A DNA stretch of 64,000 nucleotides from Diphasiastrum complanatum (taxonomy: Eukaryota > Streptophyta > Lycopodiopsida > Lycopodiales > Lycopodiaceae). Numbering within the stretch: the first letter of the stretch is position 1; each line of letters opens with the position of its first letter. A model generated the notes under the pieces. That model worked only from the letters and a program-made list of their open reading frames with translations, had not been told where the DNA came from and ran no database searches. Of this stretch, positions 1-64,000 are shown one piece after another. The translations under genes and the position numbers were made by a program. The DNA is taken from NCBI GenBank assembly GCA_029204225.1, contig CM055109.1, positions 1,438,673 through 1,502,672 on the forward strand. Direction: 5' to 3'.

Positions 1-960
1 GCATCTAATCTTAAAGCCTTAGAACATTCACATAATGTTCTATTCCTTCTTTCAGAAACTCCATTTTATTGAGGAATGTAAGGACAAGAAGTCTCTTTCT
101 TGATCTCTTCCTCCTCACAAAAGGCCTTGAACTCATCGGAGATGAATTCTCCACCATTGTCACTTCTAAGAATCTTGATGCTATGATTATGATGCTTTTC
201 CACAAACAACTTGAAATTTACAAAAGTATCAAATACTTGAGACTTGAGGGAAAGTAAGAACACCCAACAATATCTTGAGTAGTCATCAATGAAGGTTAAA
301 AACATGGATGAACCTCCATTAGATTTGGTGCTAGCAATGTGCACATCCGAGTGTATGAGGATGAGATGACTTTGTGATGGAGTTAGAAAACACCTTCTTA
401 TGTGCCTTGGATAAGGCACAAGCTTCACAAACCTTGTCTTCCTTCCCAATAGACCTTGGTAGGCCTGAAGCATACTCCTCCTTGATCAAAGCCTCCATGG
501 AACCCGAGTTGACATGTCCAAGTCTTTTGTGCCATAAAGTAAAGGTATATATCTTGCTCTTCTCGGCCAACATGACAACATTAGTATCCACAAATGCATC
601 CAACTTATAAAGTTTGCCAAGTCTAGTGCCCCTAGCCACTATCTTACCCTTCTTCTTGATGAAACATTCATTTGAAGCAAAGTCAACATTGAAACCATTG
701 TCTACCATTTGGCCAACGCTCAGTAGATTTTTTGTTATTGTAGGAATGTACAAAACACCTTCTATGTTGATCTTTTTGGAAGATCCTAAGCAAAGGGAAA
801 TGCTACCAACTCTTTCAATCTTACAAGCTTTATCATTTGCTGTATAGATAGACTTTATAGGTCCATCATAATATAAGCAAGAAGAGAAAAACTCCCTTTT
901 ACTAGTCATGTGTGAACTAGCACCCGAGTCAATCCACCAAGGATCTTCTCCTTTGAAGCT
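1..960 (-). pseudogene. Ty1/copia pol fragment A (protease to integrase), runs off the left edge
   Basis: Minus-strand copia pol. Reading from 960 downward there is an aspartic protease site (DSGASSHM near 930-900), a GAG-pre-integrase zinc region (HKRLGH followed by CEACALSK, near 530-420) and the integrase core with its first two acidic residues (SDVHI near 345 and RSDNGGEF near 160-130). The TPQQNG-type segment with the third acidic residue is broken: a stop at about 66-69 is followed by a shifted frame. Another frameshift near 410-380 separates the zinc region from the integrase core. Reverse transcriptase and RNase H would lie beyond base 1. It is the direct continuation of the gag fragment at 960-1870. 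Decayed and non-autonomous. Confidence 0.93.
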
Positions 961-1870
961 TGTTGAAGAAAAAATATGGACATCATGAGAGAGTCCTCAT
1001 GTGAACTCTCCTCCTCCTCCTCTTTGCTCATGTTGGCTTGGCATTGATCTTGCTTTCTCTTGAAGCATTCCGAGGCATAATGCCCCATCTTGCTACAATA
1101 GTAGCACTTCACCTTTGATTTGTCCTTCTTGACTTTGGTGGTTGATGGAGATGCCTTTGAGGGTCCTTCTTGATCCTCAAGCTTTGAAGACTTCTTGAAT
1201 GTTGATCCTTTGCCTTTGGACTTGCCTTTGCCTTTGGTGAAGAGAGCTTGGTCATCTCCACCTTGGATGGAAAGCCTATCCATCCTCGCTTGCATTTGGC
1301 TCCTTCTTGATTCCTCGGCCATGAGTGTGCCTTGGAGTTCTTCAAGTATGGGTGGCTTACCCATAAATGCATATCCCTGAACCAAATTGTCAAATTCAAA
1401 GCTTAGTCCATTAATATGAGTTGAACAAGCTCTTCATCCTTGATAGGATCACCTATGAAGGCTATCTCTTTGTTCAATTCCTTTACTCTTAGGACAAAAG
1501 TATGTGCACTCTCTCCTTTCTTTTGATAGATTCTATAGATTTGATTCTTCAAAGCTAATATTCTAGTTTGGTTCTTGGATTCATAGACCTTTTTCAAAGT
1601 CTCCCAAGCATCTTGAGCCGAAGTGCAATCTCCTACCTCTCTTAAGAGTTTATTTGCAACATTCAATTCTATGCAATGTAGTGCAACATTGCACCTCTTG
1701 ATGTATTTGGCTTTTTCTTGAGGATGAATAGGTTCACCCTCCTTACCATTTACAGTTTCCATCAGATCTTACATGATCATGATGGATTCCATTCTAACTT
1801 TCCATATGGAATAGTTAGTTTTGTTGAGCCTTTCAGTAGTATCCAAAAGATATGCATTTATAGATGCCAT
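960..1870 (-). pseudogene. Ty1/copia gag fragment A
   Basis: Starts at the ATG at 1870 (MASINAYLL). The body is a UBN2-type copia gag, with AQDAWETLKKVYES near 1610-1570 and a CX2CX4HX4C nucleic-acid-binding knuckle (CYYCSKMGHYASEC) near 1110-1070. Breaks seen: an in-frame TAA at 1769-1771, a second frame change near 1400, and a frame change near 960 where gag should run into protease. About 810 bp of leader without coding signal separates the start from the primer-binding site at 2681-2692. Confidence 0.92.
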
Positions 1871-2680
1871 CTAGTCTCCTAATCAAGGACTTGACACAAA
1901 TGAAGGTTACTTCTATTGATTTGATTGAAGATCTACCTTATCCCACTACTTAGGGACCTGAAAAGATCAGTAATAGACCTCCTATAAAGGTCTAAGAATG
2001 ATCTCTAACAAAATCAAATCATAGAATACTAGAAACAATGCACTTGCTTGATTGAAGTAGACAATACTAGTAGAATTACTCCTCTTTCTATAAAGAACAT
2101 TAAAGCTTCCAAATGATCTGATCAAGAGTGAATTTCAGAAACCTGATATACTTCCAAAATCACTTGTAAAAGATCTAAATGGAACTTAATGAGGATGCAA
2201 CACAATCTACTATCCAATCACAAGCAAAAAAATGATCAAAATTGATGAAAAATTGATCTAATTTGGTGCATAAGTCAAGCAATGGTTGGACTGAACCTAA
2301 ATCACTTTAGGAGGTGTCCTCTACACCTTAGAACATCATTGAAGAGTCCCCAAAACTCTGATCATCCCTCTCCTTGAATGCTAGAAAGCCTCCTCTATGA
2401 AATCATCTTCAAAACTCGCTTAGAAATCAATGCTTGGAGCAAGCAAAACTTGCTATCTTGGTAATGTGAATTGAATTCAACTTTGCCTCTAGTTTTAGAC
2501 ACCTAAACACCTGCAAATGAAGTCACACAACACCAATCTCCAATGTATTTGACTCACTTTGAGTTCTAGAATCAATGCTAGATGCTAAGATCCAATCTAC
2601 ACAAGATTTAGATAAAAAATTGTGATCAAATTGAATGAAAGCCAAGGATTTAGCTCATTTCAGCCTTTAGGCTCTGATAC
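1871..2680. other. Untranslated leader of copia element A
   Basis: This stretch lies between the gag start and the primer-binding site. No coding signal is visible on either strand. A long leader is common for copia elements. Nothing else was recognised. Confidence 0.6.
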
Positions 2681-2692
2681 CATGTAAAAATT
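2681..2692 (-). other. Primer-binding site, element A
   Basis: On the minus strand this reads TGGTATCAGAGC, the standard complement of initiator Met-tRNA used by plant copia elements. It abuts the LTR directly. Confidence 0.93.
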
Positions 2693-3417
2693 ACAGCAAA
2701 TAAGAATCCTAAAACAATAGATTATGATCTCATAAGATTAGCACAAGTTGAACCATCAAAATCCATCAAAAATCTATGCTTGAACCTCACTAAATGGATG
2801 AGGGAAACAATAGATTATGATCTCATAAGATTAGCACAAGTTGAACCATCAAAATCCATCAAAAATCTATGCTTGAACCTCACTAAATGGCCCAAATCCT
2901 TGAAGAAGGATTCACATGTGTGAAAGTACGGCCTCCCACAGTCCTACATTCAATCCTATAATCATTAGTAATCACAAGAACTCAAACAATTATGAACGTA
3001 GAGAGCAATTGCACCATTATGAGAGAAAAATCATGAAATTGCTTGATTGATTTTGGTGAGATATCATCACCTATATATACATGATCCATCACGGTTTTGG
3101 GCAGGTATGAGTAGCCCTAAACCTATCCCTAATGCTAATTTTGGTGGATCTTTCATCCCTACCAAGTTAGGGTTGTAATCTTGGAGATCCCTCAACAATG
3201 CAAAAACTACCAAAAATACTCCTATTTTTTTTTCTCTTGTATCTAAGCATAATTTGGACTCATTCCAAAGGTTCTCACACTTAGGTCTACTTGAGAACAT
3301 CCTTATGAATGGAATCCTATGCTATTTGGCATGTGTGACAAGCCACATCATGACCATCTAACTATTTACAAGTCATATGACCAAAACTAGTCAAGCTAGA
3401 ATTGTGAATTTTTAACA
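2693..3417 (-). mobile_element. 5' LTR of copia element A
   Basis: The 725-bp sequence begins TGTAAAAATT and ends AATTTTTAACA, so it is closed by near-perfect short inverted repeats of the TG...CA type and sits immediately next to the primer-binding site. The partner LTR is outside the window. It contains an 86-bp internal duplication (2712-2797 and 2805-2890). Its outer edge abuts copia fragment B, suggesting that A inserted into B. Confidence 0.85.
2712..2890. repeat. 86-bp direct duplication inside an LTR
   Basis: Copies at 2712-2797 and 2805-2890 look identical by eye and are separated by 7 bases (atgaggg). This points to a recent local duplication within the LTR. Confidence 0.9.
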
Positions 3418-3424
3418 CTCTATA

Positions 3425-5070
3425 CAATGCTAGCCGGAGCGGAGCATTCACTAGTGTCAGTATCAAGGATGTAGCATGCTTGAAGTCTTGCAATGCTTGT
3501 AACAAAGATGAGATGTCACGTATACCGTTCACCAAGGACTCTTTCATAATGAAAGAACTCCTGGAACTGGTACACTCTGACAACTATGGACCGTTTGATG
3601 TGATCTCCTTGGGAGGTTCAAAGTACTACATCACTTTTATTGACGACTTCAACAAGTTTGCAGCTGTGTACTTTATCCACAACAAGTCAGAGGCCTTGGA
3701 CAAATTCATAGAGTTCGTGAATTGAGCTGAGAAATGGACTAACAAGAAGGTGAAGCAGCTGAGAACAGACAAAGGAGGAGAATATGTCCCCAAACACTTT
3801 GCTGAATATTGTACCAGCAAAGGAATACTTCACTTGAAGACTACAGCCTACACACCACAACACAATGATACAGAGAGGAGAAATCGGACTCTCATGGAAG
3901 CTTCGAGATCTATGATGGCCTATTCAAAGGCATCAAAATTTCTATGGGATGAAGCAGTAGCTATAGCCAACTACCTGCAAAACAGGACAGGTAGATCCAG
4001 TGTTGCACATACCATGCCGCACGAGGTTTGGTGGGGCAACAAACCAAGTCTGACACATGTGCACATTTTTGGATGTGTCGCATATGCCCACATTCCAGAT
4101 CAAAAAAGAAAGAAGCTGGATGAAAAGGTGGAGCAAGGATTCTTCATAGGATATGATGTTCACTCATCATACTACAGGATCTACATGCTTGACAACAGAC
4201 AAATCAAGACTATTAGAGACGTTAGATTTGATGAGTCAAAGACAATGGTTGATGAAGATCCAGTCGGCTACGAAATCCTGACTAGAGGTTACTATGACCT
4301 ACCAACATCTACAGAGGGAGTGGACCATGAGTATCCAGAAGCAGATGTTCAAATTCTAGATGGACAGAGTGATTGTTCATACGATGAGCAGCAAGACGTG
4401 CTACCTATACCCAAGACACCTGCTACTCATCGCAGTTCAGCAGTCAGCAAAGGCAAGAGACTTGGCAAAGGCAAGGCCATCGATCTGACTATAGACACTC
4501 CAAGAAGATCCACATGAGAAAGAAGAGCACCAGTCAGATTTGTCCCTAATAGCTCATCTTCTATATCAGAAGAGTTTCGTGGATTTGGCGGAGAACCTCA
4601 AACATATGAGAAAGCTATCAGTTGTCTAGATAAGGACAAGTGAATTAAAGCGATGGAAGACGAGATAAATTCCATGGAGTAGAACAATATTTGGAATCTA
4701 GAGCCATTACCAGCAGACAGGAAGACTGTAAAGTGCAAATGGATTTTTAAATATAACTATGGACCTGATGGCAACATATCAAAGTACAAGGCCAGATTGG
4801 TAGCAAAAGGTTTCTCTCAGAAGTATGGTATTGACTATACTAAAAGACTTCCTTCCTACACAACGAGTTGAAAGAGGATTAATCTGCTCACGCTTTGCCA
4901 ACTACGCCTCCCGAATGCAAAGAAGCATATATGGACTGAAGCAGTCTGCCAGGCAGTGGTATAAGAAGAAGGATCACATTCTCAGATCCTTATGATTTCA
5001 ACCATTGATGGCCGACTACAATGTCTATACAAAGGTCACAGATGGAAAAATCATAATCATTGTTGTCTAA
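3425..5070 (+). pseudogene. Ty1/copia integrase and partial reverse transcriptase, fragment B
   Basis: Plus-strand pol relic. It has a zinc-binding CNAC pair near 3488, the integrase core (HSDNYG at 3573, RTDKGGEY at 3763, ERRNRTLME at 3877) and a long hinge to about 4517. The RT start then follows (KWIFKYNYGPDG and KARLVAKGFSQ, 4737-4820), and after an internal deletion a downstream RT piece with YGLKQSARQWY at about 4930. In-frame stops at 3723-3725, 4515-4517 and around 4640 and 4680 disable it. The catalytic YVDD region and RNase H are missing. The left end is cut by the LTR of element A. Confidence 0.93.
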
Positions 5071-5145
5071 ACTTAGTAATTTGGCCCCTAAGGAGTTTCT
5101 TTAAAATTCTAGCCTTTTGGTGGAAAAGTTGGTTTTCATTGAACG

Positions 5146-5257
5146 ACTATGATCAATGCACATTATAGGGATTCAATCTAACGGTGTGCATTGTCAAGCA
5201 CACTATGATCAATGCACATTATAGGGATTCAATCTAACGATGTGCATCGTCAAGCAC
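5146..5257. repeat. Tandem duplication, about 56 bp x 2
   Basis: Two adjacent copies start with ctatgatcaatgcac and end with gtcaagca. They differ at only a few positions (g/a and t/c). No coding potential. Confidence 0.88.
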
Positions 5258-5314
5258 TGGTACACTAAGAAAAACTAAAAATTCTATAAAAGGAAAGATG
5301 ACTACAACCCTAAG

Positions 5315-5317
<3 letters not shown>

Positions 5318-5384
<67 letters not shown>

Positions 5385-5410
5385 TCTCTCTCTCTCTCTC
5401 CCTCTCTCTT
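5318..5410. repeat. (CT)n microsatellite
   Basis: About 90 bases of CT dinucleotide with two CCCT interruptions. Any open frame through it is low-complexity Ser-Leu or Arg-Glu and not a gene. A short (CA)n run follows at 5485-5510. Confidence 0.97.
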
Positions 5411-5751
5411 TTGGCTTGCTTCTCTACTGCTGCCACATTGGATGAGAGGAGACCTGTGTCAAGAGGGACTATGTGATATCTTGTTACACACACACACACA
5501 CACACACACTAAAAAAAGGTCTCTTTTCTATAAGAAATTTTTTCAATCATACATTGAATGTATACACCTTTAGTGTTATAACCCTAGTCCAAAATAAAGA
5601 CATGAAAGTCAAGCAAATACAAACTGATAGAGGCGGAGAATATCTCCAACCGATTTGTTGATTTTTGTCTTGACATCCTTCACAAGAAGACTACAAACAC
5701 TGTCTCGATTAATTTTGGACTTTTTTAAAAATTTTGGACTATTTTTGGGAT

Positions 5752-5936
5752 GTGATAGCTCCACCCGCCGTGCACCTGCCACGGCAGGTGGAGCCTCTCG
5801 GGAAAAAAAAAAACCAATTTTTTTTTCTCAAAAAAATTCGTCTTTCTCTTCTTTTATTTTTTTGTTTTTTATTTTTATTTTTTTCAAATATGTGAGGCTC
5901 CACCCATCACGGCGGGTGGATACCTGCCACACACCT
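5752..5936. repeat. Hairpin-rich inverted repeat unit, MITE-like
   Basis: The left arm has GCTCCACCCGCCGTG followed by CACCTGCCACGGCAGGTGGAGC, itself a local hairpin. The right arm has GCTCCACCCATCACGGCGGG and TGGATACCTGCCACA. The two GC-rich arms flank an A/T-rich spacer. The structure resembles the ends of a small non-autonomous DNA transposon or degenerate subterminal repeats, but no target duplication could be defined. Confidence 0.45.
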
Positions 5937-6598
5937 TTAACATATATATCATAATTTATACAACAACTTGTGTATATGCATGAGGTGTTGGCCCAAGTAC
6001 CAAGTCCCGTCGTCGGTTAAGCTTCGTGATTAACTCTTGTGAAAAGATATGCACTCTTGAGGGCCTATCCGACAACTTTCCCTTACCACCCCATGTAAAC
6101 CAGTCCTTTGTCCATTGACCTGAATATTGTTCCTTTGTGACCCTTCCTTGAATATTGTCCCTTCGTGACCCTTCCTAGTCCACTGGTTGTCCATCTATCA
6201 CATAACATTTGGATTTCCCCTTTCTTGCCCCCGTTTTATTTTATTGCCCCTTTTGCTTCTCCAACGTCCTTTCCCTTCATCTCATAGATCGGCCCACCTC
6301 TTGATCCCCTTTCTATAGACTTTCCTTGCAGTTTTAAACAGTCTTACTTGCATAAGTTAAACAGCCTGTACATATAACTACTTGAAGCTAAACATGATTG
6401 ACTCGACTTCACCGATTCCACCGAAGTCTATCAATGACTTCGACTCCATCGACATATTCTCAAGGGCGAACAAGTCGACTCAACTCATTCGACACCTTCG
6501 ACAACTGTCGACTATCACTAGTCAATATGGAGAAAAATTGCTCCTAGTGGTGGATGTTACATTCTACAAGATGATGTATCAAGATTCTAGCTTTATTC
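5937..6598. other. Anonymous DNA
   Basis: No recognisable gene. An open stretch near 6382-6600 (plus) matches nothing I know and contains a short internally repetitive segment rich in tcgac/cttcga, so it is treated as chance. Confidence 0.5.
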
Positions 6599-6599
6599 C

Positions 6600-6861
6600 A
6601 TGAGATGGGTCCTCCTACTAGAAAGCATAGATAGCCAGAAGTGGATTTTCGTGTGTCCACATTTATGGCCCAATCAAAGTCAAAATAAGTTTGTAATGTC
6701 AGAGCATCCTTTGTATTTTCATTATAACATAGAGCATAATGGTTAGTGGCTTGAATGTATTTTAATACTCTTAGCAGAGCTTTCCAATGAGGTAGGCAGG
6801 GATTCGACATAAAATGTGCCAATGTGCTAAAGGAGAGGCTAGATTGTTTCCAAGAAGGCAA
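6600..6861 (-). pseudogene. Ty1/copia RT-RNase H junction fragment
   Basis: The minus-strand peptide carries the connection segment before copia RNase H: LRVLKYIQATNHYALCY and then DWAINVDTRKSTSGYLCF, followed by GGPISWNKAR. The family consensus is a D-x-D-W-A-x-D / RRSTSGY / GGxISWxSK pattern. Only about 85 residues survive, with no catalytic carboxylate set and no neighbouring LTR. It is a truncated scrap. Confidence 0.85.
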
Positions 6862-6894
6862 TGATAGGCTTACCTCAACCGATTATTAAACTTG

Positions 6895-7105
6895 GAAGGT
6901 GAGGAAGGAATCTTTGCCTGAGATGAATGATTTGATGGATATTGTTGTAGGTGTGGAGGAGACTCCTTTGGAACCTCAAAAACAATTGAGGTATGACAAG
7001 AGGGCCAAGAAAGCTTTACATGTGATCAAGATGAATGTGACTAATGAACTTCTCAAGAAGCTACTAGTGAGTCTTGGGATAGGACTATTGGCTATTTCTA
7101 CTTGA
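6895..7105 (+). pseudogene. Short copia gag-like fragment
   Basis: The peptide around 6980-7070 (DKRAKKALHVIKMNVTNELL) resembles the part of the UBN2 gag domain that reads W-x-x-x-D-x-x-A-x-x-x-I in intact copies. The fragment is short, has no zinc knuckle and is flanked by non-coding DNA. Homology is plausible but weak. Confidence 0.5.
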
Positions 7106-7900
7106 GAAGTTTGAGATAGCCTCTTTTTTTTTGGTTAAATTTTGTCTATGTACTATGACTTTTACATGGTTTTAACTTTCTAATTAGTTACTTGTTACTA
7201 TAAGAGTCTCTTGAATGGGAAATTCTTTTGTTTCAATGGCAAGTGAACTTTTGCATGCCTAAATAGAATCATTTCATGAAATGATTCAAGTAGCAGATGA
7301 GTTTGCTAAGTGTCTAGTCTATTGTAGAAGATCATGGAGAGCTTGCTATTTTATAGTGATAAATATGCTATACTCCTCTCTAAGAGCAATGTGATTTTAT
7401 ATGGCCTCATGTATGAGTAGAACTCTCTTTTTATACTTCTTTATGATAATTTTATGGTCCAAGATCTAATTATGAAAATGGTTAATGGCCATAATAAGCC
7501 AACAAACAAGGTCCTGCACTTTCGATAAGCATGAATGACCTCAGTGTTCCTAACAAGCTATGTATAAAAACAAGGTGATATTTGAGACCATGACAAGCTT
7601 TGTCTCAAAGTGAAAGAATAATTTCGATATCGAAAAATGATACAAAAAAGAGATTTTAATCTCAAATGATTTGAAACATAGTTTACGACTTAGACTCACC
7701 ATGCATCAACATCCATCTTTAAGATAATGATCATGATAGCTTACCACTTCTTGGAAAACCTAGAAAGTAAGTGCAACAAAAGCAGAATTTGTACATAGCC
7801 TAATCTACAAGAGGGCCTGCAAGTACTTTTAGTCACAATTTTCTTAGGTCTCCATTTATTTATGGAGTTTAACCATCTGCAATAAAGTACCAAGCAAATT
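7106..7900. other. Anonymous A/T-rich DNA
   Basis: No open frame, RNA gene or repeat structure was recognised between the gag scrap and the microsatellite. Confidence 0.5.
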
Positions 7901-7901
7901 C

Positions 7902-8387
<486 letters not shown>

Positions 8388-8440
8388 ATGGCAATTATGT
8401 GATGTAATGTTTAAAAAAGTGGGATCTCACACCAATATCA

Positions 8441-9683
8441 TGTTGGAAAATAGGATAGATAATGTAATGCGGAAACTTCCTACTTCCAATGCATGACTAC
8501 GCTTATCAAAAATTGAACAAAGCAGTAGTGATGGAAATCATGTTCAATCTTTAGCAACTAATTTTCGCTAGATACTAAGTGATTACATAGCCAAACATAA
8601 AGTATTGAATTCTCAGACAATTTCTATTAGTTACAAAAGCAATACAGAGATGCATGCATTCTGACATATACTGAACGCAATAAGAAGATAGTATTGATTC
8701 AAAAAAAAAAAATCAGATGCTAATGAGCACAAAACAATAGCGGATAGAAACCACGCACTCTAAGTTGTCTATGAGTAACTTAGAATAGCTCTACTGATAA
8801 GCAATAGCGCAATAGCAACTCTAAAATAAATCTCTAAAAGACTGAGTTAGAATGCTCAAGAGAGTTCAAGCTTAAAAGCTTGATAGAGAGCTAACAACGA
8901 TACTTTTTGATTGTGAATGATCTACTTGATAAGAGTGCAGGAAGCGACGTGTAATAACACTCAACTCCTTCACAATTCACAATGTTGATGCGTTGCTTCA
9001 GAACTTGAAAATAGATGTATGAACAACTGATTTATACTAAGTAATTAGATCGTCCAATGCGATTGCCAGTTGGCTAGTGTCCGCTGGCATTCATCTAGTT
9101 CCTTCTCAGAAATTGATTGCTGTTAAGCGGTGAAAATTGGCCGTAAACAGTCTGTCTACATAAATGAACTAGAAACTGCTACTCTACAGAAATGAACTAA
9201 AATTGTCACAAGCGATAGTGTCAGTTTTTTGCGAAAAAGACAACAATGTCATAAAATCTCATTTTCTTAATATTGGGGTAGCCCCACACTTTGTCAGAGT
9301 CATTTTCTTAACATTTGAGACACTTTGAAAAATGCAAAAAATGCAACTCTGCATATTTACTCATAATTCCTGACAGACAAAAAATGCGAAAAGGGAGACT
9401 CTACATTGTTACACGAGATTTTTGACAGGCGACAATGTTGCAAAAATACAAGAAAGACAACACTGTAATTTTACTCGTAATTGCTGACAGGCAACACTGT
9501 CGGGATTGTAGAGAGAGAAAATGCGACACTGTTGTCAAACTCCGTGTATTTCTACACACTGTGTAAAAACACTTGTAATTTTGCAGACTTTATAAAGACA
9601 TGGAAAAATCTGCAGAACTGGATAAACAGTTGGATGAAGATTAAAAACCGATTAGTCGATTAGAAGGAAAGAGTTTCCTTAAT
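8441..9683 (-). mobile_element. 3' LTR of copia element C (left copy)
   Basis: Starts TGTTGGAAAATAGG and matches the 26180-27446 copy along its length. The right edge is uncertain: shared sequence runs to gattagtcgattag at about 9663, after which the copies diverge, so the end is placed to within about 25 bp. Confidence 0.85.
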
Positions 9684-9985
9684 CTGAATCCATGAATGCC
9701 TTGACCTTTAAACTTAGTTCTGCACAAAACCTTCTGTGTGCATTCAAGGTTAATGCTTTGGTAAAAATATCTGTTGTCATATCTTGCGTTTGACAATACT
9801 GCAATCTGACCTCTTCATTGAGAACTTTGCTTCTGACATAGTGATACTTCAGTTCAATGTGCTTACTCCTAGAATGAAATCTAGGATTGGTTGACAAGGC
9901 AATGGCACTTTGATTATCACAAAATAATAATGTCAGGGCATATTGATTCAAACTGATATCTGAAAGTAAGTTTCTCAATCAAACC
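9679..9985 (-). pseudogene. Copia element C RNase H, C-terminal part
   Basis: About 100 residues of copia RNase H: LLFCDNQSAIALSTNP (catalytic Asp context), SRSKHIELKYHYVR, and DIFTKAL near the end, all standard for the family. The upstream part (9985-10640) is still recognisable in other frames, with stops, including the GY-x-DADWAGD-type region, so the gene is broken. Confidence 0.92.
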
Positions 9986-11330
9986 ACTTCCTTTGTAGCT
10001 TGTGAGGCTGCGATATACTCTGATTTAGTAGAAGATAGAGTTATCGAATATTGCTTGCAACTGTTCTAGGAAATTGGACCATTGTTGAGGAAGAATGTAA
10101 ATCCAGAAGTGGATTTATGAGTGTCTACATCTCCTGCCCAACTTGCATCTGTAAAACCACTGAGTAAATTGAGTTTGTCGTTGTCGACTACTCCATAACA
10201 AATGCAAAAGTCCATAGTAGCTCAAAGATATCTCATGAATCTGATAAGAGCCTTCCAATGTGTTACACCAAGGTTGGTCATATACTGATTGAGAGAGTTG
10301 ACAAAAGATATGTCTGGCCTAGTACAGATTATTGCATACATAAGAGATCCTATAATAGAATGGTAAGGATACTCACGCATCTACTTCTTCTCTTGAATTT
10401 TTTGAGGACACTGGTCCTTTGACAATTTGAGACCTGGTTCCATTGGTGAGCGAGCTAACTTGCAATTAATTAGATTATATCTGACTAACATATTGTAGAT
10501 GTACCTCTGTTGAGTGATGTAGACCAGGTTCTATTTTCTATCTCTGTGGATTTGTATACCAAGGCAGAAATGAGCTTTGCCCAAATCAATCATGTCGAAT
10601 TCGGAAGATAGCATTGTCTTGGCCTCTTTTATTAGATATGTACTGTTGCTGAAAAGCAATGTATCATCCACATGTAAAGTGATAACGATAAAAGACTGCT
10701 ACACTGCTTTGAAGTAAACATTTGAATTTGAAGAGCTAGGTGTGTAGCCGTGATCAATAAGAAAAGTATTGATCCTTTGAAACCATGCGTGAGCAGATTG
10801 CTTCAAGCCATAAAGTGCCTTATGGAGTTTACACACATGATTGTGTTTACCCTCAATAATATAACCTTCAGATTGCACCATGTAAATGTCTTCTGCGATA
10901 ACTCCATTGAGATATGTTGTCTGTTCATCCACTTGATGTATTTCCAAATCTACTGCAGCAACAAATGATAGCAAAAGTCGAATAGAAGAATGCTTGACTA
11001 CTGGATTGAAGGTCTCAACGTAATCGGCCTTGTATACCTGAGAAAATCCTCTGGCGACAAGTCGTGCCTTTCTCTTGTTGATGCTTCCATCTGCATTGTA
11101 CTTGACTTTGAAAATCCATTTGCAATCAACTACGTTTCTGCTAGCAGGTAATTCGACAATTATCCATGTCTGGTTCTTGATAAGAGATGCATACTCTTTA
11201 TTCATAGCTTCTTTCCAAAGATCTAAATTAGGCTGACTGAGTGCCTCTTGGACAGACATCGGTTCCGAAACAAGGTAGGCTGCAAACTCGTCAATATACC
11301 GGTTAGGTGGTTTGCTGGCTCTTGAAGATC
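9985..11330 (-). pseudogene. Copia element C reverse transcriptase
   Basis: The best open part is 11259-10699: WIIVELPASRNVVDCKWIFK, KARLVARGFSQ, and LYGLKQSAHAWF, the copia RT thumb/palm landmarks. An in-frame stop occurs just before the catalytic box, and the box itself appears as HVDD instead of YVDD (about 10670). Further stops follow. RT is therefore inactive even before the CACTA insertion is considered. Confidence 0.93.
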
Positions 11331-12460
11331 TTTTGGGTAATAGAGGAAGTTGATCATTTCCATCATACTGTAGTTGCTGAACTACAACATCATCATCTTC
11401 TGATTCGTTGTTGATCTATTGTTCGTCAAAAGTAGAAGAGTTTGGACCTTCAATGAGAATAGACGACTGAGGAATTGGAAAGTTTAATATGTCAGGAGAA
11501 TCTGACAGGTCGGCTACATGGGGACTGTCTTTTCCTTTGAGGTCTTGAAACTGATCTTCGATGAAGATGACATCCCGACTAGTGAATATCTTTGACTCGA
11601 TGCGATCGAACAACTTGTAGGCTTGATCTGAAGTAGTGTAGCTAATGAAAATGCATTTGATACTCTAGAAGTCGAGCTTCTTCCTGAGATCACGAGGTAT
11701 CTATGCAAAAGCAGTACATCCAAAAACTCGTAGGTTTGATAAAGAAGGTTTGGTACCTATCCAAACTTCGAATGGTGTTTTGTCTGAGAGACCTTTAGTA
11801 GGGCATATGTTCTGAATATAGGTTGTTGTTGAAACAACTTCAACCCAGAAGGACTTCAGAAGTGTCGCATGTGATAACATGCACTTTGCCGATTCAACTA
11901 AGGTTTTGTTCTTTCCCTCAACAAGACCATTTGACTGAGGCGAATAGAAGGTAATGTATTGTTGCTCAATGCCGTTGTTAAGGCACTTCTCCTTGAATTC
12001 GGTGGAGATGTATTCTCCCCCATTATCTGACCTCAGTGCTTTGATTCATTTGCCAGTTTCATTCTCAGCATGCTCTTTGAATTGTCTGAATTTGATGAAA
12101 GCCTCTGATTTCTGTTTAATGAAATAAACATCTATTCTTCTGGAGAATTTGTCAATAAAAGTAATGAAATACTTTGCATCTAGCAATGAAGGAGTTTGCA
12201 TAGGTCCACATATATTCGTATGAACAACATCTAATAGACCTTTTGCTGCATGCCTATGGTTTGATCTCAAAGGAATCCTAGCCTACTTTCCAAAGATGCA
12301 ACTATGATAGACAGGGAGATCAAGATCAAAAATTATGGATTGTCTGGACATGTTCAAAATAGATGCATAATTCAAGTGTCCTAAGCGATGATGCAATAGT
12401 AATGCTTTGTTGACTAGAATAGAGGTTTTCAAAGCTTGACTAGACTCAGAATAACAATGT
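11331..12460 (-). pseudogene. Copia element C integrase
   Basis: Contains the GAG-pre-integrase zinc region near 12400-12290, the core aspartate context (IDKFSRRIDVYF, near 12150), RSDNGGEY near 12030 and a PQSNGLVEGKNKT segment near 11940, the last carrying the catalytic Glu. The C-terminal segment with FGCTAFA and LFDRIESKIFTSRDVIF is at about 11710-11560. Several in-frame stops (for example near 12046 and 11700) show decay. Confidence 0.92.
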
Positions 12461-13019
12461 GCCAGTCTATATAAGTAACTCTGCCTCTTGTCGAGTGCAA
12501 GGATCTTATTACTCCTATCAATAATTTTGCATTGATCAAATTCGAATTCTACCTTATGACCTAAATCTGTAATTCTACATATTGATAACAGATTTGTAGA
12601 AAGTTTAGAAACATATAAGACCTTTGATAGTAGTTTGAATTGATCATGTTGGAATCACAATCTTACAGTACCTTCACTTTCAATAGTGTGGGTGCTATTG
12701 TCACCAAGATGAACAAATTTTTTCGTGTTGTAAGGCATGTAGGAGTTGAAAATCTTACGTTGATTGGTCATGTGTTGAGTTGCTCCAGAATCAAGAAACC
12801 ATGAATCATCCAAAAATGCGCTTTGGTCTTTGACCATGAATGTGCCTTCGTCCACTTTGACCTGGAGAGATGATCTAATTTGTTGCAGCCTTCTTGGAGC
12901 TTTTCTGCTTCTGGCACTTAGAGCCTTTGTTGACATATAGAGCTTGAGAGAAGGAAGTAGACAAAGTGTCTTGATTTCTTCTATTGTCTTCTTGCAGCAA
13001 CATAGTGATAACTCTAGTA
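12461..13019 (-). pseudogene. Copia element C protease and 3' part of gag
   Basis: The protease active site is WFLDSGATQHM at about 12805-12770. Upstream is the gag tail beginning at the CACTA junction (VITMLLQEDNRR, about 13012-12977) and a Lys-rich stretch. The 5' part of gag lies across the transposon at 25461-26040 in the matching frame. Confidence 0.9.
13017..13019. other. Left target-site duplication of the CACTA element (GTA)
   Basis: GTA directly precedes the element's first base. The same GTA follows its last base at 25458-25460. Three-base duplications are the rule for CACTA transposons. Confidence 0.85.
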
Positions 13020-13059
13020 CACAACTAGAAAACTCTGTGTTTGTCCATGCAGAGTATCT

Positions 13060-13410
13060 ACGCGAGACCCGACACTTAGTCAATTTTCCGAAATTTTGTT
13101 TGCATAGAACATCCACGCGTGGATTATCCACGCCAAAAAAAATTTGAACATGCCTCCGGCCAGTCTACCGGTGTTTTTTTGACACAACGCCGAAAAAATT
13201 ATGTGCGTGGATAATCCACGCAAAATTGAATTTTGAAAATTCCGACAACTGTTTCGGAGGGAAGGTTGGCGGCGCCAGAAAGCAGTTTTGGCATGGATAA
13301 TCCACGCGCATGGATTATTGATGCAAATTTTTGTTTGTTCACCGGACCAGACCAAAAGTTAAAGATATCCACGCGTGGATATCTTCTGCGTGGATTATCC
13401 ACGCAATTTT
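13060..13410. repeat. Left subterminal palindromic repeats of the CACTA element
   Basis: Repeated quasi-palindromes of the form CGTGGAT-A/T-ATCCACG: CGCGTGGATTATCCACGC near 13107-13125, GCGTGGATAATCCACGC near 13204, ATGGATAATCCACGCG near 13294, ATATCCACGCGTGGATAT near 13366 and GCGTGGATTATCCACGC near 13388. In En/Spm elements, clustered subterminal motifs are the binding sites of the TNPA protein; the same role is inferred here. Confidence 0.88.
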
Positions 13411-13423
13411 GTTTTTTGCTAGT

Positions 13424-14510
13424 TGATAATGACATGACATTAGTTAAATAAATATATTTCTAAAGTGAATCTTACTATGATTAGACTATATATATATTTT
13501 TTCTAAAGTGAATTATATTATGATGAGTTTTTTTTTTTTGCATGTTCATAATGAAATGGAATTAGTTAAATAAATTATTTTCTAAAGTGAATTATATCAT
13601 GGTGTTCCTAGATGATTGGGATTTTTGATGAGGGCGGCCACCTACTTTTATAAAACAGTTGACTCGAGCTACCAAGAGGGTAATTATGCATGATCTAAGG
13701 CTTTGACAGCAAGGGGTTTAGGGTCTACCCTAATGGCACTCTACCTAATCTCATATCCGAGATCATTTGATATGATTGAGAGCTCATTTTGTACATACTT
13801 CGAGAGATTATCAAGAGATGGTGATTTTGGCAAGTTTGCTCTTTAATGAGAAATTGATGAATGATAAATGTGATATTTTTTGTGTCTAATGAATAGATTT
13901 GAATCTGAACAAAGTATTATACTTTCCACGTGTGTGACAGGATGTGAAGATCAATTATTTCTAGTTTTATTGTGGTGTTCAAAAGCTCTTGCCAATTAGA
14001 TGCAAAATAGGTTGAACTGTGTGCTAATTTTCTATCTATTAGATATAGGTGAAACCTTTGATGCTTTTTCAAGGTTTTAGTATCCAAATGAGGTTCATAA
14101 CCTTTGATTTTAACATGGTATCAGAGCCCAAATACAACCATCAAGACTCAAATACAAGGAAGAGAGAAGCAATTACAAGTTGATGATTGTTTAATTTTTA
14201 TTGCCCTTATTACTACCTTAAGTTTAATGATGTTCCTTCAAGTGTGAATGAAACTGTAGCAACAAAAGAGTGATTTGATGTAATGAAAAGTGAGGTGAGT
14301 ACATGATGCATTGTTTGAGATACTTGTAAAATTATTGATCCTCCATCAAAGATACAAAATGTTAATGTTTGCAAATGGGTCTTTAAGATCAAGCTTAATA
14401 AAGATGGTAGTGTGAACAATTATAAAACAAGACTAGTTGCCAAGGGATATGCTCAATTCAAGGGGATTGACTATGATGAAACACTTGATTTTGTCATAGT
14501 TTGTGGTGGT
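13424..14510 (+). pseudogene. Internally deleted copia remnant (LTR end, PBS, RT scrap) inside the CACTA element
   Basis: A TGGTATCAGAGC primer-binding site at 14116-14127 is preceded by A/T-rich LTR-like sequence ending in ACA. About 200 bp later a short RT piece reads [13 protein letters not shown] and then [18 protein letters not shown] (14363-14480). The RT landmarks are unmistakable but gag, protease and integrase are gone. Within the LTR-like part a segment containing tagttaaataaat...tctaaagtgaat is repeated near 13438 and 13560. Confidence 0.8.
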
Positions 14511-14999
14511 GATTTCATTAACTCACATGCTTTTAGTGATTTACTGCCTTTGCGACATTTGTTAAAAAATGAGAATTTTCTTGGAACATGAAGCCGTACA
14601 TCTATCTTCACCGACATTATCTCCAAAAAAATGGGATTGAAGTCAAACTATGTCTATTCTTTCACTTACTTGACCATAAATGAGACTCTATTTTGGCTAA
14701 ATAACAATCATTTGAAAGCATTGCAAGAATCAATTTCATTCAGAATTGCAACAATCAATTTTTATTCAGAATTACAAGAATCAATTTCATCAACGACAAC
14801 ATCTTGCAATTCATCTCCTCTTAAATGATTTTCATCATCACTCTCACTTTTAAAAACATTTCATCATCCTGACTATTAGAATTTTTATTCTCAACATCTA
14901 TGGAAGTGGGTGCTTCAAGTATGGTTTGACGATTTATTACATCTCTAGGTAGCTCAATCTCATAGTTAAAATGAAGGTTTTCCATTTCATTCTCAACAT

Positions 15000-17900
15000 T
15001 TGCACCCTCAAATACTCGTCGTGAACATGGTTCAAGCTACAAACCACGATATCTTGTTTAGTCGATCTGGTTGAAAAAACACATGCAAAAATCACTATTT
15101 TAGAACATATCGAAAACTCAAATATTGAAGTCACTTGCAATAAAATGAAAAACATTATAGCATAGCATGTGCACCTGCTCACAGTGACGAGGCAACACCA
15201 ATGTCTCAAATGACTCCATGCTCAATGTTTTTGATGAATCAATCGCAAAAAATCCACTTGGATCCGATTTTACGGTTGCATTTGGCCCTCTACAAACTAC
15301 CTTGAACCATTTCACATCAAATAAAAAATAGTGTCCACTTTCACCAAATGACACATCATAAATATTTTGTATAGTTCCTACGTATTCTATATCTTCTGAG
15401 ATGGGATTCCGATCTCGTGCACTGCTTTGACTTTCTTGTTGGAAAGATGCTATTACACCACAATCGTGTGTGCATCTCTTGTTATCAATCCTTTCAACAC
15501 GAAAGTGGAAACCAAAAGCCCATATAGCATTATACATTTTGCACTGCCACATGACAAACATGAATCTCATAAATAATCACTGTGAATGAACATGGTGTTT
15601 CAAAATGATTAAACAAATATTGTTATAAACAAGAATGTTCTAATAAAAAAGTATCTAAAGAATAATACCTTCTATTCGCATCCTCTTGCAAAGTCCCATT
15701 CTGCGTTTGATATTTTTTGTCCCTCTTTTGTTGTTTTTTGTAGTGTGTCATGCACCCACTCTATAGTGCATTGCTTGGGAAATGGCTCAAGATCATGTGA
15801 ACTTGAGGCCATGTGTCTACCTCTATTCTGTCGTTAGCGCTTTCTAGACAAGGCCCTTTTTTTTTTTTTTTTCATATAGGTCTAACCATTTATCCATAAC
15901 TCCACAATTATAAGGCATGAATGTAGAAATTTTTTCTCGTTGGAAGGGTGCCAACCTATGGACCTTTCCCGTCCCTTGAGGTTTTTCACTAGTTACCTCT
16001 TCGGCTTCCTCATAACGCCACAATAGTGAGCAGATGGATGTAGTTGGTGCAAAATTTTAGTAATATAAAAGAGAGATTCATGTACTAACCATCCCTCTGA
16101 CATGCTACCTTCAGGCCTTGTCTTTTGACGCACAAAATCTTTTAAGACTTTCATGTACCTTTCCATAAAGAACATCCACCTAAAAAGTCACAAATGGTTA
16201 AAAATAAGTGTTTTGTTTAATGAGTTCATGTATCAATTGATTTAGTTTAAATACACATGCAAAAGATAATTTATGCACTTATACCTAGTGTGCATTGGAC
16301 GAGCAATAGAAACTTCTTCAACTAAGTGCACCAATAAATGCACTTGTGAGTCCATGATGGAAGTCGAAAAATATCTCTCAAACATGCACTCAATCTCCAC
16401 CATATCTCAGGCCTTGCAAAGATCCAGCTCACGGATTTCTTTTGAACACATCCATCTACAACATATTCAATCCATTTTATGTCTATTTGAATTTCCAATC
16501 AATAAATACTAAATAAAAAAATGCACCAAGTACATGTAAATACCTGACAATGATTGATAGTTTGTATATGGTCTCACAAATATCTTTTGACAAGCACCCA
16601 CGAATTGACAATGGATAGATGAATTGAATTATCTTTAGCCAATCATGAGATTTGAGACCTTGCAACTTTTCATCCACTGTGAATAATGACCGTAGAGAAT
16701 GGGCAAAACCAGTTGGTGTTCTAATGTCATGAATAATGGAGCGCACATGGTTAAGCTCCCCCTTAGTGAATTTCCAAGGTACTTTTGGAGCATGATCTTC
16801 ACCATCCTGTATCCAATATTCTTTTTTGGTGTTTGATTCTTTTAGATCGTGCCTTGCAGCAATGGTATCTTTTTCACCAATCAAGTGTTTCCAAATAGAT
16901 TCACCCACATTTTTAAATATGTGCATGGGATCAAGTAGGTGATTAATCAAAAGGTTATTCCAATATTTCAAACAATGAAATATAGATAATCTTTTCAGAC
17001 CATCGATTGGCTTTGCTTGAGATTCCTCCCAAGTATTCGCCAATCTTTCACGGACATCCTCTTTGGAGGCATCTCTCTCTCCACTCTTCCTCCAAAACCT
17101 CTTCTATGAGTGTCTCTGAATGGATGGCCTTCATGCAAGTATTTACGATGATTTTCATAAACCACTTTTTTGAGACTAAAAGAGTATCTTCCCACAAGAT
17201 TTGGCCCGCACAAAAAACAAGCATTTTTTCCAGCCGTTTGAAAGCCTGTCCAACAAATGGATACTATCAATCACTATTAAAAAAAATATATGTCAAAGAA
17301 TAATTATAGCCATTGTAGTATATCATGTAATGTCAAGAATTACTAGTTGTATGTAACTGTAAATAAACTCCTATGTACACAAGATAGACATTGTTTGAAT
17401 GATTACCTGAGCATTCACCTAATCCTGGATAGTCATGCATTGTCCACATTACAATGGCATGTAGTGTAAACTCCCTCTCATGTAAGGGGCACGAAATGTC
17501 ATATGCTTTTATCCCTTCCAGAAATCGTCCAACTCGTCAATAAGCGGCTCAAGATACACATCCATGTTCTTAACCTTGCGTTGGCCAGGAATTAAAAGTG
17601 CCAACATAATGTGTCCCTTTTTTGTACTCAACCAAGGAGGAATATTATAATTTACCAAGCAAACAGGCCAAATGGACCACGTAGTTGTTCGTACACCAAA
17701 GGGGTCCACACCATCTGTTGCAAGACCAAATCTCACATTTCTTGACTCATTGGCAAAGCTTGAATACTCTTTGTTGATGTGTTGCCATGCAGGTGAATCT
17801 GAAGGTACCCGCATCATCCCATCCATAGAGGTATGGTGTACATGCCAGTCCATAAGTTGTGCAAGAGATTTACAATGAAATAAACGTTGCAATCGTGGAA

Positions 17901-18735
17901 TTACTAGAAAATGTCGTAAAACTTTCATGGAATGGTTGCCCCTTGCAAATCATCTCTATATCGAGGAGTATCACAAATGGGACATGTCTTGAGTGATTCG
18001 TACCTTCCTCGATATAAAAAACAATCTTTTGGACATGCCTGATATTGCTTGTAGTCCATCCCGATGTTAGACAACATCTTTCGTGCCTCATTTCTTGTCT
18101 CAGGCATGACATTCCATTTTGAGAGAATTTTGTTTTTCAATAGTCTGTACATGACAAAAGAAGTCATTGTAAGAAAAATATCACTCGATGTCCAAATTGT
18201 AAATTTTGTTTCAAAGCAAAAATGACAAGTAGATGAAATTTTTTTTACTCAAATAATGATGTGAGGCTTTGGTCACTCCATCTATATTTGGCTTGAAGAT
18301 TTAATAGAAGTAGAGAAGTCGCCAAATGAGATGTCTTTGCTCCAAGATACAATGCGATCTTTGATTCTTCTCGCAATTTTCTTTCTTCTTTAGACAAAAG
18401 TGCCTCCTCATCTTGTTCATTGTGTCTAGCTGCAATATTGTTCTTGTACATATCATCCAACATGTCTCCCATGACTTCAAATTCATCATTCATTGGAAGC
18501 TCATTTCATCGTTGGAACTTGTTTGCGAAGAAGTAGATCTAGATGAGCTAGATTTAGATGCATTAGTCTCTTGATTAATGCGCTTATCAATTTCCATTAT
18601 CTCTTTTAAGCCTTGACATAGATGACGAAGTAACTTTATATGTGGACCGTTGTATTGCATTTGTCGTCTACGTCGACCATTACGAGGATTATTGTCTCCA
18701 ACACTAAATGAGGATGAAGAATCCTATATATCAAA
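15000..18735 (-). pseudogene. CACTA TNP2-type transposase (TNP2 + DUF4218 + DUF4216), frameshifted
   Basis: Read downward. A Ser- and Arg-rich leader lies at 18735-18500, followed by MNDEFEVMGDMLDDMYKN at 18493. The TNP2 catalytic region begins near 18165 with NEARKMLSNIG, ACPKDCFLYRG and CPICDTPRYRDD, then PRLQRLFHC, MDWHVHH, RFGLATDGVDPFG, WPVCLVNYN and PPWLSTKK (17900-17600), then PLIDELDDFW, HDYPGLGECSG, CFLCGPN and DPMHIFKNV. DUF4218 follows (VHLLVHLVEE, then RPEGSMSEGW, 16380-16080) and DUF4216 (YDVSFGESGHYFLFDVKWFK, 15360-15290). Introns with GT-AG borders are visible, for example between ECSG and FQTAGKNACF. Frameshifts near 18500, 17930, 17510 and 17045 disable it. Confidence 0.92.
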
Positions 18736-18848
18736 ATAACAAGAAGTAGGTTGAAACAATGCTTGATAAACATCTCCTCCCAATACTTGATAGATCTAAA
18801 TGTTGCATATGAATATAAATTACCTCTTAGTTTTAAAAGTATGAACAT
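18636..18848 (-). pseudogene. Second, truncated copy of a SET-domain C-terminus
   Basis: The peptide YATFRSIKYWEEMFIKHCFN (18819-18760) is a degenerate copy of CATRSIRFGEELFIKYSFN from the SET gene about 330 bp to the right. The underlying DNA also aligns well (TAGATCTATCA...GGGAGGA...TTCATCAAG...GTTTCAACC type). Only the last motif of the domain is present. It sits immediately upstream of the transposase leader on the same strand, separated by a possible acceptor (tatatag at 18722-18728). Confidence 0.75.
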
Positions 18849-19046
18849 AACAATGTATCTATTACACAGATTTGTCTTTTCAACTTGTTAACATTCAATG
18901 AACTCAAAGACGAATAATTCTCCTAACATTTAATCTAGACAAATGACGAATAATGCTCCTAACATTTGACATATTTAATGACACAAACCAAATACAATCA
19001 AGATGCATGGGTTATACATCTCTACATATCAACAAAATTTAAATTT

Positions 19047-20100
19047 TCACATTTGACTTATTGTATTTTGCAAACATTTGGGTAGAGGACGGTTGAAACT
19101 ATACTTGATGAACAATTCCTCCCCAAACCTGATAGATCTAGTGGCACAGACCATTACGTAAATGCCCTTTACATTCCTAGTAAAATATTCTTCTTTTCCA
19201 TTGGTGCGTTCTTCAAAATCACAATTCTTCAATAGAGGGTAGCCAATGGAACTATTTATATATGCAGCAATGTTTCCATGCACATCTGGATGTCCATCAA
19301 TGTATGTACGATTTGCCCTTGAGATGTTGCCTCCTTGCATGCGTTGCTCCTCTAAAGAACAAGCATTTGAATTCAAGCCATATACTTGCATCCTCCAGTG
19401 GTGACGACACAAAGCATGCCAATCACCCCAATTGTATTGAGGTCCTGCATATAGCATCAATGTCACAACACTATTTAAAGGGACCTCAATACTACTCAAT
19501 GCAAAAAGGCCCAAACTAGCCTCATGAAAGTGTTCACTAGGCATGATCATGTACATTCGACCCCAATACGTAAATGGTGTTCCATTTAATGGTAATGGTG
19601 ATTGGAGTGGCCAACACAAATATCTACTTCTAATAAAAGTTTTTACTAATGGTTGCAAGCTAGGTGGAAGAGGAAGGTCAGACAAAGAACCTAGAATGTC
19701 TTTTGACACATCAATAGTGCGTAGTAATTTTCAATTGTCTTTCAAACTAGTCATAATACGTCCAAGACGTGTTCTCTTTTTTAAAGGGGTGGTCAAGTTT
19801 GTGGAATCTACGTGGAGTATCATGGAGGACTCATGTGCAACATCTAGGATAGGTGTGGTTGGGTGGTAAGAACGTTCTAGAGATTTGGAGACATGGATTG
19901 AATCACAAGGCATTGATGAACTAATTCTATCATGCAAGGGGTCATCGTCAACAAGAGCATCATCTAGGACCAATGATGATCCAAAATCAATATTCATGTG
20001 ATTTATCCTATCAATAATATTCTCGATCTCTCTTGCAACTCTTTTTCTTGAAACCAACTTATGGTCCTTCTTCCGCAAAAGTTGAAAATGTTAGATGTAT

Positions 20101-20156
<56 letters not shown>

Positions 20157-20505
20157 CATGAAACATAAATTAATATATAACACAAACCGTAAACCAGTAG
20201 CATGAAACACACACACAAACACACACAAACACACGCACACACACACACACCCACCCACACCGACCCTAAACACACATGAAGAGAAAAACAGAGAGAACAT
20301 TATAGAGTGCTAATCAAAACTCCCGAACCACACGATTATATCCTACTCCAGAATGTCACCACATGCTCCCTCCCTGCGGCGTTTGGGCTTTTTTGTGGAA
20401 CTCATCTTCCAACAAAAAACATTTGAACCACGTCTTTAACGGAAGAAAACAAGGGCTACACAACTTCCTAGAATTGGGAGTGTTGGTTACCTTTAACTCT
20501 TTCAT

Positions 20506-20596
<91 letters not shown>

Positions 20597-21648
20597 CGTG
20601 AATGAGTCTATTATGGGTGATTGATATGCAAATCAAGATTAACTACATCTAATCATTCTATTTGGATTTTTTACTTTTAGAAGCAAGTGAGAGATTAACT
20701 TCATCTAATCATTCTATTTGGATTTTTCTTTTAGAAGCAAGAGAGAGAGATTAACTTCATCTAAATATTCTATTTGGATTTTTCCTTTTAGAAGCAAGTG
20801 AGAGATTAACTTCAAAGTATCGTGACACTCATCCTATCGCTCAATATTTATTGGCCAAACTATACTTGAAGTGTCATAAGGGTCAAAGATTAAAGCATTT
20901 CCGAAAAATACTTTAAAGAGTTTACCTCTCGTACTCTTGGATTCTCTGTGTGCACTCCATTGGCCCAAATATGATCGTTGACAATCTTCCTTGTCTGAAT
21001 CCTAAGGCCTTTGCATTGTGTGCATGTACATGGTATCCTCTCATCATATTCTGGTTGAAACTAGTCCAATAATTCAATTGCAAATTGCACAAATTCTTTC
21101 AATGTCATTCAAGTGAAAATTGACAAATTATAACATGTGACAAAAATTGACAAAATAGTCTTTGTACATTTAGTGCATTTTCAACCTTCATTTGTGATGG
21201 AGTGGTGTCTTGGCTTTCCAAAGAGCAATATACTATATCCAAAGAGCAAATCGGATTACATCACTATTACAAATAAAAAAATTATGACATAAATCAATAT
21301 ACATACATGTGATGGATCAATAGGCGGTCTACGTCGACTGATGGAAGAGCTTGAAGATGAACCAGTCAATAGTTGTTCATTGTACTTTAGTCTTGATTGC
21401 TCCTTTTTTCTGTGATAGAGCTCAATTCTTTTTTCTTTCTCTAAATCACGTGGAGGTACGATAATTTCCCTAGAATTCATAATTCCAATCAAATGTCATT
21501 GTAAGAATAAATTTGCAAGAAAAATTATACACTCATATTCAAATAACAAATAAAGTGCAATTGATGTCAATATCAATAACAATATATACCTGCTGTTGTG
21601 ATCATGAGATGAATCGCTATCTGATGATGATGACATCGTCGATGACAT
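19047..21648 (-). CDS. Cys/His finger + SET-domain protein carried by the CACTA element (one in-frame TGA)
   Basis: Four exons join with correct phases and GT-AG borders: 21648-21590, 21469-21307, 21060-20926 and about 20069-19047 (458 codons if the TGA is read). Exons 1-2 give a Ser/Asp-rich start and a basic helix (RDLEKEKRIELYHRKKEQSR). Exon 3 holds IPCTCTQCKG with a later DHIWANGVH, a CxCxxC...H finger like the transposase-associated domain normally found at the N-terminus of TNP2. Exon 4 ends in a SET-like domain: EASLGLFALSSI, YIDGHPDVHGNIAAYINSS, NCDF and VCATRSIRFGEELFIKYSF. SET domains methylate protein lysines, usually histones. Odd: TGA at 19731-19733 splits exon 4 before the SET domain, and the usual NHS motif is INSS. 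It may be recently inactivated or read through. Confidence 0.72.
20103..20153. repeat. (CT)n microsatellite in the SET gene's third intron
   Basis: About 50 bases of CT next to the splice acceptor side of exon 4. A degenerate CA/CAAA array follows at 20204-20256, and a second (CT)n of about 84 bases lies at 20510-20593 in the same intron. Confidence 0.95.
20634..20815. repeat. Triplicated ~57-bp tandem repeat in an intron
   Basis: Three successive copies of a unit containing agattaactTCATCTAAtcattctatttgga and ending ttagaagcaagtgag. They carry scattered substitutions and small length changes. The location is intron 3 of the SET gene. Confidence 0.85.
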
Positions 21649-21689
21649 ATACACACTGTAGCCAGCTACAATATACCACATCATAAGTA

Positions 21690-22830
21690 ATCATTATGAG
21701 ACCGTATGTTCTGAACAAATATAATAGAGTTTGTTAAAGACATGCCAACATCTAATCCATGTATATTCTACTTATGCTTAATGTAAATCTAATATTCTAA
21801 TAACATTGCTATCAAGAAAATTGCTTGGGTGGGGCAACACATGACGAGCAATCAAATTGAGGTTCATACTGACAAATGTTAGACATTAGTAGATAGTGCG
21901 TGCAGGCCTATCTCAACTAATTTAAAGACCACATAACAGTCAATGTTCGAAGCTCTCAGTTTAAACTCTTGTCTAAGATGAGTGATGATCTCACTCAATC
22001 TATCTTTCAAGATGGAATGATCAAAATCAAACAATCAGTCATATACTCAATTGATTCATTGCCCACTCAATCACTCATTTGATTAATTAATGCTTGGCTC
22101 GAGTTAGTTAAAGGTAAATCTCTTTGGATTGGCCTAGTGTGCCATGGTATCTCATGACAAGCAATATGCATTAGCCCTTTCTATCTATGGTTGCTTTGTA
22201 TGCAAGAAATCATATACTAGATAACACACCATTGATCAACATCTTTATTACAATGCTAAATGATATTTCAACTAATTACTATGATTTCATATAAGGTTAT
22301 ATAGGTCACACACCAACAATTAAAAAGATTTATCATATAGGTCACATATCACTAAGGTCCTCAATATAACATAAATGCTTTTGATCATGAATCTAAATGA
22401 CCCCATGCAACCATTTAAGAGGCCACATGACAAAAGCAAAAAAAAATTTATTTGACCATGTAATTATGTCATCAAATTATATCAAATCTATGACACCTAG
22501 ATTATTAATAAACTAAATGTTTTATAATATTATTTCATAAAATCTTAAAAAACTTGTCAAATTACTTGTTCAATAATAATATGTACTATTTCTTATCTCA
22601 TGATTTTGTCTTGTATGTCAAATCTCAGGAAAAATAAAATTTATAACAATATAAAACTAGCTTTAACAACTAAATACTACCATAATGATCTTTGAATTGG
22701 TTTTTTTATATTCCATCATATTAAAAAATATATTTTATGTAAAATCCTACAATAAAATATTCTCATAAAATCTAGAAAAGATTATGAGAATATTGAATGA
22801 CATTTGAAGCATGCAAGCCCATGTGGGGGA
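21690..22830. other. Intergenic spacer inside the CACTA element
   Basis: A/T-rich DNA between the divergent SET gene (minus) and the plus-strand transposon gene. No gene was recognised. As the space between two diverging transcription units it should hold both promoters. Confidence 0.5.
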
Positions 22831-22834
22831 CCCT

Positions 22835-22925
22835 CTCACAAAACGCGTGGAACATCCACGCGTGGATATCGCGTGGATTATCCATGCATGAATAACTTCT
22901 CCATGGATATTCCACGCGAAACTTG
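22835..22925. repeat. Internal cluster of CACTA subterminal-type palindromes
   Basis: CACAAAACGCGTGGAACATCC starts at about 22837. Nearby are CCACGCGTGGATATCGCGTGG and TCCATGGATATTCCACGCG-type repeats. These are the same family as the motifs at both element ends, but lie about 2.5 kb inside the right end and about 320-400 bp before the plus-strand gene start. Confidence 0.8.
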
Positions 22926-23243
22926 AATGCCAATAAAATAGCATTTCTGCAAGCATTCTTGCTCCTCTTCTTTTGCTTTCAAGTTTTATAGGTTTTCTAA
23001 TCTAGTGTTTAGTGCTCTTGCTTGCTATTGCTCTTATAGATCTTGCTTGCTTGCTTTTGGTTGCTCTTCTTTGCTAGTGATCTTGCTCTTGCTTTTGCTT
23101 GCTCTATTGATCTTGTTTGTTCTTGCTTACTATTAATCTATTGCTTTCTATTCATTGCGTACTCTTCTAATCTAAAAGTCTTCAATACTCTTTCACTCTC
23201 ATTCTCCACTACTTTCTAGCTTTTAAAGTTTTTCTTTGATACA

Positions 23244-24305
23244 ATGTCTTCAAGTGGTAGGTCAAGTGGGAGACCATCTAGAAGAAGAGCTCGTGAGGAG
23301 CCCGAAGAATATAATCAAGAGTGGTTTGAGAATCTATCTCCTCAACAAAGAGATAAAATTAAAAATCTTGTGTTATCTTCTTCGGGTGAATCATCCGACA
23401 GAAGAGCTTCCGAAGGTGCAGAATCGTGTCGTGTGCATTATGATCTTAATCCACGTGGTGGAGTTATAAAAAATACGCATGGCAATGTAGTTCATGCCCA
23501 TTTGCGTGATTTAGTTGCTTTATATTTTGGTAAAGATTACATGATCGATTGGTCCTCCCAATCGCTTGAAGACAAAAATAAAATAATAGAGACTTTGTAT
23601 TCTGAATTCCCTCAATCCAATGCTTTTAGTAGGACTTGGGCCTTGAATACAATGTGCCTTTGGATTCGAAACAAAAGGCAATTGATGAGAAGAGTCGTGA
23701 GGAATCCCAAGAATCCCACGAAGCCTGGATGGTGCTCCAAAGGGATTGGAGGAAGGTGAAAGGGCAATTGTTGCAAAACAATCCCCAAAAGTATGAACAA
23801 CAACGTAGGGCCGCCGCCGAGAAGCTCTTAAGACATGGCCTAAGTCACTTGGGATCGGGAGGAAGGGGCAATCCAGAGGCCCAATTTGTAAGTGCAATAT
23901 TTTTTAATATGATTCTATTTTTGTAGTGAGATTGTTAATGTTTTTTTATTGCTAAACTATGGTTTTTTTGTTGAATGTAGCTTAGTGATTTTGAAAGACA
24001 CATGACCGCCGCGGAGTACAAGCAAGGTTACGATCATGGATATGCCGGCCTTAAGGCTTTTATGGAATCCCATGGATTGTTTCCAATCGTAAACTCTTAA
24101 CCTTTATTGTTTTGTGATTGTTTACTTTGTGGTTTACAAGTAAGTTTAATCTCAATTTAATTAAATCTTTGATTCTATTTTGTAGAGAGGCTCTACAACT
24201 TCAAGTGTTTGTGATGTGGAAGAAAATGTGGAAGAGAACGTGAAAGAGTATGTGAATGAGAGCGAAGGGGAGTTTGAAGATGTGGAAACCAACGTACACC
24301 TATAA
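23244..24305 (+). pseudogene. Second CACTA-encoded protein (plant transposase-24/TNPA-like), 1-bp frameshift
   Basis: Three exons, 23244-23887, 23981-24088 and 24186-24305, with GTAAG/TAG-type borders and matching phases. The N-terminus is Ser/Arg-rich, followed by AHLRDLVALYFGKDYMIDW and a Trp-rich segment (WALNTMCLWIRNKR). The frame then changes within a GGG run at 23742-23744, after which the family-like DWRKVKGQLLQNNPQKYEQQ and HLGSGGRGNPEAQF continue. The last exon is acidic (EENVEENVKEY). Layout and the GSGGR motif suit the second protein of CACTA elements, which in En/Spm binds subterminal repeats. One missing G explains the frame change. Function is inferred, not shown. Confidence 0.7.
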
Positions 24306-24309
24306 GATG

Positions 24310-25165
24310 AAGGAGGCGAGGAGGGAGGAAGTGATGATGAGTAGAGGTTTTTTAATTAAATGTAAGGCCTTGTAGAAGGCAATGTAGGAAGAGAGAATTT
24401 ATTTTCTCATCAATGTGCTTGTTTTTAAATCAATCAATATAATATTTTGGCATCACATCATTCTTGCAAAAATTTTGAATGCATATATTTTTAATCCATG
24501 AATGCAAATGTATAGTCCATTGAATGCACATCTATTGATTGCAAATGTATCTATTGATGTATTCAATGCAATTTATATTCTATTTAATGCACATCTATGC
24601 AATGCAAATGTATCCATTGGTCAATGCAAATGTATCCATTGGTCAATGCAATGTATCTATTTTAGCACATGATTTGCATGCTAGAATGCACAATAAAAAG
24701 TAATGGAAAGCACAATGGAAAGTAATGGAAACCACAATATAATGCATCAATAGATAACACATTAAGTTATCAACTAAATATCAAATGAATCAAAATAAAT
24801 GTGAATTTACCTTTACTATTGTATCTCCATTGTTTTGCAATCTTTGCTTTTCCTTTTGCATGCACTTGATCTTTGAATCCTTTGCAATGAAAGCTCATTT
24901 TTCATTTTTCATATCCAAACCTACATCACAAACAAAAAAGATCTTAAAACTTATGATCACAAAACACATACTATTAACATCCATCAATGAACTAAAAATC
25001 CTAAACACTATCAATCTTCTCACTCACATTCATCATCATCTCATTCTCACTCCCATCTATACTCTCTTTTTCTCTCTCTCTCTCTCTCTCACACAACACA
25101 AAAATAGAAAGTCACTTCTAGTGTCAGAGCGAACCACATTCTGGTTCGCGCCAAATGTTTTTTTT
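24310..25165. other. Non-coding tail of the plus-strand CACTA gene, with short repeats
   Basis: A/T-rich. It includes tandem copies of aatgcaaatgtatccattggtc near 24600-24650 and a (CT)n run of about 25 bases at 25065-25090. No gene was recognised. Confidence 0.55.
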
Positions 25166-25440
25166 TTTTTTTTGTGGATTATCCACGCAAAATTAGAATT
25201 TTTATTTTCGGCTCCGGGTGTCGGAGGTTTGCCCGGCTGCCGGTAGTCGGACTTGGCGTGGATAATCCACGCATTTTGAATTTCACGACATCCGGCCGAT
25301 CTGCTGCCGGAAATGACATTTGCATGGAACATCCACACGTGGATAATCCACGTGCTTGTATCCACGCCAATCCACGGCTATATCCACGTGAATTTTTTTT
25401 TTGCCCGCTCGTCCTCCTTTGTATTGTGCGTGGATATTTG
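25165..25440. repeat. Right subterminal palindromic repeats of the CACTA element
   Basis: GTGGATTATCCACGC near 25173, GCGTGGATAATCCACGC near 25256, CACGTGGATAATCCACGTG-like sequence near 25335-25352, and several half-sites (TATCCACG) to 25390. They mirror the left cluster, and GC-rich spacer words such as CCGGC are shared with it. Confidence 0.88.
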
Positions 25441-25460
25441 CTATATGTGTTCTTGTGGTA

Positions 25461-26040
25461 AGAGTTAAATTTGAGTGTGTCGATATGATCATCACCCAGT
25501 TCTCATATGTAGAGGGCAAGCTTGAAAGCAATGTCATAATTGTGTCTTGATCGTCCATGACTGATCCGACAACGACCATCTGTTGCAAGAGATTCTTAAA
25601 CTAGTTAATGTGATTCTGAAGAGAATCACCATTAGACATTTTGAATGTGAAGAATTTCCTTCGTAGATGAAACTTAGTAGTTATGTCCCTCACATCATAT
25701 AGTGAGTTCAAGATGTCCCAAACGTCTTTTGACATTTTAGCTTCAGCTATGTGTCCAATCCGTGTATCTGATATATTGAGGATAATAAGCGTGAAAGTTT
25801 TACCATCCTTCAATTTCCACTTTGAGTCTTCTGTGTTGTCTTCAAGTTTTACTTTTGTACTTGTAACAACATCCCATAGCTCGTTGGCCATTAGCAAGGT
25901 CTTCATCTTTAATTTTCACAAATGATAATTGGATCCATTCAACTTAAATAAGATTGGCTTTACTTTGAAAATCCATCTGGAACTTAGTTTGTCGATTGTA
26001 TCGATGACGCTAAGATGTAGTAATGCCAACAACATGAAAT
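25461..26040 (-). pseudogene. Copia element C gag, 5' part
   Basis: UBN2-type gag: MKTLLMANELWDVVT at 25906, SKDVWDILNSLYDV near 25730, then in a second frame QDTIMTLLSSLPSTYENWV (25550-25490), running to the CACTA junction at 25460 with SNLTLT. An in-frame stop near 25601 and another near 25920 show decay unrelated to the transposon. Confidence 0.9.
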
Positions 26041-26167
26041 CAATTCTCTGATACTGAAACCATGAAAGGAACTGAAGAATATGATATCAATATGATCTCG
26101 CGAAAGATATCAAGTATTAGAGCTTTCGCTCTGATATCAAAATATTAGGCCCTGAAGAAGAATCAAC

Positions 26168-26179
26168 GCTCTGATACCA
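26168..26179 (-). other. Primer-binding site of copia element C
   Basis: TGGTATCAGAGC on the minus strand, immediately inside the right LTR. Complement of initiator Met-tRNA. Confidence 0.92.
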
Positions 26180-27446
26180 TGTCGGAAAATAGGATAGATA
26201 ATGTAATGCGGAAACTTCTTACTTCCAATGCATGACTATGTTTATTAAAAATTGAACAACGCAGTAGTGATGGAAATCATGTTCAATCTTTAGCAACTAA
26301 CTTTCGCTAGATACTAAGTGATTACGTAGCCAAACATAAAGTATTGAATTCTCAGACAATTTCTATCAGTTACAAAAGCAATACAGAGATGCATGCATTC
26401 TGACATATACTGAACGCAATAAGAAGATAGTATCAATTCTAGAAAAACAAAATGAGATGCTAATGAGCGCAAAACAATAGCGGATAGAAATCGCGCACTC
26501 TAAGTTGCCTTTGAGTAATTGAGAATAAGTCTGATAATAAGCAGCTCTGCTGATAAGCAGTAGCGCAATAGCAACTCTAAAATAAATCTCTAAAAGACTG
26601 ATCTAGAATGATCAAGAGAGTTCAAGCTTGAAAGCTTGAAAGAGAGCTAACAATAATACTTTCTGATTGTGAATGATCTGCTTGATAAGAGCGTAGGAAG
26701 CGTCATGTAATAACACTCAACTCCTTCACAATTCACAATGTTGATGCGTTGCTTCAGAACTTGAAAAGAGATGTATGAACAGTTGATTTATACTAAGTAA
26801 TTAGGTCGTCAAATGCGATTGCCAGTTGGCTGGTGTCCGCTGGCATACATCCAGTTCCTTCTCAGAAATTGATTGCTAATAAGTGGTGAAAATTGGTCGT
26901 AAACAGTTTGTCTGCATAAATGAACTAAGAATTGTCACTCTGTAGAAATGAACTAAAACTGCCACAGGCGACAATGTTGCAAAAGGCGACAGTGTCGGCT
27001 TTTTGCGAAAAAGTCGATAGTGTCGTAAAATCTCATTTCCTTAATATTGGGGTAGCCCCACACCTTGCCAGAGTCATTTCCTTGACATTTGAGGCACTTT
27101 GAAAAATGCGACTCTGCATATTTACTCGTAATTCCTAACAGGCAAAAAATACGAAAAGGGCAAAACTACATTTTTACACGGGATTTTTGACAGGCGACAG
27201 TGTCGCAAAAATGCAAAAAAGACGACACTGTAATTTTACTCGTAATTCTTGACAGGCGACACTATCGGGATTGTAGAGAGAAAATGCGACACTGTTGTCA
27301 AACTTCGTGTATTTCTGCAGACTGTGTAAAAACACTTGTAAATTTGCAGACTGTACGAAGACATGGAAAAATCCTTAGAACTAGATAAACAATGGATGAG
27401 GATTGAAACCGATTAGTCAATTAGTAAGAAGGAGAATAATCTAACA
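26180..27446 (-). mobile_element. 5' LTR of copia element C (right copy)
   Basis: 1267 bp, TGTCGG...CTAACA, adjacent to the primer-binding site. It pairs with the copy at 8441. It includes many short words of the form gcgacactgt/cgacagtgtcg that repeat within the LTR. Confidence 0.9.
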
Positions 27447-28397
27447 TATAATCCCTCTCCAACTCATGCTGCAAGTGGACTTACCAACTTTGACTGCCAA
27501 CTTGGCAAGCGAGGGTGGAGTGATACTAGTGTCATTCCAGTTACTTGAGCCTTTTCTCTTACCTCCCCATTTGAGCACATTGAAAATTTTAATATCATGC
27601 ACATGATCACCTTCCTTTTAGATTGATGCTTTAGTAAGTACTGGTAGAACTGGCCTTTCTAATCAGCTCATGCAACTTCAAATGCCATTGATAGCTCCAC
27701 TTGTTTGACAGCATGAATGGGCCCAATTGATGAGTTTGAATTGCTCTTACATGGTAAAGAGATATGCCACCTCATGTGGCACTCAATATATTGTTTGGCA
27801 AGGGAGAAAGCCTGGTTTTTAAATATAGACCGCTGAAAACAAAGCATAGAGATTGAATCCCAATTTCAAAGTCTCAGAATGAGAAAGTATATGTTCAAAT
27901 GTGACCATAGAACATTATATTGGTGTTTGAGAAAGCCAACAAAAGAAAGGTATAGGAATGGAATTTGACATTATTTTTCAAAAATCGATATCTTAAAATT
28001 TTTTATGCTTTCACCAAAAGCTTTGTTGCAATCAAATCGCTAAAAAAAGGAAAATAGACCAAGATTGCACTTTGGAGAAAAAAAAATAAAATAGAAACGC
28101 ATTTTAATGCTCAAATTCACCTACGAGTGACACCTCAACTCTTAGCAAATCATCACAACAGCTTACGAGTTACCACTATCGCAGCGAAGGTGAAAATGCA
28201 AGGTTTTTGAAAATATGGCAAAAAAGATTTTCCGAACGCACCCACTAACAACATTGGGACATGTTTTTGAGAGTTGTGGGGGAAATTGAGCCACCTCTCA
28301 AGTCGTGGCCTCAACCTCAATCCATGTCATGATGTGTAAACCATAATCAGATATTTAATAAAAAACGTCATAGAAACACTAAATTTACACGCAACCG
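27447..28397. other. Upstream region of KAS I, anonymous
   Basis: No gene recognised. A (TA)n run of about 40 bases is at 28400-28439. A pyrimidine-rich stretch (ttctcttctcttctctctc) near 28473-28498 is typical of plant 5' leaders or core promoters and precedes the KAS I start by about 300 bp. Confidence 0.5.
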
Positions 28398-28398
28398 C

Positions 28399-28443
<45 letters not shown>

Positions 28444-28803
28444 ATAAATAATTTTTTAGCAGTTTTTCCTTCTCTGTTCTTCTCTTCTCTTCTCTCTCGC
28501 CGATACTGTAGAGAAGTCTGCGTTTGAGCCGCTCGCGATGGCGCTGCGAACGCCTCCGATGATGCAGCATCTCAGAGGAAGCACTGCACATATCACAACC
28601 AAAATCAAAGCAACAAGAAGAAAAAGAAAAGGGAAAGAAAGGGCTTCTTACACGGAACTCGGAATGCTGAAAGTTCAATGATGAGCTTGTTATGAAAGTG
28701 TTAGGTTTATGTGTGGTGCAGTTGTGAGGATTCTCTTGGTGGCGGTGAGCGGCGCCTGCCCTTCAGTAGATGCTGCTAGAGAGTGTGAATCAGTGAGGCA
28801 GCA

Positions 28804-31800
28804 ATGGCGTTGCTTGCAACTGCACCGTGGGGTACTCAGACGGCATTGCAGAAGAGGTTAGGGTTTTCAGCAAACCCTCTCAGGGGATGTCAACATCAGG
28901 GACTTAAGAAGATAGTGGATACGGCGGTTGCTGATGTCCATCTTCTAGATCTTTCATCCTCTAGTAAGATTCCTTTATTTCCTACGTCTGTTTATCTTCG
29001 TATCTTTGTGCAGTTCGCCATGGCTTGACCATCAGACATCTCACATTAAAAATATGTGCATCGTGTGCTTCGGTTGGCATGTTTTTTGGTATTGCGATAA
29101 ACTGGATATTGTTGAGGTCAAAAGATTTGAGAAAAAATTCGCAGTGGGTTCCACACTTGCTTGAAGTACTTGAGATTCGTTGAAAATATAATGCATTTAG
29201 GAATTAAATTCAAACTATGCTGCCTGTGCTGACATTTTCTTTCCTTGGTGAAGCTGCACACAAGCCAATCATGTGTAGAGCATCGGCCCCTTCAGCTGTC
29301 ATGGCTCCAAGAAGAGAGAGAGACCCTAAGAAAAGAGTGGTCATTACCGGCATGGGCCTGGCCTCAGTGTTTGGTAATGATTTGGATGTGTACTATGAGA
29401 AGCTTTTGGAGGGGCAAAGTGGAGTAGACATAATAGATCGATTTGACGTTTCAAAACATTCAACAAAGTTTGCAGGACAAATTCGAAATTTCTCAATGGA
29501 GGGATATATTGATCCAAAAGTGGACAGCGAGCTAGATAATTGTTTTAGGTACTGTCTTGTTGGTGGAAAGAAGGCACTGGAACATGCTCATCTTGGAATT
29601 GAACAACTGAACAAGGTAATTGCCAAAGCTAGATGTCAAATGGTCTGCATTTGTTTTTTTATTGTATGTCCTAATTTGTGCTTCATAGCGGAGATGAATT
29701 CCTGACTCCAAGGAAAGTAAAGGTCTTCACCAACTCACCACTTATTGAAGAACCAAATGGGCACATAATTGCATTATAGTCTAAAATCATATGAGATCCA
29801 ATTTTTATTGAGTTATGATTGAACCTTGTTCTTATATGTCCTTATTTGTATTGCTGATTGGAGCCAAACTCCTGACCTCAACTATTGGAAAGGAAGTCCT
29901 CACCAACACAGCATTTAGAGGCTAATTTGTTCAAGAATGCAGAATTCCCCTGTCCTGGTTTATTAGTATACAAGTATTGACCTCATGCCAAGTGGGAAAA
30001 ATATTCATTGCCGTGGATTTGCATGTTTAAAGTCTTCTTGCAGTTTTTAAGCTTGGGCACATATGCCTTTCTGGTTTGTTTGAGTTTTAGAAAGTCTTCT
30101 GATTTTGTGAACGCACAAGCCTCTTCTCGGCCTTCGTGAGTTTCTTCTACAACTCTTTTCTTTGAGATAGTTTATGCGCTCATGATAACTTTCTTAGAAA
30201 TCTCCTTGATGTCATTCGGAAAGGGTGAATCTTACAATTCTAGCCATACAAAGACGGGCCATTTTTATGACAAGATATTATTGGGTGTTTTAGAAACTAG
30301 TCCAAAGAAAAAATATCTTTGATCAGTTAGAGCTTGTTGAAATCAATTTTATTACACTCATAAAAAAAATCTCAGCCCCTATCACTTTGGAGCAAAATAA
30401 CTTGTGCACCATCAGTATATTTACTTCATGAAAAGCTCCTACAGTGGCGTTTCTTACTAAGAATGCCCACGTAGAATGTTTTTCACATATTCTTTCTGTC
30501 AAGTGAATTTTTGGTTTCAAAGTTTTTAGCTAAAGATGACTTTAAAATGGTGTTACTGTGGAGGTTCATCAAAATACAGGTGAAACTTAATTTTTAATTG
30601 TCAGGAGTAGGTGAAAGAGAACAAAGAATATGCGAGGAGTTGGGAATCATATCCACATAGAAAAGGAGGTAATTATGGTTAATTGTCTTTTGCTTCTTAG
30701 TCAACACTGGGTCTACCCAAGAGAATCTGGATTCTTCTGAAATCCAGATAGCAACTTATGCTTGGGTACCAATGAGACATAAGCAGTGCATCACTGAATT
30801 TATTGTTTTAATATGCGTTTGATTTTTTTGTTGCATGGACATTTTTTCTATCTCTACCTTATTACATCACTGACTTCTAAAAATAAATTTGCGAGTTTGG
30901 ATATATTCCAGTCTCACAAATAGATATATATCCACATGGAAAGCTCTCACTGACGTCTATGAGGAAATGTAAAAGAGATTGATGGGAATGAGCAGACAGT
31001 TTCATTAGGCTTGCCTCACTGCATTCTAAAGATAGCGAGGAGGTGAAGTCATTGATGACTAAGAAAAACCCACCGGTTGGAGGACCTTATCTACCCATTT
31101 ACAAGGAGTTAGATAATCTGTTGTTGACAATCAATGAGGTGCATCAGCTGTTAGCAAGCCTCAAGGCAGATGAAAATTGTTCAAGCCAAGAAAACTCGAG
31201 GATGCAGAACAAATCTCAAAGATGGCGAGTTAATGGTGTACACCTCTGCTGCCAATGATGAGGCAGATAGGGTTGGGACATTGAAGTTTGAAAATAGAAG
31301 AGATTGACCAGCTGAAGAAAGAGATAAAAGTTAATCTGCCAGCAGGGATAGCAGGAGGTAGAACGTGAAGAAGAAAGGGGCACAGTTGGGTGGCCATCAA
31401 GCAGTAAACAGCTGCACCTGCTTTGGACCGATGCATGACCTGCTGGCAGGTTCTTCCTTATCAGGCGGTTGGTAGCCATCTGAGTGATTCCTTTTTTTGT
31501 GAAGAAGTGGCAAATTCACACAATTATGAAGAAGAGAGGTTGCAACATGTGAGGAGAACTAGCATGGTGATAATAAAAGCAAAAAAGCCATTCAAAAAGA
31601 AAGAGGGTGGTTGTAGAAAGACAAGTGAGAAGCACGACTGGGGACAGAGGAGCATGAATGATAGAAACTGAGTCTGTTCTCTAAGTTAATTGTAGGTAGG
31701 AGGACAACAGTCAATCTTCAAGCTTATGAGAGAGAAAGAGAAATCACAAAGGGGTAGCATCAGCTAGGAAAAACATGTCGTGCTCTTTTAGATATTGCTA

Positions 31801-34800
31801 TGCAGAGTTGCAGCGGGTCGCGATCCACTGCGAAAACGTTTCGGATCGCGCGATCCGGGACCAGAAACGTGATCCTGGATTCGAAAAAAAATTTCAAATT
31901 TTTTTCTCATCCCAATCCGCTGATGGTTGTTATTGAAATGAATAGCAGCTTACTGCTGCAGATATGGACAGTGAATGCAGATATATCTTCATGAAGAGCA
32001 GATTATTGCTGCAGATCTGTACAGTGAATGCAAATATACTGAACCCAATGAATGCAGCCAACCCTAAACAACCAGAAAGTTCTGACAACCAGCAAGTTTT
32101 TGAAAAGTTTTCTAATTTGTGGGCCGCCTAACCATCTGAAACCAAGCAACAGAACTGCATAAGAACTGCTTTTTTAAAATCCTCTCACATGATACTGATA
32201 TTTGCAAACTTTGATAAAAAAGAATAAAAAAAATTTGCAATCAGGGAAACCCTAATGGGAATTCCTGGATTGCGTTCCGGATCATGATCTGGAACGCGTA
32301 CTGCACTTTGTTGCAATGGATGACAAACAAGGGACATCACAATTCACTATTTCTTGATGAGAAGATGTTATGCAGAAAGACCATTGTTGTAGTAGGATAA
32401 AGAAGAGAGGAGCATTGTCTGCAAATATGAGTTATTATTCTCTCTTCTGGTCAGGTATTTGAAGCATAGTTGCACAGAAATGCGTTTCTGGGCAAACACG
32501 TTTCTGATCTAGAAACATAGTTAATTTTTTTTTTTAGAAAATAGCTTATGGCTGAAAGTTTTTTAGGGGAGCAATGGTCAAACCAGCGTTTTGCATCTGA
32601 GAAGTGCAGTAGATAGGGCACAAACAGATCTTATTTTCAGTAGCTATTTGGTTGTTATTTGCTCTGGTTCTCAATAAATGCTAATGCTACAGTTTGGGCT
32701 ATCAACTTATGGATGATGATCACTGTTGCAATCATTTCACTGGAGATGTGAGTGCAATGTGCATACAGTTGGGGGCATAAATATTGGGCCCTTATCAGTG
32801 CGCATTTGAACCCCCATTTTTATCTACAGGGGGTGCAGGGGGGCAGTGATCCCCTTGCTACTATCGCCGGGGGGGTCCAGGGGGGGCCGTCCGAAGCAAA
32901 AAGCGAGGTACAATTGCTCTACAGTTCCCCCCCCCACTGGAACCATCTGTGATTATAACGAACATGCTAGAGGTTAGTGTTGAATTTTAATCCTTGACAA
33001 AACCCAACATGGATTAATGCACCTGAACTGGACCATCCTATACCCGAAACATTCGGCAAACTATACAGATGTAATGCTCTTAATTAGAGCTTTCATCTGA
33101 TACCCATATTGACCACCAAAAAAAAAAAAAGACATGTTTCTGAGAAACGTTACCAGAATCCAGAAACGTGTTCTTGAACCGCGTTTCTGAACGCGTTTAC
33201 AGAAATGCTCGCATTCTCGAGGCATATGCTGAGCCAGGTGCTGAGCCCGGCGAGCCGTCAGATGCCGCAGACTCTGTTTCCATTGGTGCACCCACTGCCA
33301 CCGCCCCTGCCACTAGTACACCCACCGCCACCGCCCCCACCCCCACCGCCGCATCCGCACCCGCACCCGCCACCGCCACCGCCTCCGCCACAGCCACCCG
33401 TACCCCTCCGCCAGCAACCTCCACTGCTGCACCTACGCATGTGCCATCACCGTCAGATCTGCGGGTCCGTCCACATCCTCCGCTTCCGCACCTACACCTA
33501 GGTCACCACCTCCAAGTCCGCATCGTCCACATCCACATCCTCCCAGCCATCCACATCCCGAGGCACCAGACAGATGTCCATGCCGGGATCTTTCAGAGAG
33601 AGGCAGCACAGAGAGGCCACTAGGACCATAGCACAGATGTTCTATGACCTGAACCTCTCCTTTATCATGGCATCATCCCGCATCTTTCGAGAGGCTATCT
33701 CGAAAGTTGCAGTCTGTGGGCCCGGCTACACACCACCCACAGCCGATGCACTAGGCGGCCCTTTGCTCTTGGAGTGGGTTTCATCCGTCAGAGAGAGACT
33801 AGTCGCACTGCAGGAGGCTTGGGATAGATTCGGCTGTTCCATCATGGCTGATGGGTGGACTGATCGTCGTAGACGTCCACTCATCAACGTGATTGTGTCT
33901 AGTTGTTACGGTTCCATGTTCCTACGCAGCATCGACGCCTCCGAGGCAGGGAGAGTGCATTCGGCCGAGTACATTAACACCATCATCCGTGCAGCGATAG
34001 AGGAGGTCGGGCCACAACGCGTTGTCCAGGTACAATTTTCTTTCATTAGTTGCTTGGTCATTTACTGCTTAATGTTGATACAAAAGTTTTGCGTAGTTTT
34101 CGATTGATCGCAATGTGTTTCCAAGCTGTGAACTGATAATGTAAACGTATCGCGAAAGGTTGTGACGAACAATGCGTCCAACTGCCGCGGTCTGGGGGAG
34201 CTTCTTATGGCAGAGTACCCCTCCATTGTGTGGACTCCATGTGCCGCACACTCACTGGACCTTCTCCTGCATTCCATCGGGCGCCTGCCTTGGATCAGTG
34301 AGATTCTCACGAAGGCACTTGCGGTTGTGGATTTCGTCACACTAGCAGATGCACTTCACAGAAATACACCCCCCCTGATAGCATTCCATAAACACATACA
34401 TTACATTGCAATACACCAGGCACGCGTTGCACAAAAAACACACCGTACATTAATTCATCAGATGTATCAAAACAACAATACGTATTCTCGCCATATACGG
34501 CTGGGGTTGTTCTTTACTCTATGTTAGACACTAAATGCTGTCTCATCTATAGACGGCACCTGAAACGGACCCCGTTTGGATGAACGGGGCCGTCGGACGA
34601 GAAGCCGCAAAAGCTGTTATGGGTGGTCATGGTCTGCTGACTCACTAACTTTGCCAAGTTGATTTGATTCGTATCGGCATAATTGGATTCGTATCGGCAT
34701 AATTTTGTCACTGCTGTAGCAGAACAGAATGGGATGATCGGTCTTGTGGTTCCCTGTAGTGAATGGCATAGTTCTGCTAACCATTCACTCTTCTGGTGTC

Positions 34801-35047
34801 CATTCACTTCTGGAGTTTAAAATTGTGAACAACACTTTTGTTACAGTTGTTTTCATCAAGCTATGGAATTGAGGACGCACACCACACAAGCCCATCAAAC
34901 CGCGCAAAAGTGTGGATTTATCTTATGGTTTAGGACTAAGGGTTAGCAAACAAATGGTGAAAAGGCCGACATCAAATATACTGTTGAGGAAGATTCTGAT
35001 GATGATGAAGAGTACAAGCCTTCAGTTAGCCTGGCTCGCCTCCATCT

Positions 35048-35103
<56 letters not shown>

Positions 35104-38100
35104 ATGCTTATGCTTCATAACTGTTGTCAAGTTTGATGTCGTTCAGTACAGTTTCATATGATCCTCGGTGCATAAAACTATGTCTATCGTATTCAGACCG
35201 ACTTGGATAGTTCGAAGTCTGTCCTACTTTGCAGTGTTGATAATTTTGTGCTAATCTTTCTGATCATTGTAATGTCTAAATAGCTTAGCCTTGTCTGCAT
35301 AAGGGTTAGGTTGCCCTCACTGGCAGTTTTTCTTCGAACCTGCAGATTGACAAAGAGAGAGTCGGTGTACTTGTTGGTACAGGCATGGGAGGGTCAACTG
35401 TGTTTTCGGAGGGAGTTCAGTCTTTGATAAAAGGAAATGATCATATAACACCATTGTTTCTCCCTTACACTCTCACCAACATGGGTTCTGCACTTCTAGC
35501 CATTGAATTTGGATTCATGGGACCAAATTACTCAATTTCAACAGCCTGCGCTACCGCTAACTTTTGCTTCTATTCAGCTGCCAACCACATACGCAAAGGT
35601 GATGCAGATATTATTGTTGCAGGAGGTACGGAGGCTGCACTTGTTCCTGCAGGGTTAGGTGGATTTGCTGCATGCAGAGCTTTGTCTCAAAGAAATAGCG
35701 AACCACAGACTGCTTCTAGACCCTGGGACAAGGGCCGCGATGGCTTTGTAATGGGGGAAGGTGCTGGTGTTCTGGTACGTGTGGTATTCTGTACGTGCTC
35801 GTTTTGTAGTATTGCAAGTGGAAGCTGTTTCAGAGCAGTCAATATTTTGCTCAAAAGAACTGAAATGTCCAATAACTGGCATGTTGGTAAAAACATCCAT
35901 TTCTTTCCTCAAGATCTGGAGTTTGAGTCCACTCAGCTGCAGGGAAAGGATATAAGGAGAATATTAAAATCAATTACACTCAGCTTTCTATGTGTGGCTG
36001 GACTAAGAAATCTGAATATCTTAGTTTATCTGCGATTGAGGCATTATTAGATTGATATAGACTTCTGCTTTACTTTTTGCCAAGATTGGGATGCTTAGGG
36101 AAAAGCTATCTTAAGCTGTACTTGTCCAAGAAAATGTTTGGTTGTATTTTTCAGCAAGAATATTGTGCACATGAAAAACCTCAAGTTGATAAATATTTAT
36201 CACCATAAAAGATAGCAAGTTGGGACATGCGTTCGTTACACATCTCAAGCTTGAGAGTAGAAAACATTGTAACTCTCATTTGTATGTATTTGCCTAAATA
36301 TTTGTATATGTTCAGATTTATGGTTTATAATATAAGAAAGCGCAGAGTAGAAAACATTGATAGAAAGAAGACCATGTTAAAATATTCCATGAAATTAGAC
36401 CATAATTTCTTTCTTAGAGTGACTCCTCCTGTGGATTGCTTTTTGCACGGTTCTCATGCATTGCCAAAATGGGTTACGTTGATGTGTCATGGCATGTAGT
36501 CTGTGCTATGCATGATGGAGTTGACAGTTTAAGCTTCATGGGCTGACTCCATAAAGCTAAATATTGACAGTCCGTGCTATGCATGATGGAGTTGACAGCC
36601 TAAGCTTCATGGGCTGACTCTGTAAAGCTAAATATTGCTTGGCTTTCTGGCAGATGAGTGCTGTTCACCTCGGGAGGAGCGATGCAAACTCTGTACATTG
36701 GTCTTTGTATGAAAGTACAAAAGCTAATTCAATGCTTATTTGTATCTGCAAACTGCACCTATTCCTGGGTGTTGATGAATAGTCCAGATGAAGTTTACAG
36801 TTTGATACTGTGAGGTGTACTTGATATAATTTAAGATTGCATGCCTCTTTGGTGATTCTACAGTGATATTTTAGACTTCACATGGTTACATAGAGATTCA
36901 CCAAATAGGGAAGAGATTTGGCAAAATAATTACCAGCTAGAGAAGTTCATGTCACTGTTTTATTGAGCTTTTAATTTTCCACCAGTTTTCCATGAAGCAC
37001 TTTTGTGGGGAGTCTGTCAACATAAACTCAAGTGATGCAACTCTGAGACATTTTGTAGATATCTTTGTACATACGATTGTGTGAGTGTGTTTTGGCCAGA
37101 AAGGTTAGTAGCATCTGTGGAAGGAAGGATATTATGAAGCACATGAATTAGCATTTACAGCCTTCTTGCTTACTGCTTGTATTTCTTCTTGTTGTCATAC
37201 ATCCATTATTTTCTCATGATTATATATACATTTGGGGTTCCAAGTATATTTTCATTTTTCTTAGGGGATCCTTTTATGGAAAGAGTTACTGGCACTTTAC
37301 TTTCTTTGGTACCATATAATACTAGTGAGATACATCTGCTGAATTGGTGTTAGTTTGGCTTGTTATGCGCCATATCAATCAGCTTTCATGTTTTAAGGGC
37401 TTAAAGAGCTTTACTTCATCTTTGTTTGAAGCTAATCTGTCACCTGCTATGATTAGATCATGGAGAGTTTGGAACATGCTATGAGTCGAGGAGCTCCAAT
37501 CCTTGCAGAATATTTGGGTGGAGCAATTACATGCGATGCATATCATATGACAGATCCTCGAGCTGATGGACTTGGAGTTTCAACCTGTATTAGAAAAGCT
37601 CTTGAAGATGCAGGAGTGTCACCAGAGGAGGTCAGGATTCTGATCATCAAAATCTGGTGAACAATCTACTAGAAATTCTGCAAGCTAAGTGGTTAGCAGC
37701 TCAACTGGCATTTTTCATCTCCAGATGGCTTGCTAACGTATAAATGCGTTGGGATGATTTGTTTAGCGAAAAAAGCTATTTTTTAGTTACTGGCATGTTT
37801 AAATGAAACTACCAAAACAAATATGATTTGTTGCAGGTAAATTACATCAATGCACATGCTACATCGACACCTGTGGGGGATATGGCTGAAGTTAATGCTT
37901 TAAAACAAGTTTTCAAAGATACGTCATCCATTAAGATGAATGCTACTAAGGTAGTTGAGGCTAGTTTGTCTGCCCTTCGTGTGAGGATATGCACTTGAAA
38001 GAGATTTTATGCGTGAAGGGATTTCTATTGACTTATTTTCTGTAGTTTAACTACTAAGAAGATATGAATCCATTTTGTTGTGTAGTCCATGATAGGACAC

Positions 38101-38403
38101 TGTCTTGGTGCCGCTGGTGGCTTGGAAGCTATTGCAACGATCAAAGGGATGATAACTGGCTGGATACACCCTACGATCAACCAATTTGTATGTTAAGATA
38201 ATGGGTTTTACAAATCATCATGCATTAGTATCTCAATAGGCTGCATTGCCACTTGATTTATCACCAACTCAAAAGTTGCTTCCCCATAGGATTTGAGTAA
38301 AGCCAATTCAACTTCAATATCCTCGTGCTTTGCAGAATCCAGAGCCTTCTGTGACTTTCGATACTGTTTCCAAGGGAAAGCAGCAGCACGAGATTTCTGT
38401 TGG

Positions 38404-38457
<54 letters not shown>

Positions 38458-38843
38458 CCTCTGCAAACACGAACAGCTCACTCGCACCGTTGGAAATGGA
38501 CAACCAAGCAACCGATGCATAACAATAGCTGCTACCAATAAACACCAAAAACAGCCCGATCCAGCATCAGCCCCTTGCCTTGCCACTCCTCCACAGCCAA
38601 GCCAGGCAGCCATGAATCAACGTAATGCAGGCCCTTAAAAGTAGTGCCAAACCTTGCTACTACTATACAATGATTGTGCGAACTGAAGAGGAAACACTCT
38701 TTGTCACCTACCACTGGAAAGACTTTCTAAACTAGTAGTTCTGTTACAAGAGACCGGGGTGTGCACAAAAGGCTGTCTCTGAGCACAGTTGCTTCCTCTC
38801 ATAAAAATGCTCGGAATTGTACAAAATAGAGTGGAAAAAAGCG

Positions 38844-38879
<36 letters not shown>

Positions 38880-39147
38880 CTTATCTTTGATAGACTTTGG
38901 GGACAATTAGGAAGTGCGATGGCAGATTGATTGTGAATCTGTGCAAAAGAAGTGCGCTATCAATCCAGCCTGCGCCCAGCACAGTGCTGAGAGGAAAAGC
39001 AAGATGCCACCAGATTGATCCGCCTAGAAGTGTAGCAAACACCAATACTAAGGCTACCGCTGCTCTATTCCTTCATGGCTGCGATGCTCACCACTAAATG
39101 TCTTCCTCCATCCTATCCCTTTCACTTGGATGCTCAATCCTTCGTTG

Positions 39148-39207
<60 letters not shown>

Positions 39208-39401
39208 CACACACTTTCCCAAAAAAAGTCTCTTTTCTCAAAGATTTTAGAAACGCATTGGCCGTCATCCCCTGCATCAACTGCACATCATTGAAAGGTT
39301 GTGGTGTACGTGGCCCAATGAAAACGCTTAAAAAGCGTTGTGTTGAAATACAACGATGCATTGGCAAAAACATGTGCTAAAATTGTGTCAATGTGGTGAT
39401 A

Positions 39402-39442
<41 letters not shown>

Positions 39443-39762
39443 GAGATAACTGCTGTGCAATCACCTCCTACAAGCAATCTATCATCCCGTGACTTGTTTG
39501 ATGTATCTGAAGTATTTGCTAATCTCCGATATTCATAGCTAGGATAATAATTTCATTAAAGGTCAGCTTTCCATTAAAAGTTTTTTTCCTAAGAAAAACA
39601 ATGGAATATTTCATGCCTCACTCATCATTAGATATATCTATGCCGTTTTAAATCTCTTTGATAACTTGAAGAGTGCATATTTTTCACTGTTCAGGTATTT
39701 CTAATTCATTTGGATTCGGTGGGCATAATTCAGTCGTGGTCTTTGCCCCTTTTTCCCCTTGA
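28804..39762 (+). CDS. KAS1: 3-oxoacyl-[acyl-carrier-protein] synthase I, chloroplastic
   Basis: Condenses acyl-ACP (C4 to C14) with malonyl-ACP in plastid fatty-acid elongation. Eight exons: 28804-28963, 29254-29615, 35346-35774, 37457-37630, 37837-37950, 38086-38187, 38336-38402 and 39695-39762. Phases agree at every junction, giving 491 residues (plant KAS I is about 470). Residues 1-60 look like a transit peptide, with a likely cleavage region around CRASA (61-65). The core starts KKRVVITGMGLASVFGND. Catalytic residues: Cys242 in SISTACAT, His382 in NAHATS, Lys413 in NATK and His418 in MIGH. The end is FGFGGHNSVVVF. The sequence favours KAS I over KAS II/FabF because of the DPKKRVVITGMG and VFGND block. 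No stop or frameshift was found. Intron 2 (5.7 kb) and the last intron carry repeats. Confidence 0.96.
33170..34380 (+). pseudogene. hAT-family transposase fragment (DUF659-type)
   Basis: The recognisable part is SIMADGWTDRRRRPLINV (33840-33895), then SIDASEAGRVHSAEYI and EEVGPQRVVQ, an intron from 34030 to 34158, then VVTNNASNCRGLGELL and WTPCAAHSLDLLLHSIG (34159-34280). These are the DUF659 and CAAH landmarks of plant hAT transposases. Upstream to 33170 is an unusually Pro/Ala/Thr-rich, GC-rich low-complexity stretch that may be the linker after a BED finger, which is absent. The sequence loses frame after about 34380, with no C-terminal dimerisation domain. It sits in a KAS I intron in sense orientation. 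Confidence 0.88.
35043..35101. repeat. (GA)n microsatellite in KAS I intron 2
   Basis: About 58 bases of GA, roughly 245 bp before the exon 3 acceptor. Confidence 0.96.
36500..36640. repeat. Tandem duplication in KAS I intron 3, about 68 bp x 2
   Basis: Two copies of a unit containing gtgctatgcatgatggagttgacag, then taagcttcatgggctgactc and aaagctaaatattg, differing at a few bases. Confidence 0.88.
38405..39445. repeat. Four (CT)n microsatellites in the last KAS I intron
   Basis: Runs at about 38407-38456, 38846-38876, 39150-39205 and 39401-39421; the last is followed by (CA)n to 39442. The first begins only about four bases after the exon 7 donor (GTAAAT). Frames through them are not coding. 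Confidence 0.95.
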
Positions 39763-40560
39763 GCAGTGGCTACTTTCAACAGTCACAATAGGAATGCAGC
39801 ATTACTGGTTTATCCACAAGGAGGGGTTCTAGTTGGATGCACAGCTTCCTTTTTGCAAGTGGAACGAGCATTCATTGACAAATCTCTGGGAATTGCTTTT
39901 TGTAGCGAGAGACTACTGCAGTTTGATTTTAAGTGGTTGTGTGTTAAGAACGAGAGCAAGTTATGCTGAAGGGAAGAGATTTTGATGGTTATTGTACCAT
40001 CTTCGAATCAGTTTTGTAAGAATTTTACTGATTATCTGCTACTAGCAGATGCTATTATTTAATCTAATAGATAGGCCATATTTTATTGCTTCTTGAAATG
40101 GAGCTAAAACCAACTATGAGCTCATGCTGAATTTGCTGCATGCAAACTTCATCTATGTTTCCTGAGCGGATTTATGTTGTTGCATGTGGAGTTATTTATG
40201 TTTGCTTGTTTGCACTTGGGGTTTAGTTGTAAGTTGATGTTGTAATGGCTGCCGTCTACAAATAAGTGCCCTGCCGACTCTCATCTCAAGGGCTGGAGTT
40301 TCGTTTCAGTCAGATGCACATGGACATATGAGATTAAAAGGAAGGTTGTGAAAGTGATACCATTTCATTTTGTAAATATCTTATTTGCAGAAGTCATAGT
40401 TGGGATCCCTAAGGAACATTTTTGTTAATTTAATGTTTGAGCTTGATCTTCTTTTGCATGCCTGGACATCATTCCTCCTGAAATCAGAACCATTGGAATG
40501 TCAGGATGCATAACATGCATTCTTAGGGTTGTGGGGAGTGAATGTGGATAAGCTTGAATG
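39763..40560 (+). other. Likely 3' untranslated and downstream region of KAS I
   Basis: No coding signal follows the TGA at 39760-39762. T-rich segments occur, but no unambiguous polyadenylation signal was identified. Confidence 0.5.
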
Positions 40561-40794
40561 AGGTGTTGTCAAAGGAGTGGTAGCCTGCCTAGTTAATTGT
40601 TTGCTTCATGATGTAGTCTCTCTTTGCTTTTGGTGATCGATTTGTGTTGTGCTAGAGCAAGACACCTCTTCTGTTTGAACATTGCATAGTAAGTTGAGGG
40701 AAGTGCACAGAGTATTTGGTTGCCACCCTTGCTTTCCATCTTGGATGTCCCATGGAGGCAACTTAGTAAAGTCTGAAAAGATGGGACCTTTCTA

Positions 40795-40902
40795 AGTAGG
40801 GTGGACCAATGATCTAGAACTTCCTTGAATTGCAATTTCGATTCAACCAAGTAGGGTGGACTAATGATCTAGAACCTCCTTGAATTGCAATTTCGATTCA
40901 AA
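40795..40902. repeat. 54-bp tandem duplication
   Basis: Two copies of agtagggtggac(c/t)aatgatctagaac(t/c)tccttgaattgcaatttcgattcaa lie head to tail (about 40795-40848 and 40849-40902). Confidence 0.88.
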
Positions 40903-43900
40903 CCGTCGAATCGGCTGACACTTGGAAATTTTTACGTCGGAGTAGGATTAGGAGGCGGCGATAGATTATGAAGATTATATAGTAGATACCATGGCTACTA
41001 AGAACATTGAAGTTTGAGCTTTTGAAGTTTGAAGTTTACACTTAAATGTTGGACTTTTTATGTACATTTTTATGAATTATGTAAATCTCAAATTGGAATC
41101 TAGATTGTTGAATGTTGAAATTTGAATGTTTTGAGTTCGTAGTTCATAGCACATACCTTTATGATTTCATTGGTATTTGTTCATGATTCATCTATGATTT
41201 GATATCACTTTCAGTTTACTATTTGAAAGTTCAAACCCTAAATGTATACTTAATACAGGTCACAGGTGTCACACATATCAGGAAAGGTTTAAACGGTTAA
41301 TCATTAATATAGGAATTTCGAATCTTTAATGCTTATAATTTTTATGATTCAATCATGATATCCACTACCACGAGCTAATCCACTTTTAAAATTGGCCTAA
41401 TCTTATTTACAAGTGTTCAATGAGTGATTTTGAAAGAGGACCCCCAAATCTCAAGATAGATGGCTTTTACAATTTCACATTTTTGTTTTGGGGTGGGTCC
41501 AGTATTACAAAATGGAATCTGATTTTCAAGCTGGCAGCTTCGGCCAGTAGACAACATCGAAGCAAACCTGATGCAATCAAGGTTCACATAATGAATTGCT
41601 TTTCTACCTTCCCATTTTGGACACAAAAAAATTCTATCGGAAGCACTAAAAAAATGTTTATGTTTTTTGTTTGTTTGTGTAGGTGGCCTACCGTGATTAT
41701 GAATTTCATTTGTTTTCTAACATTGCACCTATTGCTTTTAATCTGTAATGTGCAACTTCACTTCGAGGCCCTAGAACAAGAACATCTAAGGTTGCCATAG
41801 ATCTAGACAAAAAGGTTACACTATATGACACAATAGATTTGGATGATTTTGTTCCATAGCATGTGCTTAGCCTCCCCACCTATACATATCCATTCACCAT
41901 CTATAAATCTAACCAATTTCGTCTTGAAATGCATACTTGAGAGCTTCCATAAACAAAAACTTGCATTGAATAGAACAAAATTGTCTCCTTGCCAATGAAT
42001 TTTCTCTTCTGTACAAAAAACTTGTCTCGATTGCAAATGGTCATAGAGATGCAAGATGTTATATAAAAAAAACACGTAAAGTGAAGTGTGCTGGTTAATG
42101 ATTAAAGTGAGGTAGATACATAAAATGTGTTTATTTTCTTTGTGGGGATTACTGTTTTATCTACCCACCATGCACATACTTTGATTTTATTTTAACTTCT
42201 ACTTTGCGCACAATTACATGTGTTTTGGCTTTCTTGCAAGATTGAATGACCCATACGAATCTCAAGATAACAGTTTTTTGGTAGAAAATTTTGTTTTGTG
42301 TTGAATTCTTTGAGCGGGCATGCTTCAATGTTGCATCCATGATTGAAAGTCATTATCACTTCCATTTTCATTGGAGATATAACTAGCAAAACTAAATCAT
42401 GATGTACTTGCATGGAAGTCGCACTCCTACATAAGCATCCATTCCTTGGGGTGCACAAATCTCCTATAGCCGTGATTAGTACAATCTCTTGGCCAACCTA
42501 GAGTAGAGATACTTTTGCCTATTGTAAGAGAAGAAGTTCTCGAGATCTAAAAAATTTAACATAGAAGGAATGAATATGAGGTATTTGAAATAAGTGGAGA
42601 TTCAATAGGATGGAGATGAGCTACAATCAAACCCAATTTCCTCCATAAATTTTCCAATTTAGATATAAGGTAAGTTCTAATATTTTTACCTTTTATTGTT
42701 GGAGTTATTTGGATGGATGTTTACCCCGAAGTGTTCCCAAAATGTATGCATAGTTCCATACGTAACTTAGTGCAATATGGAAAGATATTGGAGAAAATGT
42801 TGAGCATATATTGCTTAGCAAGCGGATACTCGACCATCATCATATGTAAGGACACAAAAAGAATGGGGTGGCTGGTTGGATAACCATCTTTCTCATGCAC
42901 CATTACTACAAGTCCAAACAAGAGGTGGCATCAACAAAAGCTACGTGTTATAGTCTTGTGACGACATTGCCAATAACCAAACATTAGAGGACGAAGACAT
43001 GAGCCTTGGCAAAAGAGATAATTGAGGGTTATGGAAGAAGCTAATGTTGTGACACAAGCTACAACAAGTAAAAAAAGGTGGATCCAAAGGCAATAGCACA
43101 TTCTAGAGGTAATGGAAGAAGCTAATGTTGTGACACCAAAATGTTGAAATTATTAAACTGGATGATATTACGAGGATGGAACAAAACCCTTTATCAAGGT
43201 TTACATCCTTGAGAAAAACCTTTCCTCAGTGGAAGGGCCCAAGACTATAACCTTCCAATCAAAGGGTTGAGTAACAAGGTCGAGTTGAAGGCTAATCAAA
43301 TTTCACTTCGTGAGGTTGTTGTAAATTCTTCACAAAACTGGAGGCTCTATCTTCACAGTTGCACAAGAACAAGTGACTGCATGAGAAAATGCCTTGGCCA
43401 TGACTATCTTACTCAAAATGGCCTCACACGACTAGTAAATACTAAAAAAAAAACACACAAGTCTTGATATGTGAACTCGACTGGTTTTTTGATGTTTGCC
43501 TATCAAGACCCTTTTGATGAATTAGAGCGGTTTGTCATCCTAATGCCCACACTATTCTCACACCCTTATTTTCCTTACTAGTAACACAATATGGCCCAAG
43601 TTTTATAGATCTCTTGTTCCCTTTCCCTATCACTCTAATACACAGTTGTATCGGGATGATCAGAAGATATTTCGGCAGTTTCAAAAGTGAAACATAATAA
43701 AGGTTGAGACAAAGACTTCTTCAACACTCCTCTATTCTAACCTTTCAACAAAACATTAGACCTCATTCTAATCACTATCTCAAAGATCACATATTTCATC
43801 CAACTTGTGTATAATACAAGATCAAAGCTAATGGCTGAAAAAAAGTAATTAAGGTCAAGCATTTACCATGAGAAACCCAAAGCTTGAACAATATCACATG

Positions 43901-44700
43901 TTTCTAACCCTTAAAATGTCTTATGGACCAACATCACACCATTCCTTCACTTTTTGTTGAACTATCTCAGCCCTCTCGGCGATATGTTACATTTTACCTC
44001 ACTGTACTTGTCTATTGTTTCCACAAAATATAGATTTGACTTCTTGCATGCTTTCTCACATCTCACAAATGAAACTTCATTCTCTTTTATCAGAATAACT
44101 CCAATCAGGTGACTACAAATTCACATGTCTTACAACAAATCTTTTCTTGACAAATAGAATCGTGAACGCACGCCCACCAGCTACATAAACATTAGTCCTT
44201 TTTTTTAGAACTCGTATAAAGAAACTCAACACACTACTCTCAATGGCATGGAGCTGGAATCATTGTCAATTTAATCAACTCCCATTGCTGATTACACTAG
44301 TTGGGTATTTGCCTTGATTCGTCTATGCAGTACCTTTTCATCTATGCAGTATCAGAGCTGCTTGCCAACACAAGTAATCATCAACTTTTCTTTTACCGAT
44401 ACATTTCCTGCTCATTGGAGCGTTGGTGGTGGTTAATGATAATTTGACTCCACTCACCTCTATATTTACCAAAAAGCCATTTAGTCGGCCCAATTAATCA
44501 CTTTCTCTCACAAATTGGTCAGGGCTGGTAGAGTTAGTGCATCAGGTAGGTAAGTAGGACGAGCACTCCTCCACGTTAAGAAATGAGCTACCCATAGCAG
44601 AATTTTGTGAATGACAACAGTTCGTAATCAACATAAAAGGCAAAGAAAATGTGTTGATAGTCGAATTCCCAAAAGGAAGGCACTTATTGAGTTGTTGAGA
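40903..44700. other. Anonymous intergenic DNA
   Basis: Open stretches exist (for example 41420-41800 plus and 42192-42458 minus), but none shows recognisable domains, conserved motifs or splice-compatible neighbours. The sequence gtaatggaagaagctaatgttgtgacac is nearly repeated at about 43030 and 43110. Confidence 0.45.
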
Positions 44701-44789
44701 CCAAGATAACTTTGATAACGAGCGTGATTTTGTGAAACCTAAGCAAGGATTAAGAAATGGGCACTGGATGAGAACTAATTACACTTGGC

Positions 44790-45140
44790 TTGATGCTAGA
44801 GGATTAGTGACATAGCACCTCTTGATCTAATTTGTCAATCTGAGGTGCACCAAAATAGTCCAATCATTGTAAGAGGTGACATGTAGGAGGTTCTATCATA
44901 GTAAGAAGTGGTGTTTTAGAGGTACACCAATCAAATTTCATCATTTCCACAGTTTTGGATCTTGAGCTACTATGAGTGGGAATGAGAGTGAGTTCATACT
45001 TAGTTTTTATTTCACATTCTCTCTACCAGAGAGCTCTTTGTTGCATTCTCTCTCTACTTTGTTAAAGTACTGTACTTTTGGACCACAAATGGATCTTTAA
45101 AAAATCCACAATTACAATAGTGGAGTAGCTCGAGATTGCC
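44790..45140. repeat. Possible decayed LTR-like sequence
   Basis: Words such as agaggtgcaccaaaatagtccaatcat and a ctctctctacc run followed by agagagctc resemble parts of the solo LTR at 54593-55331 (gaggtgcatgg, ggtccaatcat, ctctctacttgagagctc). The similarity is patchy and was seen by eye only. Confidence 0.35.
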
Positions 45141-45281
45141 AATGAGCTCCAAAAATAATCTATCTCCTCACTATGGGAGGATGGAATACATACCAAAAGC
45201 CTCTTTCTTTTTCCAACATGTAGTAAGGAAGTTAACTTGGCTTTCTTGCCCTAATTTGCCAACCTAGCCTCATTCCAAGAG

Positions 45282-45745
45282 TCATGCCAAGTAGGTGGCT
45301 AGTTGGTCAATCTCCACCACAAATTTGGATGCATAATACCCCTTCTTTCCACAAAAGAAGCATTTATGCTTTGACTTGTCCTTTGCCTTTGAACTTGATG
45401 CTTGATCCTTCTTGGATCCCTTGGTCTTCTTGTTGCCCTTGAATGAGAAATTTGCTTTCTCATCTCCATCTTGCAATGATAAGGAAATCATCCTTGATTT
45501 TGCATGGAGCATCCTACACTCTTCAGCCACTACCACACTATGGAGCTTATCAATTGATGGCAAAGTGTCTTGGATGGCAAAACTCTGAACCAAATTGGAA
45601 AATTCATCTCCTAAGCCATCGAAAATCACTCGTACAAGCTCACCATCTAGAATTTTCTCTCTAATAGAAACAAATTCTTTGTTGAGAGACTTGATCCTAA
45701 TAAGCACATATTCTTGTGCCCTTTCAATTCCATTTATTAGTGAAT
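45282..45745 (-). pseudogene. Ty1/copia gag fragment
   Basis: Minus-strand C-terminal gag: LVRVIFDGLGDEFSNLVQSF, then LPSIDKLHSVVVAEECRM, a Lys-rich linker and a damaged zinc knuckle CFFCGKKGYYASKF, in which the His is Tyr and the last Cys is lost. It resembles the gag of element E. No protease or LTR is attached. Confidence 0.88.
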
Positions 45746-46084
45746 TTTACCAATAAGAAATTGGTTTGATTGATCCTAGAAACTCACAAAGGTCTCTCTT
45801 GTAGTGATTCACTCAAATTAGATTTCTAATCCAACAAATGGACTTACAATTTCGGTTCTAGCACTCCCTCACAAAGATGGAATGAAGGAGGAGCAAGCTC
45901 AAGACCCAAGGACTCCAAGAAAAACCTTGAGTAACAAGATGGAGCCATCAAGGCTTCACCCATATGAATCAAGCAAGGCAAGTTGGATTTGGAGATTTAT
46001 TTTATGCACTTAATAGCTTAAAAGATGTATCATTAAGTGCACAAAATGCCTTGGAATTCATAGCTTGGCATGATGTTTAGTTTT

Positions 46085-46215
46085 GAAGTGTGCTCCATGT
46101 ACATAGACACATTTATGAAACATCTTGTAAGGGATCCTTTAAGAGGTGGTGAAAGATCCTTCATGGACATCATTCTCTATTGGAGTCTCAAAAGTTCCTT
46201 GTTCGTAGCTGGAAT
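46085..46215 (+). pseudogene. Degenerate copia RT C-terminal scrap
   Basis: The peptide RGGERSFMDIILYWSLKSSLF resembles RGNERSFEDITLYRKLVGSL in element E (about 52570-52510). The preceding YIDTFMKHLV also aligns with AIDTHIESHV there. Very short and diverged. Confidence 0.5.
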
Positions 46216-48500
46216 TTTTAAGACACTTCTAAAGTATTCATTCATCAAGCAAAGAGAACTGTGGATAGATCAAGCTAAATTTGAGGAGGAGTGTGAGAAA
46301 TTGTCAAAAAAATGGCAAATCTAGCTTCATGAAACCATGTAAAATTAGTACATAAAATGGGTCCCACATGTGTGAATCCATGTTTCCACGTGTGTAGGCT
46401 ACCATAGATAGGCTAGATATAATTAATAGGGTTTGTTTGGTCATGATTCTTATATTATAGGACCAAATTCTTTGAATCATGAGCATGACCAATATGGAAA
46501 CCTCAACAAGATAAAGAAAGAAGGCTAGATGGAGCAACTCGAGGGAAACATACGGTCCAAAGCATGAAGCATCTTGTTTATGAATTTAGAAATGTTTGCA
46601 TGAACTTATGGGGAAACAAGGAGTTGAATCCACACTCATCTAAACAGCCTTGGTTTCATGTCTAGTGAAAATGTGATCACTCTCTCTATTACAAGTTTAA
46701 TGGAAACTATATCATTTCTCTAAATCTGCATTATGTTGATGATTATGTACTCACAAGTATCCTCTAGATGTCCACTACACTTGTAGTATCCACATACAAT
46801 AATGGGACAATTCATGTTGTTTATCCCTGAATTAGAACCTATACTTTCATACTCCCTTATTACTAAGTGGGGTTCTTACGTTGTGGTCAGATGTGGTTGG
46901 TAATCTATTGTTGTATTCTAACTGTTGTTTGGTAGGGTCATGTCTAGTCTAGGTTACTTGGTAAGGATCCACAAGTGGTACTTGTATCGACGCATATGGA
47001 TTATAGGCATTACATCTAGTGGGTTGATTTGTCTCCCACATATCCAGTATTGTCATACACGCTCACCATCTCCTTGTTGAAGGGATAGCATAATCCTCAA
47101 GGAGTAAAAGACTTCTTAGTAGGTAAGGTCTATAAAACAATAAATGGATGATTGTCTTAGGAGCCGTAGTCAGTATCTAATAATGTTCAATAGATTCTAT
47201 ATTGGCATGTAACTAGTCGACAACCAGATATCTGGTACGTAGGTTGGGTAATTGTCTTCCAAACAACATCGAATTTCCCTTAACAGGTTCCAAATCCCAG
47301 CAAACACACCAATGTTGGGCTGATTTTTGTACCATCGAAAGATCCCCAACACGGAAAAAGGCCCACACTACCCTTACATGAGTGACTAGGGTAACACCAC
47401 TTCCAATCTCGTGGGCCATCCTAATCACCTAGAACTCTAGGGTCAATGAGAGTTTTCCGAGCTCTTAGAGGTATGACCATTGGGAGATCAACAACGACAT
47501 AGACTCAGTATGTAGCAAAGTTGTCTATAAAGAAACACACGATACTATATGTTCATGTCATGGCTCTAATCCTAATCTTGACATAAACAGGTCAAACGGG
47601 GTCTATGTGAAAGTAGATGTAGATGCAAAACTAGTGTATTTCCTTGGGATTTGGCATTTTGCGAGTTTTGCAAGTTTCTTTCTTGCCATGAGTCAATACA
47701 AAGATAGCACATGGCGTGCTATCTTTTCTATGCCACTACTGGAATGTTTATTAATAAGAATTGTGTTTCGCACATGTGTTGAGAAAGAAAAACGTGGAAG
47801 AACAGAAGGTGTGCAGGGTTCAAGCACGAAACACAATACGATTCATGTTCGCTTTCTTCAATGAATCTCTACAGCTTTGATATTACTGTTAAAGATACTA
47901 TGATGCATTGGTTCTAAGGGTCTACGATCTTAGATGGGACATAATCAAACCTTAAATGACCCTGAATCGGAAATCAACCAATCTTAGTAGGATCCCTATC
48001 CCTTTTGGAGATGCTAGTAGGGCTGATAGGATTCTAAAAAAGAGTAACAAGAAGGTCGAGTTAGATCTGGCCCAAAGATCTAGATCATTCTTACTTCCAT
48101 ATCAGGACTACTGGTAGAGTTTTCAACATAATATTCATTGGGAGTTCCTAAGATCAACATGGGATGTCAGAATAATGCTCTTTTGCTCTCCCCTTGTGTT
48201 TGTTCCCTGAATGTCGATTGGTACTATGACCCAATCTACGTGATTGTAGTACCTCAATGTATTGAGTGGATGTGATATCTATCAGGCGTGGTCAAAAGTT
48301 TGTATACCTCAAAACAATTGTAATCTTCATAATGGTGTATTCTGATCAAGGTATCTAGGGGATGTAGATTATGGTGGAATTCTGGGGCATAAAATGATAA
48401 CATGGAACCCTCATTGGATCAACAAGCACACATCGCCAGGTAACAACAAAAACTAGTATTCTAAACGGTTAGAAATCAGAGTTGATCTGATTCATATTTT
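46216..48500. other. Anonymous intergenic DNA
   Basis: No gene, RNA gene or structured repeat was recognised. Confidence 0.45.
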
Positions 48501-48524
48501 GTAAGCTTCAAATGTGATACTATA

Positions 48525-48941
48525 ATTAGTGTACAATTAATTAGATTTACTATATTTGGTTGTGTTCGGGATGTGACCCACTATTGTCATATCAGTCGGG
48601 CACTGATCTCGTAGACGGCTACTTGGGTTAGCCAGGTAGCACACACGTAGAAAAATTGGCCTATACAGTATACTTTTGAACGGCATTTGCTATACTCAGG
48701 GGCATGTCCTGAGTTTGTCAGCATTTTAGCCCATGTTGGGCCTTTTAGTCAGACATATATTTTTTTAGTGTGTTGACACTTTTCGAGCCCATTCATGTTG
48801 GGGCTTTTGCTATATGTACAAGTTTTTTTGTAATACAGAAAAGGCTTTTGATGTGCCATCTTTGAGAGCTTGTGAGGAGTGTCTATGGTGATTGATTGAT
48901 GTGATCTGCATATTGCACTAGATCCTAATAGGATTTTAGCA
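48525..48941 (+). mobile_element. Probable LTR 3' part next to a primer-binding site
   Basis: The sequence ends in CA directly before TGGTATCAGAGC at 48942. It contains LTR-like promoter/terminator words (agcccatgttgggcc, aagtttttttgtaatac). The left boundary is not determined. Confidence 0.6.
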
Positions 48942-48953
48942 TGGTATCAGAGC
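48942..48953 (+). other. Primer-binding site, orphan LTR element
   Basis: TGGTATCAGAGC, complement of initiator Met-tRNA, after an LTR-like end. The following 1.4 kb (48954-50370) has no recognisable gag or pol, so it is either a non-coding (LARD-like) derivative or a truncated copy. Confidence 0.8.
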
Positions 48954-50420
48954 TACAGGGTATAGCAGGTATGCACAATCTGGTGGAGCTATGGGATAGC
49001 GTCTTTCACCAGGAAAAATAACAACTCAGAGCATCTCAAGAGAGAGGACTCCATACAGGGGGTATCAGCAATCCGAATGGCACGAGACATCAAAGTTCCT
49101 TCGATCGGAGCTTCAGGGAATATCCAAATGATCGTCGTAGGTGGATTCCGGGGAGGATTCATGAAAAAACTTGTAGTTTCAGTGAATTGGGGGGAAATCA
49201 TCAGTGTTGGCTTCATGATTTACTGTGTGGATAGTCGTTTGGCTGCAACGGGGCTTGTAGAGCGTCTGCAAAGTGTAGTGGATGATAGCCATAGCAATTT
49301 ACAAGGATCGATTAGGTGGAAAATGGAGAAAATTTGGGAAATTTCTAGTTTCGTGGGGTGTTGACAGTTTTTTTTGGGAAAATCGGCCTGTTTGCAGCCA
49401 ATATCGCACCAATCAGAGAGCCGTAAATTGCATCGGAATGCCTGACGTAGGGCGACCTCATACTGACAAAGAGTTGCAAGAAGAAATCTCAAAAAGAGAT
49501 TTACAAATGCCCAAGAATCTCATTCCTTCACTAGCTAGGGTTTGTAGGTGAAAAGACATGGATCTTTCATCATAGACAACCAATTTCAGACCTGTAAATG
49601 GCTAGATGGGGGCGCCCTAGCAGTCTGAATAAGCAGCCAGCAGGCCGTAGAGGGCCGCGTGGAGCTGAGGATGCAATGATCAATTCTTCGAGGGAACAGA
49701 GACCCTTGTCCACCATAGTTGGAAGCTTTTGAAGAGAGAGATGAAGGAGACTGTGGAGAGAAGACTCGTGAGGGTTTCGTGCAGCCAGTCAGGTCAGCGG
49801 CCCGAGGTGTTTAGCAATTGGTGGGACCGGGATCAGCGCGTAGGAGGCATTTGAGATGTCAGATCAAACATGCCATAGATCAACAGCCAAGATGGAGTGC
49901 GGGCCTTGGTTGGAGACCTGATTTGGTGACCAATGGTGTAGCAGCAGATCTATAGGTGACAGGTGCTGGTATGACATGATACCATAGTTTGCACAAGCCT
50001 AGTCATGTATTGGACGTATTTGTGTTGGCTTGCATGAATGTGTGCTTGCAAGTTACCTTGTCACGAGAGTCTAGATCTGAGTCGGAGTTTTATGCGGTTG
50101 TGCATTTACTATGTCTGAAACAAAGTAGTCATTTTTTTCGTGCCTCTCTAATCAGATGGATCTAGAGGGCAAAGTTGGGGTGTGTTTCATGGATCTATTC
50201 TAGGTGAGTAGGCGTTAGTATCAGATTTTGATCCAATGGGAAGAGGGTAAACGAAGTATAGGAGTTCTTCTTTTTTTGCTCTTTTTTTTTTTTTTTCAGT
50301 TTCTTTGTGCTTATATAGGCATCCTTGGCTCTAGATCTTCTCCTCAAGAGGTTGATCTTCTCAAGGGAGGTGAATAATGAAAGAAATCGTACCTATGGGT
50401 CTTAATGATCACTTCATGAC
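48954..50420 (+). other. Non-coding region after an orphan PBS
   Basis: GC is somewhat higher than in neighbouring DNA. Small open frames show no recognisable domain. It could be the internal region of a non-autonomous LTR element; no downstream LTR was found. Confidence 0.45.
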
Positions 50421-51159
<739 letters not shown>

Positions 51160-51895
51160 TGTGAAAGATTTCAGATCCTTAAGATCCAATCTACTTGAAT
51201 GATCTTTGGTTAGAAAGAAAAATACACTACCAATCTCACCAATGTAGAAAAATCAGCATCTACACACAAATTGAGATGCAAACACCAATAGAACTTGATC
51301 AAACTTGAATGGAATGATTATGTATTGTTTCTGTCCGTACAAAACCAGCAAGCTACTGTAATTCACACGTGTGGATCCAAAAATAGCAAATATAGCTTAT
51401 TCTACACATAGAATTGCAAGCAATCACCAAAATAGTGCACCAATGGATAGTAGAACCCAAGAAAACCACGTATAAGCATGAAATGAGATAGAGAAGAGAG
51501 AAGATAACTCTCTCCACGATTTACGTCCTTTTATAACAGGTCCAAACCCTATTTGGCCACTTGGCTTTCCCATCAAAATGCTAACCCTACTAATTTTGGA
51601 TCTAGATTCAATGTACCCAACTATTCAGATTGAATCTACTCAAACTCGCATTCTAACTTTCCCACACTTTCAAAAAGTGTTTATTCAAATGAAATTTAGA
51701 CTAATGAACTTTGAAAAGTCAACCTCTAAGTCTAAAACAAGTTTTGGCCTCAATATGTTAGATTTCTTGATGTAGATCTGATCTAAAAGCTATATAATCT
51801 TGTGTAGATTGATAGATTGATCTAATCTAACACCCAATCACACTTGTGGATCTAATTTGGATCCATTCTTGGTCCTTTTGTATTGTACTTTCACA
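51160..51895 (-). mobile_element. 3' LTR of copia element E
   Basis: 736 bp, beginning TGTGAAAG and ending CTTTCACA, a perfect 8-bp terminal inverted repeat with TG...CA ends. Its inner edge overlaps the last codon of the RNase H frame. Confidence 0.82.
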
Positions 51896-52394
51896 GTGAA
51901 ATCCTATGCTTCATGAACAAGTCTTTTCCCAATGGTTTGGTGAAGATATCAGCTACACATTCCCTTGAAGACACATGTTGAAGCTCCACCTCCTTTGCAA
52001 TGACTTGCTCCCTCACAAAATGATATTGTATCTCAATATGCTTGCTCCTAGCATGAATGATAGGATTGGATGCCATGCTTTGGGCTGATTGATTGTCACA
52101 AAAGATGATTGGGCTCTCTGAAAAATCCAGCAACTGAAGATCCTTGATCATCCTCTTGATCCATACCATCTCCTTTGTGCAATGTGTAAGAGCTTTGTAC
52201 TCGGCCTCAGTAGATGACGATGAGATAGTGGCTTGTTTCTTTGACATCCATGATATAGCTCCATCACCTATGAAAATACAATAAGCACTAATGGATTTCC
52301 TATCCATTACATCTCCAGCATAGTCCGAATCTGAAAATCCAAAAAAGATTAGGTGACGATCCCTCATACAATATGCCAAAATCATGAGTTCCAA
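51891..52394 (-). pseudogene. Copia element E RNase H
   Basis: Nearly complete RNase H: FSDSDYAGD (catalytic Asp), GAISWMSKKQATISSSSTEAEY (catalytic Glu), FCDNQSAQSM, HIEIQYHFVREQV and DIFTKPLGKDLF. Intact over about 160 residues and ends at the LTR. It overlaps the frame upstream (52300-52629), so a frame change separates it from RT. Confidence 0.93.
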
Positions 52395-53740
52395 TGATGT
52401 ACCTCAAAACTCGCTTTTCTAGCTTCCAATGCTCCTCACTAGGATCTTGCATAAGTTGACTCAATCTTCCAACACAATAGCTTAGATCAGGTCTAGTAAT
52501 GGTTAGATAGATGAGTGAACCAACTAGCTTCCTATAGAGAGTAATGTCCTCGAAGGATCTTTCATTACCTCTTATAATTAGCTTTACATGAGACTCTATA
52601 TGTGTATCAATAGCTTTTGTATCTACCATATGAAATCTTTCTAGAATAGAATTAGCATACTTCTCTTGACGAATGAAAGTAGATTGAGAAGATCTAATGA
52701 TTCTATTCCTAAAATGTAATGCAAATTACCAAGATCATGCACCTCAAACTCCTTCTTAAGAGCATTCTTGATATCCTCCACATCTTGATTGTCTCCACCA
52801 CTCAAGATAATATCATCCACATAGATTAGCAAGATGGTAACATCATTTCCAGCAAACCTATAATAAAGTGAATGATCATACTCACTCATAACAAAGCCTT
52901 GAGAGAGTAAAAAAGTGTTAAGCTTAGCATACCAACTCCTTGGTGCTTGCTTAAGGCCATACAAACTCTTTTGTAGAAGACACACATGATTTGGCTTTGT
53001 TGGTGAAATGTAGCTCTTGGGTTGCTCCATGTACACTTCCTCCTCAAGATCACCATTCAATAATGCATTTGAAATGTCCATTTGCCATAGATCCCATCTA
53101 TAAAGTGTAGCAAGTGAAATGATGACTCGAATGCTTACCATCTTTGCCACGGTTGCAAAGGTCTCATCATAGTCAATTCCTTGTTGTTGAGCATATCCTT
53201 TAGCCACTAACTTTTCCTTGTACTTGTTGATAGATCCATTTTGGTTTGTCTTCACCTTGAAGATCCATTTGCATCCAATAGATTTCTTGTCCTTAGGCAA
53301 CTCCACCAATCTCCATGTTCCATTCTTCATAAGAGCTTGATACTCGCGATCCATTGCTTGGATCCACTCCTCTTCTTTCCTCGCTTGATCTACATTTGTA
53401 GGCTCATCCAAAGAGGTTAGGAAAGCAATATAATTTTCAGAAACTACTTGCTTACACTTTTGCAGGCTCATCCAAAGAGGTTAGGAAAGCAACATAATTT
53501 TCGTAAACTACTTGCTTATCCTTTTGATCATATGTGAGCTTTGAAGGTACTTGTCTTTCTCTTGATGTTCTCCTTGGCTTTTGACTTGATGAAGGTCCAT
53601 CATCACCACCATCCAAAGTAAGATCCTTCTCATCAACATCAAGAATGCTAGATCCATCCACTCTACCATCAATCATGCTTGAAGACACCTTTGGAATGTT
53701 TTCCTCATCAAAAATGACATCTCTACCAACAACCACTTTG
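52300..53740 (-). pseudogene. Copia element E reverse transcriptase
   Basis: [54 protein letters not shown] and the intact catalytic ILLIYVDDIIL box (about 52830) are in one open frame, 53471-52641. A frame change at about 52690 then leads to the connection domain (TLYRKLVGSLIYLT, 52530). Upstream, a 64-bp duplication (53401-53528) shifts the frame between the integrase hinge and RT. Confidence 0.93.
53401..53528. repeat. 64-bp tandem duplication in copia RT
   Basis: Two copies of ggctcatccaaagaggttag followed by gaaagcaa, at 53401 and 53465. The 64-bp period is not a multiple of three, so it creates the frame break seen there. Confidence 0.9.
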
Positions 53741-54592
53741 TTAGTAGAAGGAATGTAAACCTTGTAGGCTTTCTCACCTCACTATATCCAACAAAAATAC
53801 CTCTTCTTGAAGATGGATCCTCCTTGGTCCTATCATCAAGAGTAATGTTGACATAGCATGTGCATCCAAAGGTTCTTAGAAAGTTGACACTCAGCCTCCT
53901 CTTGAATAGCATCTCAAAAGGTGTCCTTCCATCCAAAATAGCACTCGGCCACCTATTGCACAAGAAATTAGCACACAACAAAGCTTGATCCCAAAATGGT
54001 TTGTCAAGATTAGCACTTAACCTCATAGCTTTAGCACTTTCACATAAAGTCCTATTCTTCCTTTCAGCCACTCCATTTTGTTGTGGGGTCCTTGATGTTG
54101 TATACTCTCTCTTGATCCCATGCTCATACAAAAGGCCTTGAACTTGCTAGATATGTACTCACCACCATTGTCACCTCTCAAGCACTCGATCTTTGTGGAA
54201 AATTGGTTCTCCCTTGCATTCTTGAACTTGACAAAGACATCATACACTTCATCCTTGCTCTTTTATAGATAGATCCAACAAAATCTACTAAAATCATCAA
54301 TGAATGTTACATACATCTTAGCTCCACTATTGCTGATTGTAGTAAATCCATGAATATCCGATTGTACAAGTTGAAAAGGCTTTGTAGATCTAGAAATAGA
54401 TCTAGTATAAGGTAGTCTATGTGACTTAGACAAAGCACAAGACTCACAAACATGCTTGTCATTACTTAAGGAACTTGGAAGACCAATCACAACCTTCTTC
54501 CTTGCCATTACCTCCAATGACTCGAAGTTGAGGTGTCCCATCCTTTTGTGCCAAACCTCTTGAATAGAAATTTGCTCCCTTGCAACACATCC
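53740..54592 (-). pseudogene. Copia element E integrase
   Basis: The zinc region has HKRMGH and CESCALSKSHR (54545-54420). Catalytic triad contexts are QSDIHG (54370), RGDNGGEY (54180) and NGVAERKNRT (54080). The C-terminal part has FGCTCYVNI and RRGIFVGYS. Frame changes occur at about 54260 and 54130. Confidence 0.92.
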
Positions 54593-55336
54593 TGTGAAGA
54601 ATTGAAAAAGATTATCTATGTTAGATATAGGGGTCTTATGTTTTTTACATCAAGCATCTAGGTGTAGGATGTTGATAGGAATAAATTTGGCATAGATGGC
54701 AAATTATGCATTTCCACTTGTAATGCCACTATTGAGCCAAAATAGAGTAAGAGGCTAAACACGTGCCAATTAGAGTGTAGACAAGTGTAAAGCTTTTTTT
54801 TGATGAATTCCAAGAGGTCCAATAGGATTTAGAGGTGGAACCTTGTGAGGTCCAATAGGAAATTGAGGTGTGCTTGAATATAGTCGAATAGAATTAAGAG
54901 GTGCATGGATCAATGATCCAATAGGATCAAGAGGTGACAAAATATGGTCCAATCATAGTTAAGCATAGTGGTAGCTCGTGGATCTACTAGTATCATTGTA
55001 CTCCTCATTTTGGATTCAAAATTGATTTGATGATTTCATGGATTTTGTGAGTTATTGGATTTCTAGCTTTCTCTCTCTACTTGAGAGCTCATAATACTTT
55101 TTCTCTCTCTACCCGAGGAGAGCAGCTTGTTTTTACTTAGATTATTTTTTGAATACTTCCCACACATGTGAGTGAGAGTTGGAAGTGATTGAATGCATGT
55201 AGTAGTGTGTTTTTGCCATAGATTCAAAGATAGATCTTGAATCTCAATCTAGTCTTGATCTTGGTGCATCTACACACCTTAGGAGATCACAAGTACATGT
55301 AGTGGACAGTCCACAAGTGTGAAATTCAACACATCC
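54588..55336. mobile_element. Solo LTR inserted in copia element E
   Basis: LTR 54593-55331 (739 bp), TGTGAAGAATTG...AAATTCAACA, flanked by the 5-bp duplication CATCC (54588-54592 and 55332-55336). With the LTR and one CATCC ignored, the pol frame reads continuously through the junction. No internal region or partner LTR is present, so this is the usual product of LTR-LTR recombination. It contains repeated ccaatagga and aagaggtg words. Confidence 0.9.
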
Positions 55337-56190
55337 AACTTGGTTAGCAATAACACAAGCATCAAGTTTGAACAACTTCCCTTGCCTTTTACCTTTTCCA
55401 ATCAAGACATCCTTCCTTTTGATCAAACAAGCATCTCCATCAAACTCCACCTTGAGGCCCTTACTTAGCATTTGACTCACACTAAGCAAATTCTTGGTAA
55501 TAGATGGAATAAACAAGACATCCTCCAAATGAACATTCCTATTTGTAGAGAGAGAAATAAGAATTGTGCCAATCCCTTTGATTGCACACTCACCATCATT
55601 GGCCGTGTAGATCACCCTCTTGTCATCTCCATATGCCAACAAAGAAGTGAAGTACTCTTTGTGAAAGGTCATGTGTGAACTTGCTCCACTATCAATCCAC
55701 CAAGGATCTAGATTTCCATCATTAGCAAGCATACATGAAGACATCACAAAAGCATCATCATTTGCATCTTGAACATCCAAACCATCCTCATCAAGAGTAA
55801 GATTACCTTGCTTGTCTCCTTGATCTCTCTTCTTCTTGTAGCACTCACTTGCAAAGTGTCCTTTGATGCCCCAATAGAAGCACACGAGCTTTGATCTATC
55901 CTTCTTTTTGCCACTTGAAGAAGCATCCACTTGATCTTGTCCTTTAGACCACTTACTTTTGGTTTTTCCCTTGAATTTGCCCTTTGTGAAGATAGCATCC
56001 TCTTGAAGTGTTGATGTAGATCTACCTCTTGCTTGAATCCTATATTCCTCATTGATCAAGATCTCTTGAAGATCCATCAAACTTGGCAAAGTCTTTTGAA
56101 TAGCAATACTTTGAACAATGTTAGCATGAGCATCCAACAAGCCATTAAGAATCACTTGAATAAGCCCTCCTTCCTTAATGCTTTTGCCCG
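55337..56190 (-). pseudogene. Copia element E gag (3' part) and protease
   Basis: Gag tail QSIAIQKTLPSLMDLQEILI, then a knuckle CFYWGIKGHFASEC, in which the second Cys is Trp. The protease site is WWIDSGASSHMT (about 55700), then NLLSVSQMLSKGLKVEF and the start of the pre-integrase region. One open frame of about 300 residues. The gag N-terminal half is absent. Confidence 0.93.
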
Positions 56191-56880
56191 AAGAGACCCA
56201 AAAATATTGAAAATGAATATGACAGATGGTTGAGATGAGAAAATCGATGTACCATTAATGTATATGCACTGTCAAACCACGGTTAACAGGGTTAACCAAA
56301 GTTAATTTGTGGCGCCAAATAGATCATTGTTTCAAATTTTTGCCAACACTTTTTCTCAGATTCATGGCTTTTTGTATACGCAAATTATCAGATTCATAGT
56401 TTATTGTTTTAGATTTTTGCATGCAAATTACAAATGGCACCATCAAGCCATGCTCCTTAATCGACTCCGTGCTTCTATTCAACGTGACATATGATAATCG
56501 ATGAGTGCCAAGAAAATATTCAAAAAACTCTTGGGTTTTGATGCATCCATCATCAAGAGGAGCATTTCGAAAAAAGAAACAGTCAAAACTATCATTTCGA
56601 TCTTATTGGAAGGCCGGAATTTTGGATTTCAGAACATCATCAAGAGGAAAATCTATTAAAACAATCCAACTTATGGAAGAACATTGAGATTCACTATCAG
56701 CAAATATATGCCAATTATCATGTCTTTTTATCATTATAGAAAAATTGAATTCTAGTATTAGACTATGGACACAACTTTATTGTAAGAATCTATTGTGATA
56801 TCAACAAAAAAAATCCATAAACAGATTGTTTACATGTAAAATGATTGTACCTTTTTTTTTATGTCTCTCTATTTAAAAAT
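56191..56880. other. Anonymous DNA at the truncated end of element E
   Basis: No gene recognised. A segment containing tcatcaagagga is repeated near 56550 and 56635. Confidence 0.45.
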
Positions 56881-56886
56881 AGATCT

Positions 56887-58095
56887 CTATTCAATCAGTT
56901 TTTCTATATTTTCTATATTAGTATTAGGAACTGATAAGGCAACAACTCCTTCTATAATCTCATCCTCCTCTGGTTCAGGAAGGGCCTCAATGCCTTTTAA
57001 GACAAGAGGAATATCTGCTATAAAATTGCCTTCCTCTGTATTAGGAAGGACTTTTATTCTTTTTTTATCATATAAAATAAGATCTACATCCTGAGCAATC
57101 TGAAAGGCTGTTAAGACAGAAGCAACGCTTACACCGTACTGGGCATAGGTTTTGATCAACTCTTGCCGAAATCTATATACATCATCAGGAGTATACGGCT
57201 CCAGAGTGAACTGTCATCACAAAATACGAGAATCAGCAAATTACAAAAAATGATAGTAAAAAAATATGAATCAGAATGAAATGAACTACAAATGAACTAA
57301 ATATTACCTTTTCAATATCTACATCCACTTGTAAATTATACCATTCAAAAAATAACTTCGTATTGTACAAGACGAAGCATGCACAACTAAAAGCATCTTT
57401 TTGCTGTACACACTGCATATATAGAACAAAAATTAATAATCTTATGATAGAAATTTTATCTATGCTATGATGATACATTTGAATTAAAAAAGAAATACAT
57501 ACATATCAGAGATAAATTGAATATACCTTGAGAGATTCAATGGTTATCTCTCCAATTGAAGTTGTCGGTGTCAGTAGTTTCCGAACGGCATCATGAAGTA
57601 GAGAATCAAATTCTCTATGTGTATTTGTAGCTGAGTTTAATTTTACACATAGAAAATTTGATACTCCCTCATTTATCTTTACAAAAAGAATGTTCAAGCT
57701 CCAATGCCGACTACAACAACCAAAATACAAATATGGATAAATTCATATTTATGAAAAAATTCCGTACTTATTAAAGCAATGAAGCATGCAACAATCCATA
57801 TTAAAGCAACAAAAACAAAAGAACAATCCTTACTCATTTTCATATGGAATCAAATAGAGTTTCGCCATAGGACTGCGCTCGATAAAATAGACAACCTTCT
57901 CAAAATTGACTTCTTTTGCCTTTACCGCTCCCATGAAAAATGGACTAACAACAAAAACTGTACCATGAGAATCGAAACTAATACTATTCTGCAAAAAAGA
58001 AACTCCGGCCTCTACTATTACATCTGAAATTTTTGAGGTCTTATCTTTTAGCTCGGCACAAAATCTGGGACCTAATCTAAAGCTTGTAAGTGTAT
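56887..58095 (-). CDS. Ulp1/SENP-like (peptidase C48) protease, C-terminal exons
   Basis: Four exons join in phase: about 58095-57834, 57710-57527, 57412-57308 and 57210-56887. The first contains FVVSPFFMGAV, then AKLYLIPYEN. Exon 2 starts at RHWSLNILFV, the His-Trp of C48 proteases. Exon 3 begins CVQQKDAFSCACFVLYNTK, matching the QQ-x-D-x-FSC-G-FVLY site with the catalytic Cys. The last exon is acidic (LPEPEEDEIIEG). C48 enzymes cleave SUMO and are also common cargo of plant MULE and CACTA elements. The catalytic Asp position (usually L-D-S) reads KLNS, an Asn. The start is not found: upstream a basic stretch (RRKRKQFVPKK, about 58240) may be coding, but a stop at about 58278 intervenes. Confidence 0.72.
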
Positions 58096-58297
58096 CTAGA
58101 AGAAAAAAATCAAAAAAGTTGCTAACTCAGAGCTCAGGAAGACACATGGTCTCTTAGCCGGGATACGTCTAGGAGGAAGGGAAGCAACTGGCCTTCGAGA
58201 TCCAACCTTCTTGGGGACAAACTGCTTTCTCTTCCTCCTAGAGGTAGTAGGCACATTGGTTCTATCCAGAGGCGGTCATCTGGAAGTGCTGGCATTA

Positions 58298-58681
58298 TCA
58301 ACAGGTAGACCAGAATATGTCCCGAAGCCCCCTTTTGAGAATGACGAAATCCTTTGGCATGATGGTGACACACTTACCATGCACTGCCAAAAGACAAGTA
58401 TCCTCAAAAAACTGGGACACAAAATTTTTTGTAGCACCCTGTAAGGCCTGCATGGCTGTCACGGCAAAATGAACATTCAGTCCAAGTGACAGAGTGACAT
58501 TCCCAACAGATCGGCCGAAAGGAGCTCTAGGGATCAACAATTCAAGTGATTTCTGGAGTTTTCTGATCTCCCTTAGCCAGACCTGCTTCCTGCCTCGCCT
58601 ACGGCCAATACTAGGAGGAACACGAGAATGGGATGGTTGTACAGTGGTTATGGCACGGGCAGTAGATTTGGTCCTGGCCAT
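58298..58681 (-). CDS. Divergent histone H3-like protein (127 residues)
   Basis: The ATG at 58681 starts MARTKSTAR, as in H3, but the residue equivalent to H3 Lys9 is Ala. The tail before the fold is about 13 residues shorter than in H3 and lacks the Lys27/Lys36 context. The fold aligns without gaps: LREIRKLQKSLELLIPRAPF (alpha-N/alpha-1), AVTAMQALQGATKNFV (alpha-2), FFEDTCLLAVHGKCVTIMPKDF (alpha-2 end, loop 2, alpha-3). It ends DIFWSTC. LLIP and a near-terminal Trp recall centromeric CENH3, but loop 1 has H3 length, without the CENH3 extension. Single exon, no stop. It is immediately upstream of the Ulp1-like gene on the same strand and downstream of a CACGTG-rich promoter region. Divergent functional variant, captured gene or early pseudogene. 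Confidence 0.75.
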   Translation of the reverse strand: MARTKSTARAITTVQPSHSRVPPSIGRRRGRKQVWLREIRKLQKSLELLIPRAPFGRSVGNVTLSLGLNVHFAVTAMQALQGATKNFVSQFFEDTCLLAVHGKCVTIMPKDFVILKRGLRDIFWSTC

Positions 58682-59290
58682 CATTCTCAGAAAAAAAAGA
58701 TTTACAAAAAAAAGTCTGAACAAAAGAAAAGTGGTTGAAAACAAAAAAAATTGTGATAAAACGGCACTAGAGATCGATACCAGAACTGAATATCGATTTC
58801 GAGCACAAAATCTATACAGATTATTTTATGAAAAGAGATGCGCGCTCGAAAGCGATATTGCACAACCAGCGGTATCGGACTCGAGCGCACTGTGAGAGGG
58901 TAGAAGTTTGAACGGTGAAAGAGCGCGCTTGAGAGCGATATCAAGAGCTAAAAGCAAAAATTTTGCAAAAAAAATTAAAAATTCTGAGGACTTATACATA
59001 CGAACTTTTGCACGTGTGAAAAGACGGCAAAGACACGTGTCATTAGATTATTGGGCCACGTGGAATGTCCGTACTGACAATGATGATCCAATTATGAGGC
59101 CACATGGGCTGAGACACGTGCGCGAATCCGTTCTCGACGCGTGTCATTTTCGCACGTGACAGATGTCAGATCAATCATTCTTGGTACGACGCATTTATTT
59201 CGACCAATCAGAAGTCGACACGTGTTCCTTCACCACTCCTCCACACGTGCAAATTTTTTTTATAAATAGATCTTTTTCGGTTTGGATTTT
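58682..59290. promoter_or_regulatory. Bidirectional promoter-like region with seven CACGTG hexamers
   Basis: Perfect CACGTG at 59011, 59034, 59057, 59115, 59153, 59219 and 59244. A CCAAT lies at 59204-59208 and a plus-strand TATAAATA at 59261-59268. The H3-like ORF runs leftward from 58681, and an open region runs rightward from about 59290. CACGTG is the plant G-box bound by bZIP and bHLH factors. Confidence 0.65.
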
Positions 59291-59550
59291 CATGCAAATT
59301 GACGATTGCTTTGCCGGATATCGATTTCAAGCGCACCGCTTGCTCTCATTACCCTTCGTTGACTATTTTGCACTTGGATCCGATACTACATCTTCTGATA
59401 TTGCATTCAAGTGCGCTTCACATCTCTTTTCTTTTTTGCTCTGTGTTCTTGCACTCGGATCCGATACTCCAACTTGAAATATCTCTCTCGAACGCATGTT
59501 ACCTTGACGTGCTTGTCTGACTTGCGGTTTACGCTTGAGAGCGATATTTG
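58790..59550. repeat. Dispersed GAGAGCGATAT-type motif, both orientations
   Basis: Imperfect copies of GCGCTTGAGAGCGATATC occur near 58792 (inverted), 58845, 58924, 59316 (inverted), 59396 (inverted), 59478 and 59529. A related ggatccgatact pair lies near 59377 and 59458. Confidence 0.6.
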
Positions 59551-61054
59551 AAACTTTACTTCTGTTATTTTTGTTTGAAATGTCTAATTTTGAATCTAGT
59601 TTGTTTTTTTTTTTAAATGAATTTGGTATTACCGATAGGTTGGACTATTTCGAATATCTTTTTTCTCCTTTTCTTCTTATTCTACTTTCTATAACCAAGG
59701 GCCCTAGTGTGGACTCCATTTTCTGAGATATATCTTAGATTTAAGTCCCTGCTCAGTACTCCATTATTCAGATCTCAGAATAAGGACATGATTCATTATC
59801 AAGACCTGGTGACACTCGACAAGCATATTTGTAAAGCTAAACTTGACAGAATATTTACCAAGTTACATAATGATTTCAAGTCTGTAGATGAGTGCCCAAT
59901 TCATAATAGAAATGTAGATTTGTTGATTTTTAGTCTACTTTTTTTTTTTTTGTTAGATATTTCTGATGATTCGGAGACTGTGCCCTCCACTTCTGAAGCA
60001 GCTTCTTCTAGTGGTACAAAGTTTGAAAAGTCAAAGATTGTCGATATAGATACTTTTTTTTATTGATACGAGTGTTAATTTAGATGATTGTTCAGATTTT
60101 GATCCTGCTCAAAATAGGACATCGTTTATAGGCCCTAGAACACCCACTTCTCTTTCTCCTTCTGATAAATCTTTGATCATTTTGCCTACTTATAATATAG
60201 ATAATAATTCTTTTTTGACAATATCGGATATATCGGATCTTTTTGACTTCACTGAAGCTGAGACTCTTTGCATTTTGAACAAAGAGCTTGATAAATTTTC
60301 GGATATAATTTGATGCTGATGATCTTCTCCCTAGTGTTGATGATGTACATAATGATAAGTTTTATTCAGGGACAGATTGCTTGAAAATGGCTGTGGAAAT
60401 GCGCAACAAAGAAGATGATCTATCTTCTAAGGAGGAGTTTCTTAGAATCCAAAATCAACTTGATTTTCCACAGCCAACTGTCTATTCACCAACAATATTG
60501 ACATCGAAAGGTGGACATAATATTGATGGAGAGACAGTGATTATGGAAGACAAAGACGAATGCATAAATTTTTGTCTCTTATCAAGTACTAGTAGATTTG
60601 TTATGTCAGATTATATATACTGGAGCTTATTGTGTTTTTTATCATTTCAGAAAACAATTTTCCTTGATGATTTCGCAATTTGTTGAGGAGAGCAGAGATC
60701 TTCTGCTGGAGAATTTTCAAGAGATCATGCACTCGGGCACTATCTGAAGTCCTACAAGAATAATGAGATAAGTGTTGCCCATTCAAAGTTTCATCAATAT
60801 GGTGAAACTATGATTATGGCAATCAAGGCATTGTCTCAATTTCTTGGAGGACATAATTTCAATAAGGTGCATAAAATTATTTTTGTAAAGAAAACTATTG
60901 CGGTTAAAATTTTAGGATATGGACCAGTGAATTCCATGATCAAATCATCTCATTTTGCAGTGTATGCTGCTTACGTTGATCTGAGTAAGCATGAAAACTA
61001 TGAGCTATTGGATCCATACGAAAGAAAAAAATTGTTGGATGATTCTAAGTTGTA
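59291..61054 (+). CDS. Unrecognised multi-exon gene
   Basis: The exon set is only partly resolved. Open blocks in succession: MSNFESSLFF at 59580; FSEIYLRFKSLLSTPLFRSQ onward to 59930, in a frame entered after a likely CTAG acceptor at 59707; a Ser/Asp-rich acidic block (DISDDSETVPSTSEAASSSG, 59957-60020) continuing with a frame change to 60310; MAVEMRNKEDDLSSKEEFLR (60389) to 60600; and a block starting after a TTTCAG acceptor at 60649. The final long block contains VAHSKFHQYGETMIMAIKAL and LGYGPVNSMIKSSHFAVYAA and ends at the stop 61053-61055. No known family is recognised. A TATA box lies at 59261. Several frame changes could be introns or decay. Confidence 0.45.
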
Positions 61055-61182
61055 ACTTTCATTGGAAAAATATCGGAAACAGATTAGATACTGCTGAATT
61101 GTACTTTGTAAATAGTTTTATTTAAAATACAAAATTTTATTGTGTGTCTATAGCCTATTGGCTTGTATAAATTTGCATGTTT

Positions 61183-63545
61183 TTAAATTTTTTTTATAAT
61201 CCGTCGATTTTGTATTATGACGAATTTGGATTCTTTTGTAAAACCATTGAAAAAGTTACAGTATATAGCTGTTTTTTGTGCTAGTCCCGCCATGTTGTGT
61301 ACTTTTATGAAATGCCGTTCTTTCCATTCCTTGCGATGACCATATGCTAAGACTTCCACTATTTCTTGCAAAAAATGTCGAATGATGTCGAAATATGTGC
61401 TGCATGTCATAAAAACATAATCTAAATTAGTACCAAAAGTATCTAATTTAACTGCACATATTTGTCTATCATAGTGTAAAATCAAAATCTTATCATATAA
61501 TGTGTTATATGATCAACACCCCATGCACTTTGAACTGCATCCACAAATTCGTTGGTTGTTTTCTGTATCATTTGTACATCAATATTTGGAAATTTATCTT
61601 TTCTCAAGTATTTCACCATGTTGTCTAACTTTTTCCAAACTTCTACTTTGTGTATACGAGTAGAACCTTCTTCTTCAAAATCTTGAGTTACTGCAATAAT
61701 TTCTTTCCAAATCGTGTATTGAACCGTAGATTGTTTGCCAAAATAATTTGATAAAAATCTTTGAGCTTTAGATCCTCCAATGATCGGCTTGCATGAAATA
61801 TTTCCTGTTTTACCTGATAGCTTGTCATTTGTTTTTGGCCTTTATGTAAGTCTGCTTTGGACAACACATCCTTTAATCTGGAAATAGCTTCCTTTGCAGA
61901 AGCCTCTAGTTCAGAATTCCATGCAAACAAGATGTGAAGATATATTATTTTTTCTATAATACGCACCTCCGCATGCAATGTACAGATATGAAAATTTCGT
62001 AGAAGAATCGGTAGTACAAGTTTTCAATTAGGATCTTCTCGATCTCATGTACTCCTTGTCATGTCTTTTGCTATTTTCATGCAGTACAAATAAGGGTGTT
62101 TAGAGTTAACGCCATGAGATACATTTAGCATACATTTTAATGTCTTCAGATCCTGCTAAATGTCATTCAATGTTGAAAGTGCCAATTCCAAGAATATTGA
62201 GTGGAACTCCCTCCATGTGATTTTTTATGGTGGCAGGATATGATGTTCTACTAAATATCTATGATAGAATGTTACGGTCTTCTTTCAGCACCTATAAGAG
62301 AATACAAAAATGTGATTAGACTCATAATATTAACACAAAGAAGATTTTAGATATGAAATCCATATTCAAATGATTATTCCTATTTATTATGCGAAGGAAC
62401 TGCTATACCTGAAATGCTACCAACCACCAGATATCATTTTTCGATCGAACATTGAAATTGAGGCCTTCTGAGTCTTCTGAATTTGAAAGTGCTCCATTCA
62501 TGATCGTGAGACTGACTCTTTCCATTTTTTGTCCTTTTATAATTTCAGACTCATTTAACTTAAGAACAACTATCAACTTGTTATTGACATTCTCATTTGT
62601 AAAACCATAAAAATTTATGATGAATGTTAATAACTGATCAATGTCAATAAATAAATTGTTGGAATTGTTATAAGCTAGACTTTCTCCTTTCGAACAATAC
62701 ACTTCATTGATATGAGATGGATTACCAACTATTGTGTGCATACCATGGTTTAACATGTCTTTTTTTTTTTTAAAGATGAAATGGTCGTGGGATTGGAAAC
62801 TTTTTAATATTTACCAGTGCAAATGCCTCATTTATCATCTTAAACATTGTTGCATATGCTTTCCTACTGATGCTAGAAAAGTCACATGCCTCCTGAAGCA
62901 ATATAGTGTCTAATATTTTTTCAACTTCATCCATAATGCTATCAGTAACTAAAGTCTGAATCTTTTTCATTTTGTTATTATTTAACATTGATTTCATAGA
63001 TTTAGAAGTCAAGATAGAGCCTAGTGAGTTTTCAATTGAAATCTCATCAGCCAAATGATCTTCAACAACCAATGCTGATCTGCATTGCTAACCTAATGTT
63101 CATGAAAATGTTAGTAGAAATTAGGACACTCATAGTATTCACAATAGGATATAATAAACAAATCAATAGAAAGTTGAAATGAATAAATAACAAAATTAGT
63201 GATTATGAATAAATCAAAAAGTTCAAGCAATATTCAATACCAAATAAGCTATAACTTACTTGAATGCACGGATTCATCTTTTTCTATGACCTCCTCTGGA
63301 TGATAGATCAAATATATCCTTGTTTACCAGTCTTTTCCTCTTGTTGCTTCAGACCTTTCTGTTGAGCACATCCATATCTTTAACAAGAGACAAATATGAG
63401 ATATGCATGGATTGAAATGCAATTTTTATCTCATCATTACTAGTTGTATAATGATGCAAAGAAGATTTCAACCTTTGGATCTCCTCCTTGAGCATCTCAT
63501 TTTCATCCAAACAAGTTTTCATCTTTGTAGATTTTTCTTTGCACT
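61183..63545 (-). CDS. Unrecognised multi-exon gene with a coiled-coil start
   Basis: Blocks reading downward: a helical segment MKTCLDENEMLKEEIQRLKS (about 63520-63460) with heptad-like spacing; SILTSKSMKSMLNNNKMKKI then DSIMDEVEKILDTILLQEAC (63000-62890); NVNNKLIVVLKLNESEIIKG and MERVSLTIMNGALS (62590-62490), ending at WWLVAFQ before a GTATAG donor; then ISRLKDVLSKADLHKGQKQM and FYQIILANNLRFNTRFGKK (61880-61690); and a last block to 61183. Gaps between blocks carry stops and GT/AG-compatible edges, suggesting introns. It converges on the plus-strand gene that ends at 61054. No family recognised. Confidence 0.45.
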
Positions 63546-64000
63546 ACTTTGATATTTTCCTTGATCCCTCTTCCAAATAATGTATTCTTTGTATTGAATG
63601 TGCATTCCCATAGAGCATCAAATTCTCACACTAACCCAAAAGGCCATTTTTACCATGACACATATAGATTATTAATTGACTCACCGAATGAAAATTTGGA
63701 TGTTGCAATGAACATGGATCAATAGGATACAATGTTTCTGATGACCATAAATCTACATGTTTTAGCTTTTCCTCCCTGTATCAGACCATATCAGAAGTTG
63801 ACAATTTGGGTTACTTTGAATTTCTCGTTCTGAGCGGAGCATATTCTGGTGACAGATCCATATGAAGATGATAAAGCTTTGTCATCAGTACAGTAGTATA
63901 GTAACAAACAACACAATGACAATAACAAAGTTGGAGATGGCGCTAACAACTCTGCTGGAGATAGAGATGGCGCTAAACACTTGTTTTTGACCCTGGAGAT
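63546..64000. other. Anonymous DNA at the right edge
   Basis: A short near-repeat (gagatggcgctaa) occurs at about 63933 and 63964. Nothing else was recognised. The minus-strand gene may continue here in unresolved exons. Confidence 0.4.

Follow-up and report, generated by a model that had tools for sequence, protein, structure and literature searches.

A 64,000-nucleotide stretch of the Diphasiastrum complanatum genome (hereafter the window, whose coordinates are used throughout) raises the question of whether a plant transposon encodes its own chromatin-modifying enzyme and, if so, what that enzyme might do for the element. A first-pass annotation made from the sequence alone described here a CACTA transposon carrying a four-exon gene that joins a transposase-type finger to a SET domain, and suggested that the product could control the silencing of the element itself.

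A CACTA-type element with defined ends

The element occupies 13020–25457 on the reverse strand; its termini read CACAACTAG... and ...TTCTTGTG, with a GTA immediately outside each (13017–13019 and 25458–25460). Pairing CACTA with TAGTG as a search for element ends gave nothing useful, and the boundaries were derived by combining the flanks, other copies, and the repeats close to the two termini. These subterminal repeats are of the GCGTGGATWATCCACGC type (no strand assigned) and lie at 13102–13416 on the left and 25168–25390 on the right, with an extra group at 22845–22888. For comparison, two stretches were fetched from each of ten other copies, selected for an open SET frame; homology begins at 13020 in three of the ten and stops at 25457 in one. 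The target duplication is 3 bp long, GTA/GTA around the window element and TTT/TTT around copy C9, and the single copy that matches both element ends has its own TTT duplication. These duplications and the ends of other copies bear out the annotated placement of the gene wholly inside a transposon with fixed ends.

The assignment to CACTA holds with a qualification: it is supported by Transposase_21, CAC...GTG termini, and the 3-bp duplication, but the termini read CACAA...TTGTG and not the name-giving CACTA. CAC...GTG termini with a 3-bp target duplication, the combination used for CACTA/EnSpm in the available portion of PMC12730594, are present in both the window element and C9. A Pfam scan of the reverse strand of 13020–22600 and of both strands of 22600–25457, with stops read as X, gave the reverse-strand order transposase-associated finger, SET, Transposase_21 pieces (three frames, 17043–17823), and DUF4218 (best stretch 16041–16184). 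Transposase_21 (PF02992) reached 138 bits for a separate open frame against a cut-off of 28.6, and no Harbinger-type transposase matched in the scanned element frames, which gave Transposase_21 and DUF4218 instead. A divergent second gene, an open frame at 23220–24302 on the forward strand, has a product with no Pfam match of note and a related reading in two of the ten copies; at a guess, it may encode another, TNPA-like CACTA protein. By eye, the insertion site of the element reads as a copia relic, with open-frame pieces on either side.

A predicted spliced gene joining a finger to a SET domain

Four predicted exons lie on the reverse strand, and all of their junctions are in phase in the window sequence, as the first-pass annotation had stated. 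Exon 1 (21590–21648, 59 nt) starts at an ATG and ends at a GT donor found in the window and in 6/6 other copies with the stretch, at a slightly shifted position in some; exon 2 (21307–21469) has 163 nt. Exon 3 (20926–21060, 135 nt), with an acceptor AG in 9/9 rows and a donor GT in the window and 7/8 others, codes for a putative transposase-associated finger of the form CxCx2C...H...H (Pfam match about 20947–21102). Exon 4, the SET exon (19047–20069), ends at the TGA of 19047–19049 and contains the Pfam SET match at about 19101–19418. Its acceptor in most other copies is TTTTGCAG followed by AAG, at 20072 in the window register, where the window reads GCGG versus the usual GCAG and retains an AG only 3 bases further. 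The intron separating the finger and SET exons holds two long CT arrays (20103–20153 and 20508–20594).

The profile match for the annotated finger type is marginal. Scored against PF13963, the window letters with X at a TAG gave 28.5 bits against a cut-off of 27.7; the other forms fell between 21.6 and 27.5 bits, namely 27.5 when the peptide was assembled out of other copies, 24.9 with the annotated junction of exons 2 and 3, and 21.6 in the whole-frame scan. The position of the exon-3 acceptor is uncertain, as judged from the letters upstream, where MTLKEFVQFAI... raises the finger score by 2.6 bits. On the scanned strands this is the only transposase-associated finger found in the element.

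As to the SET domain, the exon-4 translation, with X at an in-frame TGA, matched PF00856 at 25.4 bits (E 2e-5, cut-off 22.4); the same match scored 21.4 bits in the whole-frame scan, where the greater target length put it just below the cut-off, and the relative P0001 scored 33 bits as SET. An AlphaFold model (pLDDT 85) retrieved SET proteins in all 50 PDB rows among the matches listed, with TM-scores normalised by the SET model of 0.34–0.48, and the closest folds included those of the activating MLL and the repressive EZH2, ATXR5, and SETD8. A phmmer search of the PDB with the single window sequence gave no match; a profile search did, and of its 50 matches up to E 1 all but 3 (dipeptidyl peptidase 8 twice and a phosphorylase once) are named as SET proteins. 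In alignment A6, which holds the window piece and 49 of 54 relatives (P0005, P0050, P0051, P0053, and P0054 excluded), G74, L91, Y99, D145, N159, and N169 are invariant in 50/50 rows, and Y210 is present in all 47 rows with a letter. Where SET domains usually have the motif NHSC, this family reads INS-x, with N in 50/50 and INSS in the window copy; the best PDB match in the profile search, LegAS4, reads YINFS there in the alignment, and NCBIfam gave two sub-threshold LegAS4 matches. The profile match and the modelled fold sustain the annotated SET-like domain; exon 4 is predicted to form a SET fold, and relatives keep the columns for GxG, Asn, and the terminal Tyr.

Two other accounts of the domain were rejected. 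A chance SET-like motif is ruled out by profile, fold, and family, and a viral origin was dropped after two scans of viral contigs yielded no relative. A fold search of BFVD gave 11 matches at E ≤0.001 with 10–21% identity, the named ones mostly viral SET proteins.

A high-copy family and a damaged window copy

A protein search of the 1.74-Gb genome returned at least 150 scored matches (150 of 2,747 candidates) at 85–100% identity on many contigs; these include near-duplicates on short contigs and are not a count of independent insertions. This search ruled out a unique insertion of a host pseudogene. The two outcomes named beforehand as counting against the annotation, no SET match and no other copy carrying the gene, did not occur. 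The SET frame is open to the common TGA stop in 18 of 30 loci (the window copy being counted among the 30), a share biased upward by the choice of the best-scoring loci; the finger is present in 8/10 fetched copies. In copy C8 (L037/L038), about 5.2 kb is inserted at the finger exon, at window positions 21068–21072, where the two matches overlap by 5 bases, resembling a target duplication.

The TGA at 19731–19733 that interrupts exon 4 in the window is replaced by Cys in 12/12 rows of alignment A1. A TAG ahead of the window finger is CAG in 7/7 other copies with the stretch, and falls outside the coding sequence only if the annotated exon-3 acceptor is correct. At SET residue 72 the window has S, where 47/50 family members and 23/29 clubmoss copies have G. 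Because of the in-frame TGA, the TAG, the damaged exon-4 acceptor, and S72, the window copy is very probably dead; the annotated interpretation stands in part, for a CACTA-type element with a finger-SET gene in a high-copy family, but probably not for this copy as a working gene.

Selection was assessed on a 681-base SET piece; 30 copies were loaded, 29 were ungapped, and dropping near-duplicates left 23 distinct copies, with a mean dN/dS of 0.84. Singleton variants comprised 43 silent, 115 replacement, and 9 stop changes, against neutral expectations of 42.0, 116.4, and 8.6, and variants in at least three copies comprised 2 silent and 15 replacement changes (expected 3.5 and 12.4), with no silent excess. 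The sampled SET copies look like a recent burst that is drifting neutrally, a result that speaks neither for nor against selection on active source elements and lends nothing to the functional reading. The neutrality is in line with the SET exon being a passenger, taken up a single time by a CACTA element and multiplied along with it while being functionless for the element, and CACTA elements are known to capture host sequence. We consider this unlikely, given that the frame remains open in 18 of the 30 best-scoring loci (the upward bias notwithstanding), that the key columns are conserved across a wide family, and that the same finger-SET architecture occurs in Riccia (see below).

The SET exon lies within the transposase gene

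The first transposase exon begins, in phase 0, at 18723 on the reverse strand, behind the acceptor ATATATAG, which is kept in 11/11 rows and at which the transposase frame opens exactly. This exon comes after the SET exon in 10/10 fetched copies, and stops or frame shifts break it in nine of the ten. The SET exon sits inside the transposase gene of a high-copy family, with the finger exon on one side and the transposase core on the other. The finger exon ends in phase 0, and exon 4 and the exon at 18723 both begin in phase 0, an agreement of two acceptors with a chance probability of about one in three. As the finger exon fits both acceptors in phase, the most economical interpretation is a single transcription unit that has two products.

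Under this reading, a single pre-mRNA would be spliced in two ways. Joining exon 3 to exon 4 would produce a finger-SET protein ending at the SET stop codon, while joining exon 3 to the exon at 18723, skipping SET, would produce an ordinary finger-transposase. The shared finger would guide both proteins to the same sites of the element, with the subterminal repeats as possible targets; there SET would methylate a histone and alter the silencing of its own element. More generally, we infer that the finger-SET protein may visit the DNA of its own element and modify chromatin or the transposase there.

Two other arrangements of the same exons must be weighed. The finger-SET gene could be independent, having a separate promoter and 3′ end, and the transposase could start at its own first exon without a shared finger; the SET stop codon common to the 18 open loci and an ATG within the first transposase exon are consistent with this. 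We regard it as doubtful, since a transposase frame that opens exactly at a strong acceptor wants an upstream exon and the scanned element yielded no second finger domain. SET and transposase could also form one large fused protein, their domains being in order on one strand, but the stop codon that ends SET is common to the open loci and no in-phase donor is apparent by eye near the SET end, and we judge this highly improbable.

We hold it to be an evenly balanced proposition that this CACTA/EnSpm-type clubmoss family encodes its own SET lysine methyltransferase, made with the shared finger through alternative splicing and changing silencing at the element itself. Counted against this shared-finger, self-targeting model are the neutral drift, the nine of ten broken transposase exons, and the one-in-three phase chance, and also the marginal finger score, INSS versus NHSC, and model-normalised TM-scores of only 0.34–0.48. 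The direction of any effect is a separate matter: SET could serve the element otherwise, by repressing its transcription or methylating the transposase so as to limit copy number. The anatomy fits this equally well, and the nearest folds include both activating and repressive enzymes; even so, we think it improbable, although repression is a serious competitor, and anti-silencing appears the more likely direction.

The 3′ coding end of SET contains a 57-base stretch (19084–19140) that recurs with 81% identity at 18742–18798. In the window and in 10/10 fetched copies, this second unit directly precedes the acceptor at which the first transposase exon begins, and it may be a trace of the arrival of the SET exon.

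Finger-SET proteins in a liverwort

Three protein searches gave 54 relatives (P0001 to P0054), the named organisms among them being Diphasiastrum complanatum, Calypogeia fissa, and Riccia sorocarpa (ten proteins); the closest named protein, P0001 from D. complanatum, is 87% identical. In the tree, midpoint-rooted for drawing only, the clubmoss proteins group with P0002 and P0007 (100/100), and eight Riccia rows fall together (100/97).

A complete CxCx2C...H...H finger lies upstream of SET in Riccia P0034 and P0043. In P0042 an F replaces the first Cys; P0049, P0050, and P0053 start within the finger; P0031 has a finger region without Cys residues; and in P0041, P0045, and P0047 the region is absent. 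Aligned to the clubmoss finger, P0043 is identical at 13/36 positions without gaps, and the P0042 alignment contains a two-residue gap; among 2,000 shuffles, the finger score was reached by none for P0034 and by one each for P0042 and P0043. Against PF13963 the P0043 piece gave 15.4 bits (E 0.022), below the cut-off, and no match was found in the P0042 piece or among the whole Riccia proteins scanned. By direct comparison, the Riccia finger is collinear with the clubmoss finger; as these collinear fingers lie upstream of SET in both, the finger-SET architecture is, as far as sequence comparison goes, common to a liverwort and a clubmoss, via descent or transfer.

The Riccia SET genes look repeat-like, to judge by how many there are across several contigs and by the identical 3′ tail of P0041 and P0045. 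Reading this tail as a transposase exon was unsupported (E 0.56, no Pfam match). With its SET exon, a plant transposon may have an ancient means of acting on chromatin. A tentative proposal, which we lean somewhat against, is that a land-plant CACTA lineage found in both liverworts and clubmosses has for a long time possessed a SET writer, spliced to the transposase finger as an alternative last exon, aimed at the copies of the element and controlling their silencing.

Comparison with known systems

SETMAR is a single host gene, one fusion of SET with a mariner transposase; as here, SET is joined to a transposon-derived DNA-binding sequence, whereas here the element itself carries and spreads the gene. 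The VANC proteins of VANDAL belong to MuDR-type elements and, to our knowledge, have no SET domain. The outcome proposed here, by inference, is like that of VANC as given in the accessible part of PMC12730594, namely a transposon-encoded, sequence-directed counter to silencing. Maize En/Spm is also of the CACTA superfamily and obtains several proteins by alternative splicing of a single unit; its alternative products are tnpA to tnpD, and TNPA reactivates a methylated promoter, according to the available text of PMC1636069, which does not mention a SET domain, whereas the transposase gene described here contains a SET exon.

Transposon-borne SET is already known in other superfamilies, as the consulted part of PMC12730594 indicates: in Phytophthora, the HarbingerS and MuDR families carry genes for histone methyltransferases of the SET type (Kojima and Jurka 2014, cited in PMC12730594). 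Like the present element, these are DNA transposons with a SET gene, but they belong to other transposase superfamilies in an oomycete host, whereas here a CACTA element in a plant is concerned. Within the open literature, at the level of titles and the starts of abstracts and with subscription papers and Repbase outside the scope, we found no report of SET in a plant CACTA element, and the term 'SET domain' was not found in the available part of PMC4158355, on CACTA transposase exon structure.

If the proposed model is true, CACTA would join the transposon superfamilies with SET genes, as a plant branch beside the Phytophthora cases, and a plant transposon would act on its own chromatin via the finger of its transposase, countering host silencing directly. 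It would also suggest that, in the gene lists of liverworts and clubmosses, some of the unannotated 'SET domain-containing' proteins are products of transposons and not host regulators.

Elsewhere in the window, open frames at 29208–29705 and 35310–36050 on the forward strand appear by eye to be pieces of a 3-oxoacyl-ACP synthase gene, and between them, at 33502–34527, lie frames that by eye resemble a hAT-type transposase.
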